DNA from: Pleurostoma richardsiae
Taxonomy: Eukaryota; Ascomycota; Sordariomycetes; Calosphaeriales; Pleurostomataceae
DNA: 64,000 bases
Assembly (NCBI GenBank): GCA_030052745.1
Contig: JANBVO010000015.1
Coordinates: forward strand, 310,001 to 374,000
Reading direction: 5' to 3'
Every line of letters begins with the position of its first letter. Position 1 is the first letter of the stretch. The notes under the pieces are model-generated. The model saw nothing but the letters and a program-made list of their open reading frames with translations. It did no database searches and was not told the DNA's origin. The translations under genes were made by a program, and so were the position numbers. Below are positions 1 through 64,000 of the stretch, one piece after another.

Positions 1-1315
1 AGGGAGAGATGGGTGACAGCTCCAGTGTATGAGAATCTGACGACCAACGTAAACATAGTAAGTTATTCATCTCATCTATCGGCCGCCGGGGAGCACCGAG
101 TTGTCTACGTAACGTGTGGCTGATATGGAAAGGACATAATGTCGTACACCCACGTGCACTTCTCGGAGGTCGACAGGACGCCTGCCGCAGATGATTCTGA
201 CCCCATGTTCCCCTCAGCAGCGCGTGTCCTCAAGTATATCCAGGCACTGCATGAAAGGCATGCGGCCAGTCTTGTGCTCAACACCACGTTGGAGAAGGCG
301 GTCAAGCACGGACCAGAGTGGCTGTTGACGTTGAGAAGAGCCGAAGGCGGCAAAGATCACTGGTATGAGGAACCATTCGACGCCGTTGTCGTCGCCACAG
401 GGATATACTCTGTTCCAAAGATACCGTTGATACCAGGTCTCAAAGCTTACAACAAGACATTTCCCGGTCGGGCTCTGCATTCGAAATATTTCCGGTCTGT
501 TGAGGCCTTCAGGAACAAGGTTGGCCATCACCTATACTCCTCGCAACTATGAGCAGCAACACTGACTTCTCAATCCATAGGCGGTCCTCATCGTGGGTAA
601 CGGAATCACAGCATTAGACCTGATCCGTGATCTCATGCTTGTGACTTCCAGCCTCGCGGTATCACACCGGAGTCCCAACTGGATGTACCCGACGTCCCTC
701 GAGGGCGTCCAGGGCATCACTGTCAGGTCTGAGCTAGAGCGCGTGGACCCCGACACGGGAGACTGGTTTTTCACAGACAGGGGCCCTTCTCTGCGCCCGG
801 ACGCCATCATCTTCGCCACCGGATACCACGTCTCGTTCCCCTTCTTGCAGCCACCCTACGCCAGTCACAACCATAGCCCTGAGGCGCCGGCGGACTGGGT
901 GCCCGGAACGTACCTGCACACCTTCTGGCGGGACGACCCGACGCTCTCGTTCGTGGGCCTCGTCCAGAACAGTGTCTCCTTCCGCGTCTTCGCCTACCAA
1001 GGCGCCCTCGTCGCCGCGTATCTCTCGGGGAGCCTGTCTCTGCCGGCGGCCCAGGAGATGGAGCAGTGGGAGAGGGACCGCCTAGCGGAAGTCAACGGCC
1101 AGACGGCGGTCTTCCACTACAACAAGTACCCGGACAGCGTTGCGTTTCTTAACCAGCTCCACTCCTTGCTGGTAGGCGCGGGAAGCGGGGCGGAAAAGAT
1201 GAAGCTGCTTGCGTGGCAGGAAGAGTGGACGCCGCCCTACCTCGCTGGGGTCAACGAGCGAAAGCGGAGGGTGGATAACCTCAAGACTCTCCACCTAAGA
1301 GGGACGGTATTGTAG
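1..1315 (+). CDS. Flavin-containing monooxygenase, 5' end outside window
   Basis: Partial gene. Exons read as 1-57, 133-519 and 581-1315; introns 58-132 (GTAAGT donor) and 520-580 keep the frame. The first visible residues, APVYENLTTN, match the segment after the FAD-binding domain of FMOs, so roughly the first 70-100 residues with the first GxGxxG lie outside the window. Then come the VVVATGIYSVP motif typical of FMOs and the second dinucleotide site, VLIVGNGITALD, straddling the second intron. IIFATGY near the C-terminal half is the usual FMO ATGY motif. The protein ends at TAG 1313-1315. The family uses FAD and NADPH to oxygenate N or S atoms of small nucleophiles; the substrate here is unknown. 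It lies 0.6 kb upstream of an anion carrier on the same strand. Confidence 0.88.
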
Positions 1316-1902
1316 ATTTAGCATGCTATGGCGCCTCAATTTGGCAGTGCAAGCTCCAGCCATCGCCAGGCCAGAACTACGGTATATGACATTCTCGACG
1401 CAACATCCCCAACCCACTTCAAGATACCATGTTCTTTCATCTATACCAACATGTATTTTTCAAAAATGCAGGCGCCTTGATAAGAGAAAGACAGCTGCAG
1501 CCCCTGCTTCTTTGTCTAAGTGGATTTCAACACATACCTGCAGTCTCGCGACGGCCAACGTTATCTCGGTTGGACTTGCGGCCACGGCCAACTAGCCTGG
1601 ACTACACCGCCCTAGCGCATCCTTCGCTGGCCCAAAAGCGGAGTCCCGGCAGATGATCATAATCGCCTATCGATCCCCTATCAATGAAGCCAACGATATG
1701 ACGTGCTCCGGTAGTAGGTGAGCGCTGGCAAGGCCTGTCTCCGATGCCGTCGATCAGAGCTGCGTGACAGACGTCGAAGGCTATAAACTGTTGCAAATGC
1801 AGGCAGAGTTACATGTTACTTTTACGGGGAACAACCACAATCCACAGGTGATCTTCTTTCACTTGTAGTTTCCGTCCCGCACCTCGTACGTTTCAACCGG
1901 CA
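1316..1902. other. Intergenic, no gene seen
   Basis: Spacer of 587 bp between the monooxygenase and the MFS carrier. Short open frames on both strands show no family motif. It must hold the terminator of one gene and the promoter of the next. Confidence 0.6.
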
Positions 1903-3842
1903 ATGATGTCTGTGACTTCTAAGGAAAGTCCGTCTCCAGTGGTGTCGGAGTCACCCGAAGACGGCGGGCTCAAATCCCACGCCGAAATCCCGGAGGAGAT
2001 ATGTATCGACCCGGAAGAGGAGAGGAGGCTGGTGCGCAAGATTGACTTCCGCGTTATGCCGCTCCTCTTTCTCATGTATTTTTTCAAGTCAGTCAAGGTG
2101 ACAAGGATGGCGTGCAACGCACAGAGCTACCGCAAGAGGCTTCCTACCTTGTTTACGGTTGCTAACAAGGCCTTCTCAGCTCATTGGACCGAAACAACTT
2201 AGGTGCTGCCAAAACGGATGGCATTGACAAGGACCTCAACTTCACCAAATATCAGTACAACATCCTGGTCTCAGTCTTTTACATCCCATACTGCGCGTGA
2301 GTTCTCCCCGGATACTTTTCTTGGTAGTGTTTCCGCTTCACGGCGACTAACGAAACACCCCACCAGCCTGACAGTGCCAGCCAACATGCTCACGCGGAAG
2401 TTGTCAGCTCGGTGGACCTTGCCGTCGTACCTCGTCTTCTGGGGCTGCACTGTTATCCTATCCCCAGCCTGTAAGAACTTCGGTGGCCTCGCCACCCTCC
2501 GAATCCTCCTGGGAGTCGCCGAGGCTGGATTTGGCGTCGGAGGTGTCTTCTACTTGACCCAGTTCTACAAGCGCGACGAGCTGGCCAAGAGGATTGCCCT
2601 CTTCTACGGCAGTCAAACAGTGTCCGGTGCTTTCTCCGGCCTCATTGCCTTCGGCCTGTTCCAGGTTAAGGGCAAGCTCCACGGGTGGCAGTATTTGTAC
2701 CTGGTCGAGGGAGCCCTCACAATTACGATTGGGCTGGTTGCATTGTGAGATCACCCGGCCTTTCGTTCTTCTTCGTATGGCTGGGCCTATTCATGCATGC
2801 TGACATTTTGCCACTCAAGGGCTTTCCTCCCGCAGCCTCCACATGCGGCCAAGTTCCTCAACGAAAGGGAAAGGGAGATATGCCGCCTCCGGTCGCTGAG
2901 AGACGCGTCCCAAGCTGTGGGCGTGAAACTGCAGCTCCGTGACTTCTTTGCCCCCCTGAAGGACTGGAAGCTCTGGGCGTGGAGCTTTATCGCCTTTTGC
3001 TTTGGGGTTACCAATGCGTCTGTCGGAAACTTCACGCCCCTCATCGTCGCAAAGCTGGTCAGTCTGTCTCGATTGGGATTCAAAGGGTTGTCTTGGGAGC
3101 CCATGATACTAACTCCAATTCCTTGGCACCAGGGTTACTCTACTGTTAAGACCAATCTGTATACGGTAGCACCGTATCTCGTATCCGCCATCTTGCTTTT
3201 TGCCATGGCGACGAGCTCCGACTACTTCCGTGAGCGGACGTATCACCTGGTCAGCGCTTTCACTATGGTGAGCTACAAGTCCATTAGAACGAAAGCTCTG
3301 AAGTTGCTAAAATGGTCTTGTAGTCTTGCGTGGGTTTCATCATCATTGCCTCCATCGATGTAGAGAGCCACATCGGAGTCGCCTACTTCGCGGTGTTCCT
3401 CATTGTCGGCGGCTGCTTCACCCCTTCGATCCTCTTCCACTCGTGGCACCAGAACAACGTCCTGTCGGAAGACCGCCGCGCCTTGTAAGACCCCTGTCCT
3501 AATATCCTGATACATGGACAAGAAGTAGTACTAATCGACTCCCGATACAGTAACATTGCCTTCATTACCTTCCTCTGCAATGCTGCCGGTCTCGTAGCGA
3601 GCAATGTCTTCACGCCCGATAGCGCCCCTAAATACATCCCGGCTCTTGTCACCAACTACGCGTTTTTGGCAGCAGCAATTGTGGTGACGCTTGCTATGCG
3701 GTTCTGGATGAAAAGGCAGAACACCCTGAGAAACAAGGAGCAGGGCGTCAACTGGACAAGCGCGGATGTGCCAACGCACTTGCTGAGGGCCGACGTCTCC
3801 GAGAACCCGCATGAGAATGTCCACTTTCGCTTCTTCTTATGA
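1903..3842 (+). CDS. MFS anion:cation symporter, Dal5/allantoate permease type
   Basis: Seven exons: 1903-2087, 2180-2296, 2367-2744, 2820-3057, 3133-3267, 3324-3484, 3551-3842. Introns are 56-92 bp. They join into one 501-residue frame, the normal size for the family. An acidic cytoplasmic N-terminus leads to RKIDFRVMPLLFLMYFFN and SLDRNNLGAAK, the hallmark of fungal ACS-family carriers (helix 1 and loop). ALTVPANMLTRK and RILLGVAEAGFG are the next conserved blocks. The C-terminal half keeps SWHQNNVLSEDRRA and SAPKYIPALVTNY. The family imports allantoate, nicotinate, pantothenate, vitamins or sulfonates (yeast Dal5, Tna1, Fen2, Soa1) with protons. Its neighbour, a sulfonate-type dioxygenase, makes a Soa1-like role attractive, but the substrate is inferred. 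A second ATG follows directly at 1906. Confidence 0.9.
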
Positions 3843-5307
3843 TAACGGATTCGGTATCCTGAACTGTTTGGGTCGTGTCCGAGCTGGGAGGCTTAACGGT
3901 TGCAATAACTTGGCCGTAATGACGGAACACAATGAGATTGATACCCAGCTGGAGGGTTTGGATGTCGATAAGATTGGGCACAGGCTTCACCTATAGCTCA
4001 ATGATGAGTGAGGTGCCTGGTTGTTAACTTATACGAACAAAGTCTTTTGGTGAGGAGTAGAGTAGCCACCGAACTGATTCTATGACGTTCAGTACCAGTG
4101 TAGGGGGGCGAAACTCTTAAGGAAAAACTTGAATGACTGGACTTGCATGTTACTTCAGCGCCTATTGATCGGTTAGGCCGTTGTATGCTTGACTCTAGTA
4201 ACGGAAACACAGCGCTGGTTTCCCTCTCAAATTTATAATACCGACTTCAAAAGCCTGACTGAAGCCTGACGCACAAGAAGATCCGATACAATTGGACTGA
4301 GGGCTAGTGGAACGTAATGTTGTAGCCGTCATCTGGTGACTTCTGAATCCAATGAAGATGGGCGAGAATAGCTCAAGGGGTTGAGAGTATTAAGGCTGTG
4401 CTGTCAATATGGCAAAGTGGTGATTCTTGCAAACGGACTAGTCATCTTAAGCAGCAACCTCACCTCATCTGTTGCCATGCCTTAAGTACTGATGACTCGT
4501 CGCACCCCCGTGGGGTATTTCGAGGCATAAGAAAGGTTCTAGAACTTGACGCAACAGTTAGCCGTATCTTCTTTACATCAGTATTAGCATCCTCTCTCTG
4601 TCAGGGGCAATGGTGTTAATATTTGAAGAATACCTATTTGGCATTCCATTGGCCCCGTAATCTGCTACCTCGGCACTTCACGCCTATTGCCCTAGCCGCA
4701 ACATTTCACGGGTAGTACGCTCTATGATGCGATCATTCTCCGTACAGAGTAGATTGAGGTGTAGGAGAAACCGGCGGGCTTGTGTTCTTGTCGCAAGATG
4801 GCGCTATGATTGCGCTACATACCGAATTTCAAATCGCTCGCCAGCCATTGTCTCGGCATGTTGCAAGCTAACGCCCCAGTGTTATTCCAGTCCCGTCCCA
4901 TCATGTGTTTCTTAGCATGAGCCATGTCAGACCTTGGTCCAATCTTCCATCTGTACAATTAAAGCTCCTCTATGCGGGGTACAGCTCGATCATCCTTAGG
5001 GGCTTTTCATGCTGCTTACATTCCAGGACATCCTCCAATACCAGGAACGAGCCATGACGCAACTTACAATACATCGCACCTCACTCGAGAAGGCGGGGGG
5101 TACGAGTTTCTCGGCGGAAGTATAGTAGATTTCGTGATTAGTGCGCTGCCGAAGCGGTTCCGAGGACTGTAGAGGAGAAATACATAAGGACTTTGGATGT
5201 CCCCAGTGGCAGACTCCGTTGTGGCCATCACAATTTCCACCGATTTGTATTCACCCTAGGCCAAGGCTCCAGAGCGTCAGTCACAAGAGTGTTCCCGGCA
5301 CGCAACC
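3843..5307. other. Long intergenic region, no gene recognised
   Basis: About 1.46 kb. Open frames near 4398-4619 and 4972-5172 (+) and 3998-4210 (-) show no domain, signal peptide or splice pattern I could join into a gene. Presumably 3' region of the carrier and promoter of the dioxygenase. Confidence 0.55.
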
Positions 5308-6821
5308 ATGGCACCACCCGCTGCAGACGTTGACCTGGACGTCGCGTCTAGACCCCTCAACGTTCCGAGCAAAGTCCAGAGCGGATCTAGACTGCCCGGG
5401 CCTCTTGAGTACTCGGGCTCCTTGGAGCCGTACGAGCACTTTGATGTGACGGCGGTCATCGGACGCGAGTTTCCAAAGCTCCAATTAAGCGAGATCTTGC
5501 ACGATGATAACAAGATCAGAGATCTCGCAATCCTAGGCAAGTGGCCTAAGAACCATGGTCACATCGGCTTCTTGACTAACTCCATTGACTGTACAGTCTC
5601 ACAGCGAGGCGTCTTATTCTTCCGCAACCAAGATCTGAACATCGAGGACCAGAAGCTCCTGGGTCAGCGCCTGGGGGAACTGACGGGCAAGCCGGAGACT
5701 TCGAAGCTCCACCGGCACGCGCTGTCCAACAGCAAGAGGGGAATTGCTGTTGACGAGAACGGCAAGCTGGATGACGAAGTGTCGGTCATCTCCTCAGAGC
5801 AGAACCGCAAGTATTACAATGACAGGTTCACCTCGACGTCCAAGAGACTGGCAAGCCTGGGCTGGCACGCCGAGTACGTTGTTTCCTTGCACAAGTGCGG
5901 ATCCTAACCTGTCGAAGGTGTTGACTCGCGACCACAGCATCACATTTGAGCGTATCCCCTCAGACTACGCAATCCTCAAGATAGTGCAGCCCCCCGAAGA
6001 TGTTGGAGGCGATACGCTGTGGGCCTCCGGCTACGAGGCCTACGACCGGCTCTCCCCGGCATTCCAGAAGCTTGCCGAGAGCCTGACCGCCACACACTAT
6101 CAGCCCAACTTTGTCAAAGTCAAAGACGCATTTGGCATTGAGTTGATTGGCGAAGACCGCGGCGCCCCAGAGAACAATGGGTTGGACTTCAAGGCAGAGC
6201 AGTGAGTTTCTCTCCATCAGTTTGGACAGAACTATTCCTGCAGTATGGCGCAGGAATGAGTGGTGAGGCAGGCCTAATCTCGGAATATAGCCCGCTCGTT
6301 CGGACAAACCCCGTCACCGGTTGGAAGAGCCTCTTTGGTGCGGCCCATCAGGTTGAGGCGGGCTGGATAAATGGTGTGACGGAGCGTGAGAGCGAAATCC
6401 TAAAGGCATACTGTGAGTTGTGCTGCCTGCCTTGTTTGCCCCGAGCACTGGTAGTATCGAGTGCTGAGACTCCACCTGTCCGCAGTCCTCCAGATTATAA
6501 CGGATAACCACGACTTGCAAGTCCGCTTCCGCTGGAATAAGAATGACCTCGCCATTTGGGACAAGTAAGCTACCCTATCTGAACACCGACGAAGTGGTGA
6601 AGTCACCCTTGGCTGACCTGAACGATTTGCAGTCGCTCGGTATTCCACACAGCCACCAAGTAAGTCTACATGACAGTTGCGTTACGGAGCGCTTGCTGAT
6701 ATTTCCGTTCAGCGACTACGTCGGAAAACGGCAGGGTAACCGTGTTGTCTCTTTGGGTGAGAAGCCATACTTCGACCCGAAGTCGCGGTCTCGGCGCGAG
6801 GCACTTGGTCTATTAGGTTGA
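5308..6821 (+). CDS. TauD/TfdA-family 2-oxoglutarate dioxygenase (Jlp1-like)
   Basis: Six exons: 5308-5873, 5938-6201, 6291-6412, 6486-6564, 6633-6659 (27 nt) and 6713-6821, giving 388 residues. Joining restores the family core. GWHAD carries the iron ligands His187 and Asp189 across the first intron, followed by ITFERIPSDYAILK. HPLVRTNPVTGWKSLF crosses the second intron. NRSVFHTATNDY brings the third iron ligand His349, with 2-oxoglutarate-binding arginines at 359/363. Such enzymes use Fe(II) and 2-oxoglutarate to hydroxylate sulfonates such as taurine, releasing sulfite and an aldehyde; yeast Jlp1 is the reference. Other members attack alkyl sulfates or aryloxyalkanoates, so the substrate is not proven. 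It sits between an anion carrier and a PLP enzyme on the same strand. Confidence 0.92.
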
Positions 6822-7406
6822 GGGCTAAAGAGGGTTGGCTAACCCCCTGCAACGATCAAGTTGGACTGCGGCGGTATCACCTCGCTGGCCCAAGAAGTCA
6901 CGATAGACCCGTCATGTGATGGTCTGGAGCAGCCTAAACCTACAAGTCGCTCGCTGGGATCTGGTTCGGTTTGAAGCTTTCCATTAGGCTTGTGGCACTG
7001 TAAGGAACATAACCAGAGTCATTCTTGATATATCTGAGCCGAGCTTGAGTTCCGGGACCGGCTATCGTCGGCGTGCTATCGTGATCCTCTTCTGCACCAG
7101 CCAATCTGGAGACAGCCTTTATTATAATTCTGGAGCTCATTCTATGTATGCGGCGCAGGTTCGTACGCTTTTACTACTATAGGCATCTGTTGCTAGCCTG
7201 TTTCGGGAAGGTCCATGATAACCTAGCGATCTCCGGCTCCGTCACGGCGCGCATTCGCGCAGTTGTGCCGGTGTCGCCTTTTTTTAAACGACATCACTGC
7301 CTTTCTGTCTCTAAAAGGTCACACCGGCATTGAAGCTGCTGCTATCGAGCTGCGCCCTTTCGCTCCTACATGAGGGATCTAAGCTCTACACACTGACCTC
7401 GTCGCA
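6822..7406. other. Intergenic, no gene seen
   Basis: 585 bp between two + strand genes. No convincing coding potential on either strand. Confidence 0.6.
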
Positions 7407-8864
7407 ATGCCTCAAGAGAGAATGGACCCCCTCCGCGAGACAGCCAACGAAGCCCAGGCCGCCTCCGGCTACGCCGAGCGGGATGTGTCTTTATCTCCAG
7501 CTGTACCTTTCGGGCGGCCGATGCGAGGCCTCTTCAACTTCCGTGAGACGTACACCCCGCTCAACCACGGCAGCTATGGCACATATCCCCGTGCCGTCCT
7601 TGAGACACGGTTTCAGTTGCTACGAGACTTCGAGGAGCGGCCCTCGGTCTACAAGCGCTTCGTGTACCCGCCGCTGCTCAAGAAAGCGCGAGCCGCCGTC
7701 GCACCTCTCCTAGGCGCGGACACTGACGAGGTAGTCTTCGTGGAGAACGCGACGACGGGTGTCAACACGGTGCTGCGCAACTTCCATTTCGAGGAGGGCG
7801 ATGTGGTGTTGTGCCCAGGGACCATCTACCCGGCCTGCCTGAAGACAATCCAGGCGCTCGCAGAGACGATGCCCGTCGAGGCGGCCCCGTTTACGCTCGT
7901 CTATCCGGTCGAGGATGACGAGGTCGTGGCGCTGTTCGAGGCTGCGGCGCGCAAGTTGAGGGAGCAGGGGAAGAGAATTCGCCTGGCCATCTTCGACACC
8001 ATCATCTCACTGCCGGGCGTCCGGGTCCCGTGGGAGCGGCTCGTGGCGAAATGCAGAGAGCTGGGAATTCTCTCTCTTGTCGATGCGGCGCATGCCATAG
8101 GCCACATCAACATGACGCACACCGGCGAAGTCAAGCCGGACTTCCTGGTCTCCAACTGTCACAAGTAAGTACTGTCGGCGTCAAATGCAGCCCAATCAGT
8201 ACGCTAATAATGGTGGAAATAAAGATGGCTCTTCGTTCCCCGGGGATGCGCCGTGCTCTACGTCCCATTTGCGAGTCAGCACCACATTGCGTCGTCCTTG
8301 CCAACCTCGCACGGTTACGAGCAGCCAGCCGTCCGGGCCGGCATCAAGACGTCAGAGTACTTCACGAACCTGTTCGTAGACGTCGCCACGGCCGACAATA
8401 GCCCGTATACCTGCATCCCTAGCGCGATACGGTTCCGTCAAGAAGTCTGCGGCGGAGAAGAAAAGATCCGGGAGTACTGCCACCGCCTTGCAAAGGAAGG
8501 CGGGGACCGTGTCGCTGAGATGCTCGGCACTGAGGTCCTGGACAACAAGTCCGGGTCTATCAGGCGGTGCAATTTTGCGAACGTCCGCTTGCCGTTGACA
8601 TTTGTCTCCGGGGAACAGAGCGGCTGCGGCACCAGTGGAACCGGCGATGTCCCGGTGTCTCAAGCACAGGCGGTGTCCGACTATTTCTACGAGAGAGCCG
8701 CGAACGAGTTCGATACTTACTTCCAGATCAAGTGGTACGAGGGCGCGCTCTGGGTGCGGTTGAGTGCGCAGGTGTATCTTGGGATTCAGGACTTTGAGTG
8801 GGCTGCAAGAACGCTTCTGGAGCTGTGCAGCAGGGTGAAGAAGGGGCAATGGAAATCTGCCTGA
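7407..8864 (+). CDS. Class V aminotransferase-fold PLP enzyme (isopenicillin N epimerase / Egt2-like)
   Basis: Two exons, 7407-8164 and 8225-8864, encode 465 residues, the size of fungal isopenicillin-N-epimerase-like and hercynylcysteine sulfoxide lyase (Egt2) proteins. The N-terminal block TPLNHGSYGTYP and the cofactor-phosphate region VENATTGVNTVLRN are hallmarks. VDAAHAIGH supplies the Asp that pairs with the pyridine nitrogen. SNCHKW spans the intron and holds the Schiff-base lysine, Lys253. The family includes C-S lyases, desulfurases and epimerases. With a sulfonate-type dioxygenase and an FMO nearby, C-S bond cleavage is plausible but inferred. No targeting signal is apparent, so it is probably cytosolic. 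Confidence 0.88.
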
Positions 8865-9811
8865 GGAACCGGAGCGCTGCTGGTTGTTAATATAGACGTA
8901 TGGAGACCAATGAAGGCTAGATTCACCTAGCAGGTCACCTCTTGGCTTCGCAGATTAATCTCGCTATATGTTAAACTTGCAGAAAACAGTGAGCTTGAAA
9001 GCTACGGCGAGGGAGAAAGATACCGAAGTATATGGACTAGGGAGGGAAGAACGAAGCTAAGCTGTAGTATTGCAGTTTTGGTGGACAAGGACTTCAGTAG
9101 CTAGCTCATGGCTCGTCTCTTCCTTCGTCTTTCCCATATCATTTCGAGATGTCTTCGCGTCGCATCTCGAAGTGGAACGAAGGTTCAGATCTGGGAGACG
9201 TCAACTATCTACAGAATCTTGGCATTGCTAGCTTGCCTCATCTGCTGGCCGCACTTGGACTTTCCAGCACTTATATATGTATATGCCATATATATAGCCT
9301 AGGCCCAGATACAGGAGCGCGTGGAAAAGCGGACCGGGGCGGGGTGATTATGCGCAATGCAACATCAATCTCATCATTTCCTGGACTTTGGATGCCGCTC
9401 TTCCAGTCCGTCGGTTCAGGTCACTTTGGTTAAATTGCACCTGCGTCGATAACCCGAGACGGAAGGTCGTAGAGAGACCTTCATGAGCGGCCGCCAGGGT
9501 GGGCTAATCGCTACCCCCGAACTGGAAACTGCTCAGCGGTTGGACGGTGACGCCATTTGGCGCGGACAATTGCGCATGGCGTTATCAACGTGTTGAAAGG
9601 CCATTTCCATGGTACTACCAGGGAGTGTAACGAGTATCGCCGCGCTATATAATCACCGCGCAGATCGCCAGCCGGTGTGTTTACTTGCACATCGAGCCAC
9701 GAGTGCTACGCCGTCGTTCCCAGCTTGCAAGCGCCTAGTTGAGCTCTGAAATTCCTATGCACGGCATGCCGAACGTTGAGTGAAGCCAAAACTCCGTCGT
9801 TATTGGAGACT
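8865..9811. other. Intergenic with promoter of the sedolisin gene
   Basis: About 950 bp. It holds AT-rich runs near 9270-9300 and a TATA-like box upstream of the sedolisin start. I see no gene. Confidence 0.6.
9646..9652 (+). promoter_or_regulatory. TATA-like box of the sedolisin gene
   Basis: TATATAA lies 160 bp before the ATG at 9812. The surrounding DNA is GC-rich, so the box stands out. Core-promoter role is inferred from position. Confidence 0.45.
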
Positions 9812-11719
9812 ATGAAACGCGGTATTTGTTTGTTGGCGATTGCCGCCACCACGGATGTTGTCCTGGGAGGTGTCCATGAGCAGCTCGCCGCAGTGCCTCA
9901 CGGGTGGTCTCAAGCCAAAGCGCCGCCCAGCAACGACTTGACAACTTTTACCGTCGTGCTTAATCGAGATTTCGCGAGCCTAGAAGATCGGTTGCTTGGG
10001 GTCTCTACGCCGGGCCACTCGACTTACGGCAAATTCCTCGATAACGACGAGGTCGAGACTCTTTTCGCGCCTCCGACAGGAGCAGTCTCTGCTGTCGTGG
10101 ACTGGCTTAAGCAGGGCGGCGTATCTGACTACAAGATTGATGGGAGTTTCATTGATTTCGCCACCAATGTTGCGGCGGCTAATGCGTTGTTGAATGCTTC
10201 CTATCAGTACTACAGCGACACTGGATCGACGAAGCTTCGCACGCTGCAGTATTCCATCCCAGATGAGCTGCAAACACACGTCGCATTCATTGATCCCGGG
10301 GTCTTCTTTGGTCAAGCCCAGAGTGGCCCGGTCATTTCTCCATCACGGACGAGGCGCCGCAGCGACCAGGGGCCGTCTACCGTTGCGGTCGATGCCTCCT
10401 GTCAGACATCCATCACTCCCTCGTGTCTTAAAGAGCTTTATAGTGTTGGCAACTACAAGGCAGATCCGAGATCGGGAAGCAGGATTGGTTTCGGAAGCTT
10501 CCTCAACCAATCGGCGATTTATTCCGACCTGGAACAGTTCGAGGAGTTGTTTGGGATCCCAAGCCAGAACTTCACCAAAGTCCTGATTGCGAATGGCACA
10601 GATGACCAGGACCCATCCCACGGTAACTATGGCGAAGCGAACCTTGATGTCCAGACTGTCATCGGCGTTGCACACCCCCTCCCGGTTACTGAGTTCATTA
10701 CGGGTGGATCACCGTAAGCATCATCCCTTCTCCTGGCTTTATAGCTGGCAACCTGACTCAACCGACAGCCCGTTTATCCCCACCATAGGTCAGCCAACCC
10801 CTGCGGACAACTTCAATGAGCCTTATGTGCCGTTCTTGCGGTATCTACTATCGAGAAAAAACTCGGAGTTACCGCAGGTCATATCGATCTCCTACGGCGA
10901 TCAAGAAGATGCAAGTCTAGTGGTTCCTGCCTTTTTCTATTGCTTAGTATCCGCCTCCCCACGGAGAGAAACTGACATCCTCCTCTCAAGGGCGTTCCTT
11001 TCGATTACGCCACGCTAACGTGCAACTTGGTGGGCCTCCTCGGTCTCCGGGGAATCACGGTGCTCTCCTCTTCTGGGGACGGCGGACTTGGAGGGGCATG
11101 CCTAGCACCAGACTTCACAACCGTGGAGTTTGGGAGGCTATTTCCAGCTTCCTGTCCCTACATTACCGCCGTCGGGGGAACCTCCGCCGCCTCCAACCCC
11201 GAGGTAGCCTGGAACCAGAGTGGTGGCGGCTTCAGCGGCTACTTTGACCGGCCATGGTACCAAGAAGCTACCATCCGACAGTATCTAGCGCAGCAGGTCA
11301 GCCCGCAAACGCGCGAGTACTACGGAAACTACACCAACTTCAGTGGGCGAGCGTGGCCGGATGTCGCTGCTCACAGTCTGTACCCAGACTTCGAGGTCGT
11401 TTACGCAGGTGCGCCGGCAGGGAGCGGCGGCACCAGCGCTTCAGCTCCGACGTTCGCAGGCATCGTGGGGCTGCTCAACGATGCGCGGTTGCGAGTGGGC
11501 AAGGCACCCCTGGGATTCCTCAACCCGCTGATCTACTCATTAGGTAAATCTGGCTTCAACGACGTTGTTGAGGGCTACACATATGGGTGTCTGGGACAAG
11601 GGACCGGCTACGGGGCGGTGCCCGGAGCGAGATGGAATGCCACAGCTGGTTGGGATCCCACGACGGGGTTCGGAACGCCCAACTTCAAGAAGTTGAAGGA
11701 CCTGGTTCTGAAGCTCTAG
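9812..11719 (+). CDS. Secreted sedolisin, tripeptidyl-peptidase type (peptidase family S53)
   Basis: Three exons: 9812-10713, 10769-10919 and 10991-11719, 593 residues. I chose the ATG at 9812 because it opens directly into a signal peptide, MKRGICLLAIAATTDVVLGG. A pro-S53 domain follows (about residues 30-180) and then a basic site, RTRRR, where the proenzyme could be cut. The catalytic domain shows GEANLD (Glu275 and Asp279), SSGDGG (oxyanion Asp381) and GGTSASAP (Ser500). The calcium loop, GWDPTTGFGTPNF, is at the C-terminus. The enzyme should be an acid-active secreted peptidase releasing tripeptides or cutting internally. The second intron's donor (GTGGTT at 10920) is weak and was chosen by frame, so that boundary is the least certain. 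Confidence 0.93.
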
Positions 11720-11915
11720 CCGTTCATGGAGGATGTATACGCTCACCACATAACGGGATCTTGCTTAGGCATCTTGAAATACAAAATCGATTTCCCCTGC
11801 CTCTCGGGCATTCACTTCGAGTCAGTGACTTAAACTGCGTTTACTCGCGACATTTTGCAGTTCTGGAAATGTGCTACCTGTACCAGTGATATTGATCTTT
11901 CTCAAGTTTTGGTCG

Positions 11916-13599
11916 CTACTGACTCTTAGATTCATTCGCCTGCCCTCCTTCCTGCGTTCGTGACGAAGATCCTGCATGAGTTCCTTTCTTCTTATCTGTG
12001 AGACCCTCAGCCTTTTCCTTCCCCTTTGTGGCTTTGTCCGGCGTCGAATCGACCTCCTTCTGCTGATCATCATCACTCTCATCATCCCATCCTGGTATTA
12101 AAGCATTGTCGGCCTCTCCCTCTACCTCACCGTCCCAACTAGTCAACACCCTCCTTGAAGCTGCCTTCCCCACAACCGGTAGTCTCTCGACGCCGAGATC
12201 CTTACGCACGCTCTCGGGCACCAACTTCGGATCCAGCAGGCCTACCTGCACCAGGACACTCGCCTGGTCCCAGTAGACGTGCTCGTGGTAGAGCTTGCCG
12301 CCGCGCAGCGTGACGATACTGATCACCACGACCTCCACCCTCTTGTTCGTCGGACGCACACCTGGCAAGATCCAGGGCATCTCGGCGGTGTGCCGAAAGC
12401 GGAGGTGCAGCTCGTCGACGACGCGGTCCGCGCCGATCGTGCGAGAGAGGAGCGTCAGCTTCGTCGAGGGCGGGTTGCCTGGGATGAAGAACTGGGCGTA
12501 GAAGCGCTCGAGTTCAGGCTCTCCAATGCCTCCGGTCAGTGTAGGGACATAGGTGACGTGGGACTCCTTGTGTGTCGTATAGGTCGAGATAGTCTCGCGG
12601 ACGTTGCGCGTGTAAAACTTGCCTGTGCGATTGTTAACCCACTGGTCCCTTTCTGCAGTAATTGTGTGTCGAGGAGGAAGTTGGACTCACCCTGCACATT
12701 CTGGTCGAGAGCGAGCTCCAGGTCGACATAGCTCTTGAATGCGTCCCTCGCAGCTGCCAGGCTCCTGCTAAACGCCAGTTCGGCGCTAACTCTGTCATAC
12801 TCGTCCAGATCGTGCTCAGCGAAGCCCGGCTGGACTCCGTATTTGTAGCTAGGGTATGCCAGTCGGAGCGTGCCGCCTGCTCCAATGCCGCGATCCAGCT
12901 TCCTCCGTGTCATTCGACGCTTGCCCTGGATGCCGACCATCTGCGTATGCTTGACGACGCCAACATCCTCACCTGTGAGGTGTACGAGGACCCGGATACT
13001 GGAGGGAAAGCGGCCTCCCGGGTCCGGAATCGAGGTTGGGTAGTAGGCTACAAGGAGGCCGAGCTTGAACTCCGGGTTGTTGTCAAGGATATGATAGTGC
13101 TCGAGGCAGAATGCTGCTGCGTCACCGTATGCTGAGGCGTATCAGTGAATACCTTCGGGGTTAGGGACGCGAGTTTCGCGAGGACTTGCCCACAGGCTGG
13201 GTCGCTTCCAAGGTTGGACGGCGCAGCAAGGATGCTCGGTTATGCATGAATGTGGACGTCCAGATGCCACATACCTACAATCCCAAATGTCTCACAGGGC
13301 CCCAGACCTCTCCTGCTCAGGGTCTCCAGCCTCCGCCTGTAATCGTCGAGGTCGTCTCCCATAGGAAGGTACCCGACGTTGAATCCCTCGTCCCTCCATT
13401 CTGCAAGTGTCACTTGATCGAAGTCCTCACTCTCCGCCGTGAAATACAGCCTCGGCGGTGAGCGCGGGAAGTCCTTGGATAGAAAGCCGGGGTCGTTGCG
13501 GTTGTTTCCCGTCATGTTGTCTGAGAGGATTTGCACGTTGCGACCCTTTGCGTCGTCCCCCAGGGCCGCGTTGACTACATTAGGGACATTGATGTTCAT
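11916..13599 (-). CDS. Dienelactone hydrolase-like / SnoaL-like two-domain protein
   Basis: Three exons on the minus strand: 13599-13275, 13131-12691 and 12622-11916, 490 residues. The N-terminal half has alpha/beta-hydrolase layout: SPPRLYFTAESEDF, then TFGIVAYGDAAAF where the nucleophile elbow would lie. In carboxymethylenebutenolidases this elbow carries Cys; here Asp or Ala stands there, so the hydrolase may be inactive. From about residue 205 on, a SnoaL/NTF2-like domain follows (KFYTRNVRETISTY, HTAEMPWILPG, LYHEHVYWDQ). The last ~70 residues are charged and low in complexity. Similar fusions exist in other ascomycetes as far as I recall; their function is unknown. It is tail-to-tail with the sedolisin, with 197 bp between stops. 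Confidence 0.8.
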
Positions 13600-13911
13600 C
13601 TTGTTCCGTGATCCGGTGACTGACGTGACGCCTTGTGTGAAAGATCAGGGATAAGAACGGGCTCTTAAGATAAAAGTAATACGCGATAGTCGTGGCACAA
13701 ATAAATCAAGATTCGAACGCAATTTGGTGACGTCACAGATGGTTTCTGTTAGTACCATGATCAGTACCGGCCCGATGATAACGGCTGGTTGTCGGTGGTT
13801 TTCGAGGCCACTTGTTAATATCCTTAACGCCTGTTAGCTAGTGACCTCACTCTCGTCCAACCTCTACGACAAAGGGGGCGATCATTCAACGCCATGCAGG
13901 TAATGCATATG

Positions 13912-15507
13912 TCACAGATCCGTGTTGCGGCGACTCCTGCCCATCTCTCCACGCCCTACCACAGCCATCAATGCCCGGGCTAACGCATCTTCGTCGTATC
14001 GCAGTAGCCCATCGACCCTCCTCCCGTATACTCTCAAACAGTCAACTCCGAGACGCTGGAGCTCTTCTCGATCGACCTCGGGGGTACCGTCGCCGTCGAG
14101 GTGAATCAAATGCGTCACATATCTCCTGACAAATGCGGAGTCCAGATCCTCCCGCTTGGTCTGTAACCCCTGGCTTTGCGCTGCTGCCTTCGCAATAGCT
14201 AGGACGAAATCGGTGGCGGTGAGTGGGTTTGAGCTAGGGCCGGTCTCACGGTCCACGCTGGAGTTGAGGATGAGTACCTTCTGCTGGACACCCGGGGACG
14301 ACGCAATTGCCCTGCCGACCCCGCGGACGATGAGGCTCGGGACAATGCTCGTGTACAGGCTGCCGATCGAATAGATGACCGTAGAGCTACCCTGAATGGC
14401 CTCGACGACCTTGGGGTTCGCGTATGGCATGATCTCGTGGCCGTAGGGGTCGATGTACCACACCTTCTGGACCCGCGTGGGCAGGTCCTCCTCAGCCACC
14501 TTACTGAACTCGATATTCTGTTGTCTGAGGCTGGGTAAGCTCCCCGGCAGGCTCTCGTCCTCGACCCAGTCACCATCATCCATGTCCTCCCGCCTCGCGA
14601 GCCGGGCATCGTCAGGTAGGGACGTCGGAGCGCTAGGGTGCGAGATCGCGTTCTGGCCGGTGATGACAGAGCCATCAGCGAGTCCTGCGCTGATGTGGTG
14701 GGTGAAATTGCTGTTGATTGAGGGGAGAACCATCGTACTCGGCGGGATCTCGCATATTTGAGAGAGAAGATAGATTGAGGACTCCAAGGACCCGGAAAAG
14801 AGACGGGCTCTGTGGCGGTCAGGATTAGATTGCTTCGCGGTTACGAACTGTAAGGTAGCTCCCAGATGGCTTACCCGGTCAGAAACAGATTGCCGACGGC
14901 TGCCCTTGCAAAGTCAAAGGTATTGCCTGGGCGGGCCCTCTTGACGATCTCCAGGTTGACGTGATTAAAGAAGGACCTGACTAGCTCCCGCTTGTCGCTC
15001 GGTACGTGTCTCCAGAGATTGTGGCGGCCCTCAACCAAGTCTAGCCACTGTGCTCGAGCATCTTCGGAGTGCGAGGATAGGCGTCCGTTGAAGAGAGCTT
15101 TAGTAGCTGCTAGATCCGTGTCGCTGCTGGACTTGGGGATGAGGCGGACGAGACGACCTACGCACAGCTAGGTGAGCATGCTGCCCTGGTGTGCACTCAA
15201 ATTATACTGAGGAAGCTTACTACGGAGATCGCCGATGCCTGCAGATAACAGTCAATGATCAAGGCCCTTTTCTTCCTTAGTGACAGGAATGCTCGAGTGT
15301 TCTACGCTGTATCCGTGAGCGAAACATACCAGGGCCGCCCAACACGCGAATGATCTCCGAGGTGCTGCCCCCATTGTCGCTGATGGGGATGACATAGGTG
15401 AGGGAGCAGTTCCGGCTCTGCCGAAGGTCATCGAAGATGTCGACAATGCTGTTGGTGGCTGTCCCTCCTCCAAACACGACGATGCCCCTCGACCTTGGCG
15501 AATCCAT
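13912..15507 (-). CDS. CofD/YvcK-family (UPF0052-like) protein
   Basis: Four exons on the minus strand: 15507-15330, 15238-15221 (only 18 nt), 15157-14875 and 14809-13912, 458 residues. The N-terminus shows the family glycine loop, GIVVFGGGTATNS, and YVIPISDNGGSTSEIIR. The tiny second exon completes GGPGIGDLRSRLVRLIP across two introns, which strongly supports it. GNLFLTGARLFSGS crosses the third intron, and the C-terminal part holds YIDPYGHEIMPYANPKV and IYSIGSLYTSIVPSLI. Bacterial and archaeal relatives are the F420 enzyme CofD and the cell-shape protein YvcK, both binding nucleotide-type ligands. Fungi do not make F420 as far as is known, so the role here is unknown. Probably cytosolic. 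Confidence 0.88.
15221..15238 (-). other. 18-nt exon of the CofD-like gene
   Basis: Flanked by CTGCAG acceptor and GTAAGC donor on the minus strand. It encodes the middle of GGPGIGDLRS, a block needed by the family. Confidence 0.85.
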
Positions 15508-17111
15508 CCCCTGGATGGGCTATCAATGGGCGGCGCACGAGGGCTGGGCCACGGGCGAGCACTCCGCTTTGCACACCACTAGGCACGGGACGGCGGATAG
15601 CCAGACCGCTTATATAATCGGAATGGTGAGACCACGTTTGTCAGCGGCAGGCAAGAGCGTTAGTTATGCGTCAACCTCTCTGTGCGCGCGGTGCATGTCT
15701 TCCGCGCAGCTGTACCTATGTTTATATGGAATGCAAGGTTCCTTAGCCTGCTGGTGGTCGAAACGTGTCCTGGATCGGAGTGAAGCCGATTCGTGACTCA
15801 GCAGCGTGTGTGCATAGAGTGCCGCTAGTGTACCATCATCACCATCTCCACTGTGGAGCCATCTACGGAGCCAGCTGGCCAATCACAGCACTGGATAAGC
15901 CTCAGCAGGTAAAGGTACCCGAGCACCTGAATAATTGCACAGGGACGATCTGTTATATTCACAGTCATAAACTGGACCAGCAAATTCCTAATTACATGAA
16001 TGTATGTTATCTGGATGGCACTGTCTGCATGTTAGTCTTTTTTAGGGAGAGGTATTCTCGTGGCGAGTGGGTCTCGATCTCGCCGGTCTCCATCGGCACC
16101 TCTTCAGCTTTAACGGCACATCCTCGATCGCTTCCTATCTCGTCAGACGCTTCTCGGCATTACCGAAGGAATTCTTTCCGGTATCACCTTGTTTTCAATA
16201 CTCCAGTACACAGTGCATTCTCACCCGTCGTGGGCTCGCTGGCACCGCCAACTAGGCTATAGGTACGAAGCGCAACTGACATGCAAATAGCCGACTCGTA
16301 GTTCGTCTATGCTGTACTGTCCCTTCTCTGGTCTTTGCCTCCAAAAATATTCAGTATCCTCAAGGAGAGACTGTGTTAAGAGACGCAGATACATCTTACA
16401 TCATGTCGTAACCTTCCGTCGCCATCTGATTGGGTGGGCATAGTCTAGACGCTGCTGGCTTACTATAGTACGACTGCGGAAACGCGGGGAGGCGAGGGGA
16501 ACGCGTACCCCACAAAGATTCAAACAATGTCAGGCCGGGGAAAGAGGGGTCCCCGGGGAGAATTGGGCTTGGCGCCTGTTGAAGGGGTCCCTCGCTTTGA
16601 AGTTTGTCAAGCCGGCCATCAGCACTCCTTCCGCACGCTTGATGAATAGTTTGCATATAACTGAACTGATGCTGAAAATCTTTGTTCTTCGAACAGGCCC
16701 AAAGGCGTAAGATGATGAATAGAAAGGAGTCTTTTTCACGGTCAAATTCGCAGCACAAGCACGAGTGATCAAGGTTCCCAAAGCTCACGTTTCAAGCGCT
16801 ACCTACAGTTTCTCCAACCGAGGAATATGACGAAACACACTACGGGAGCACTTTCCCCACCTCCCCTTCGGCCACTTACTGACCGGGGAGTTAACGAGCA
16901 CTGTTCTACCGGACGGGGAGTTAGTAAAGACCCTGAACTACCTCAGTGAACCATAAAGATAAAAACCACTAGTTAATAAATCCGTGACCCTTCTTGCACT
17001 GCCTGTCTCATTGGAAAGTCAAGTACTCGCCAAAGAGAGATTCCATTTGGTCCGCTAGAGAAGCAACTTCATCGCTAACACGTCTGCGCTTCTTGCACCG
17101 GAACCGATATT
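15508..17111. other. Long intergenic region between divergent genes
   Basis: About 1.6 kb between the CofD-like gene (-) and the VAO-type gene (+), so it should contain two promoters. Open frames on both strands show no recognisable family. Confidence 0.55.
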
Positions 17112-18890
17112 ATGTCGCTGGCGGGTCGCGCGCTGCCTCCGGGCATAGACGCACAAACGCACCATGATTTCTTCGATGAACTGTCAACGATTGTTGGAGA
17201 GGTGAATATCTCCCGGGATGGTACGTCAGGAGCTTTGGAGGGACCACATCAGCAGACCTCGTATGGGGACCCATTCCCTTTGGATGACGCTGGGAACCAC
17301 GTACCAAGCGGCGGCGTCAGACCAGCTTCCGTTGCTGAGTTGCAGGAAGTTTTAAAGACTGCAAACCGGCTCAAAATCCCTCTATGGACCGTTTCCAGAG
17401 GCAGAAACCTAGGGTAAGTTGAAGCATGGGAAGCGACATGCCTAGATGAAACTGATCGAGGTACTCAGGTATGGAGGCACAGCTCCTGTGGTCAAAGGGA
17501 GTGTCGTTCTCGACCTCCATCGCATGAACAAAATTATCGAAATTAATCAGGAGTATTCCTACGCCATAGTCGAGCCCGGAGTTTCCTTCTTTGATCTTTT
17601 CAATGAGATTAAGCAACGGGATCTGGCTCTTTGGCCATCATGTCCAGCGATCGGATGGGGGTCAATCATTGGGAATACCTTAGATCGCGGATTTGGATAT
17701 ACTCCTGCGGGTGAGCACACGCAATCCCAGTGTGGCATGGAGGTAGTCCTTCCGACTGGAGAGCTATTGAGAACAGGGATGGGAGCGATGAAAGATAGTA
17801 GTCTCTTCGCTCTTTTCAAAGGGTACGTGTTCCGACGAAATTATCTATCTGGTGCTAACTGGCAAAAGGGGCTATGGTCCTAGTGTAGATGGCCTCTTTT
17901 ATCAGTCGAACCTAGGTAGGCAGTTCGGTTGCGCGGACGGTTACTAAAGCTTTACTAAAACACTTCTCAGGAGTTGTCACAAAGATTGGGATTCATTTGA
18001 CTCCCGCCCCAGAGTCATACATGGGCATCGCTGTCAGTGTGCCCGAAGAAGAGGATTTGGTTGCTCTAGTCGGAACGCTCTCTGCCCTTCAGCGGCAGAA
18101 CATCATAACCAACTCTCCTTCAATCTCGAACGCGTTCCGGCAGGCCTTGGTCTCCGACCTGCCATCCGTTCGGTCCAAGCTTATACCGTACTGTGGGCCA
18201 AACAAGTGTGTTCCTGAGGATGTACTGAGAACCATCGGTAAAGAGCAAGGATGGGGCTTTTGGAAAGCCGAGTTCGGCCTATATGGCTCTGTGGAAACAG
18301 TTCCCGCCCTGTTTAAGACATTAGAACGGGCATTCGAATCAATCAAAGGGGCCAAGATCGAATCGAAATATGCTCCGGGGGTGGCGGGTAAATTTCTTCG
18401 AGCGTCGGAGCTCGCTCCGGAAAGCATCCCTCACACGGGAATCCCTACGCTGGAGCCTCTGCACATGATGGACTACCGCAAACCTGGTAGCGGCCATGTT
18501 TCCTTCTCTCCCCTCATTCCTCCATCTGGCCGAGAGATCTATGAATGGTACCTTACTGCCAAGAAGCGCACTGCGGATGCATCGTTCGACTTTTTCGCCG
18601 ATTTCCATGTCTACCCACACCACGTCATTGCCATCGACCTTCTGGTGTTTGCACAAGAAGAAGCTGGGCGGGTTGATGATTTGTACCGGGTCCTGTTGGA
18701 AGATGCGCAGCAACTGGGCTACTCTGAATACCGAACCCACGTTCGGTACATGGATGCAGTCGGCCAACACTTTGATTTCAACGACGGTGCCCTCGGCAGA
18801 TTTGTTGGTCGGCTCAAAGACACTCTGGACCCGAATGGAATTCTCGCATCTGGAAAATCGTCCATCTGGGGATCAAAGAAAGTAACTTAG
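17112..18890 (+). CDS. Vanillyl-alcohol-oxidase-family FAD oxidase
   Basis: Four exons: 17112-17413, 17469-17822, 17869-17915 (47 nt) and 17971-18890, 540 residues, close to VAO size (about 560). The FAD-binding half has VRPASVAELQEVLK, SRGRNLGYGGTAP and VVEPGVSF-like YAIVEPGVSFFDL, then NTLDRGFGYTPAGEH and GMEVVLPTGELLRTGMG. The 47-nt exon carries GYGPSVDGLFYQSNLG. The cap domain ends in SEYRTHVRYMD and DPNGILASGKSSIWG, as in vanillyl alcohol and eugenol oxidases. These flavoproteins oxidise para-substituted phenols such as vanillyl alcohol, eugenol or 4-alkylphenols with O2. Substrate and covalent flavin linkage cannot be settled by eye. No signal peptide is visible. Confidence 0.9.
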
Positions 18891-19207
18891 ACGTTTGCGA
18901 TCAAGCTGAACTATTAGTTCTGGCTCCCTAGGGATCAAGGGCATATCTACATAGCAAATGAGAATGATTTTTGCCATGCTTTCCCCTGATGTACTGGTTT
19001 GTGTTGATGTATTTTTCCTGGTCTCCCTCGCATCAAATTGCAAGCGGCTGTGGTCTCACTATTAATGTAGGCATCTTCATGCTTGCCATTCATAATTGGC
19101 ACTACATGTTGACGTTTTTAGATTTATCTGCGTGCTCGCGTCAAATACGGTCTCTCTATCACTAACATGCTCGCCGGGTACACATCGACAGACCTGGGGC
19201 AGCCTAT
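18891..19207. other. Intergenic, convergent genes
   Basis: 317 bp between the stop of the oxidase and the stop of the PARG-like gene. No gene seen; both genes should terminate here. Confidence 0.6.
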
Positions 19208-20383
19208 TCAACTATCAGTCTCATCGTCTTTCTCCTCTTCTTCTTCCTCACTATCACGACGATCTCGACGCTTGGTGCATTTCTCAGCGAGCTGACTCCT
19301 CAAGCCGGTTAATACTGTGGTCAGGCCAGCTCTAACATGCGGGTTCCCACCCTGTTGGATCCGGGTTTCCAGTTCTCGTATCTTGTCCTGCAGCTCCTGC
19401 GAATCAGCCTCGTCCATGTCCTCCTGCTCCTCGCTATCTTCGCCGACATCATCAGAATCAGCCATCTTCATAACTGGGAGGCTATTCCCAAACGCCCTTC
19501 TAAACGCTTCAGCCATGCCGCGATCCTTGATCGCGAAGACGACATCCTCAATGCCGATCCACCTTTCCTTATCACCTCGCTTCTTGCCTTTTGCCTCCTG
19601 AGCAGGAAGCAAGACCTTGCGCCAGGCTGCTCCCACTTCTCCGACTGGATTGCCATAGGCGCCACATCCCCAGGTGCCGAGGACGATCTTCCTGGCGCCC
19701 TTGGCCTGGCAGACCCGTAGGACCACCCTCATCTTCCGCAGCACCAGCTCTCTGTCTTTCTCATGAACGTAGCGGCCCCTGCCCGCCTCGTCCGTCTCCG
19801 TCTCCGGCAGCCGTAGCATCGCCGAGCTGATGCAATCGACGAACCAGCGGTCCCGCTTCTCTAGATCCTCTCCGCCTTCATTACGGAAGACAAGAACGTC
19901 TGGTGTGTAAACTGTGCCCAGCTCCGGCAGGCGGTAGTACTCATCCCTCAGCGATGGTAACAGCGTCGTGCGCATGCACAGAGACTCCTCCTGGCTGCCG
20001 GCGCCGTTCAAGAACCCACCCCCAGGCGACAATGGCGATGCCATGTTTAGTACCGCGACACGGGTGCCCTTGTTGGACAGGTCGAACTCTCCAGTGGATG
20101 CGTTCCGGAGGAGGGAATGTGCAGTCGCCAATGTGTCCCCCACGCATAGGGCAAGCCGTGGCCCTGCCGGGGAACCATTCTCAGCTGATCGGACGTTCTG
20201 TGCCTCCTGCTGAGCGGGTGGCTCGACAATCAGCTCGGCTGCGTCAATGCCCCGCCGCGCCCGCGGATGTGCGGACAGGAGCGACGGTATCAACACGTTG
20301 AGCGTAGCTTTGGCCTTCTTAGCCCGCGCGGCGCGGCGAAAGCTGGCGGGCGGCCGCCCGATAGATGGCTCGGTGCGTCCCAT
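19208..20383 (-). CDS. Microbial-type poly(ADP-ribose) glycohydrolase-like protein (TIGR02452 / DUF2263 type)
   Basis: Single exon, 391 residues. The signature NMASPLSPGGGFLNGAGSQEE holds the GGG stretch and the QEE pair of catalytic glutamates that define bacterial-type and fungal PARG macrodomains. An N-terminal helical part (RAARAKKAKATLNVL) and LGTWGCGAYGNP, another macrodomain landmark, flank it. The enzyme should hydrolyse ADP-ribose chains or related ADP-ribosyl bonds. The last 80 or so residues are an acidic, coiled-coil-like tail (DSEEQEDMDEAD, then a run of Glu at the C-terminus) that the bacterial enzymes lack; it may mediate nuclear contacts, which is inference. The frame is intact. 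Confidence 0.87.
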   Translation of the reverse strand: MGRTEPSIGRPPASFRRAARAKKAKATLNVLIPSLLSAHPRARRGIDAAELIVEPPAQQEAQNVRSAENGSPAGPRLALCVGDTLATAHSLLRNASTGEFDLSNKGTRVAVLNMASPLSPGGGFLNGAGSQEESLCMRTTLLPSLRDEYYRLPELGTVYTPDVLVFRNEGGEDLEKRDRWFVDCISSAMLRLPETETDEAGRGRYVHEKDRELVLRKMRVVLRVCQAKGARKIVLGTWGCGAYGNPVGEVGAAWRKVLLPAQEAKGKKRGDKERWIGIEDVVFAIKDRGMAEAFRRAFGNSLPVMKMADSDDVGEDSEEQEDMDEADSQELQDKIRELETRIQQGGNPHVRAGLTTVLTGLRSQLAEKCTKRRDRRDSEEEEEEKDDETDS

Positions 20384-20860
20384 GAGGCCAGAATTGGAGG
20401 GTTTCCGGGCTGGTATTTCACTTGAAGTAGTGGTTGGGAAGCGGCTTGATGATGGCTACCGTCCGAAGCTGGTGGCGAGATGCCGGCTTGTTACCTCAGC
20501 CTGAGCACCTTGATGACCAGGCCTGCTCTAGTGGCTGGGCTTACGGAGGCTTATGAGCTCAGCTCTCGGATCTTCCAGCTGTCCTATGCGGTGGCGGAGG
20601 GCAGAATTGTATACGGAGAGCGCTATAGAAAGCTAGGAGTTTTGAATCAGTGACTCTATAGACCTCCGTATAGCGGCCGGTGTGATTCTGTGCTGGGAAA
20701 GAAAGTCCAGCTGCTCGCCGAAGGATGTCTGTTTGGGAAGAATAGTTATGAGATTCGTTCCTCATTACTCTGCAGAATAACGGATAATCGGATGTGTAAA
20801 GAGGAAAGGCTAAGACCGCCACCCACGCGCTCGAGGTACTTACATACGCGGTGCGCTTAC
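20384..20860. other. Intergenic, no gene seen
   Basis: 477 bp upstream of the PARG-like gene. It presumably contains its promoter. No coding pattern recognised. Confidence 0.55.
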
Positions 20861-21720
20861 CTACGCCTCCCAAGTCACTCTTCGACGATGATTCTCGGAG
20901 AAAAAGTTCTTCTCACATTCCGAATCTTGCCAGAAAGTAGGCACGGACATGTTCCAGCACAAGTGAAGCCACGCGAGCGCCTGCCCCTTGTTGCCTCCAC
21001 CGAACATCATCCGCGCCAGCTCCGGCTTCACGGCCTCGACCTGCTCTACTGTAGCCTCCTGACGGGGAATACTATGGAGCCCCCTCGCCTCCAGGTGAGG
21101 AACGGGCGCGATGAGCGACGCCTAGCCCCAAACAAGCTCCCATCGGATAGCGAATCCGTTCCGCGCAGTTACCCCCAGGATAAAATCGTAGAGGGGGCCC
21201 ATCCGAGCAGAGCGGAAGAGCCCAAAATTGGTCTCTTCATGCCATTCCTCCATGCCGCCACCCTGGCTGGCGGGGTGAATTTTGAAGGACGCGAAGACAA
21301 CCCCTATCTGCCGCCAGACCGTCTGATGCGTAAGCATGCGGCGCCAGGATGCATCGCGACGGAGGAACGACCCTCTTCGTTCGGGATGCTAGGCGAATGG
21401 CAAACCATTGAAGGACAGTTTGTCCTGCTTTGGCCGTTTGACCTGGTTGTACGTCTCGATATGCCTGTCTTCAAGAAGGGTGGAAAGATAGTGACAAGCA
21501 GCGAGTTGCGCTCAAGGGAAAGCCCCGATGCGGGAGCTCGCTCGAAGAACAACGCTTATTGCAGGCGGTGAGAGCCGGCGATGGTGCTCTGCCACCTGTG
21601 GCAGACACGCTGGCTAAGCAACAGGGTCCGGATGTCTAGGAATTAAGGATAGCCTCCAGGAGCTCTGTCGTCGATAGAACGCGGCCTCGAGGTGCATTCC
21701 CCACGCTGAATGCTCTTGAC
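20861..21720 (-). pseudogene. F-box-domain protein pseudogene
   Basis: Read on the minus strand, pieces of one common fungal F-box family appear in order but in different frames. Around 21690-21640 is STTELLEAILNS; from 21635 IRTLLLSQRVCHRWQSTI; then HRLQ, a TAA stop at 21558-21556, and ALFFERAPA. Near 21500 is TIFPPFLKTG. From about 21385 to 21130 comes SFLRRDASWRRMLTHQTVW and RMGPLYDFILG; from 21120 to 20890 the C-terminal part with GNKGQALAWLHLCWN. A +1 shift near 21635, the TAA and another shift near 21400 break the frame; a possible 50-bp intron with CTAG acceptor at 21120 bypasses a further TAG. CAA to TAA would be a C-to-T change. F-box proteins recruit substrates to SCF ubiquitin ligases. 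This copy looks dead. Confidence 0.7.
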
Positions 21721-21979
21721 AGAGGTTCGAGCGCTTTTGGGCTCGGGCCCTGGACTTGAAAGCCGTCGTTATATGCCTTCGGCGTTTTCGATCATCCGCT
21801 CCGGTTGTGAATACGGAGGCCCACAGAGGCTGGTCACGATTTCGGACTTCGCCCTGACTCGGTCAGCTGAGTGAATGGCCGGCATGCATTCATCCATTTG
21901 TCAGCGTGTCACTTGTCGAGCTTCTCGAGTCGATGGAGCTCCTTTCCTCCTGGCAATATCCTGGCGCCATCACAACATC

Positions 21980-23029
21980 ATGTCAATTCGCCGAAAGTCC
22001 TGCGAGCCTTGCTTTAAAAGTCGCCGAAAGTGCGACCTGACATACCCGGCCTGCAAGCGATGCCAACAGAATAGCAAAAGGTGTCACTACGTGTACCCTC
22101 CGCAGCTATCAGTAGACAGTAGGAATGCCACAAACGCGCTCTCATCTGGCTCCGCCTCAAATACTGGACAACCTAGCCGGGTTCGTGATGGACGCAATAC
22201 GCTGCTCCCCCAGTACCATGACGAAGCTTTGCAAGTGGACGAGATGCGACCCCGAACCGTTCCCAGGCTGCTTGGTCGTTTGGGTGAACTGCCGCCTGTG
22301 TCGGGCACGATGAGCTTGGGGTGGATCTTTGATCGGCTGCGGGACTGCCCACTAGTATTTGCCAGACAGGCAGAGACGCTGTTCATACATAGGGATCTGT
22401 TCCGCGACTCCTTCCCCAGGCCTCTACGCGCGGCATTTGGCATCTGCGCAGGATGCGCCGTCATGAACGAGCGGAACCAATCGACTTTATTCCATGCTCT
22501 TGATGCTGAGATGTTGGAGCTTTTACCCAGTACTCCGACCAGCACGTTGTTAGAGGACCTCGTCAGACTGCAGGCGGCTGTGCTGTATGAAATCGTCAGG
22601 CTTTTCTACGGCGGCCTCGAGCAGCGGATCGTCGCGGAGCGACAGGAATACCTGATCAGGTCACATGGGCTCAAACTTTTGCAACGAGCAGACGCCGAGC
22701 TGGGGAACGCCCCGCGGACTTGGGAGAGCTGGGTCCTGGCCGAAAGTGTCCGCCGGACCGTTGTCATAGCCTTCAAGCTTTACACAACGTACTCAACCTT
22801 CCGAGGCGGCACCTGCACAGAAATCGCCGCGCTGAGCATCCTGCCCGTATCGACAAGACCGAACCTCTGGAGCTCCCGAGATGCCTACCTGCAGCATCCG
22901 GATCGAGACGAAACGACAACCTATGGCGACTTCTCATGTCGCCAGGCTGTGGCATCCCGAGGAAATCGTGAGACGTTCGAGAAAATGCTTGTCCTAGGCT
23001 GTACCGGGGAAAAGGGCCCGAGCCGTTGA
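21980..23029 (+). CDS. Zn2Cys6 fungal transcription factor
   Basis: Single-exon reading of 349 residues. I place the start at ATG 21980, just before the zinc cluster MSIRRKSCEPCFKSRRKC; an in-frame ATG at 21875 would add 35 residues of no clear type. The six cysteines are residues 8, 11, 18, 25, 28 and 35, spaced C-x2-C-x6-C-x6-C-x2-C-x6-C as in Gal4-type binuclear clusters, with basic residues between them. The rest resembles the short regulatory domain of fungal factors of this class (SLGWIFDRLRDCPLVFARQ, LLEDLVRLQAAVLYEIVRLF). It should bind CGG-type DNA half-sites in the nucleus. The nearest same-strand gene is an alcohol dehydrogenase 640 bp away, a possible target. A 3' intron altering the tail cannot be excluded. 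Confidence 0.88.
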   Translation: MSIRRKSCEPCFKSRRKCDLTYPACKRCQQNSKRCHYVYPPQLSVDSRNATNALSSGSASNTGQPSRVRDGRNTLLPQYHDEALQVDEMRPRTVPRLLGRLGELPPVSGTMSLGWIFDRLRDCPLVFARQAETLFIHRDLFRDSFPRPLRAAFGICAGCAVMNERNQSTLFHALDAEMLELLPSTPTSTLLEDLVRLQAAVLYEIVRLFYGGLEQRIVAERQEYLIRSHGLKLLQRADAELGNAPRTWESWVLAESVRRTVVIAFKLYTTYSTFRGGTCTEIAALSILPVSTRPNLWSSRDAYLQHPDRDETTTYGDFSCRQAVASRGNRETFEKMLVLGCTGEKGPSR

Positions 23030-23669
23030 TTAATCCTCGGATTGCTCGGGGATGATTTTGAAGGCATTTGTGGAACCAGCATGGGGTTTTGTTGGATGAT
23101 AACACGGATGAATATTTATCACGCTGTGGGTGCGATGTATTAAGAGTTTCTTGGATTTCTAATTGTATAACAGTTCCGCAAAGCCCCATCCCTGCAGATG
23201 CTTACACGCGCTTTGTATGTAACATGCGTCAGCGTCACGCATGGCTCCAAGCTGAACATTCTGCTCAGAGCAAACTCCCGTGATTTGGACCGACGCGGCC
23301 ATAGGTGGAGCGCAGCATGCGGGCAGAAGTGGAGCATCACGACGGTTCAGGAGCGCGGGCTGCGCGGAAAATAGAGGTGAAGTAATTATGGGATGCGGGC
23401 AAATGTGGAGAAGACTATAGTCACAGTGCCGACTTGCACATCCGCCAATACTCTCTGCTGTGTAGTGGATGAGCACCTAAGTGAATTAGTAATTGCATGT
23501 TCGATTTGGTTCGTCTTCGGCTGGAGATATTCGAGATGCGACGGCTATAAGACGAACGGATGTTGCGCTCGACATACCCCAGGCTTTCAGTCCAGCAGAC
23601 AGGCATCGTCTACCCTTTGTTGAAAGTAGCTAGTCCCTCCCCCAGCGTGCCTCTCATACGCCAGCAACC
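23030..23669. other. Intergenic, promoter region of the alcohol dehydrogenase
   Basis: 640 bp with no gene recognised on either strand. Confidence 0.55.
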
Positions 23670-24791
23670 ATGGGTGTCGACTTCACCGTTTTCAGCGGGT
23701 CTAAGAGTGGAGAGATTGTCGAAGCGAAAGGCCATCGCGACCCGGGACCGACAGAGGTCATCGTCAAGATAACACATTGCGGCGTCTGTGGTACAGATGA
23801 GCATTACCGCCACGCTGAGCAAGGCCTCGGGCACGAAGGTGTCGGCATCATCACCGAGGTCGGCTCGTCTGTCTACGATATCTCCGAGTTTCGAGTCGGC
23901 GACAGAGTTGGTATGGGCTGGTACCACAAGTTCTGTGGCCATTGCAAGTCTTGTGTCTCAGGTAACCCCAACACCAACTGCTTCGGGCTTGGCTACTTCG
24001 ACTTGCTTAAGTTGATGTTCTCACAGGTCGCCAGACGCAATGCGTCAACAGCACATATTTCGGCAGCGCTGATCGGGACCAGGGTTGCTTCGGGACTGCC
24101 GTCGCCTGGGACGTGTCAGCACTGTTCAAAATCCCTGACGGGCTGGCATCCGAAGATGCTGGCCCGCTCATTTGTGGTGGCGCCACTGTGTGGAGTCCCC
24201 TGTACGACTCGGGCGTGAGACCTGGTGACCGTGTTGGCATCATCGGTATCGGTGGACTCGGACATCTAGCGGTCCAGTTTGCATCCAAGATGGGAATGGA
24301 GGTGGTGGTGTTCTCGGCTACGGAATCGAAGAAGCAGGAGGCCTTTGAATTTGGCGCCTCGGAATTCCACGCCACTAGCGGTGTGCAGAAGCTGACGGAC
24401 ATCGACGCGGTCGACGTTCTCCTGATCACCGCCAGCGTCGTCCCAGACTTGGCACAGTGAGTATTGATCTCCCGCACACATGACACACAGCTCATTCATT
24501 CCTTCCAGATACTTTCCCGTCTTGGCGCCTGGGGCAAAAGTATTTCCTCTGACTATAAGCACTGAAAACCTGCCACTTTCGCCTCTGGCATTGATCAGCC
24601 GTAATCTCACTGTCATCGGATCAGGGGTTGCGCCGACTGCCAGTCTCCGGGCCATGCTGGCATTCTCTGCAAAGCACGGCGTCAAGCCTCGCATTCAGAA
24701 GTTCCCCATGACACAGGCCGGTGTCACCGAGGCAATGCAGAAACTGAGAGATGGCAAGATGAGGTACCGCGGGGTGTTGGTTGCACCATAA
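23670..24791 (+). CDS. Zinc-dependent alcohol dehydrogenase (cinnamyl/NADP type MDR)
   Basis: Three exons: 23670-23961, 24027-24456 and 24509-24791, 334 residues. The N-terminal GroES-like domain shows ITHCGVCGTDEHY (catalytic zinc Cys) and LGHEGVG, then CGHCKSCVSGRQTQC. This last motif binds the structural zinc and only appears when the intron 23962-24026 is removed. The Rossmann domain has GIIGIGGLGHLAVQFA. The family reduces aldehydes or oxidises alcohols with NADP(H); cinnamyl alcohol dehydrogenase and yeast Adh6/7 belong here. The order of domains and the length fit an intact cytosolic enzyme. The adjacent Zn2Cys6 gene may regulate it. Confidence 0.9.
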
Positions 24792-26162
24792 GGCTTGCGT
24801 GGGAAAGGTAGCACGATGATGGCAAACCAGCATGTTAATTAGTCTCGATTAGATCACCAGTGGACGTCGTCGCAAGGGAACCTTCTCTCTCTTATAGACA
24901 ATTATGATCGACGACGATCCCTCCAGAACACACATTTCTGCCTCTAGTTCTTTTACCAAACATGCCTTATGCCTCACCATGTGAAGGACGCATGGGTTCT
25001 TATGTATCGGCCTAGAAGCAGTGGCGATCGAGGATCGCTGGCTCTTGGAAGCCTCGAACACGACAACTTTCGACTCTGTTGGGCGTTGTGTGTTTAGTTA
25101 AATCCCGACAGGAAGCGGTTTTACATCTAAAAGATACAACTGCAACGGGGGTCACTTTGCTAGGCTTAGATTTGGGTTTATTTAATCTTTGACAAGAACC
25201 CGAGCTCAATTCATCGTCAATAGTGGAGGGCATCTGGTCGTCTTCAGCAGTTTCATGTATCATGCACGAGGTGAGCACATTGTCACGGTTTAGCTCTGAT
25301 ACTTATTGATACGTGGGTCTTCCAGGAACAGAACCCTCTCTTCATTACGAAGGGCCAGTAGACTCTTGTCGTTGCAAAGCTAGAAGAGGACTATAGCTGT
25401 AGATCTATGTCGACGTGGAAGTTAGGTGCAGGAGCTGTTGCCATTGGGCCTGGTGTCTGATTCCGCCTGACCTTTGACAGCTCCACATCGACCTAATTAG
25501 GATGCGCTAATATTCTCAACAGCGGCGAGGTAGCTAATTAGGAAGTAAGAGTAGCAGCACATTCCTCCAGCTTCCGCAAAGCCAGAATTAATCTGATGAT
25601 CCTCAGGCACGACTTCCTCTATATTCGCCAGGATCTAGACGCAGGAGATGAACAAGAAGGGAGGAGGGCAAAAGTTGCGAAGGAGTTTTCCATAGCGGGT
25701 GAAAAGCCCGGGACGAACAATAGACTGACGCTGGGCATTTCTTGATTTGGTATTTCTTGATTTGGTATGATGAAAGCAGTACACGTTATGTGATATAGGG
25801 ATGGCTGGGGAGGCACCGTCACTGTATGAAGCTCATTTGTGTTTTGGCCACTGTTCAGGGAATGAACAATGAATGAGTCCCTGTCCATAGCAAGTTTGAC
25901 GCCATGCGGGCTAAGTGCCTCGGATGGTGCCAGTCACTCTTTAACAACGACAAAGTGTGGAACATAATTGAGTAAGCGTATCGATAAAATATCTAAGGTA
26001 ACGAGTATTCTCACCGCGGGGCCAGCCAAATCAATATATCGCGGGCAGAAGTCAATCGGAAAAGCCTGAAGCATCGAAACCCCGAAGTTGAGGCCTTCAT
26101 TAAACGTGCCCTTTGTAGCAGCCGTCCAACGCCGCGGTGGCAACATGAATCGGGCATCAATA
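24792..26162. other. Long intergenic region with a small tandem repeat
   Basis: About 1.37 kb between convergent genes. Open frames (for example 25012-25278 on the minus strand) show no known motif. A perfect 15-bp unit is repeated twice at 25737-25766. Confidence 0.55.
25737..25766. repeat. 15-bp direct tandem repeat, two copies
   Basis: ATTTCTTGATTTGGT occurs twice without spacing. No further copies nearby. Confidence 0.8.
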
Positions 26163-29100
26163 CTAGCCCTGTTTTGCATCAATGCAGCTAGTCGAGGTGT
26201 CGTGCATGTCCTCGTCGTCCTCAGCGCTGCTCTGATCCTCGTCCGATTCATCTTCATCGTCGCTCAAAATCCTGAAATTGCCATTGGCGAGCTCTTTGAC
26301 GCGCCCGAAGATGTTTGCCAGCTCCAGTGAGGTCATCTTGGGGGCCGTCGGATCGAACTCTTTGAGCATTTGATCGATTTCTTTTCCCTTAGACTTCTGG
26401 ATCTCCATGAGCTTCTCGTCAACGCTATTCTTCACAATGATCCTGGCGAAGTGCGTCTCCTTCTTCTGGCCCAGCCGATACACACGCGCGAAGGCTTGAT
26501 TCTCCACGTCGAGATTCCACCACAGGTCCACCAGGATGACACGGCTGGCACAGGTCAGATCAAGCGACTGGCCGCCGCATTTCAAAGATGCCACCTACAC
26601 CTCGGGATTAGATGTAAAGCATTTATGGACAACCCGCAACGTTTACGTACTAGGACTTTGACCGTATCCACAGACTTGAATGTCTCGACTGTTCGAAGTC
26701 TTTGGCCTAGGTCCATCTCCCCATATAGGTAGGCGAACCCAATGCCTTCATCTTCTAGGACTCGACCGACAATCCGCGCCAAGGTGTACCACTGTGTAAA
26801 GATGATGATCTTGTCGTTTGGCGCAGCCTCCTGCCAGTCCAGGACGGTCTTTCTAAGTGCTGAAATTTTGGCTCCAAGAGGCAGTTTGGCCGATGGGTCT
26901 TTGTCGTTCTTGTCCAAGAATGCAGAGCAACTTACCGGTTGCATCCCATTGTAGTCGTCACCTCTCTTACGAGTCATTTGCGTTACTCCCGAAGGCTGTG
27001 GGCTGAGTGACCGCTCGACAGTGACGTCTTCCTGTTTGGAAAGCGGCTTGTAGTCACCTAGCGGGTTTTGGCAACGTATGCAGACAAGGGGCTCATTGTT
27101 GAACTGACAGAAACGAACACACCTGTCCAGGCACGCTTGGTGCCAGATGTGCCCACACTAGAAGGGAGAACGGTCAGCATAGTTGAATGGTTTTTGAAGT
27201 CGGTTATTTATACCTCTGTCTTCATGATCTCCGCTAGAGGCTCTTTACCGCAGGCAGGACAGTTCTTCTCGATCTTTTCTTTGATTTTCTCGAGCATTCG
27301 TAGCTGTGGATCGATATTGACTTGCACCGCGGTTGGTCCGGCTTCGGCTTTCGATGTTTCAATGACCTGACAGACATCGCGAAACTGTCGCAGGAAAGCA
27401 AACCTGCTTGCAGGATCGTGGAGCTTCTCTAGCATGTCCCGGATCTGATTCAAATCAAAATCGTCGCGCAGGACATTCTCCGCAAGATAAATGTGAGCCG
27501 TAGCTTGCCGGAGGCGGTGAACTTTTGCGAAGACTGTCTGTCGCTTTGCTAGTGCCGGGTTGGCCTCGAGTTGCTCGTTTATGGCGCTACGGTAGTGCCT
27601 CTTGATCACACTAGGATAGGAATCGTCAATTGATCAGTGCTGTCAGGAGCAGAAGGTGCTAGTCTCCATACTTGTATATAATCTCCTCCTCTTCTGAGAA
27701 CTCCACCTCGACAGGCGGCAAAATGTTCTTGGCCGGCACATCGATTACTGGCTGATTGAAGAAGGTTGCCTGCTCGGTTCTTGAAGCAGTAAGCATCTTA
27801 TCAGCCCGCCTTCCTATTGCGCCTCAGGGGTTCCACTCACCTTCGTAACATCAGTTTACGAAGCAGCTTCTCGAGGTTGTTTGTACCGTTCTAGGCTCCG
27901 TTAGCATTCCAAATTCGTGCCACCGCGTCATACTTCAACGGACCTTTGCGCGCTGACGGTAGAAAACATTCCAGTCGGTCAGAGTCTCGGAATGTTCGAC
28001 GCCCAAGAATTTCATGTAGGAGTACATCTCTAGTGTCTATCATTAACGCCTGCTGGTTGGAGAGCCGGTCGTTTTCTTACCCTGCGATCCATTGGGGATT
28101 GGCGTTGCGGAGCAGCACCACTTATACTTAGCCTTAAGCGAGAACATAGCTTGAGCGGCTGATCACAACTTGTTAGTTTCGAGTCTGATCATTCAGTGAC
28201 ACCAAGAACACGCACTCTGCGACTTGGGGTTCTTGATCTCATGGCATTCGTCCAAGATGATCCTATGAAAGTTAAAATCCGAGATGTCGTATCCGCTATC
28301 CGGTATTCCCTATACAGGTAATTGAAGTCAGCCAACCGCGAGCCATCCCTGATACGTTGCCCTACCAATTTCATCGATCGCGGTCTCGCTAGGTCGTGAT
28401 AGCTGGCTCCACTACAATTTCTCGTTTAGCATACTACAAGAAAGTCACAAAGTTGGTGAGGTTACTCACACGACGTCGACTGCAGACAGAACTTCCCGGG
28501 CAAGGCGGCCACTCCGTCGATATGCTTGGTAGCTCAACTCGTCGCAGTGAAGCTTTATCTGGCGTTCCCAATGGTCCATGACTTGTTCATTCGGTGAGAC
28601 CACGAGGGTGGTCCTGTTGCCGCTTTTTTTGGGCGGAGGATGTCCCTTGATCAAGGCGATAAACTCGATTGTCTTTCCAAGACCCATTCCATCGGCGAGA
28701 ATACCGCCGGAAGGTAGCAATTTGGAGTGTGATTTCTCTCGCTTCAACATCCAACCTGAACCCTACAGCTGGTGATGCATGAGCGGAGTCTTCATCCCAT
28801 TGACGAGCCAGCCGTCACCCGAAGGCTCAACCTGACCCTGCCCGAAGGCGCGACGGAAGCCTTCTAGCCCCTCTTCTTCCACTTGAACTCGCTTAACACC
28901 TCTTTCTGGTTCGGGGAAATCCAGGTTCTCTTCAAGACCGGGGTTCTTCTTCGCAGAGACCGGTCTTCTGGACGGGGCGGTACCTGTGATTGGTGACAGT
29001 GTGCTCTCCCGGATCATCTCAACTTTCCTCGCCTCGTGGTAATCTGATACCATGTCTGTAATTTCGGCAGGCTTTGAGGTGTTCGTGGTCACTTTCTTAG

Positions 29101-29905
29101 CAGCTCGACCGCCGTTGGCAGTAACCTCGTGTCCAGAGCGTTGTCGTTTGAGGACGGCAGCCCCCTTGCTAGTGACCTGATTTAGTGGGCCTGCCAATAT
29201 CTTCGATGAGGATGCCTCAGGCTCCGCGCTATCACAGACTTGAATCCTCGTTTTGCGCCCTGCGGGATCATAGCATTTCCCCTTAATATGCCCGAGCTTT
29301 GTCATCAAGGCGTCTCTCTGTTGGTGCATTTCCCGCATTGACGACTCCTCATCAGGTGTCAACGGGGCCCGCTTTTGCCGGAAAACCAACCGATCCAGCC
29401 TGATTTTCAAGATTTCAAGTCTATCCTTAATGTCCTCGATCTCCTCTTGTTCAACAAGTTCGAGTCGTTCTCTCAGCTCTGCCATCTTCTCGGACACTTG
29501 CTGCATCCGATGGGATTCTCCTGGACCTAATCCTCTGCGTTCTTGCTTTTGGGTCAGTCGCTTATACTCTATATCTAAGACAGCCAGTTCGTCTGTCTTC
29601 TCATCAACTTCGTCGGTGTTACTCTCCGGGAGAGATAGGTGCTCCTGACTCTGCTGGGGTCTCGGACGGTTGTACCTAATGGTGACTTTGGGACGTGGAG
29701 CAGCTAGTTGATTGGTTGTGTCTTCGACAACTATATCATGTGTGCAGTCGGTGCCTAGCTCTCGCTTGATCAAGACTTTACTGTCACTTCCCTCCTGTTC
29801 CTGTTCGCAGGAACGACCCCTTGACTCATTCAACTCCATACTGAGAGATTGGGCAGGTAATTGGCTGCCCGTGGAATGATCGACCGGGGGAAAAGACTGA
29901 ATCAA
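26163..29905 (-). CDS. SNF2-family ATPase with RING finger; one in-frame TAG
   Basis: Ten exons on the minus strand: 29905-28470, 28411-28316, 28262-28216, 28158-28081, 28029-27944, 27890-27841, 27779-27672, 27610-27214, 27157-26651 and 26594-26163. They join to 1,079 codons including stops. The N-terminal 370 residues are charged with coiled coils. Then come ILADGMGLGKT (Walker A, Lys411), IILDECHEIKNPKSQ (DECH box), WCCSATPIPNGSQ, a RING finger between helicase lobes (CPACGKEPLAEIMKTECGH... CIRCQ), KIIIFTQWYTLARIVG, and the final VILVDLWWNLDVENQAFARVYRLGQKKETH. This layout matches Rad5/Rad16/ULS1-like translocases, some of which ubiquitinate. A TAG at 28765-28763 interrupts the frame just before GSGWMLKRE, with no plausible intron around it. 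The allele may be null, or the codon read through or misread. Confidence 0.85.
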
Positions 29906-30842
29906 CTAGGTTTGTCTGCGTGCGAGGGTCAGTGCGCAGACAAAGGCTCTCAGCCTTTGGGAATTCATCAGTGACAGAAATAGTAGCAGAACTCCATTAG
30001 ACAGGGTTGCTGTGTCCCCAGAACTGTGTTTCGCGTAATGGGCTGGAGGAATTCGTCGTTAGAGTCCGGAAGCGAATAGAGTACTCGCCTTGAGAAAGGA
30101 TGGGGTACTTGCGTGAGTGAGATGGGAATCCCTCGACCTGCTAGAGGAATTCGCGAGTAGGAAAGCGTGTGACTGAACTCCTTTTCGATACACACCAGAA
30201 GGGGAGGAAAGACCTATATCTAGCCGAAATCGAGAGAAGCGGGAGAAGTTTCAAAATAGAGGGTGCCTAGGTTAGGTTATGTGCAAGGATCCCCGTGTCG
30301 CAAGGTCTTGAGGCTAAAGCTGCGCAGGTGTGTAAGTACCTTACGAGTTAGGAAGGAAGTCAGGTGGGCGTTTGAAGGATGAAAATCTTGAAAGGAAGGA
30401 ATAGAGCAGGATGTGGCTTTGGATACTTGCTTGGAGGTGATTGTTTCGAGCTATGATAAGCTATACAAGAAGCCGTACGATACTTTCGAAAACAAGAATG
30501 ACGAGATATTGTTGCAGTCTCCATCCCATGACATTGCCGTTTTGCTGCTCTTAGATGTGCTTTGCATTTCTGCCTTGCTTACACGTCTTGACAGATTCGA
30601 AGATGCTGAACCAAAGTCATAGGAATTAAGGATGATGGAGGCTGTAGCGCTCAACTGACGTGGCGTAGCTATGCTAGCCAGGTTGCTTGACACCATCTCT
30701 AAGAGTACGTGATGCATTACGTAACATTTTCTCGTCATTTCTTTAACATATACCGGCCCACGCTGCCAGTGGCTCCTCTCTGCGTCCAAGTGCAAGCTTC
30801 CTCGGGCACAGTACCCGCCAAATCAGGAAATGATAGATCACT
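29906..30842. other. Intergenic, no gene recognised
   Basis: About 940 bp upstream of the SNF2 gene. An open frame at 30451-30795 (-) has no family motif. The region should contain the SNF2 promoter. Confidence 0.5.
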
Positions 30843-31305
30843 CTATAAGTCGTTATGCATAAGATAATCCTCGAAGGCCCGTAGAGCGGCATTTATGGCA
30901 GCGGCGGACGGATCGGCTGTGATAGCGACAAAACTCGCCGAAGTCGTTGGAGTCGTGAGAGTTGTGGTCACAGTGGTGGTGGGTGCCGTGTACGGGTAGG
31001 TTGTGGTAGCAGTCACGGTAGGCTGTATGAAAGAGGCCAGGTCAATGGCCCAGTCCACGCTGCCACCCATGTCAGGCCGGTGCAGGTAGGGTCCACCATT
31101 TTGAAGCTCTGACCGTAGCTGGCCACACCCACCATGATCTTATTACTGCGCACCCCGGTCTTGGTGACCATTGACAGGCATTCACCGTTTCCGTGATGGT
31201 GACTTCATAGCAAGAAAGCGGGTCCATTATTCCGCTACATAACACTGACATGGTCAACCTGTCAGTGTCCAGCGCAGCAAAGCAGTTTCCATGGGCATGG
31301 GTCAT
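30843..31305 (-). pseudogene. Relic of a GH18 chitinase gene
   Basis: On the minus strand the pieces LSMVTKTGV, NKIMVGVASYG, SFKMVDPTCTG and MGGSVDWAIDLASFI can be recognised. They match parts of the large fungal class V (GH18) chitinases, from the last beta strands of the barrel to the tryptophan at its end. The catalytic DxxDxDxE segment is not here, and the stretch between CTG and the last piece is much shorter than in the family. The reading frame looks broken in more than one place. A Thr-rich stretch follows. It is a host gene remnant of unknown age. Confidence 0.6.
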
Positions 31306-32398
31306 GTGGCATCCTAAGACGAATCCAAGCGACTCCTTAGGTAGTTAACACCGGTGGCCGCTTTTGTGTCTCTTCTAAGCCCGGCTCAACTTCGGTTCAC
31401 CTCTTGAGCAATCCCCATCGGTCTTACTTTACCTACATCCGCTCCTGCTCACCTCGCACGGGGAACTCGAGCTCCTGGACTAGGAGAGAATTGCTACAGC
31501 AGATTTGTCTTGATACCCGAGAACGTCGCCAGCCTAGATGTTGACTCGGTTGCTATCGTTGTTTGGGGCGTATCCGGCGGTGCAGCCCTATTAACAGCGA
31601 TCTGCCTTCTGGTCTGGGATAGAAAGCATTCCATGGTCTCTATTAAGAGCCAGATGCCGGTATATACCATGTTGGATAATATAAATGAGAGCGTCTCGGA
31701 CCAGTAGTTCGAATACGGCCGTCCATGACCTGGAGTCATACTATTGGAGAAGGCCGGAAACCGACAAGGGTACGCCTTATCAATCGCCATGTTGAGCGGA
31801 AGATGTATCGAAACCCCAACCGACTTACATCAATGCCACCAAGTGTGGGGTCTTACATGATCCAGCTATATCCTACGCCATGAATATGTAGCGATGCGGT
31901 CCAACCTACGGCTGTATGTTTGGTCTGGAGCCTTCTACTTGTTTGACGGGATAGGTAACCCCATCGTACCCATTACCCATGCTACGATTCTGGCAAAGCA
32001 GACCTGGCTGAAGGGAATTATGTAGCCGATAGACTCGATTAGAGCCTTGATAGCTATACCATTGTCGAAGAGGCTAAGAGTCACGGCGTTTGGGAGTGCT
32101 CGCCTCCCTGGCAATGTCTGGGCTTTCCCTTGGACAGGCATATTCCACAGGGCTAGAATGCGCAAGTTGAACTGATTTATTTGCTCAATCCTTCTCATTC
32201 GGCTGAAGCCGGCATCCCTGATGAAGAAGGGAGATTGCGCTAGTTTGGATTCCTTTCAAGGGTTTTAGGCTCCTGGCTCAAAAATTGGCCAAGTCAGGCC
32301 AGCTACTTCAGGGGTTCTGATCTTGTCCATCCTTCTCTTCCTCTTTGTTGTTGATAGAAGACCATCGTCTCAACGAGAAGGTCGCCGACTTTTACAAC
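31306..32398. other. Intergenic, no gene recognised
   Basis: About 1.1 kb. A frame at 31510-31707 (+) encodes one hydrophobic helix but nothing joins to it. Possibly more eroded gene DNA next to the chitinase relic. Confidence 0.5.
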
Positions 32399-34161
32399 AT
32401 GAGCAAAGACCACGAGTCAGTGATGCCGCCCGACGCAGACGAGGGAAACTTCGAAAAGGAGCGAGACGCGGTAATCCATGACATGGTCAACGAACCGGGT
32501 TCAGCGCAATCCAGGGAGGATGCCATCAATAAGGAGACCCAGGCTGGTGTTCAGAAGGTCGAGGCCATCGCCACAGTCTGGACGATGACCGCACTCCTAA
32601 CGGCCTACGTGCTTATTTGGATCGTCTACTTCATCATGTTGATACAGCAAGGCGCCGGGGCAGCACTGAACCCCTATGTGACCTCGGCGTTCCAGTACCA
32701 TTCTCTCACGCCCACGGTCGGCATCCTCAGCAGCGTCATCGGAGGAGTGTGCAACCTGACCGTCGCCAAGATTCTAGACATCTTCGGACGAGCACAGGGC
32801 TATATCATGTCCCTTCTAATTTCAACTGTCGGCCTAGTCATGATGGCGGCGACTACAAATGTGGAAATGTACGCCGCTGCAATGGTATTTTGGACCGTCG
32901 GCAACAACGCCTTACTCTACAGCGTCAATATCTTAGTTGCTGACACGACGGCCCTGCGCAACCGTGGACTTATGACGGCGTTGACATCGTCACCTAATAT
33001 CATAACGATCTGGCTAGGCGGTCCCATCTCGGAAGCTTCCTCAAGGGTCCTGGTTGGCGCTGGTGCTTTGGAGCATTCTCCATCATTGTACCAGTCATGT
33101 GTCTCCCCTTGTTCATCGTATTATGGCTTAACTACCTCAAGGCTAAACGCCAGGGGGTTTTAGCAGTGAAAAAACAGACAAGGACACCCTGGCAATCATT
33201 TATATACCATTACTGGGAGTTCGACGCTGTTGGCATCCTCTTGTTGACAGGTGGCTTAGCTCTAATTCTCCTGCCCTTCAACCTCTATGCTCTGCAACCG
33301 CTGGGATGGCGATCGCCGCTCATCATCTGTCTACTGGTTTTCGGCATAATTCTGATCATTGTATTTGCCTTGTGGGAAAGGTTCTTCGCGCCAGTCACCT
33401 TCATTCCTTTCTCATTGCTACTCGATCGCAATATGGTCGGCGCCTGCGTGCTTGGCGCCGTCCTCTTCTTCAGCTTCTACTGCTGGAATAGCTTCTTCAG
33501 CTCCTTTCTCCAGGTGGTCAACAACCTCAGCGTCACCAAAGCTAGCTACGTCGTTCAGATCTACGGCCTTGGCAGCAGTCTCTTTTCGATCGCTACCGGT
33601 GTAGCCATTCGATATACTGGTCGCTTCAAAGCCATCACACTTTACGGAGCTATACCTGTTTACACTCTGTTTATGGGCCTTATGATCTACTTCCGGGAGC
33701 CAGGTATGACTGTTGGCTACATCATCATGTGTCAAATATTCGTCTCATTTGCCGCCGGAACCATCATCATCACCCCTCAGATCGCCGCCATGTCCGCCTC
33801 CTCTCACCAACATATTGCAGCCGTCGTGGCTATTATCTCCATGTTCTCGTCCATTGGTGGCGCCATAGGCCTCACGGTTGCCGGCGCCATCTGGCAGTCC
33901 ATCTTCCCGGCCAAGCTTGCCGAATATCTGCCGGCTGAGGACCAGGATAATCTCCTCAACATATACGCCATGCTTGACGTACAACTCAGCTATCCGGTCG
34001 GGACCCCTGCGCGGATGGCTATTCAGCATGCGTACGCCGACGCGCAAAAGATGATGTTGATTGCCGGCACATCCATCTGGGCTGTCGGGGTGGTTGCCGT
34101 TGCTTTCTGGAGGAACACCGACGTCAAGAACTTGAAGCAGGTGATGGGCCATGTCATCTGA
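32399..34161 (+). pseudogene. MFS siderophore-iron transporter (SIT type), one frameshift
   Basis: The ATG at 32399 opens a frame without introns that carries SIT hallmarks: ALLTAYVLIWIVYFIMLIQQ, LNPYVTSAFQYHSLTPTVGI, DIFGRAQGY, VGNNALLYSVNILVADTT and RNRGLMTALTSSPNIITIW. At 33031-33040 the frame changes. GGPISEA continues as FLKGPGWRWCFGAFSII only one frame over, as though a TTT had become TT at 33037-33038. From there it is open again to the stop at 34159-34161, with DAVGILLLTGGLALILLPF, GRFKAITLYG and VVAIISMFSSIGGAIG. Without the shift the product would be about 587 residues, the normal SIT length. Such carriers import ferric siderophores by proton symport. Either a recent pseudogene or a one-base sequence error. 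Confidence 0.85.
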
Positions 34162-34465
34162 CCAAATTTTGAAGCTACATATATCTAAACTCTTTGCATT
34201 GGGACACTGAACGTTTGCCACGGGAGTATGGTCCAGTCGAAACTCTGGAGATTCTTATTGTGGGCGAGTTTGGATTGAACAGAGGCATTCTGGCCACTCA
34301 TTTCACAGCTAGTAGATACTCAAACAACGCGCTATTCTCGAGACATATCTACGCCGGCGTGCTAGAAACTTTTGACTGGTAGGTGGGGTCACCGGTCAGG
34401 CCCAGCCCGCATGGCTGAGTCATGTGTATCCAATTAGCGGGCCAAGAGTCTCCAACAACAAACCG
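34162..34465. other. Intergenic
   Basis: 304 bp between the SIT gene and the tRNA. Nothing recognised. Confidence 0.6.
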
Positions 34466-34597
34466 AGCACCGTAGCTCAGGGGAAGAGCGGTAAGTCTAT
34501 AATAACCTGAATTTCCAATTCCAGCAAGTTCTCTAGCTAACATTCAATAGCCGGGCTCATAACCCGGAGGTCCCTCGATCGAAACGAGGCGGTGCTA
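34466..34597 (+). tRNA. Initiator tRNA-Met (CAU), split by a 60-nt insert at 26/27
   Basis: Joining 34466-34490 and 34551-34597 gives a perfect 72-nt cloverleaf. Acceptor AGCACCG pairs with CGGTGCT; D-stem GCTC/GAGC; anticodon stem CCGGG/CCCGG around CTCATAA (anticodon CAT at 34558-34560); variable AGGTC; T-stem CCTCG/CGAGG around ATCGAAA; discriminator A. The A1-U72 pair, the three G-C pairs next to the anticodon loop, and A54/A60 in the T-loop are diagnostic of the eukaryotic initiator. An A box (TAGCTCAGGGG), a B box (GATCGAAAC region) and a T8 run downstream fit Pol III. The insert sits between nucleotides 26 and 27 and not at the canonical 37/38 site; the CCGGG needed by the anticodon stem lies after the insert, so no canonical alternative fold works. 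Confidence 0.85.
34491..34550 (+). other. Spliceosome-like intron inside the initiator tRNA gene
   Basis: The insert starts GTAAGT, has the perfect fungal branch consensus GCTAAC at 34536-34541, and ends AATAG nine bases later. Its 60-nt length equals that of the protein-gene introns in this window. Exact removal restores the tRNA. How it is removed, if at all, is unknown. Confidence 0.75.
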
Positions 34598-34607
34598 TCC
34601 ACTCAAA

Positions 34608-34615
34608 TTTTTTTT
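34608..34615 (+). terminator. Pol III terminator of the initiator tRNA
   Basis: Run of eight T, beginning 10 bp after the discriminator base. Confidence 0.75.
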
Positions 34616-35104
34616 CTTTCATTTTTGTTTCAATATTTCTTCTCTTCCTCAAAGACCAAGGGATGCCTCAGCTTTCCCCCTTTTTCGGACCGAGTGAGTG
34701 GACAAGCGACTATTTAGGTGTGTTCCAAGTGTAGTCGCAGGACTGCCACACGACAATAGGGCTTCCCTTTAACATCTTCACCCAGCTCTCGCCATGATTA
34801 GGAGAAACTTGCAGTAGAACAGAGGCCCTGCCACATCTTTCGTGCAAGCCAAGTCTATGTTGTTATAGCTAGCCATATTCTCACATCCTAGACATCCCTG
34901 GCAGGCGTTTCCTCGTCAGGAGCCGGTGGAGGATATACGTGAGTCCCGGTAGCCCCGAGTCGCGGCAGCGATTGTACATGGCGATGTTGATTTAATTATG
35001 AAAGAGCTAGACCTTCGTGAAGCGGGTCATGAGAAGAGAGGCAGTATGGGGTAAAAAGGTAAAGGACAGGCAGGAAAGCAGGCATCACTAATGAGCAAAA
35101 GAGA
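34616..35104. other. Intergenic between two tRNA genes
   Basis: 489 bp, no gene seen on either strand. Confidence 0.6.
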
Positions 35105-35175
35105 TGCGCCAGCCCGGAGTCGAACCGGGGGCTCATCGATGGCAACGATGAATTTTACCGCTAAACCACTGGCGC
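35105..35175 (-). tRNA. tRNA-Gly (GCC), no intron
   Basis: Minus strand, 71 nt. Acceptor GCGCCAG/CTGGCGC, anticodon stem CATCG/CGATG around TTGCCAT (GCC anticodon), T-arm CCCGG TTCGACT CCGGG, discriminator A. A TTTT run lies just downstream (35100-35097). Confidence 0.95.
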
Positions 35176-36968
35176 TGATTGGTTGATGAAGAATAACTTC
35201 TCCTGGCCGGCTTCATGATGGCGCCGCGACTCACTGCTAGGCCAGAGGCCACTTTCAGCTACAGTGCTCCATGACAGACTGCCAGCTGAGACTGGGACGA
35301 TATCTGCTGTGCTCCTGGTCTGAGGGCGTGACTAAGGCAGCAATTGGCCTTTTTCCGCATTGTCTAGACAGCTCCTGGTACCCCAAGAACGAGGTCAGTC
35401 ATTGGCTTACATTACGAAAGGCACAAGGCCTACAATCACCCAGTTGCAGTAACAAGGGAACAGACAAGACGCCCCGGATGAGGGCCACAGCAAGATCTTT
35501 GTCCATGAAGATTCCGTTCCCCCCCCCCCTTATGCTTGCTTCTCTTCCCTCGCGGAGGAGTTATCAGCAGCCGTCTTTGATCATAGGGTTCCCCGAAGAT
35601 TTGAGGTGAATATTGTCCGTCGACCGGTTAAAAAAGCTTAGAATCGTCTCCTGAAGGCAGGTCCAGGCTTTATAAATCTGTGCAAGGAACTCGTGCCAGC
35701 CGTTTCGAACAAGTTACTGTACGATAGCGTGATTCTTCCTTCGATACACGAGGTGACCGATAGATTACGATAGATTTGTCAAATACAGATGCCGAAGCAT
35801 CTTCACGAGATAGATCGTCATTTCTCGTTACCTTCTTCGCCAGTGACGCTGCCTGGTCCCACCGCAATCTTATTCCCCATCTTCGCCGCCCATCCTCGCC
35901 CAAGCGGATAGGCCTTTGAGCATGAGCGAATCATCATTTGCATTTTCGTTGTTGAATCTCTTCTTCCCTCATTGTTCCTTTTTGTCTCTGTCTGACCATT
36001 CGAGACCCATCCTTGACCTCTCTCGTCGTCGGCGACATAACACAACAACACCATGAGTATTTGCAACAGAATGCTCCTTGTTTCGATAGGCGAACGATAT
36101 TGGACATTCATGATCCCTCACAAAGCCGCGCTAGGACAGGTCACCCTCCCAGTTGCAACACAAGTATACTTAGCTAGTCCTTACTCTTATCTTCTTTGGT
36201 CTTATATATTACCATCGCGGCATGGCAATGTATGTTTTTATACTCTCCAAGGCCCGATTCTTGAGGATAGGAGAATACGGCAGGTGTCTTCGCAGGAACT
36301 CGGTTCGTAGTGGCGCAACCTGGGCGGCCAGGATGCTCTTCTCGCGACTAATTTGTTTGACTTTCCATTGATGAATGGTATCAACAGGTGTCTTTGATAG
36401 TTTCGGCCCCTATTTCGTTTCCCGCCTTTCCCGTTTATCGGCTCTAACCGTCCAAGATGGATTTCAACGACAGGACCCCAGCTTGCCCATTAGAAATTTA
36501 ATGTTTACTTCCCCCTCAAGCCATTGTACCTTCCTACAGTCTAGATGCTCAGACCCTGAAACCTGTAAACGTCCTTGAAGCCTCAGCCGCTGACCTTGCA
36601 ATACTGCGTGGCCCTCCTTCGAAGACCCATTCTTGCCTCTCTGTCTAGGACTCCCGCCGCTCTTCAATCCTGGGATATGTCTCAGACTCTCCTAATAACT
36701 AGGCTCAACGCACAATCATGTAGCTCCTAACCCTAGGTCTAACCCTGAACCCTGACGCTGGCTTTGCCTCCCGCAGGGGCTTTTTTCCTGAAGTCCTCGC
36801 CTACGTTTCCGTTACGTACTTGGCTTAGCTCACACGACGGCTCCTATTTAGTATTCTCCACCCAAGAAAAGTCTTCTGCAGCTCATCAGGTTCGTCTTAT
36901 CTTCCATTTTCCTAGCGGCCGTCCCCAACGGTTGCAGCACTACTACATTTGGTGTCCACACCACCCAA
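35176..36968. other. Gene-poor region with telomere-like motif
   Basis: About 1.8 kb. It holds a C-run near 35520-35530 and degenerate CCCTAA units at 36726-36754. Short open frames have no recognisable motif. Confidence 0.5.
36726..36754. repeat. Interstitial telomere-like units
   Basis: CCTAACCCTAG, then CTAACCCTGAACCCT: degenerate copies of the CCCTAA telomere unit in about 29 bp, 215 bp before tRNA-Asp. Confidence 0.5.
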
Positions 36969-37076
36969 TCTTCCGTAGTATAGTGGTCAGTATGTGAGCT
37001 TGTCACTAGGGACTTGGTCCTTCAAGGCCCGCTCCAGACATCGCTCGAGACCCGGGTTCAATTCCCGGCGGGAGAG
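36969..37076 (+). tRNA. tRNA-Asp (GUC) with canonical intron
   Basis: Acceptor TCTTCCG/CGGGAGA (one G-T pair), anticodon GTC at 37002-37004, anticodon stem TGAGC/GCTCG, T-arm CCGGG TTCAATT CCCGG, discriminator G. The intron, 37006-37041 (36 nt), begins right after nucleotide 37, the standard place. T5 at about 37097-37101 can terminate Pol III. Confidence 0.92.
37006..37041 (+). other. Canonical 37/38 intron of tRNA-Asp
   Basis: 36 nt, one base 3' of the anticodon. It lacks GT-AG ends, as expected for a Sen-endonuclease substrate. Confidence 0.85.
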
Positions 37077-38489
37077 ATACGCCCCACAATGTTTCCTTTT
37101 TACCGCTTTCTGCAGGATTCCAGGACTCAGAGAGTAGCTGGGGAGGGTTGGTGGTCATTGCCTGTTATCTAGGTAGGGAACTTTATTTCGCCGCATGTCT
37201 GTGCAGGCCTTGTAGGGCGGCCATTGCCCGTTCAGGACCCTGTAATCAGCCCGTCAATATTGTGCTCTCATTAGGTTCCTACCTTCGTGTATGATCTTCA
37301 GCTTTAGTAGTCTAATCTAAAACCAGGCTTCTTCTACCTCTCTGGTGCGCAGCCTCGGAGTAGTCGCAGCGGCGTGATGACGGATAGCTTAGTCTAAGTG
37401 GCGAGTACAGAGGATGAAGACTTGCGCATTACGACTGATGATTTCTATATTATCTTCTCCCTTTTGCAAGTTGTATATCATTTAGTATTCTTCTGTTCAG
37501 GATGTAAGCCCACCTGGAAGATGAGTTCAAGGGAAGTGAGCTAAGTTTCTTTCAACGCGGGTGCAGCTCCCAGCGGTGCACAGAACTTACGATGTTGTCC
37601 ATGGATCCCACACCACCTGGCCTCGAGTCGTGCTGGGTGACATACTTACTGAGCCGATAATTCTCCCGCAAGATACTGGTCTACCCAGGCTGAGAGTTCG
37701 AAGCAAGGCAGGTCGGGATGATAAGACTGCGAGAAAGTGTTAGGGTCCTACCAATTCCCTTTAACTAAGAGACACCTCTTCATCATGCCAAGACGAGAGT
37801 GCACATGACTCCGTCATAGCTTCACTGAGCAGACCGGGCCTACCGTGATACTCGCGAAGCTTCTACGACCACCTGCACTGTTTTAGAGGAGAAGGTAAAA
37901 GATAGCCCGGCATGGCGGTGGAGCTTCGCGAATGCGTAGGAAAAGAGAAGTATACGCCTTGGAAAATTCTTTTTTTTTTACGCAACAGGAAACCGAAATT
38001 CTGTCACTCGGTTGATCCTAAGAATTCAGGTAGAGCAGAGACCAGAGACAGGGGTAAGAACGCAAAGTTTCTGGTGATTACTAGAGTATGGTACGATCTG
38101 GAATGCAAACTTGAGCCCTCTTTGGTTGGAGCTGCAGTATGTTGTAATTGCCGAAGTTTGTTCTTCACGGGATAAAGAGACCCGAACTGAAAGATTACCA
38201 GGAGTAAGAAAGCGAGTAATGAAAGAAAGGAAGACCCTGCTGCATGCCACGACACAACAGTGGACGAGAGGAATGGCAACCGGTGAAAAGCACTGGAGAC
38301 GTATTTGCTGCCGTTGTTTTGCGGGGGCTGCGCGGATTGGCAGCTGACTAAGACGTAGTGAGGGCACCTGTTAAGGCCTGAGGCATTCCTTTGCTCTCGC
38401 CTCGCTGCGAGCTGCAATCCAAACAACAGGGCGTTGCTCTGTCCGTGCTCTGGGCCTCAATTGCAGTGCGACTTCCATCTCGAGGAGCC
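37077..38489. other. Gene-poor region
   Basis: About 1.4 kb upstream of the next gene. No coding pattern or further tRNA recognised. Confidence 0.5.
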
Positions 38490-40712
38490 ATGAATGGGTA
38501 CTCGTCCCGGGACCAGGACGTCGCAGAAATTCTGGCAAATATCCGAGATCATCGCCTCCCCACGCACCATGCCAGGGCGACTCATCATCGTCGGTCGCCA
38601 GCTCGTCCCACCGGCATTCGAGCGGCGGCAGCTGCCCGTGCAGCGCAGCCTGATGACGAGAGCGACCCAGACCTTGAGATAGACTTCGTGCCTTCTGCGC
38701 CGAGCCAACAAGAGGCACAGCATAAGAAGCAGCCGCAGCAGGAGCGGTCTGCCTCCTACAGAAATGGGCGACGACCACCCGATGACCAGGAGACAGAGGA
38801 GGGCGATGAGGAGGAAGAGGAGGAGGAGGGCGGTGCTGATGGCCAAGACGAGGCAAACGGACTCCACATGAACCTGCGATCCTCCAACAAGCGCAAGGTA
38901 CCACCAGCATCAGACGCCGCCGCAGCAGAAGCCATCGATACTGAGGTGCCCAGCAACACACACCACAACAACACCACCACGACCACCGCCACCGTCAAGG
39001 CCGGCGACCTAGCCAATGGCAATAGCAGCAGAAACAGCATCGTCAAGAAACAGTGGGAGTCATCTGCCCTGGCTCTCCGTCAATCCGCTCGTATTCTCGA
39101 CCACTGGAAGCTCGAAAGCCTCGACGAGATCCTCCCTGACCTTCACCCCGAGCACTGGGGCGAGCACCTGATCAGGCATATCTGGAGGCTCGCCAGGAAC
39201 GGTTACCCTCTTCTCCTGGTGCGCACAAAGCTCCGGGAGGCGGTCAAGGAACGACTAGCTGGCGAGAAAGACTTCCAGGGTTACGGCGCAAGCAACTCTG
39301 CCAGCCGGCCTTTCCTCACCAGGCCGGACGCGGAGAAGGTTTGGATTAAACTATCGACGGACAACACTATACGAACGGAGAAGCTCGAACACCGGCCCAC
39401 ACCTAAGCGGCCTGTACCGCAGAAACGAAAGCAGGCCCCCGCTGCCGATCGCCAAAGTACGAGCGACGCAGCCGTGCGTGCTCGATCACCATCTCCTGCC
39501 CTCCTGCCCGAGGCAAGTACCGGCTCTCTTACCCTGGGGCGCTTCCTCTTCACAGGATTCTTTCCTTGGCGTGGCTAACCAGAGGTGCACAACGAGTAGA
39601 TCACTGTCCGGGACGCCTTTTCAGGTTCGGCTGGTTCCACGTCCTCAGAAGCCCGGTCCCCATCTCCCCAGCCTCGGTCGTCAGGCCGCCGCCGTCCGCC
39701 TGCCACGATTTCGACTCCAACGACTTCGGTTCAGCCTTCGCAAGTCTCCGCTTCGACAGTCCTGCCTCCTACGAGTAAACGGAAACCTTCACAGCCATCG
39801 CTTCCCCGAGTCACGCCTTCTACTTCGGTAGCATCTGTTCCAGTAACCACGCCGTCCTCGAACCCTGTTGATTCCACCTCTGCTTCCGCTCCTGCTCAAG
39901 CTCCAGCCCAATGTCTGGTTTCCCCGCCAGCGACCGCGGCGAAGACGCCAGTACCGCTTGACGACGCCTCGCCCTCATTTACTCCAGTTCCAACGAAGCC
40001 CCACGTTGAGCGCTCCGCCAAACGCCGCTTCACTACCCTTGAGGCGGAGCTCACCTCCGACCTCGAGAGCCTCCAGCTTGACCTCCGCGTTGCAACCGCC
40101 GAATATGACCGCCTGAAGCACCTGCTGGGGACTGCAGAGGCAACTCTGCAAGGAAAGAAAGCCGTCATTGATGAACGGTACACAGAATTGGCGAAGCGGA
40201 AGGAGCTGGTAGCACGGGTCGTCATGGACCACGCGGCCGCGCTGTCCGATTTGACACGTTTCCGCGAGCTATACCATGGTCTGCTGCATGCAGAGGCCCT
40301 AGATGACGAAGGGGTGCTAGAGAAATCGGTTGGGTCTGCAACTTCCAACGGGTCAACTCCCACTCCCGCCAACAATGGCAGCCGGAGAGACAGCCAAGCT
40401 TTCCAGCAGAACGGCGGCAAGGACGGCTCACCTCTATCGCCTCCGGCGGCATCCGCCTTCTCTCACCTCGTCGAGGCGCTCGAGTCGCAGAAGCAGCATT
40501 TCGAAACTGCCGGCCTTGTAACTCTAAAGCAGAGGGAAGCCGAGCTCGCTGAGAGCTTAGCACAGCTCGAACACGACACCAAGCTGGGCGAACTGCGGGC
40601 CGCGCTGCAGGAGAAACACGCCGTGCTCGAGGGTCTCAAGAAGGAAGAGACAGACCTCATGGAAGGACTCCATGACCTGAAGCACCTGAAAAGGATGCGG
40701 ACTGGTGACTAG
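38490..40712 (+). CDS. Conserved-looking hypothetical protein with acidic tract and C-terminal coiled coils
   Basis: Two exons, 38490-39516 and 39625-40712, joined by a 108-bp intron (donor GTACCG, acceptor TTTCAG), 704 residues. I do not recognise the family. Residues 1-180 are low in complexity with Gln/Ala/Arg-rich parts and an acidic run of Glu near residues 110-117. Residues about 190-265 form a compact, probably folded helical part (ALRQSARILDHWKLESLDEI, EHWGEHLIRHIWRLARNGY). The middle is Ser/Pro/Thr-rich and basic. From about residue 500 on there are long heptad-like helices (LEAELTSDLESLQLDLRVA, KQREAELAESLAQLEHD). The composition fits a nuclear scaffold or chromatin-linked protein, but that is a guess. 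Confidence 0.75.
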
Positions 40713-42021
40713 CCCTGTGCTCTTACGGGCCAGTGCCAAACGAGAATTTGTGCGTTGGAAGCAAAGTTCCACAAGCATTTGAGTGAGCGAACACGGGAGC
40801 CGCAGCTCGGCCATGCGTGCAACGCCTACGCCAGGCTTAAGCAGAGACAGGGCCTGTCCATGACAGCGTGTAGGTGGGCGAGGAATCGTTTCGATGGTCA
40901 TCTTCCTGGCGGAGATAAATGCCGATGCGATCCGAAACGATTATCTACTCAATATGACCAAGAGAAGGCGAGAGATGATCGAAATATCATCTCCACCAAC
41001 TCGGCATTGAGCATCGTCACCATACCACAGATGTGATCGCATCTTGTCTTTCACAGTGCGCTCTTGAAGCGTCGGTTCGGTGATTCTCGTCCCCGAAGAA
41101 GGGACGAGTCTGCTCCTATCCACCTGCAAGCACGGCCTTTGAATGGCTAGCCCGCAGCGCTCGCACCGGCCGTGATAACGAGCCGAACCTCATCGGAAGA
41201 TGCGTGAAGGGCTATGGTACGGATAAGCCACGAAGTTACGGTGCTCTCGGATGGGAGGTGAAGGCGGCACGGAGAGGTAAAGAGATGAGCTGGCTACGGT
41301 AGCTGTTGAGATCTCTGGACCAGCACGATCCTTCACCCAATCCAATTGGGAAGCGAGGATCGCTGAGAGGTTGGCTCAGTGGGGATATCAAGGTCGGGAT
41401 TTGGCTATCCCCGGGCTTCAGGAAATACCGTGCAATGTCACTCAGTCAACACGCTTTGGACATGATGTAGGGCAGGAGGATGTTTTGGTGGCTTGCAACG
41501 CCCACTGCGCCGATCACGGCGCCATATCCGTGCCTGGGCAAGTTAGTTTCCCGACGGTGAGGTATGAACGAACAATGCAGTCAGATAATCTGCCATCGGA
41601 AAAGATCACCTTATCGCCCCCCAGCTTTCGTGAAGGGCCCTATCTCTCTCAGGGCGTTCAAGAGCTTGGCTCCGTCTGTGGCAATCTAGCCAGTTCCGGA
41701 ATGTCTATGCGGAGACTTTGGTAGGCGGCGACTTTATCGGCAGGAGGATGCAACGCTGGGGATAGATCGGACTTGTGCCACTCGTCGTTGTCCAACCGGA
41801 TCGCGTCTTGAGAACCCTGTATTCCCGAGTCTTATCTCAGTTATCTCAGTTATCTGTCGGCAAGAGCCCATCATTGCCGATGCCGTGTGACGTTGGGGGT
41901 ACATAAGACCGTCCCCGGGGGCTCTCATTATCTGGAATAAGATGGGGAGCTTGCTTCGCCCTCACCTTGCGGACCGAACGGCATCACCAGCTTCACTAGC
42001 TTACCAGGTTCATCGACCAAA
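40713..42021. other. Intergenic region, no gene recognised
   Basis: About 1.3 kb. A frame at 41371-41724 (+) has no domain. TTATCTCAG is repeated in tandem near 41832-41855. Promoter of the MFS gene should lie here. Confidence 0.5.
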
Positions 42022-43882
42022 ATGTCATTACGTGAGACAGCGGCGCACGAGCATGGCAACATCGACGAGTCGCAGGTGCCCGGGAGTGTCCAGCTTGTTG
42101 ATCTCGAGGAGACAATCGCGACTCGTCATGCCAGGGGACACAAAGACATCATCCTCGTGCCGACGCCCTCGGCCGACCCTGAAGACCCCTTGAACTGGTC
42201 ACCTGGCCGCAAGCGTCTAGCTCTAACATGCACCCTCCTGTAGGTCTTATGAGGAGTCCCAGGCCTCTTTTGCGGACGTTTAGCTAACCAGTGCCGCCCC
42301 CAGATACACCTGGTTCAACGGCATGGCTCTGTCTGTCGTGTACTCGGTCCTCGTCCCCCTGTCCAGCGCCCTGGACGTGAGCGGTAAGAGATTCTGCGTT
42401 TTGGCGAGTCGTATGACCGACCGTTGCTGATTTGGCACGTAGTTGCGGATCTGAATGCTGGAACGGGGTACATGTTTCTGTTTTGCGGATGGGGCTTGCT
42501 CTTCTGGCAGCCCTTCGCGCTGCAGTACGGGAAACGCTTCACGTATCTGAGCTCGCTGGTTGCTCTGACTGTAGGTCACTTCTCGTTGTTCAGGCCAGAC
42601 GACATCCTTGCTCACTCACGACATACAGGCGGTCACTGTCTGGAGCCCCTATGCTCGAGGCAACGGCCAATGGATTGCACGCTGCATCGTCAGTGGATTC
42701 GTCGGCGCTCCCATCGAGTCGCTTCCGGAGACATCCATAACCGACATCTACTTTGCCCACGAGCGTGGGACCTACCTGGGGTGGTACGCATGGACATTGG
42801 CGTCGTCTAACTTCTTCGCACCCGTCATTACCGGCTTCATAAACGATAGTGTGGGATACAAGTGGGCGTTCTTCTTCCAGGCCATCTTCTGCGGTGTCAC
42901 AACCCTCTTTCTCTTCTTCTTCATGGAGGAGACCAACTTCGACAGGAGCACAGTCGGCGTGGTTGCGGATCCCGCGGGGGCTGAGAAGGCTGACCTGTCT
43001 CGGGCTGAGGCTGGAGCTGTTTTGGAAAAGACGGCACCTGGTGCTGCTTCAGGAGACAACACTGACGATAGTATCGCGGTCCCTGCAGCAGGCGAGTCGA
43101 CCGTGTTCCGCAGGAAGACATACCTGCAGAAGCTCGCTCTCGTCGACAAGCCGCGCCCCTTCATGATGCACTGGCGCGCATGGCAGATCCTGAAGCTCAT
43201 CACCTGGCCTGTTGTCTTCTACTCGGGCTTCTCGTACGGCACGTACCTCATCTGGTTCAACATCCTCAACGCGACGGCGTCCATCATTCTAGGCGGCGCA
43301 CCCTACAACTTCAAGCCGAGCATCGTCGGGCTCAGCTACATTGCGTGCATCATCGGCGTGACTATCGCCTCGGCCTTCACTGGCATCTTCTCCGACTGGT
43401 TTGTCATCCGACTGGCCCGCCGCAACAAGGGCGTCTTCGAGCCGGAGCATCGCCTCTGGCTCTTCGCGGTTACCACCATCATCCTCCCCGCCGGCTCCAT
43501 CTTGTGGGGTGTCGGCGCCGCGCACCACATCCACTGGTTCGGCCTGCTCGTCGCACTGTGCATGATCGCCCTCTGCAACGGCGCCGGCGTGACCCTGTCC
43601 GTCGCGTACCTGGTCGACGCGTACCGTGACCTCGCCGGCGACGCGCTGGCGTCGTGCATCATCATCCGCAACACCATGAGCTTCGCCATCGGCTACGGCA
43701 TCACGCCCTGGCTGGACGGGCTGGGCACGCAGGACTGCTTTATCAGCGTGGCATTCGTCGGGCTCGCCATCTGCGCCGTGTTCTTGGTCATGATCAAGTG
43801 GGGGAAGACACTGCGGGAGATGAAGAGGGTGGACTACTGGCGAGAGGTCCGGATTAGAGTCGACAAGGGCCTGGTGCATTAG
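42022..43882 (+). CDS. MFS drug:H+ antiporter-1 (DHA1) type transporter
   Basis: Four exons: 42022-42239, 42304-42383, 42443-42570 and 42629-43882, 559 residues. The cytoplasmic N-terminus holds [17 protein letters not shown], the usual lead into helix 1 of fungal DHA1 carriers. Helices 2-5 include [20 protein letters not shown] and [20 protein letters not shown]. The long central loop (residues about 245-310) is Ala/Asp-rich. The second half has [32 protein letters not shown] and [15 protein letters not shown]-type [14 protein letters not shown], characteristic of the Hol1-related branch. Export or import of small organic cations is known for relatives; the substrate here is unknown. Confidence 0.9.
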
Positions 43883-44045
43883 GCGTGCGCTATACCTATG
43901 GTTGAGCCAGGATATGAAAGGCCGCGAGAACTCAACGTGGAACTGCATCTCCCGAGGCTAAGACAACGCCTTTGTCAACATCACCAGGTACTGTTATCAC
44001 TCTTCGCCGAAAGAAAGCCCAATTTACAGTACCAATGCAGCACTG

Positions 44046-45637
44046 CTAGCCCACTGCGGCCTTCCGTCCCACCACAACCCTCTTCCTATAATACCCGTGA
44101 ATTTTGCTGGAGCGTATTTCGCGCCGCAGCTCTGCTATATAGACCGTGACCTCTTCCTTCGACCAGCCCAGCGTGTTAGCCATGAACAGCACATACCCCT
44201 CAGCATCCGTCTCCAGTACGAGTCGGGAATACTGCCCGATCTCTTTCTGCGCTGGGTCCTTAGGCCAGCTGCCGATGGGCGTCTAGCAGTTGCAATGCAT
44301 CAGCTCAGTTAACTGAAGGTCTCGTACAACAGGTATATCCGAGGAGTGTGCAAGATTCAGAGGGATGACGAAGGCCTCAATACTCACCTTGAAGTTATAT
44401 ACCTGTATATCGACGAACCCCGCTTCCTCCATGGCCTTCCGCTGCAGGTCGTCTTGGATGACGCTGAAGGACCGCCCTAGCACCTTGCCGCCCTCGAGGA
44501 AGAACTTGCCCCACTGGCTCATGGCTGAGCCGTCAACCACCGAGCCATCGTCGCTCTCCATCAGCGCTGACGACTCCTGACTCTCTAGGTAGCCTCCAGG
44601 GCGTAGGCACCGGTATGCTTCTCGGAAAAAGGCAGTCCAGTCGACAACGCTGCCCAGCAACCAACGGGTGTGAATGTAGTCGAGAGATTCTGGGGCGAAT
44701 GTCCACTCTTCTGTGCAGTCCTCGATCTCACTGGGAGTGCCTGATTAGTGAGGGGAGTAGCACGCGAAAAGGGGCATGCGCTTGCAATGTCAGATTCGGT
44801 GGCACCCATGTAGGCTGGATGGGTGAGATGTCCGTCCCAATCACTTCAGCGCCAGGGAACTCGTCAGCAAAGTCGCTAGAGGATCATCCAGGTCTCCATC
44901 AGCAACTCAAGTCACTCTACAGTGGAGGGTTGCAACTGCGTACATGGCCCATATACCTGTAGTTGTTAGTAACAGATCAGCAGCGGACCTCGACTCCGCG
45001 CCCGGGACTGAGATCACACACCCGTGCCTGTCCCGATGTCGACGGCTTTCTGTTGAACCAGTCAGCCCGCAAACAGTATCTCAATCCCTCAGAGCATGCA
45101 ACCTTGACGTTCTCCTTCTTCAGTGGAGCGAGATACAGTTTGCCGCCGAGGAGAAGGTTGTCGACATGGTGGCTAAACCGTTAGTCGACACCTGGGGGTT
45201 GCGCCTGCTGTCTGGTGACGCCGTCTTACTTGATATCGAGAGACTCGCTTTGTGCTTGGTCGTTAGATGCCCTGGAGAGCTCTTCTCAGTCTATGAGAAT
45301 ATTGGTAGTGTACTGCGCAGAGTTTTACGGACCAATACTGGGCATTGCCTTTCTCGCTGTGGTAGGTCCTCCCGTGAATGGTTCGATAACGGAGGATCGA
45401 CGACGTAATAGATGCCGTCGAGCTGGCAGCGTCGTCGCCGAGAGATGAGTCTGTGTCATTTTCATCGTCTTGCTGCTCTTCTGCCACAATAGAGTCCTGA
45501 TCAAAACATCCTCTAAGCTTTGGGGTATTCTGAGCTTACGGATTGTTGATGCCACAGACCTGTCCAATGCTGCCAGTCGGCGGGATCGGCAGTCCCGATT
45601 CAGCGCCGGGTCCGGCAGACGTGGGCTCCGTAGACAT
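44046..45637 (-). CDS. LaeA-like SAM-dependent methyltransferase, nine exons
   Basis: Minus strand exons: 45637-45560, 45496-45333, 45271-45230, 45172-45103, 45049-45022 (28 nt), 44956-44944 (13 nt), 44875-44786, 44730-44388 and 44282-44046, 354 residues. They join into a complete fungal UMTA/LaeA-type protein: [50 protein letters not shown] (SAM motif I over three exons), [58 protein letters not shown], and [18 protein letters not shown] near the end. The intron 44785-44731 uses GCAAGC as donor (GC-AG class). Donors of the first two introns are GTCTGT and GTCCGT, chosen by frame. LaeA proteins govern secondary metabolism in the nucleus; most paralogues are uncharacterised, so function is open. 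Confidence 0.9.
44944..44956 (-). other. 13-nt exon of the LaeA-like gene
   Basis: Between ACTACAG acceptor and GTACGC donor. It supplies the IWA part of GTGTGIWAIDFAD, which no other reading restores. Confidence 0.85.
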
Positions 45638-46255
45638 AGCGGCAATACAAGGCGTCCTAGTCCCTCGGAAGTTCACGTTTACAAGCTGGTATGGAGGAAT
45701 GGACGGCCGGGCGGGGTGCTGTTGTGCTTTTGTACGGTCACGAGCCTCCGCCGTCGCGGGCGGAACTGGCGGCATCTAGCAGGTGGGAACTGACGTGTCA
45801 TAAACTCATCCATATCAAGGTCTCAGGAGATAAGATCATCAAACCACATAAAGAAATTGATAGAACTGATTGGATACGGCACGTAGGATTGCAGTCTGGA
45901 CAAGCGGGGTTTTGGTTATGAGATGTGGTTTATCCTCCTCTTGCTCCCTGCAGGAAAGGAATGAGTGTCATCACGCTGTATGCGCAAGGGGCTTTTGTCT
46001 TGAGAATTTTGGAAAGACAATCAAAACAAAACGGCATTGGTAAATACACCTAGAGATCTCAACTTCCGACAGAGTTCAAGATTATGATAAGCGAACATTT
46101 GTGTCCATAGGCAACAGTCTGAGTCCCATACAAGCAAAGTCTTATCTTAATCTGTCATAGCATGAATGTGTGGTTTGACGGAGCCTGAGAGAGTCCTGAC
46201 TTCTCCAGTAAGCCCTGCGTGGGGACAGGTGAAACTTTTGGCGAGGGAGATGTAA
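45638..46255. other. Intergenic, no gene seen
   Basis: 618 bp between two minus-strand genes. No pattern recognised. Confidence 0.55.
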
Positions 46256-47473
46256 CTAGTAATCCCAGTCCAGGGGAGACCTGGGCCATACGTCGTAGTC
46301 GATCACGTCCTCCCACCGAAGAATCTCGTCCGCACTTAATAGGTCATCATGGTCACTTGTGCAATAATCTTCCCATCGCAACTCATGAACTACCTTTGGT
46401 TTGTTCCTCTCTTCCCCAAACAGCCTGCGGCTCTTCCTTGCCCATCTCTCTAACTCAGCCGGGCGGCGAAGGCAACGCAGGACCACTTCTCGCGCCGCCA
46501 AGACATCCTCCAAGGGGTCATGGAGCCCCGTGTCCTTGCGGATGCGTAGGCCCAGCAAGTCTTGGCAGAGGTCTGCAAGACCCCATCTTCGTCGTATCGG
46601 ATTGTTTCTGCCGAAGACAGCCTCGGCGGTGAGGATTGCTGAGTCGATAACCCTCCCGTGTTTCACTCGCAACGCCTTGAGGTCAAAGTTAATCGACTGG
46701 CCCACCAGTATAGTGTTCTCGTCAATGTGTTTCTGTAGCTCGGCGCGCGCTGCCTCCCAGCTGTCGAGAGTAATATTGCGGGCCACAGCGATTGACATTG
46801 TGGCTGGCGTGATGCCGGTGATGTTACTGCGCCAGTCTAGAATGGCCTGACGGGGCTTGACGAGCGAGTTTACCAGTACATCGCCTGTAAGGAAGTCGAC
46901 GGCACAGATAGAAACCACCTCCCTCTTTCCTCCTTGAATACCCGCCATTTCACAATCCAGCACGACGGCTTTTCGTTTCGGCGGTGCCGCGTGAGTCTGG
47001 GCAGCACGAAGGCCTTGATTATATTTCGGGATGTCTGCCGGCAAGTTGTAGCCCTGCTTCTTGAGGGTGATGTGGCGATGGCAGGAGAATACAATCATGT
47101 CGTACACCGCTGACTGCTCGGCAGCGGACAGGCGGGAGTACGTGTTGCCTCTACAAGAGATTGTACTAGTGAACGGAGATGCTGCTGCGCCGCTCGTCGT
47201 GCTGGAAGGCCCTGGTTGAGTAGGCGATGTCAACCCAGGAGGTTTTTGATGACGAGAACCGCGGTGTTGCTCAAGAGCCAGTGGGCTTCCAAACAGCCGT
47301 CGACATTGCTGACAGTACCGATCGAGTTGTGACACGGCGTGACACGTCGCGCGGACGTGGTCCCCTAAAGCTTGGAAAGTCTTAAACGACTTCGAGCACT
47401 CATCACACTGGTATGACCGGCTGGAGGGATGTGTCATCCGCACCATCTCGCCAAGCCTACGTGCCGTCGTCAT
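46256..47473 (-). CDS. REX4-like DEDDh 3'-5' exonuclease with two C2H2 fingers
   Basis: Single exon, 405 residues from ATG 47473; the frame stays open upstream to 47596, but that part lacks motifs. Two zinc fingers, YQCDECSKSFKTFQALGDH and YCQQCRRLFGSPLALEQH, occupy residues 21-75. The exonuclease domain starts with VVLDCEMAG (Asp173 and Glu175, motif I), continues with VGQSINFDLKALR (motif II) and ends with LHDPLEDVLAAREVVL (His and Asp of motif III). This DEDDh set matches the RNase T/REXO4 group, which trims RNA 3' ends in ribosome biogenesis; Rex4 and Rex3 of yeast are relatives. N-terminal fingers suggest nucleic-acid targeting. The C-terminal 50 residues are acidic. The frame is intact. 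Confidence 0.88.
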   Translation of the reverse strand: MTTARRLGEMVRMTHPSSRSYQCDECSKSFKTFQALGDHVRATCHAVSQLDRYCQQCRRLFGSPLALEQHRGSRHQKPPGLTSPTQPGPSSTTSGAAASPFTSTISCRGNTYSRLSAAEQSAVYDMIVFSCHRHITLKKQGYNLPADIPKYNQGLRAAQTHAAPPKRKAVVLDCEMAGIQGGKREVVSICAVDFLTGDVLVNSLVKPRQAILDWRSNITGITPATMSIAVARNITLDSWEAARAELQKHIDENTILVGQSINFDLKALRVKHGRVIDSAILTAEAVFGRNNPIRRRWGLADLCQDLLGLRIRKDTGLHDPLEDVLAAREVVLRCLRRPAELERWARKSRRLFGEERNKPKVVHELRWEDYCTSDHDDLLSADEILRWEDVIDYDVWPRSPLDWDY

Positions 47474-48123
47474 TTTCGTCGTCGTCGATGCCGCGTGCCG
47501 GTCTCGGAAGGAAAAAGAGTTGGGTAACGGAGGGCGAAGCAGCCAAGCTGGACAATATATGATCGATACACATGGTACACGTGTGCGGGGTAGCATGCAT
47601 GGCTTGACAATCGGACCAACAGGAGAGCATGGGACAATGAAACAGCGTCTTTCCGGCGATCACAGTAAGTGGCCCAACATGTGGTTTGGATGCCTAACAA
47701 GAATGTCACGGTGTCCAGCGACCCGGAGCCTCTCCAACTCTTTCTCTAGCAGATCAGGAGCTTGTGCCAAACAGGCCTCGTGGCTCTATCTTCGAGTGTT
47801 GTTGATAAGTCTACCACAGATACGTCGTTATTAGCCTCAAATGGCTTACACCAATTGTTCACCTTGCTAGTGTTGCGTGCCTTAGTCTTAGTCGAATTCG
47901 GTCGGCTCGGTCCGTACCGCAGGAATGACACCTTGGCAGAACAGCGGTGGCACTTGCAGTGCAGTATCGATATGTAATCTGCAGTAACACCCTTGACGCG
48001 ACAACGACGAATCTCGCCACGGGATAGAACGATGGGAAGATGGACAATAGAATGTAATGTTTCTTTCGGCTGATTTTAGCACTACGGTCCCAATGCGAAA
48101 AGGCTAATTCTGAAGCGTGTTGT
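47474..48123. other. Intergenic, no gene seen
   Basis: 650 bp. Promoter region of the exonuclease gene; no coding pattern recognised. Confidence 0.5.
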
Positions 48124-49208
48124 CTACGATCTCTGGCTCATGTCCACGGCAGCAAAATCAAATTCTTGAGTATTAGTTTCTTTCCTTCTAATTTTTACCA
48201 GTGTGCCCCTTAGCAAGATGCCCCGGGTGTGTTGATAATGACATTCCAGCCTCTGTTCGTGGAAAAGATCTAACAAGAATTGTATTAGCGTCCCAGATAC
48301 CACGACGAGGGACCAAGACGTGCTGATTTCGCGCACCTGACCGCGAACATAGGACACCCAGCCACTATCGACAAAATTCGTATACTGGCACTTGATCAGG
48401 ATCTCGACCGCATTGCTAAGAGCTTCGTCAGTGTGTAATTTAGTCGGGATCTCATTCTCTCTTCTCTCCGGAACTAGTCTACTTACTCCGCGATCAGCTC
48501 ACACGGAATATGGGTTTCAAAATCCTGGTCATTGCAAAGCCATATGCCTGCTGCTTCGGAGCAGCTCACGCGGGAGCACCCTCCTGCTCCAGGAACACCC
48601 GGCGGTGCAGCACAATCCCCGTTTCCGATGTTATATAGATATTGAATACCGACGTCGATGGGATGGACGTTGACGTATGTGCCATAGCTACATGTGTAAT
48701 CCTTTTACGAGATGTTAGCTGGCATTTCATGATGCTCCCGACATATGAAGGTCAGGATCTAGTGCTAGTGATGGGATAATTACACTTGAAGTTGATCCCG
48801 CCGGTGGAGACCGCTTTTCAAATCCTATAAGCTGCCTCGTGATGACGCTTGCATTTGCACTGTGTATACCAAATTCGTTGTCGTAGTTCGGGTTGATTTC
48901 AACGATCTGTCTATATATCTCCTACGTAGCCCCGCGTCAGTCACTGCCTATGCAACATATGTCGGCGCCTCGGAATACTTCTGCCGTTCCCCTCAAATTC
49001 ATGGCCGGTTCGTTATACGTCACTGGGCCGGTCCAGGAGAGTGGCTGCGGTGATACAATATAGGTCCGCGACAACGCATCGTTCGACGGAGTCTAGGGAT
49101 AGTCTTAATATCAGCGGAACAAATATGTCCTGTTAGATGCGGACAAACCGAAGGTAATGCAAGGGTACCCAAACTGAGGGTGAGGATGCCCAAAGTATGT
49201 TGCTTCAT
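48124..49208 (-). CDS. Secreted Cys-rich protein, five small exons
   Basis: Hidden in short exons on the minus strand: 49208-49149, 49092-48979, 48921-48784, 48701-48487 and 48415 to 48124, up to 272 residues. Exon 1 is a signal peptide, MKQHTLGILTLSLGTLALPS. The joined body contains PLSWTGPVTYNEPAMNLRG, YRQIVEINPNYDNEFGIHS, TCSYGTYVNVHPIDVGI, GGCSRVSCSEAAGIWLCND and IKCQYTNFVDSGWVS. This is the pattern of a family of small secreted fungal proteins (some are candidate effectors) whose function is unknown to me. All introns have fitting frame and branch sites (GCTAAC, ACTGAC). The C-terminus after SGWVSYVRGQ is uncertain; relatives end near there, so the last ~60 residues may belong to another splice form or a lost stop. 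Confidence 0.7.
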
Positions 49209-50183
49209 GGCTAGAAGACAAGACGGAGACTTAGAATGAGATCTAGAAGGATATGATGATTGAAGGCGATGCTTAGGGAATCTTATGTCCTGATGTACCA
49301 GAAAGTTGGCGCGGCAGGATATAGAAGACTATGATTTAGGCAGGTCATGCTACCTACAAGCGAAAGACAGGTCAGAAACATGCCGAAACAAGAGGGGCAA
49401 TCCTCCCTAATGCCAAGTGATCGGTGCTGCCACTACGTTCCATCGTATCACATACGTGGGGGAGCCAGGCACTCGGCGGCTCGTGACACAATTTTGATTA
49501 ATGTTGAGAGGGGGTCTGGGGGTGCCCGCTAAAATCCTTCGGCAAGATCCTTCTCTGCAACCTTCCATGGTCTGTTTCACACTTCACAATCCTCTCTGCC
49601 AAGCTCCTTCACGCTTCAACCTCAGCCGCCTGCATGCGTTAGACCCTCCAGTATTGTGCGGTCGTACTAAGACTCGGGTGTTTTGAAGCTCGCATCTGCT
49701 CTGTATAAAACTTGCTTTCGCCCCTTTCCGCCCGCATTTTCGAGTCCATGAGCGACTAATGATCCACTGCTCAGACATCAGCTCATTCGGACTGATATAA
49801 TGCTTAACGCACGCTCCTAGAATTGTCATGTGGGGTAGGCTCTAGCACTGGTAACGTAGCGCTTGCCAGGGTATCCCCTCTGCGAAGGATCACACACTCA
49901 GCCCTAGGGAAGCTGAGCTAGCCCTGTAGGCAGTCATGGTGCTACGGAGTAGATGGTGGCTGACTTACCAATGAAGCAAAGGACCGAATCCAACAGCTGA
50001 CTAGCGCCAGCATCGCCTCACTCGTTTTAAGGATGAGTAGATGCGCAGTGACGAAAGGTTTTGGGCCGGCAATGGCATCCTGGAGACGAGCAACACACGA
50101 CAACTATAAAACTTACATGCGGGCATTCGAGAACAACCGCACCAGCTTTTGAAGGCGCCTGGCTGCTTTATCCGTTAACCATA
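49209..50183. other. Divergent promoter region
   Basis: About 975 bp between the secreted protein (-) and the arabinanase (+). Contains a TATA box for the latter; no gene seen. Confidence 0.55.
50105..50110 (+). promoter_or_regulatory. TATA box of the arabinanase gene
   Basis: TATAAA 74 bp upstream of the ATG at 50184, a usual distance for a short leader. Confidence 0.5.
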
Positions 50184-51273
50184 ATGAAGCTTCCTCTAAG
50201 ATGGCTGACGGTACTTTTGGCGAGTTTGCCAATCGCGGTCAACGCTTACGCTAATCCCGTCGGTTGCTCAGGGGATTGCTTCACCCACGACCCTGCAGTA
50301 ATCAAGCGGTCCGATGGGACATATTTTCGGTTCTCAACCCTGTACGGTATTGGAATATGGACGGCGAATGACTTGTCCGGACCTTGGACACGGGCGGGTA
50401 GCGTCATCTCCGGCGCCAGCGTCATCAACCTGCCCGGTAATACAGAGCTGTGGGTACGGAAACCCCGGCAAGCTCTTCTTGGCCCTTGCCTCTGTCTAAT
50501 GCAGCAATAGGCTCCAGATGTGTCGTATATTCGCGGTACATACTATCTCTTCTACTCCGTTTCTACCTCTGGATCCCAGACCTCGGCCATCGGCTTCGCA
50601 ACGTCGAAGTCTCTAGACGCGGGAAGCTGGACCGACCAAGGCGCTGTGATAGCCTCCGACCCGAGCAAGCCATACAACGCGATTGACCCGAATCTGGTTA
50701 ACGGCACCGGTGCCGATCAGTTCTACCTGCAGTGGGGCTCCTACTGGGGCGACATCTACCAGGCACAGGTCGCCATCAACGACGACTACGTATTCGCGTC
50801 TGGCAATCAGTTCCAGATCGCGTACAACCCAGCTGGGATACATCAAGTTGAGGGTGCGTTCGTCTGGCCGCGTGGAGGCTACTACTACCTGTTCCTGAGC
50901 GTAGGTGACTGCTGCACGTACGATCCCCTTCCGCCCGCGGGAGAGGAGTATCACGTTGTTGTGTGCCGCAGTACGAGTCCGACCGGCCCATTTGTTGACA
51001 AAAGCGGCGCGTCGTGTACCGCCGGCGGCGGCACGACTGTGCTGGCCAGCCACGACAACGTGTATGCCCCTGGTGGGCAGGGCATCTTCAGTGACCCCGC
51101 GCATGGCGATGTGTTCTATTACCATTATCGTGAGTTGCGGGAAACCGTCGTCTTACTGTCTTCGCGGCTAACTGAAGAGCGCAGTGGACCCTACCGTTGG
51201 TGTTGATTATTCAGAATCTAAGTTTGGGTGGAATGTGCTTAGTTGGGGGACCGATGGGTGGCCGACGATCTAG
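50184..51273 (+). CDS. Secreted endo-1,5-alpha-L-arabinanase (GH43)
   Basis: Three exons: 50184-50453, 50511-51129 and 51185-51273, 325 residues, the usual length for fungal endo-arabinanases. I start at ATG 50184 because it gives a signal peptide, MKLPLRWLTVLLASLPIAVNA. The five-bladed propeller shows the three acidic residues of GH43: Asp36 in THDPAVIKR (base), Asp149 in AIDPNLVNG, and Glu204 in HQVEGAFVWP (acid). NTELWAPDVSYIRGTYYLFYS spans the first intron. The last exon restores VDYSESKFGWNVLSWG and ends at TAG 51271. The enzyme should cut the alpha-1,5 backbone of arabinan in plant pectin outside the cell. Expression is probably induced by plant cell wall sugars (family knowledge). Confidence 0.93.
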
Positions 51274-52852
51274 AGCATTTACTAGATTTCAGAGTTGATG
51301 GTGGTCAAACGCATGACAGACTAGCAATCTACAGCGGTTCGAATCCCTCTGTTTGCATTGAACCTACCTTATCAAATATCGGCTCAGTCCTATCCCTCCT
51401 TTCCCATATATGTTCTTGTTTATCGTGGTTTTTCTCCCTCCTCCAGTCCACAGATCAACCCACAGCATATGTTATTGAGTTGGGGGACGCAAAGCCAGGA
51501 GTCTTGGTGTGACTTAGCAACGGTCGACCCCCTCATATAAAGCATTTCATCCGAGATTAGCAAACAGAGGCCAATGTAGGTCTTGTTTCCTTACTCATTC
51601 TTGCAAGAGAGGTCTGAAGACACCCACCGACGAGTATTTGGTTAACTGCTAGACGTGAACATATAACTGTGCTAACATGCCGCTTGACAGAGAGTGGTGA
51701 CTCTGTCATGGTAGCCACAACAGTCGTGATAGGGAATCATCTCTGCGGCCGGTGGGTGGTCCAAGCATGTGCTAGAACTAGTCCCTCTTTGTCTAGAACA
51801 TGGACACTGACTGCAGGCCCGTCCATATCCATATCGGCGATCCCTAATTATAACTTGATCTTCAACGATCTGCAGCAGTCAGATTTCGTGTACATGCTGC
51901 AGCACACTGAAGATAATACCGCGGCCAAGTCCGGAGTCGAAGGCAGTGGTAACATGGCCATCGCATACTAATCACAGCTCGAAATTGACTGCGAACCGCT
52001 ACGCCCTATCAGGCAGGAAGGACGGGACGCAGTGTACGAGTCTTATCGATGGCACCGGGCATTTGCAGCCAGGTTCCCCGCCCTGAAGGATATGGAAGTC
52101 CGCCATATCTCAAGGTCACGATCTAGAGCGTGTGGGATTTCTCACACAACAAGGAGGCGACTGGACGTTGGCGTATGTGAGAGGCCTGGCTATGGAGACT
52201 GAGAGGGCGCGTGGAACCTGAACATTACTTTTCTTCAACTTCGATTCCAACGCGCGCACCTTCATAATGTCTTGGTTTCCTTATTCTTTGTGACATAACG
52301 CTAGATGCTGGGCCTGTGGAAGATGCTCTTGGGGGTCGAAAGGCTGCCGAAAAGGGGTCAAAAGGGGGTCGAATGGACCATGTCGACCAGCACACCCATG
52401 ATACGAGCACACAATAATAGTAATCAACGCTGCATACCCGCCTTCCCGCATTACTCCCGTGTTTCCGTACCTGGAGACGGAGTCGCCGGCTCTTGGCGTG
52501 CTCGTCCGCTGTTCCCCCGTGGCGGTAAGCATAAGCTGTTACCTAAAGTCACGCCGAGAACTCGAGCACGCAATCCGCACTAAGACAGAGTGCAACTCCG
52601 CCATTATGTCAAAGGCCGAGACGCCGCTTCTAAGCGGCTCAGGCTTGGACTGTGGGGTGACATAACCTACTTACAACGTTAGGAGTCCAGCGACGCCACG
52701 AAGGAGCTTATGGGTCGCCTGCCGCCCTTGCTGCCCTTGCTGGCATTTCTTCCGTGTAGACTCCTCGTCCTGAGCAAGAGCTACGATAGACTTTTCGAAA
52801 CTGCAGTGCAACTCACCCACTTGCCGAACCGCGACTACGATGAACCCACGCA
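51274..52852. other. Intergenic with a possible decayed gene
   Basis: About 1.6 kb. At 51669-52160 (+) one frame reads through a single TAA (51969-51971) into EGRDAVYESYRWHRAFAARF and FPALKDMEVRHIS, which look protein-like, but I cannot name a family. The rest shows nothing. Confidence 0.35.
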
Positions 52853-54852
52853 ATGTCTGATGCTAGTCCGCTCTACAACGCCCGACAGGCCAAAATGGGC
52901 TACGTCGCAGACGACGAAGCTGTCCCCGCCGGGCCGCCCCTAGCCTTTGACGGCGCCGATGACCCGGCGGAGCACCGTCCCCACCCCGTCCAGGCCGACC
53001 GTCTGCACCGCGCCCTCTCCGCCCGCCAGGTCCAAATGATTGCCATTGGCGGCACCATCGGCACCGGTCTGTTTCTCGGCACCGGTAAGTCGCTGGCCAC
53101 CGGCGGACCGGCCTCGGTGCTGATCGCATACCTCATCGTCGGCGCCATCGTCTTCGTGACGATGCTCAGCCTTGGCGAGATGGCGGCCTACGTCCCCGTT
53201 GCGGGAAGCTTTTGCACCTTCGCTGGGCGGTATGTCGACGATGCCTTCGGGTTCGCGCTGACCTGGAACTACTGGTTCAACGACGCCGTGTCCACGGCCT
53301 CGGACTTGGTCGCGCTGCAACTTATCCTTCAGTACTGGACGGACAGTGATAGGTTCCCGGGCTGGGCACTCAGTCTCATTTTCTGGGTTGTGCTTATCGG
53401 CATTAATATCATTACCGTCAGGGCATACGGCGAGGTGAGCAAGAACTCGTTCTTGTTAACATTTTTTCTGTTTCACCGCGTACAGCTACTGACACTTCCG
53501 ACTTCAAGCTCGAGTACTGGCTCAGCTTGCTGAAAGTCATCACCATCATTGTACGTGCACATTCACTCTCATCCGTGGTGGGCACTTGATTGGCGCTCCG
53601 TTGTGATGTTCTTACAGCTGGTGATTAGGTCTTCATCATCATGGGCATCGTGGTAAATTGTGGCGGAAACACAGAGGGCCACTACATAGGCGGCGAGAAC
53701 TGGCGGATTCCAGGTGCGCCTTTCGTTGGAGGGATTGGAGGCTTTGCATCTGTATTTGTTACTGCATCCTTTGCCTGTGAGTACATTTCCGAAGCTTTTA
53801 TGATACTTGGAAAGATCCTAACGACAAATGTCAGATGGTGGAACTGAGTCTATCGCGATCACGGCCGGCGAGACCAAGGACCCGTCGAGGAATCTACCTC
53901 GAGTTGTCAGAAACGTATTTTGGCGAATCCTGCTCTTCTAGTATGACTCTCCAAATAGTCCCCCGATCCCTGAACCTGGTTCGCTAACGGGCATCGCCAC
54001 AAAGCATTCTCTCCGTGCTGCTCATCGGCCTAGACATCCCCTACAACTACCCCAACCTAAACAACAAGGAGACTCGTACCTCGCCTTTCACCCTGGTCTT
54101 CCAAATGACGGGCGCCCATGCCGCAGGTAGTGTCATCAACGCCGTCATCCTGACAAGTGTGCTCTCGGCGGGCAACCATGCACTGTTCGCAGGCACAAGG
54201 CTACTCTATACCCTCGCGGTAGAGAGACACGCCCCGCCCTTCTTCGGCAATTTGAACAGGAACAGGGTGCCTTGGGTGGCGGTCCTGGCGACGGGGTTCA
54301 TCGCGGGCCTCTGCTTCGGGTCGAGCTTCATCGGAGCAGGTCAGCTTTGGAACTGGCTGCAGAAGTGAGTCTTCCCATCATCCATGCCATGCATAACACG
54401 CTGGTACGCCACGACAGTATTGACAAAAATACCCCATTTCTAGTATCGTCGGTGTGTCTAACCAGCTGAGCTGGATCTCTATCGGCATCACCTCCCTCCG
54501 GTTCCGCGCTGCCATGGAACGGCAGGGTAAAACGCATTTACTACCCTTTCGCAACTGGACCTACCCGGTCGGGCCCTGGCTATGCGTCATCCTCAATTGT
54601 GTCATCGTGCTGGTGCAGGGCTGGAGCTGCTTCAGCCCCAAGTTTGACGGTGTCAGCTTCGTGAGTTTCTACATCGAACTGCCCATCATGCTGGTTATGT
54701 ACCTCGGCTGGAAGATCATTAAGCGGACAAGGACTGTGCGGCTGGAGGACATGGACCTCGACACCGATGTTTACGTGATGGACGAGGAGAAGAAGGACGA
54801 AAAGAAGGGGTGGAGGGCGACGCTGTGGCGCGGCCTGATTTGGCTATTCTGA
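52853..54852 (+). CDS. Amino-acid permease (fungal AAP/YAT type)
   Basis: Six exons: 52853-53434, 53509-53550 (42 nt), 53629-53776, 53835-53940, 54005-54364 and 54444-54852, 548 residues. The AAP signature is complete: RALSARQVQMIAIGGTIGTG and LFLGTGKSLATGGPAS in helix 1, LGEMAAYVPVAGSF, ALTWNYWFNDAVSTASDLVA, YWLSLLKVITIIVFI, FAYGGTESIAITAGETKDP (which crosses an intron), LTSVLSAGNHALFAGTRLLY, and NQLSWISIGITSLRFRAAM. These plasma-membrane carriers take up amino acids with protons; general and basic amino-acid permeases of yeast are examples. Substrate range cannot be told. A charged C-terminal tail (EEKKDEKKGW) may be a site of ubiquitin control, by analogy only. Confidence 0.93.
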
Positions 54853-55823
54853 ACATTCAGCATAGATCTACCTACCTTGCTCGTCAAGCTACCACGCCCA
54901 GGTAGTATCATTACGAGGCTGACATGGTCTGTCTCACAATTAGGGCCTAGAATTCGGGTATTACATGTACCCCCAGCTCCGTAGACAATGTTATCATGCA
55001 CGCTCGCCATACACATTGATACACATTCATGGAACCCTCATGTACAATGTCATGAACATTTCCATGGCCCTGGGCATGTCAAATCGAGATCGTCGCGCAT
55101 GCTGCAAGTCTAGCCCATGATGTGTTGCATCCCGTGCTGACAATTGCCACAGTTGCATCTGGCGCATGTAACCTCTGCTATTTCTCGTGCCATGACTCGC
55201 CGAGGTTGATCATCCCCAGAGCGAGGTTAGAGCGGTTGATGACAGGGCACATGTCACTTAGCCGCGCTTGGTAAACCTCAAACGGACCGAGGAGTGCGAT
55301 GTCGAGCTTCTTGGCCGGGATTTACAATCGATCAGGCATCAGTTTCTGACATTCTGTGTGTCTTGTGGTTGAATTGGCGTGGGTTGGGGATGGGTTGATG
55401 GGTGTGGTAAGCTTCCACAACTTTTTTTTTTCCTCCAAAAATTTTCTTGCCAGCGAGCACGACATATGGCATCATCGGCCCAAGCAGCCAAACAGTCAAA
55501 CTATGACACACAACAACCCTACGGTGGGCTCGCCGAGGCCATACTGAACTGCACAGACCAGAGAGCCGCGCAGCTCCTGCCTTTCAGCCCCTAGTCGGTG
55601 CCACTTGCGGCGGGATTCCTTCGCCCGCGCATCACGCAAGCATGGGGACCCGTCTGACGCTACTGCCATGGAATGCTGAAGCCGGGAACCTTAAAGACTT
55701 CTGGAAGTCTTCTAGCGCTGCCTCTTCCCACGCCGACTACTTACTATTGCCTCTGTTGTTCCCTCCCCTTTCCCTCTCCACAGTTTGTCCATTTCAGTCT
55801 GGCGGGGCTACAGCAACTTGAAG
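54853..55823. other. Intergenic, no gene seen
   Basis: About 970 bp between two + strand permease genes. A T-run lies at 55421-55430. No coding pattern. Confidence 0.55.
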
Positions 55824-57681
55824 ATGGTGAACTTGTTTACACCCAAGGTCACTGAGGGAGACGCGGTGCCTGCTCCCTTGGGGGCGCTGTCCACGTCTTC
55901 CAAGGAGGATACTAAGTTTAGAGACGGCATCCCTCCGCCACCACATGATGACAACGCTGGTGAAGTCGGTAAGATGACCAGCAATGCCGGCACAACGTCC
56001 GGTTTCTGGCGCTTCACGGCGTCCTACGTGGCCATCCACTGACAAGCAATACAGGGCGCCTCGAGCAGGTTCGGGAGGCCAAGCGCCAGATCGGCATCCC
56101 CACGGCCATCTTCCTCATCTTCAACCGTATTGTCGGCACCGGCATCTTCGCAACGCCGTCGGCCATCTTGTCGTTGTCGGGCAGCGTGGGCTTGTCGCTC
56201 TTCATCTGGGTGGCAGGAATGCTGATTGCCGGCGCCGGCACCGCCGTGTACCTCGAGTTTGGCACGGCAATACCACGCAATGGCGGTGAGAAGAACTATC
56301 TCGAATACGTGTTCCGGCGGCCGCGGTTCCTGACCACGGGCTTGTACACGGGATACGTCATCCTCCTTGGCTGGGCCGGTAGCAACAGCGTCATCTTCGG
56401 CGAGTACATCCTGCATGCCGCCAACAAGGATGTCGACCGCTGGAACCAGCGAGGCATCGGGCTGGCCTGCATCACCACTGCCTTCCTCATCCATGGCTGC
56501 GCGCTCAAGTGGGGCCTGCGTTTGCAGAACTTGCTCGGCACCATCAAGCTCATTGTTGTGCTCATCATTATCGTGGCCGGCTGGGTCGCGCTGGCAGGCC
56601 ACGTCAAGCTGCCCGAGGATGAGAAGCCGCACAACTTCCGCAACGCCTTCGAGGGCACCACGGGCAGCGCGTATGGTGTCGTCACGGCGCTGTACAACGT
56701 CATCTGGAGCTACATCGGGTACAGCAACGCCAACTACGCCCTGTCCGAGACCAAGAACCCCGTCCGCACGCTGAAGATCGCCGCCCCGCTTGCCATCGGC
56801 GTGGTCTCGGTGCTTTACATGCTCGTAAACATCGCCTACTTCGCCGCTGTCCCGAAGGACGAGATCCTGGCTGCCCAGCGCCTGGTCGCCGCCTCGCTGT
56901 TCCGCAATGTCTTCGGCGGCACCGCCGAGCGCGCGCTCTCCGTGTTTGTTGCTCTGTCCGCGTTCGGCAACGTCCTCAGCGTCATCTTTTCCCAAGGGCG
57001 ACTCGTCCAGGAGCTTGGCCGCGAGGGCGTGCTACCTTTCTCGCGCTTCTGGGCTAGCAATCGCCCCTTCAATGCGCCCCTTGCCGGTCTCTTCGAGCAC
57101 TGGCTCGTGTCTGTGATCATTATGTTGGCACCGCCACCTGGTGATGCTTATAACTTTATCCTCAAGTATGTCACGAGCATAGCCCAAACTTATAGAGCGC
57201 CCCCCCGGCCCCCCCCTCCTCCCCCCCTTTTTTTTCTGCATTCTGCCCTCTCCGAAAATCCTTTTGCTAATATGGATTACTCTCCAGTGTTATATCATAT
57301 CCCCTCGCCATTGTCAACACTTTCGTCGCTGCAGGTCTGCTCCACTTGTATATCCACCGCGCGTCCTGGAATTGGCACCCTCCCATCAGTGCGACGATCC
57401 CCGTCGTGGTCTTCTTCCTGCTCAGCAACATCTACCTCGTCGCGGCTCCCTTCGTCCCACCTACTGACGGCCAAAACGTTTACGAGTCTCTACCCTACTG
57501 GATCCACTGCGTCGTTGGCTTTGGCATCATCTTCGCTGGCGGCGTTTACTGGCTTGTGTGGGCGGTGATCCTGCCCAGGATCGGCGGCTATGAGCTCGTT
57601 AGGGAGACAGTCGTCGACGACATCGATGGCTGGGAGAGGAATGTTTTCATTAGGAAGCCGTTGAGAAGGCTGGACAAATAG
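55824..57681 (+). CDS. LAT-type amino-acid permease, MUP1-like (methionine)
   Basis: Three exons: 55824-56001, 56055-57165 and 57288-57681, 560 residues. After a disordered N-terminus the first intron (donor GTTTCT, branch CTGAC) is removed to give REAKRQIGIPTAIFLIFNRI and VGTGIFATPSAILSLSGSVG, the helix 1 block of L-type permeases. Further blocks are YLEFGTAIPRNGGEKNYLEY, NVIWSYIGYSNANYALSETK, ALSAFGNVLSVIFSQGR, and the C-terminal PYWIHCVVGFGIIFAGGVYW. Yeast Mup1 and Mup3 (methionine/cysteine) are the nearest known relatives. The second intron, 57166-57287, carries C-runs and a T-run. Likely at the plasma membrane. Confidence 0.92.
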
Positions 57682-59110
57682 GCCCGAGCCACAGTCTGTC
57701 TCGGGATGGTGCACGGCGAAAGTGTCCGCATAGTTTAATGTTTACTGCTCCTTCGTCCAGCGACTTCGTGACTTATTGTATCTACACGCATCAATGGCAT
57801 CCTTATTTAAGCCGTATGGGCTGAGTGACCGGTATCGTGACGACCTCTGCGAATTTGCGCCTATTTCGCTTCCATGCACAAGATCTTGCCTATCTCGGGT
57901 TCTGCAGGCTCCCATCTACTTAGGCATAAACCTTGACGTAAGCGTAGGACAACTATAGCAACCGCTCGCTTGTTGCCAGGCACATGACATGGCAGCCGTA
58001 GCTAAGAATCGTCTTTGCACCGACTAGAAACGCGCTTATCTGCGCCTTCTTGGGCAGGTACCTTTGGTCCCATTCTAGGGGATTATGGTACCTAGTCTTG
58101 GCCTTACGGTCACGACACTAGCAGCACACCCTAAAGCATGCAACCCCATAACATCTACTTGGTCCGTAGATGACGGTTACACTGCCTTTCACTGCTCTAA
58201 CACGCCATCTGTGTATAGTCACAAATGGATAGTGACTACACATCACACCTACAGCCAAGACACGTTTCTCGTAGCTCATCTAGGCTTTACTCTAATCGAT
58301 CCCGTATGCGGCAGCTCACGTCGTCTTCGGATTTCACTCAAACGAAGGCATTGCTCTTTTGCCCATCTTCGGCCGGCCAACTGTTCATGAGACAATACAG
58401 AGGCATAATTGAGGGCTGAGAACAGCAGAATTGAGGTGTGTCTTCCTCACCTGATCTGGCAAACGCATGGGGCAGCGAGGCTATCTATCAGTTTTAATAA
58501 TGGTGGCGAAGGGTTTTCAGCATGTCTCACGAGCCAAGCAAGCTACTGGGAGGATTTAAACCTCGAGGGCCAGCTGCTACCTCCAACCAGAGCAAGGTTA
58601 TATATCACGCAGAATGTGGAACACGTCCACTGTGCTTGTTTGCTAGTGGGAGAGTAACGAAGAATTTTAAGGAGATTCGCCGTTTCTCGCAACTGCTGAT
58701 ATCTCGCATCTGGGCTGGTTACATAGCCTGAGTATCAGGAATGTAATTTTCTGGCCTGAATATTTGACTCGTCTAATGTGATGAATGAGTGGTGCTACAC
58801 GCTATGCTAGCATTACTTGTGCCCCAACGCCGGCTGCAAATGACGGAGGTCAACAGACACATCCATCTCACCCTGTTGCGGTCTCTCGCACTTACACCAT
58901 GTTACCGCTGTCGAGAAGAGCGAAGTTCACGATGCATGCTCTGACCATGCGCTGCTCCACCATCTTATTATGTACACTTCCCCAGCGCGGCGAGTGACAG
59001 CTGTCACACTCACCGCCGCTTGAGATCTTGTCTAAGTTGGAAGTAGAAATAACCCCACGCCTCCAGAGCCGACACCCACTAAGCGGTGATGGTGCCCGTC
59101 CCCTGCATTT
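57682..59110. other. Intergenic, convergent genes, no gene seen
   Basis: About 1.4 kb. Several short open frames with no motif on either strand. Confidence 0.5.
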
Positions 59111-61076
59111 CTAGAGGTCCGGCTGGAACCTCCCCCGGATGCGCTCGCCGTACAGGAAAAATACCACGGGGATAGGGATCAGGCCAAGCGAAATAAAGCC
59201 CAGCAGGCTGTTGCCCCATCCGAGGCCGAGTGCGTTGTACATGTCTAGGCCGCCGAGAGGCAGCAGTGCCCCGGCGAGGGAGCGCAACACAGTCAGGGCT
59301 GCCGTGACAGACGCGGCGTACCGGGGGTAGGCATCGAGGAGGTAGTTCTGTATGCACATCTGTTTTTTTTAAGAGAGAGCGTGGTCAGCGAAGGTAAAAC
59401 AAAGACCGGTCGGGGGATAGGAACTGATGGAGGGTACGTGCAGGTGTCACATGGAGACGGACACGGCAAAACCAAACAAGGATCCGAAGACACATCATAG
59501 GAAAAGGGAGACAGGGAAAGGAGAGCCGTACCATGACACCCATGAGCCCAGCGCAGAAGATAACGACACCGATCATGGGCACGATCCAGTGGACGCCCTT
59601 GTCCGTCGTCCATCCGTACAGGAACAAACCCACCGGTAGCGTGACGCCGCACGGTACAGTCATCGCCGGTGACAACCGGACCTCGGGTCGGAGCTGGGAG
59701 CCCGCAGCCTGTCGCCGCTTGACCATGGTGTCGGATAGGTGACCAAAGGTGACAACACCGACCATCATTCCCAGCCCTGCGGGAATAAAGGCTAGCCCGA
59801 CGGTGCCCTCGCCAAAGCCGTACTGCTGCGCGTACACAAACGAGAACGTGGTGATGAGCAAATACAGGATGCCGTAAGTGACGGCGACGTACAGCGCGGT
59901 GAGGGTAACGATGGGGCTGGTGAGAAGCAACTTCAGCGGCCGGATGATGGCGAGCCGGAGCTCGTCCGTGGCGCCCCGGGTCGAGAGTGCGCTACGCAGG
60001 GCCGGGTTGCCGGTTTGCTTGCGCAGGCGAGCCGTCTTCCTCTGCAGAATGACCGGGGCGAACGTCTCTTGGAGAAGAAAGAAGGCGAAAAAGGCGCAGA
60101 CGCCGCCCTGACGGACTGTTACTCACAAATCTAACGTGCTGCGTCACAGAGCAGCTGATTGCAAGAAGACAGCGTGGAAGCAGATGACAACTTACCAGAA
60201 TCACAATAAGCCAGTAAACCCATCTCCATCCCGCAGCCTCAATCAAGTACCCACCAGCCACGGGTCCGATGCAAGGTCCGAGCAGAGGCCCGAGAGCCCA
60301 GGCAGCCATAGCCCTGCCGCGCAGCTCGACAGGCATGATGTCGGCTATACTGCCGCTTCCAATAGTGACCGGGACGGCACCGGCGAGGCCCATGAGGAAG
60401 CGGAAGGCCATGAGCATGCCAATTCCGTTGCTGAGAGCGGCACCGACGGTGAAGACGGTGAAGAGAAGGTTACCGACATTGTAGAGCAGGGAGCGGCCGT
60501 AGACCTCGCTGAGCGGGGCGATGAAGAGCGGGCCGAAGGCAAAGCCTAGGATGTAGATGGATAGTATGAAGGTCGCTGTCGTGGAGGAGTCGTTGTGGAA
60601 CTGAACCATGATCTTAGGGATACCGGGGGCGAACATGGACGAGCCCTAGTCGGCGAGAGACGGGCAGCGGTCAGCGTCCAGATCCTGGCTACCAAACATG
60701 ACGAAGATAGGGGTGGCTCTCGGGACATACCAATGGACTAAGGTTGATGTTAGCAATAATATAGACTATGGGGTAGCAACAAGACACCCCGGAGGGCGTT
60801 GAGCTTTCATGAGACTCACGTTATGACGGTCAGAATAGAGAGGACGGCGACGTTCAGCCACTTCTTCTTCGCCGGCCAGTTCATGGGGTTCTCGGGGTCA
60901 TCCGGGCCGTCCCAGGAGACGACATCAGCGTCTTGATTGTCGGCGACCTCGTTCTTTGTGACAGGCGAGCTCTCGTCTGGGCCGGTGTCTTCGGCGGCGA
61001 TGGTGGCATCGTCAACGTCGGACACGGGCGGCGGGTTGTTGCCTCTCTCAAGGTCCTTCTCAAGGTCGGCAGTCAT
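59111..61076 (-). CDS. MFS multidrug transporter (DHA1), five exons with a 7-nt exon
   Basis: Minus strand exons: 61076-60820, 60737-60731 (7 nt), 60645-60196, 60107-59532 and 59359-59111, 512 residues. An upstream in-frame ATG at 61127 would add 17. The N-terminus has [20 protein letters not shown], typical of fungal DHA1 pumps. Exon 2 supplies only T-P-L, so that [19 protein letters not shown] reads as in the family. Then [18 protein letters not shown] (motif A/D1), [36 protein letters not shown] (motif C of antiporters) and the C-terminal [20 protein letters not shown]. Such pumps export toxic compounds or metabolites. No biosynthetic cluster is next to it, so self-protection is only a possibility. 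Confidence 0.92.
60731..60737 (-). other. 7-nt exon of the DHA1 gene
   Basis: TCCATTG, between CCTTAG (with GCTAAC branch site) and GTATGT. It joins TVIT to GSSMFAP in frame. Confidence 0.8.
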
Positions 61077-62245
61077 CGTGATCTGGGGGAGAGCCTCTAC
61101 TATCGGTATATGGCACGTTGACAGCAAAATGAGTACCCGATGCCACGGCTGGCTGATTCAGCTTGTTGCTGCTGCACGGTAAGAACTGGCACTGCAGTGA
61201 GCGGGTGGGCGGGCGCGTTGACGCGGCTTGAAGCTGCGGCGAGTTGGCCGCAGAGCAGTCGGTGACGCAGACCAGAAAGAACGAGCGGTGCTGGCCGCGA
61301 AGGAAAGCCAAAAGGGGTTCGATGGTTGTCGTACGTACCGCGCTGTGCCTTTTATCTGCATCGCCCTCGTGCCATCGACTGCATGCACAAAGCATAAAAT
61401 TGTGCAGGTCTTCCCGACGCGGTTTAGCGCGCTGGGTGCCGTAATGAGCTTGCTAGCTTCGCAGCAGAAATGTTACGATAATACTGCAGCACGGCCAAAA
61501 TAAAGTATAGACATGTTAGTATCTTAGTGCAACGGTTTCTCGCTAATCATTCCTCCGCTGCCAGTGTCTCTGCACAACTTCCCCGGATTGTCGCTTTCCC
61601 GCCGTGGGGCTCGACGCTAAAGCGCCCTAAACCCAATTTCGCTTCACGATGAGAGCCAGCAGGTTCGATCCGGCCGTCGGGTCGGAACTGCCCATGCTCG
61701 GCTCCGTGCCGACAGCTTAGCAAAGTCTGCTGTCTGCTAACCCAATACCCGAACGAAACCGCGAAATATCTACGTTCTATCAAGTATCTCTCTAGCATCT
61801 CAAACGGCACCATCCTCGGGCGGAGGCTCAATTCATGTCATCACTCGGGCTGGACTTTATCATGCCGGACTGTCCCGTGGCCTGATATTTCTACCACTGC
61901 CTTCATTGCTGACTTTTGGGCTACCGCTTTCCAGCATCAAGCAAGGCTTTTCCCCTGGGGAATAGCGTGAACCTGCGATAGTTCTCCACTTGGACCGCGA
62001 AACAAGAGCAGCGTGAAAAAGAAGCGCGCTACGTTGACACGGGCTTTAAGGCTAACTATCATGTGAACACCAATACTCCTTCATCTCCGAGGTGGCAGAT
62101 ACGGCGTTAGTGATGTTTGAGAGAATTCATTGAAGATAGTTCTTCATAACATCTCCCATGACTGACAAGTCTTGCTAGTGGTTTTCTAACGATTTCTACA
62201 ACGATGGAGACGCCCTAGCATCTCGTCGTGGTCCTGGGAGCCTCC
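61077..62245. other. Intergenic, no gene seen
   Basis: About 1.17 kb, including the promoter of the MFS gene. Open frames show no motif. Confidence 0.5.
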
Positions 62246-63348
62246 TCACGTCGAATTCCAGTCAAGTAGGGCTTCATCGCCGAGCTTCTCCTTGACGATG
62301 CGCTCGCTGAGCTGCCACAGCGCCTCTCCAAGGTCAGGATCGGAGGCTTGGGATGACTCCTTGCCAGGCCTCCCGGGGTCGTTGAAGTACCAGCCGTTCT
62401 GCCCGTTCTCCTCAATCTCCGGAGCGGTCAGGGCCCACAGCGCGCTGTATGAACCCTGCTCCGGATTTCGACCAAAGGCCAACATCGACCAGGTTAGTAG
62501 CTTACCGGTCAGGCCGGGGTAGGCGTCTTTCCACTGCTGCTGCATAGCGGTGTTGACCTGTATTTTGCGTGTTGATCAGTAATACGTTCGAGCCATTGCG
62601 AAGGCGGAGGCATGGACAAGGAGTTGGGAATGATATGATGGTAGAAGGGATGACCTACGGCTCCGGGATGCACGGATGTGGCAATTATGTTGTCGTTGTT
62701 CCCCTTGATGACCTTTCCCGCGAGGCCATACTTGGCCAGGAGGATGAGTGCGAGCTTGGTGCGGGCATATAGCCGAGTGCCGTCCATGTTGGGATCGTTG
62801 ATCTCCTCGAGCGAAGCGAAATGGGCATCGGATGGAGCGGCGCGATGGACCTCGCTTGCCTCGAAGACGACTCTCGGCGCGGGTGTGCTGGGTAACTTGC
62901 TGGTCTTTCGGAGCAGTGGCCACAGCTGGTTGGTGGCGTAGTACTGGCCAAGATAGTTGACGCCAAAGTGGCGGTCGATGCCATCGGCGTCCTCACCATA
63001 CTGGTTGGTGTTGATGCCGGCTGAGAGCACTAGGAAGTCGAGGCGGTCGAGCGAGTCGCGCAAGCTGCTGAAGACCTCGCGGACCTGCCGGAGGCTACCC
63101 AGGTCGCACTCCTTCCAGTCGACATCAGCGTCGGGTGTCTCCTTCCGGATTGTCTCGATGGCGTCGTTTCCCTGCTCCTCCTTGCGGTTCACCATGATCA
63201 CCTTGGCGCCAGCGTTGGCCAGCGCGCGGCTCACCTCGAAGCCGATGCCCAGTGCTCCGCCGGTCACGATTGCTACGCGGCCATGGAGGTTCTCGGGATG
63301 GACCGGCTTGGGACCGATACCGGTGGTCTTCTGGAGGACCGACTGCAT
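62246..63348 (-). CDS. Short-chain dehydrogenase/reductase
   Basis: Two exons on the minus strand, 63348-62659 and 62557-62246, 333 residues. The Rossmann fold shows VAIVTGGALGIGFEVSRAL (TGxxxGxG dinucleotide loop, residues 29-36), DLGSLRQVREVF, and LSAGIN in place of the usual NNAG. The catalytic Tyr194 and Lys198 sit in YARTKLALILL; Ser166 in FEASEV may be the third member. SVHPGAVNTAMQQQW crosses the intron. Retinol-dehydrogenase/WW-oxidoreductase-like fungal SDRs of this shape reduce ketones or oxidise alcohols with NADP(H). The C-terminal part has GSYSALWALTAPEI, as in that group. Substrate unknown; cytosolic by default. Confidence 0.92.
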
Positions 63349-64000
63349 CGTGGAAAAGAGGCTGGGGTGAATTATACAGTCGGCAAGATGTTAATGTTAA
63401 GGTGGGTATTGGCTCTAGGAGAATGTCTGATCATAGGGACCTAGGCGGTAGGGTCGTGGCGTAGTTAGTGATGGCCGAGGAGATGCCAATGCTGAAGATC
63501 GTTTGGAGTTGAGCATTTTTAAGGCTGTCTGCCGGTGCGTTCATACAAAGTTCTGAATGGTGTCAGCGTGGCGCCGTTATCATGGCATCATAGACTACGA
63601 GATGCTCGTGGGTTACAAACATCGATTCTCGCAATATCACCATGACATCAAGGAACGCGCTGCGCGGCGGTACGTACCTGGACATGGCAACGGCAGCCGG
63701 ACCTTCTTCCCCGCCAATCATACAGTCGGTACCACGGCAGCCACAGCTCTCAGCCACAGCTCTCAGCCACGGCAAGTCCAGAAAAGCAGTGCAGATTGAG
63801 ACTATTTACACCAGGCCATGGTGCAGGTACAAATTTATCTACTGGCATAGAACAGTGGAATCTTTCCCCCAGACAATGACTTCACGGCACGAGTGGCATA
63901 CACCAATTCAACACTTATGAACCTGCATCTACAACTATTTACCTCATAGTAGATGAGGCTGTTATATGGATATCACATTTGAGCACGTATAAGTAACTAA
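63349..64000. other. Intergenic, right edge
   Basis: About 650 bp. Holds a 13-bp tandem repeat (63738-63770). No gene seen up to the window end. Confidence 0.5.
63738..63770. repeat. 13-bp tandem repeat, 2.5 copies
   Basis: CAGCCACAGCTCT twice, then CAGCCAC. Confidence 0.8.

Follow-up and report, generated by a model that had tools for sequence, protein, structure and literature searches.

An initiator tRNA-Met gene of Pleurostoma richardsiae interrupted between positions 26 and 27 by a putative spliceosomal intron

The split gene, its surroundings and its insert-free counterpart

The window, i.e. the whole stretch of 64,000 nucleotides that was analysed, corresponds to C44:310001-374000 in the assembly of Pleurostoma richardsiae (Calosphaeriales, Sordariomycetes). 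Positions 34466-34597 on its + strand hold an initiator tRNA-Met gene that is interrupted between tRNA positions 26 and 27 by 60 nt. Exon 1 (34466-34490, +; 25 nt) comprises the 5' strand of the acceptor stem, the whole D arm and position 26. It is followed by the insert, which has the appearance of a spliceosomal intron (34491-34550, +), and by exon 2 (34551-34597, +; 47 nt) with the whole anticodon arm, the variable loop, the T arm, the 3' strand of the acceptor stem and A73, the anticodon CAT being located at 34558-34560 (+) by ARAGORN. The insert occupies a hinge of the molecule, the D arm being encoded entirely by exon 1 and the anticodon arm entirely by exon 2. When the exons are joined in silico, they yield 72 bases that form a complete cloverleaf and are recognized by ARAGORN as tRNA-Met(cat). 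The features that we take to be the marks of an initiator tRNA can all be read from the joined sequence, namely A1-U72, GGG/CCC next to the anticodon loop, A54 and A60, in agreement with the first-pass annotation, according to which deletion of 34491-34550 leaves a faultless initiator tRNA of 72 nt.

The gene has the elements of a Pol III transcription unit. Two segments, which we take to be the A and B boxes according to their consensus, are intact: the A box TAGCTCAGGGG of the internal promoter (34473-34483, +) lies within exon 1 and the B box region GATCGAAAC (34577-34585, +), which includes A54 and A60, lies within exon 2. Counting from the start of the gene, TTTT is first found at 34608, where it opens an oligo-T (T8) terminator (34608-34615, +) that is separated from the end of the gene by 10 nt, and no oligo-T intervenes between the boxes and this stop. 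The insert contains 19 T with a longest run of 3 and hence no TTTT, the absence of which is weak evidence as TTTT arises in 27% of cases when the 45 non-signal bases of the insert are shuffled.

On the unspliced locus, Rfam finds nothing between 34300 and 34800 at E<=1, and ARAGORN either passes over the gene or calls it tRNA-Pyl, a call we take to be spurious. Thus, annotation pipelines of this type would probably miss the split gene.

The surroundings contain further genes. Upstream, a gene for a siderophore transporter (mirB-like; 32399-34161, +) is matched by its relatives in two reading frames, the junction of which lies near 33035. The public protein bridges the frames by a modelled intron of 197 nt (33063-33259), which we doubt since two relatives align through it; the conflict may stem from a frame break, a sequencing error or an odd gene model. 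An ordinary gene for tRNA-Gly(GCC) is located close to the initiator gene (35105-35175, -). The gene for tRNA-Asp(GTC) (36969-37076, +) contains an ordinary intron of 36 nt at 37/38, in contrast to the insert at 26/27.

The assembly, which was searched in full (39,432,242 bases in 136 contigs), contains two initiator genes according to a pattern that covers the anticodon loop, the variable region and the T loop and tolerates up to 2 mismatches, namely the split gene and a gene at C61:224272. The count of further initiator copies, which the first-pass annotation had left to be made, thus stands at one. The C61 gene lacks the insert and is continuous at exactly the 26/27 site. The exon junction is fixed by this continuity. 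The boundary of the insert is ambiguous by one base (G34490 or G34550), and we adopted the GT-AG register. In the C61 gene the first TTTT follows 86 nt after the start of the gene. A match of GGGCTCATAACCC on C102 was considered as a third initiator gene and rejected, as it is not a tRNA. A search for the tRNA family in the genome scored 63 of 807 candidates, which is too few for isotype counts.

The joined 72-mer and the C61 72-mer differ at nt 5 (C/A) and nt 67 (G/T) only, i.e. at the two sides of a single acceptor-stem pair, which is C5-G68 in the split gene and A5-U68 in the C61 gene. The flanks of both genes are unrelated, with 16 of 60 positions upstream and 24 of 60 downstream being identical in a gap-free comparison. 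That the only change in the tRNA body is a double change preserving a pair, while the flanks bear no relation to each other, argues for selection having acted on both genes at some stage after their separation. It does not follow that this selection continued after the insertion.

Splice signals of the insert

The insert contains a complete complement of fungal splice signals, with a 5' splice site, a branch site and a 3' splice site as found in GT-AG introns and at the usual spacing, and its ends agree with the exon limits defined by the C61 gene. GTAAGT is located at 34491-34496 (+), GCTAAC at 34536-34541 (+) and TAG at 34548-34550 (+). Based on the sequence and on the pattern statistics given below, the presumed branch A is A34540, 9 nt before the A of the terminal AG and 10 before its G. 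All signals reported by the first-pass annotation, i.e. GTAAGT, GCTAAC nine bases before the AG, and AATAG, can be read in the sequence. A random 60-mer of local composition would match GTAAGT...CTRAC...YAG, with 12 placements allowed for the branch site, with a probability of ~2e-7.

The strict pattern GTAAGTN{31,51}GCTAACN{3,9}TAG occurs at 41 places in the whole genome (insert included) as compared to 7 for the backward control, the pattern having been constructed around the insert itself and its matches being counted regardless of whether they lie in genes. As about 34 of the 41 matches are in excess of chance, most of these stretches are presumably introns. The other 40 have a median length of 59 (range 51-74, with 46-75 permitted by the pattern), similar to the 60 nt of the insert, and the distance from the branch A to the last G is 10-12 nt in 32 of them and 7-13 in all, which is the range the pattern permits; in the insert it is 10. 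The GC content of the insert, 0.33, is an outlier against the 0.46 +- 0.05 of these 40 stretches.

Of three introns of the window whose removal reproduces annotated proteins two were used, the mirB-like 33063-33259 being left out as doubtful. Both the intron at 55969-56054 (86 nt; GTAAGA...CTGAC...CAG) and that at 57166-57287 (122 nt; GTATGT...CTAAT...CAG) agree exactly with the annotated protein and have the same architecture as the insert, but are longer.

Looser scans were too noisy to define the introns of this genome, and the strict whole-genome pattern was used instead. In the window, GTAAGT combined with CTAAC is found twice on the + strand and not on the - strand (control mean 0.2, maximum 2, per strand), GTAAGT with CTRAC twice and once, respectively (control mean 0.6, maximum 3), and GTRNGT with CTRAY 17 times on either strand (control mean 9.45, maximum 18). 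In a set of 203,326 bases, GTAAGT with CTRAC occurs 9 times versus 2-6 times in five controls, and the counts for GTANGT and GTRNGT are 37 versus 16-21 and 66 versus 35-44, respectively.

The predicted folding of the precursor does not set the insert apart, its energy being like that of shuffled inserts, 171 of 300 of which are as low or lower. In the predicted ensemble the branch-site bases GCTA would be mostly paired, as would the G of the 5' splice site, whereas the branch A is predicted to be free (0.98); in the predicted fold of lowest energy GCTA pairs with exon 1.

When the insert was compared with the whole genome at the level of BLAST similarity, where diverged copies are missed, it retrieved only itself at E<=10 (one candidate scored). 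Thus, the insert does not appear to have been copied recently from an intron that still exists, although its signals match the consensus, and with no similar copy in the genome we do not class it as an introner or a recently copied intron. A search for relatives in collections of viral, bacterial and archaeal contigs gave 0 matches. Narrow CTAAC and CTGAC patterns, beyond which further cases are possible, were used to look for a spliceosomal 3' end close to the B box of other tRNA genes, and each returned one match in the genome and one in the backward control. By our reading these matches are an uninterrupted tRNA-Gly gene closely preceded by a CTAAC and a tRNA-Tyr gene with an ordinary intron.

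GC content and predicted folding apart, the best reading of these features is that the insert is a spliceosomal intron in a Pol III gene. The suggestion of the first-pass annotation that a Pol II-type intron has entered a Pol III gene is likewise the best reading of a locus at which consensus splice signals coincide with intact Pol III elements.

Possible fates of the split transcript

We propose that one of the two initiator genes contains a genuine spliceosomal intron of the GT-AG type, situated between its D and anticodon arms. Directed by the intact A and B boxes, Pol III would transcribe this gene as far as the oligo-T stop, and the spliceosome would recognize GTAAGT, GCTAAC and TAG in the nuclear precursor and join exons 1 and 2 exactly. 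The product would be a normal tRNAi, which would then be trimmed and modified and may finally be used in the cell. The intron itself was likely reverse-spliced into the tRNA transcript, which then underwent reverse transcription and recombination. We assign a probability of roughly 0.55 to this explanation as a whole, i.e. to a genuine spliceosomal intron, transcription by Pol III, removal by the spliceosome and a normal tRNAi. The exons, the splice signals, the intact Pol III elements and the insert-free second gene, from which it starts, are established by the sequence.

Alternatively, the split gene may be a dead copy, i.e. an intron or intron-like DNA entered the gene, the transcript stays unspliced and the C61 gene supplies all tRNAi. 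As this second gene is intact, the split copy could be dispensable. For the same reason the split gene falls under a prior taken from the accessible part of a review, where short insertions in the D or T arm of eukaryotic tRNA genes are described as mostly affecting one of many synonymous genes and as supposed signs of pseudogenes (PMC4090602). However, the 72 nt of exon sequence exhibit no decay beyond the one compensated pair, the splice signals are at consensus, the Pol III boxes and the terminator are intact, and no donor was found in the genome. As a recent insertion from an unseen donor would also leave the exons intact, we keep the dead copy at about one in four.

The normal substrates of spliceosomes are Pol II transcripts, and the insert could also be removed from such a transcript, e.g. 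one resulting from read-through of the siderophore transporter gene, with the tRNA, if there is any, being cut out. The mirB-like coding sequence is located on the same (+) strand and ends at 34161, ~300 bp upstream of the tRNA gene. Nevertheless, both elements of the internal Pol III promoter are intact, the T8 stop starts 10 nt past the end of the gene, and we regard the Pol II route as rather improbable. Together with spliceosomal removal and the dead copy it makes up the options listed by the first-pass annotation, which turn out to be the right set.

Canonical introns of eukaryotic tRNAs are located at 37/38 and are cut by the Sen endonuclease. Like these, the insert interrupts a nuclear tRNA gene, but it sits at 26/27 and carries GT-AG and branch-site signals. 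It might still be removed by Sen and a ligase acting outside the canonical position, as in red algae and nucleomorphs, since Cyanidioschyzon and Guillardia are known to possess non-canonical tRNA introns (PMC4090602, accessible part), many of those in Guillardia being without a defined bulge-helix-bulge (PMC3978253, accessible part). We rejected a bulge-helix-bulge intron as the central helix of four base pairs is not formed in either register (2/4 and 1/4 pairs possible, G-T counted), and a canonical Sen-type intron at 37/38, also by way of an alternative fold, as the anticodon arm is continuous within exon 2. Moreover, the ordinary intron of the tRNA-Asp gene in the window does sit at 37/38, and GTAAGT, GCTAAC and TAG would be needless for Sen. 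With the bulge-helix-bulge absent and the site not being 37/38, the endonuclease route is unlikely, and we give it very little weight. Least probable of all is an assembly error or a meaningless chance insert, as the insert sits exactly between intact exons and its signals would hardly be found in a random 60-mer (~2e-7).

Relation to known introns and implications

Tani and Ohshima reportedly worked on U6, and Canzler et al. are said to have described the repeated gain of U6 introns. In fission yeast the U6 snRNA, a Pol III transcript, contains an mRNA-type intron, for which an origin by reverse splicing has been proposed (PMC10484740, accessible part), and the premise of the first-pass annotation that Pol III transcripts are not known as substrates of the spliceosome is thus wrong. 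Like U6 of Schizosaccharomyces pombe (PMC10484740, accessible part), the split tRNA would be a small structured Pol III RNA with an mRNA-type intron, and by analogy the insert is probably removed by the spliceosome as well. Unlike the tRNA, U6 belongs to the spliceosome, which serves to explain the insertion of introns into it, and the U6 gene found here is intronless.

According to the accessible part of PMC5832005, U3 and U6 are the only small structured RNAs for which frequent interruption is known. The introns of fungal U3 snoRNAs resemble the insert in that a GT-AG intron lies inside a small structured RNA (PMC5832005, accessible part), although this RNA is a snoRNA and not a tRNA and the single U3 gene found here is uninterrupted. 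The one U6 match (L053, C49:929565-929667) and the one U3 match (L054, C48:53268-53545) in this genome both lack introns, unlike the genes of some other fungi, so that there is no sign of a general gain of introns in its small RNA genes.

The ectopic tRNA introns of Cyanidioschyzon merolae and of nucleomorphs share with the insert a position outside the canonical site (PMC4090602, accessible part). However, the same part of this source gives the Guillardia insertions as 3-24 nt and states that the bulge-helix-bulge seems critical in C. merolae, whereas the insert has 60 nt, spliceosomal signals and no bulge-helix-bulge. In the open literature, most subscription papers lying outside the search, we found no spliceosomal intron reported for a nuclear tRNA gene, and none is described in the accessible parts of PMC3978253, PMC6461891 and PMC13149111.

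Owing to the one base pair that distinguishes the initiator genes (C5-G68 versus A5-U68), their products can be separated by tRNA sequencing and the claim is easily testable. More specifically, we consider it an even bet that a Pol III pre-tRNAi is spliced at 26/27 via GT-AG chemistry and that the supply of tRNAi from this gene depends on the capacity for pre-mRNA splicing. If the proposed spliceosomal removal is true, the spliceosome can act on a Pol III transcript to which it is unrelated, the gain of introns by reverse splicing into abundant RNAs would be supported, and the tRNA that starts every protein would be matured by the mRNA splicing machinery.
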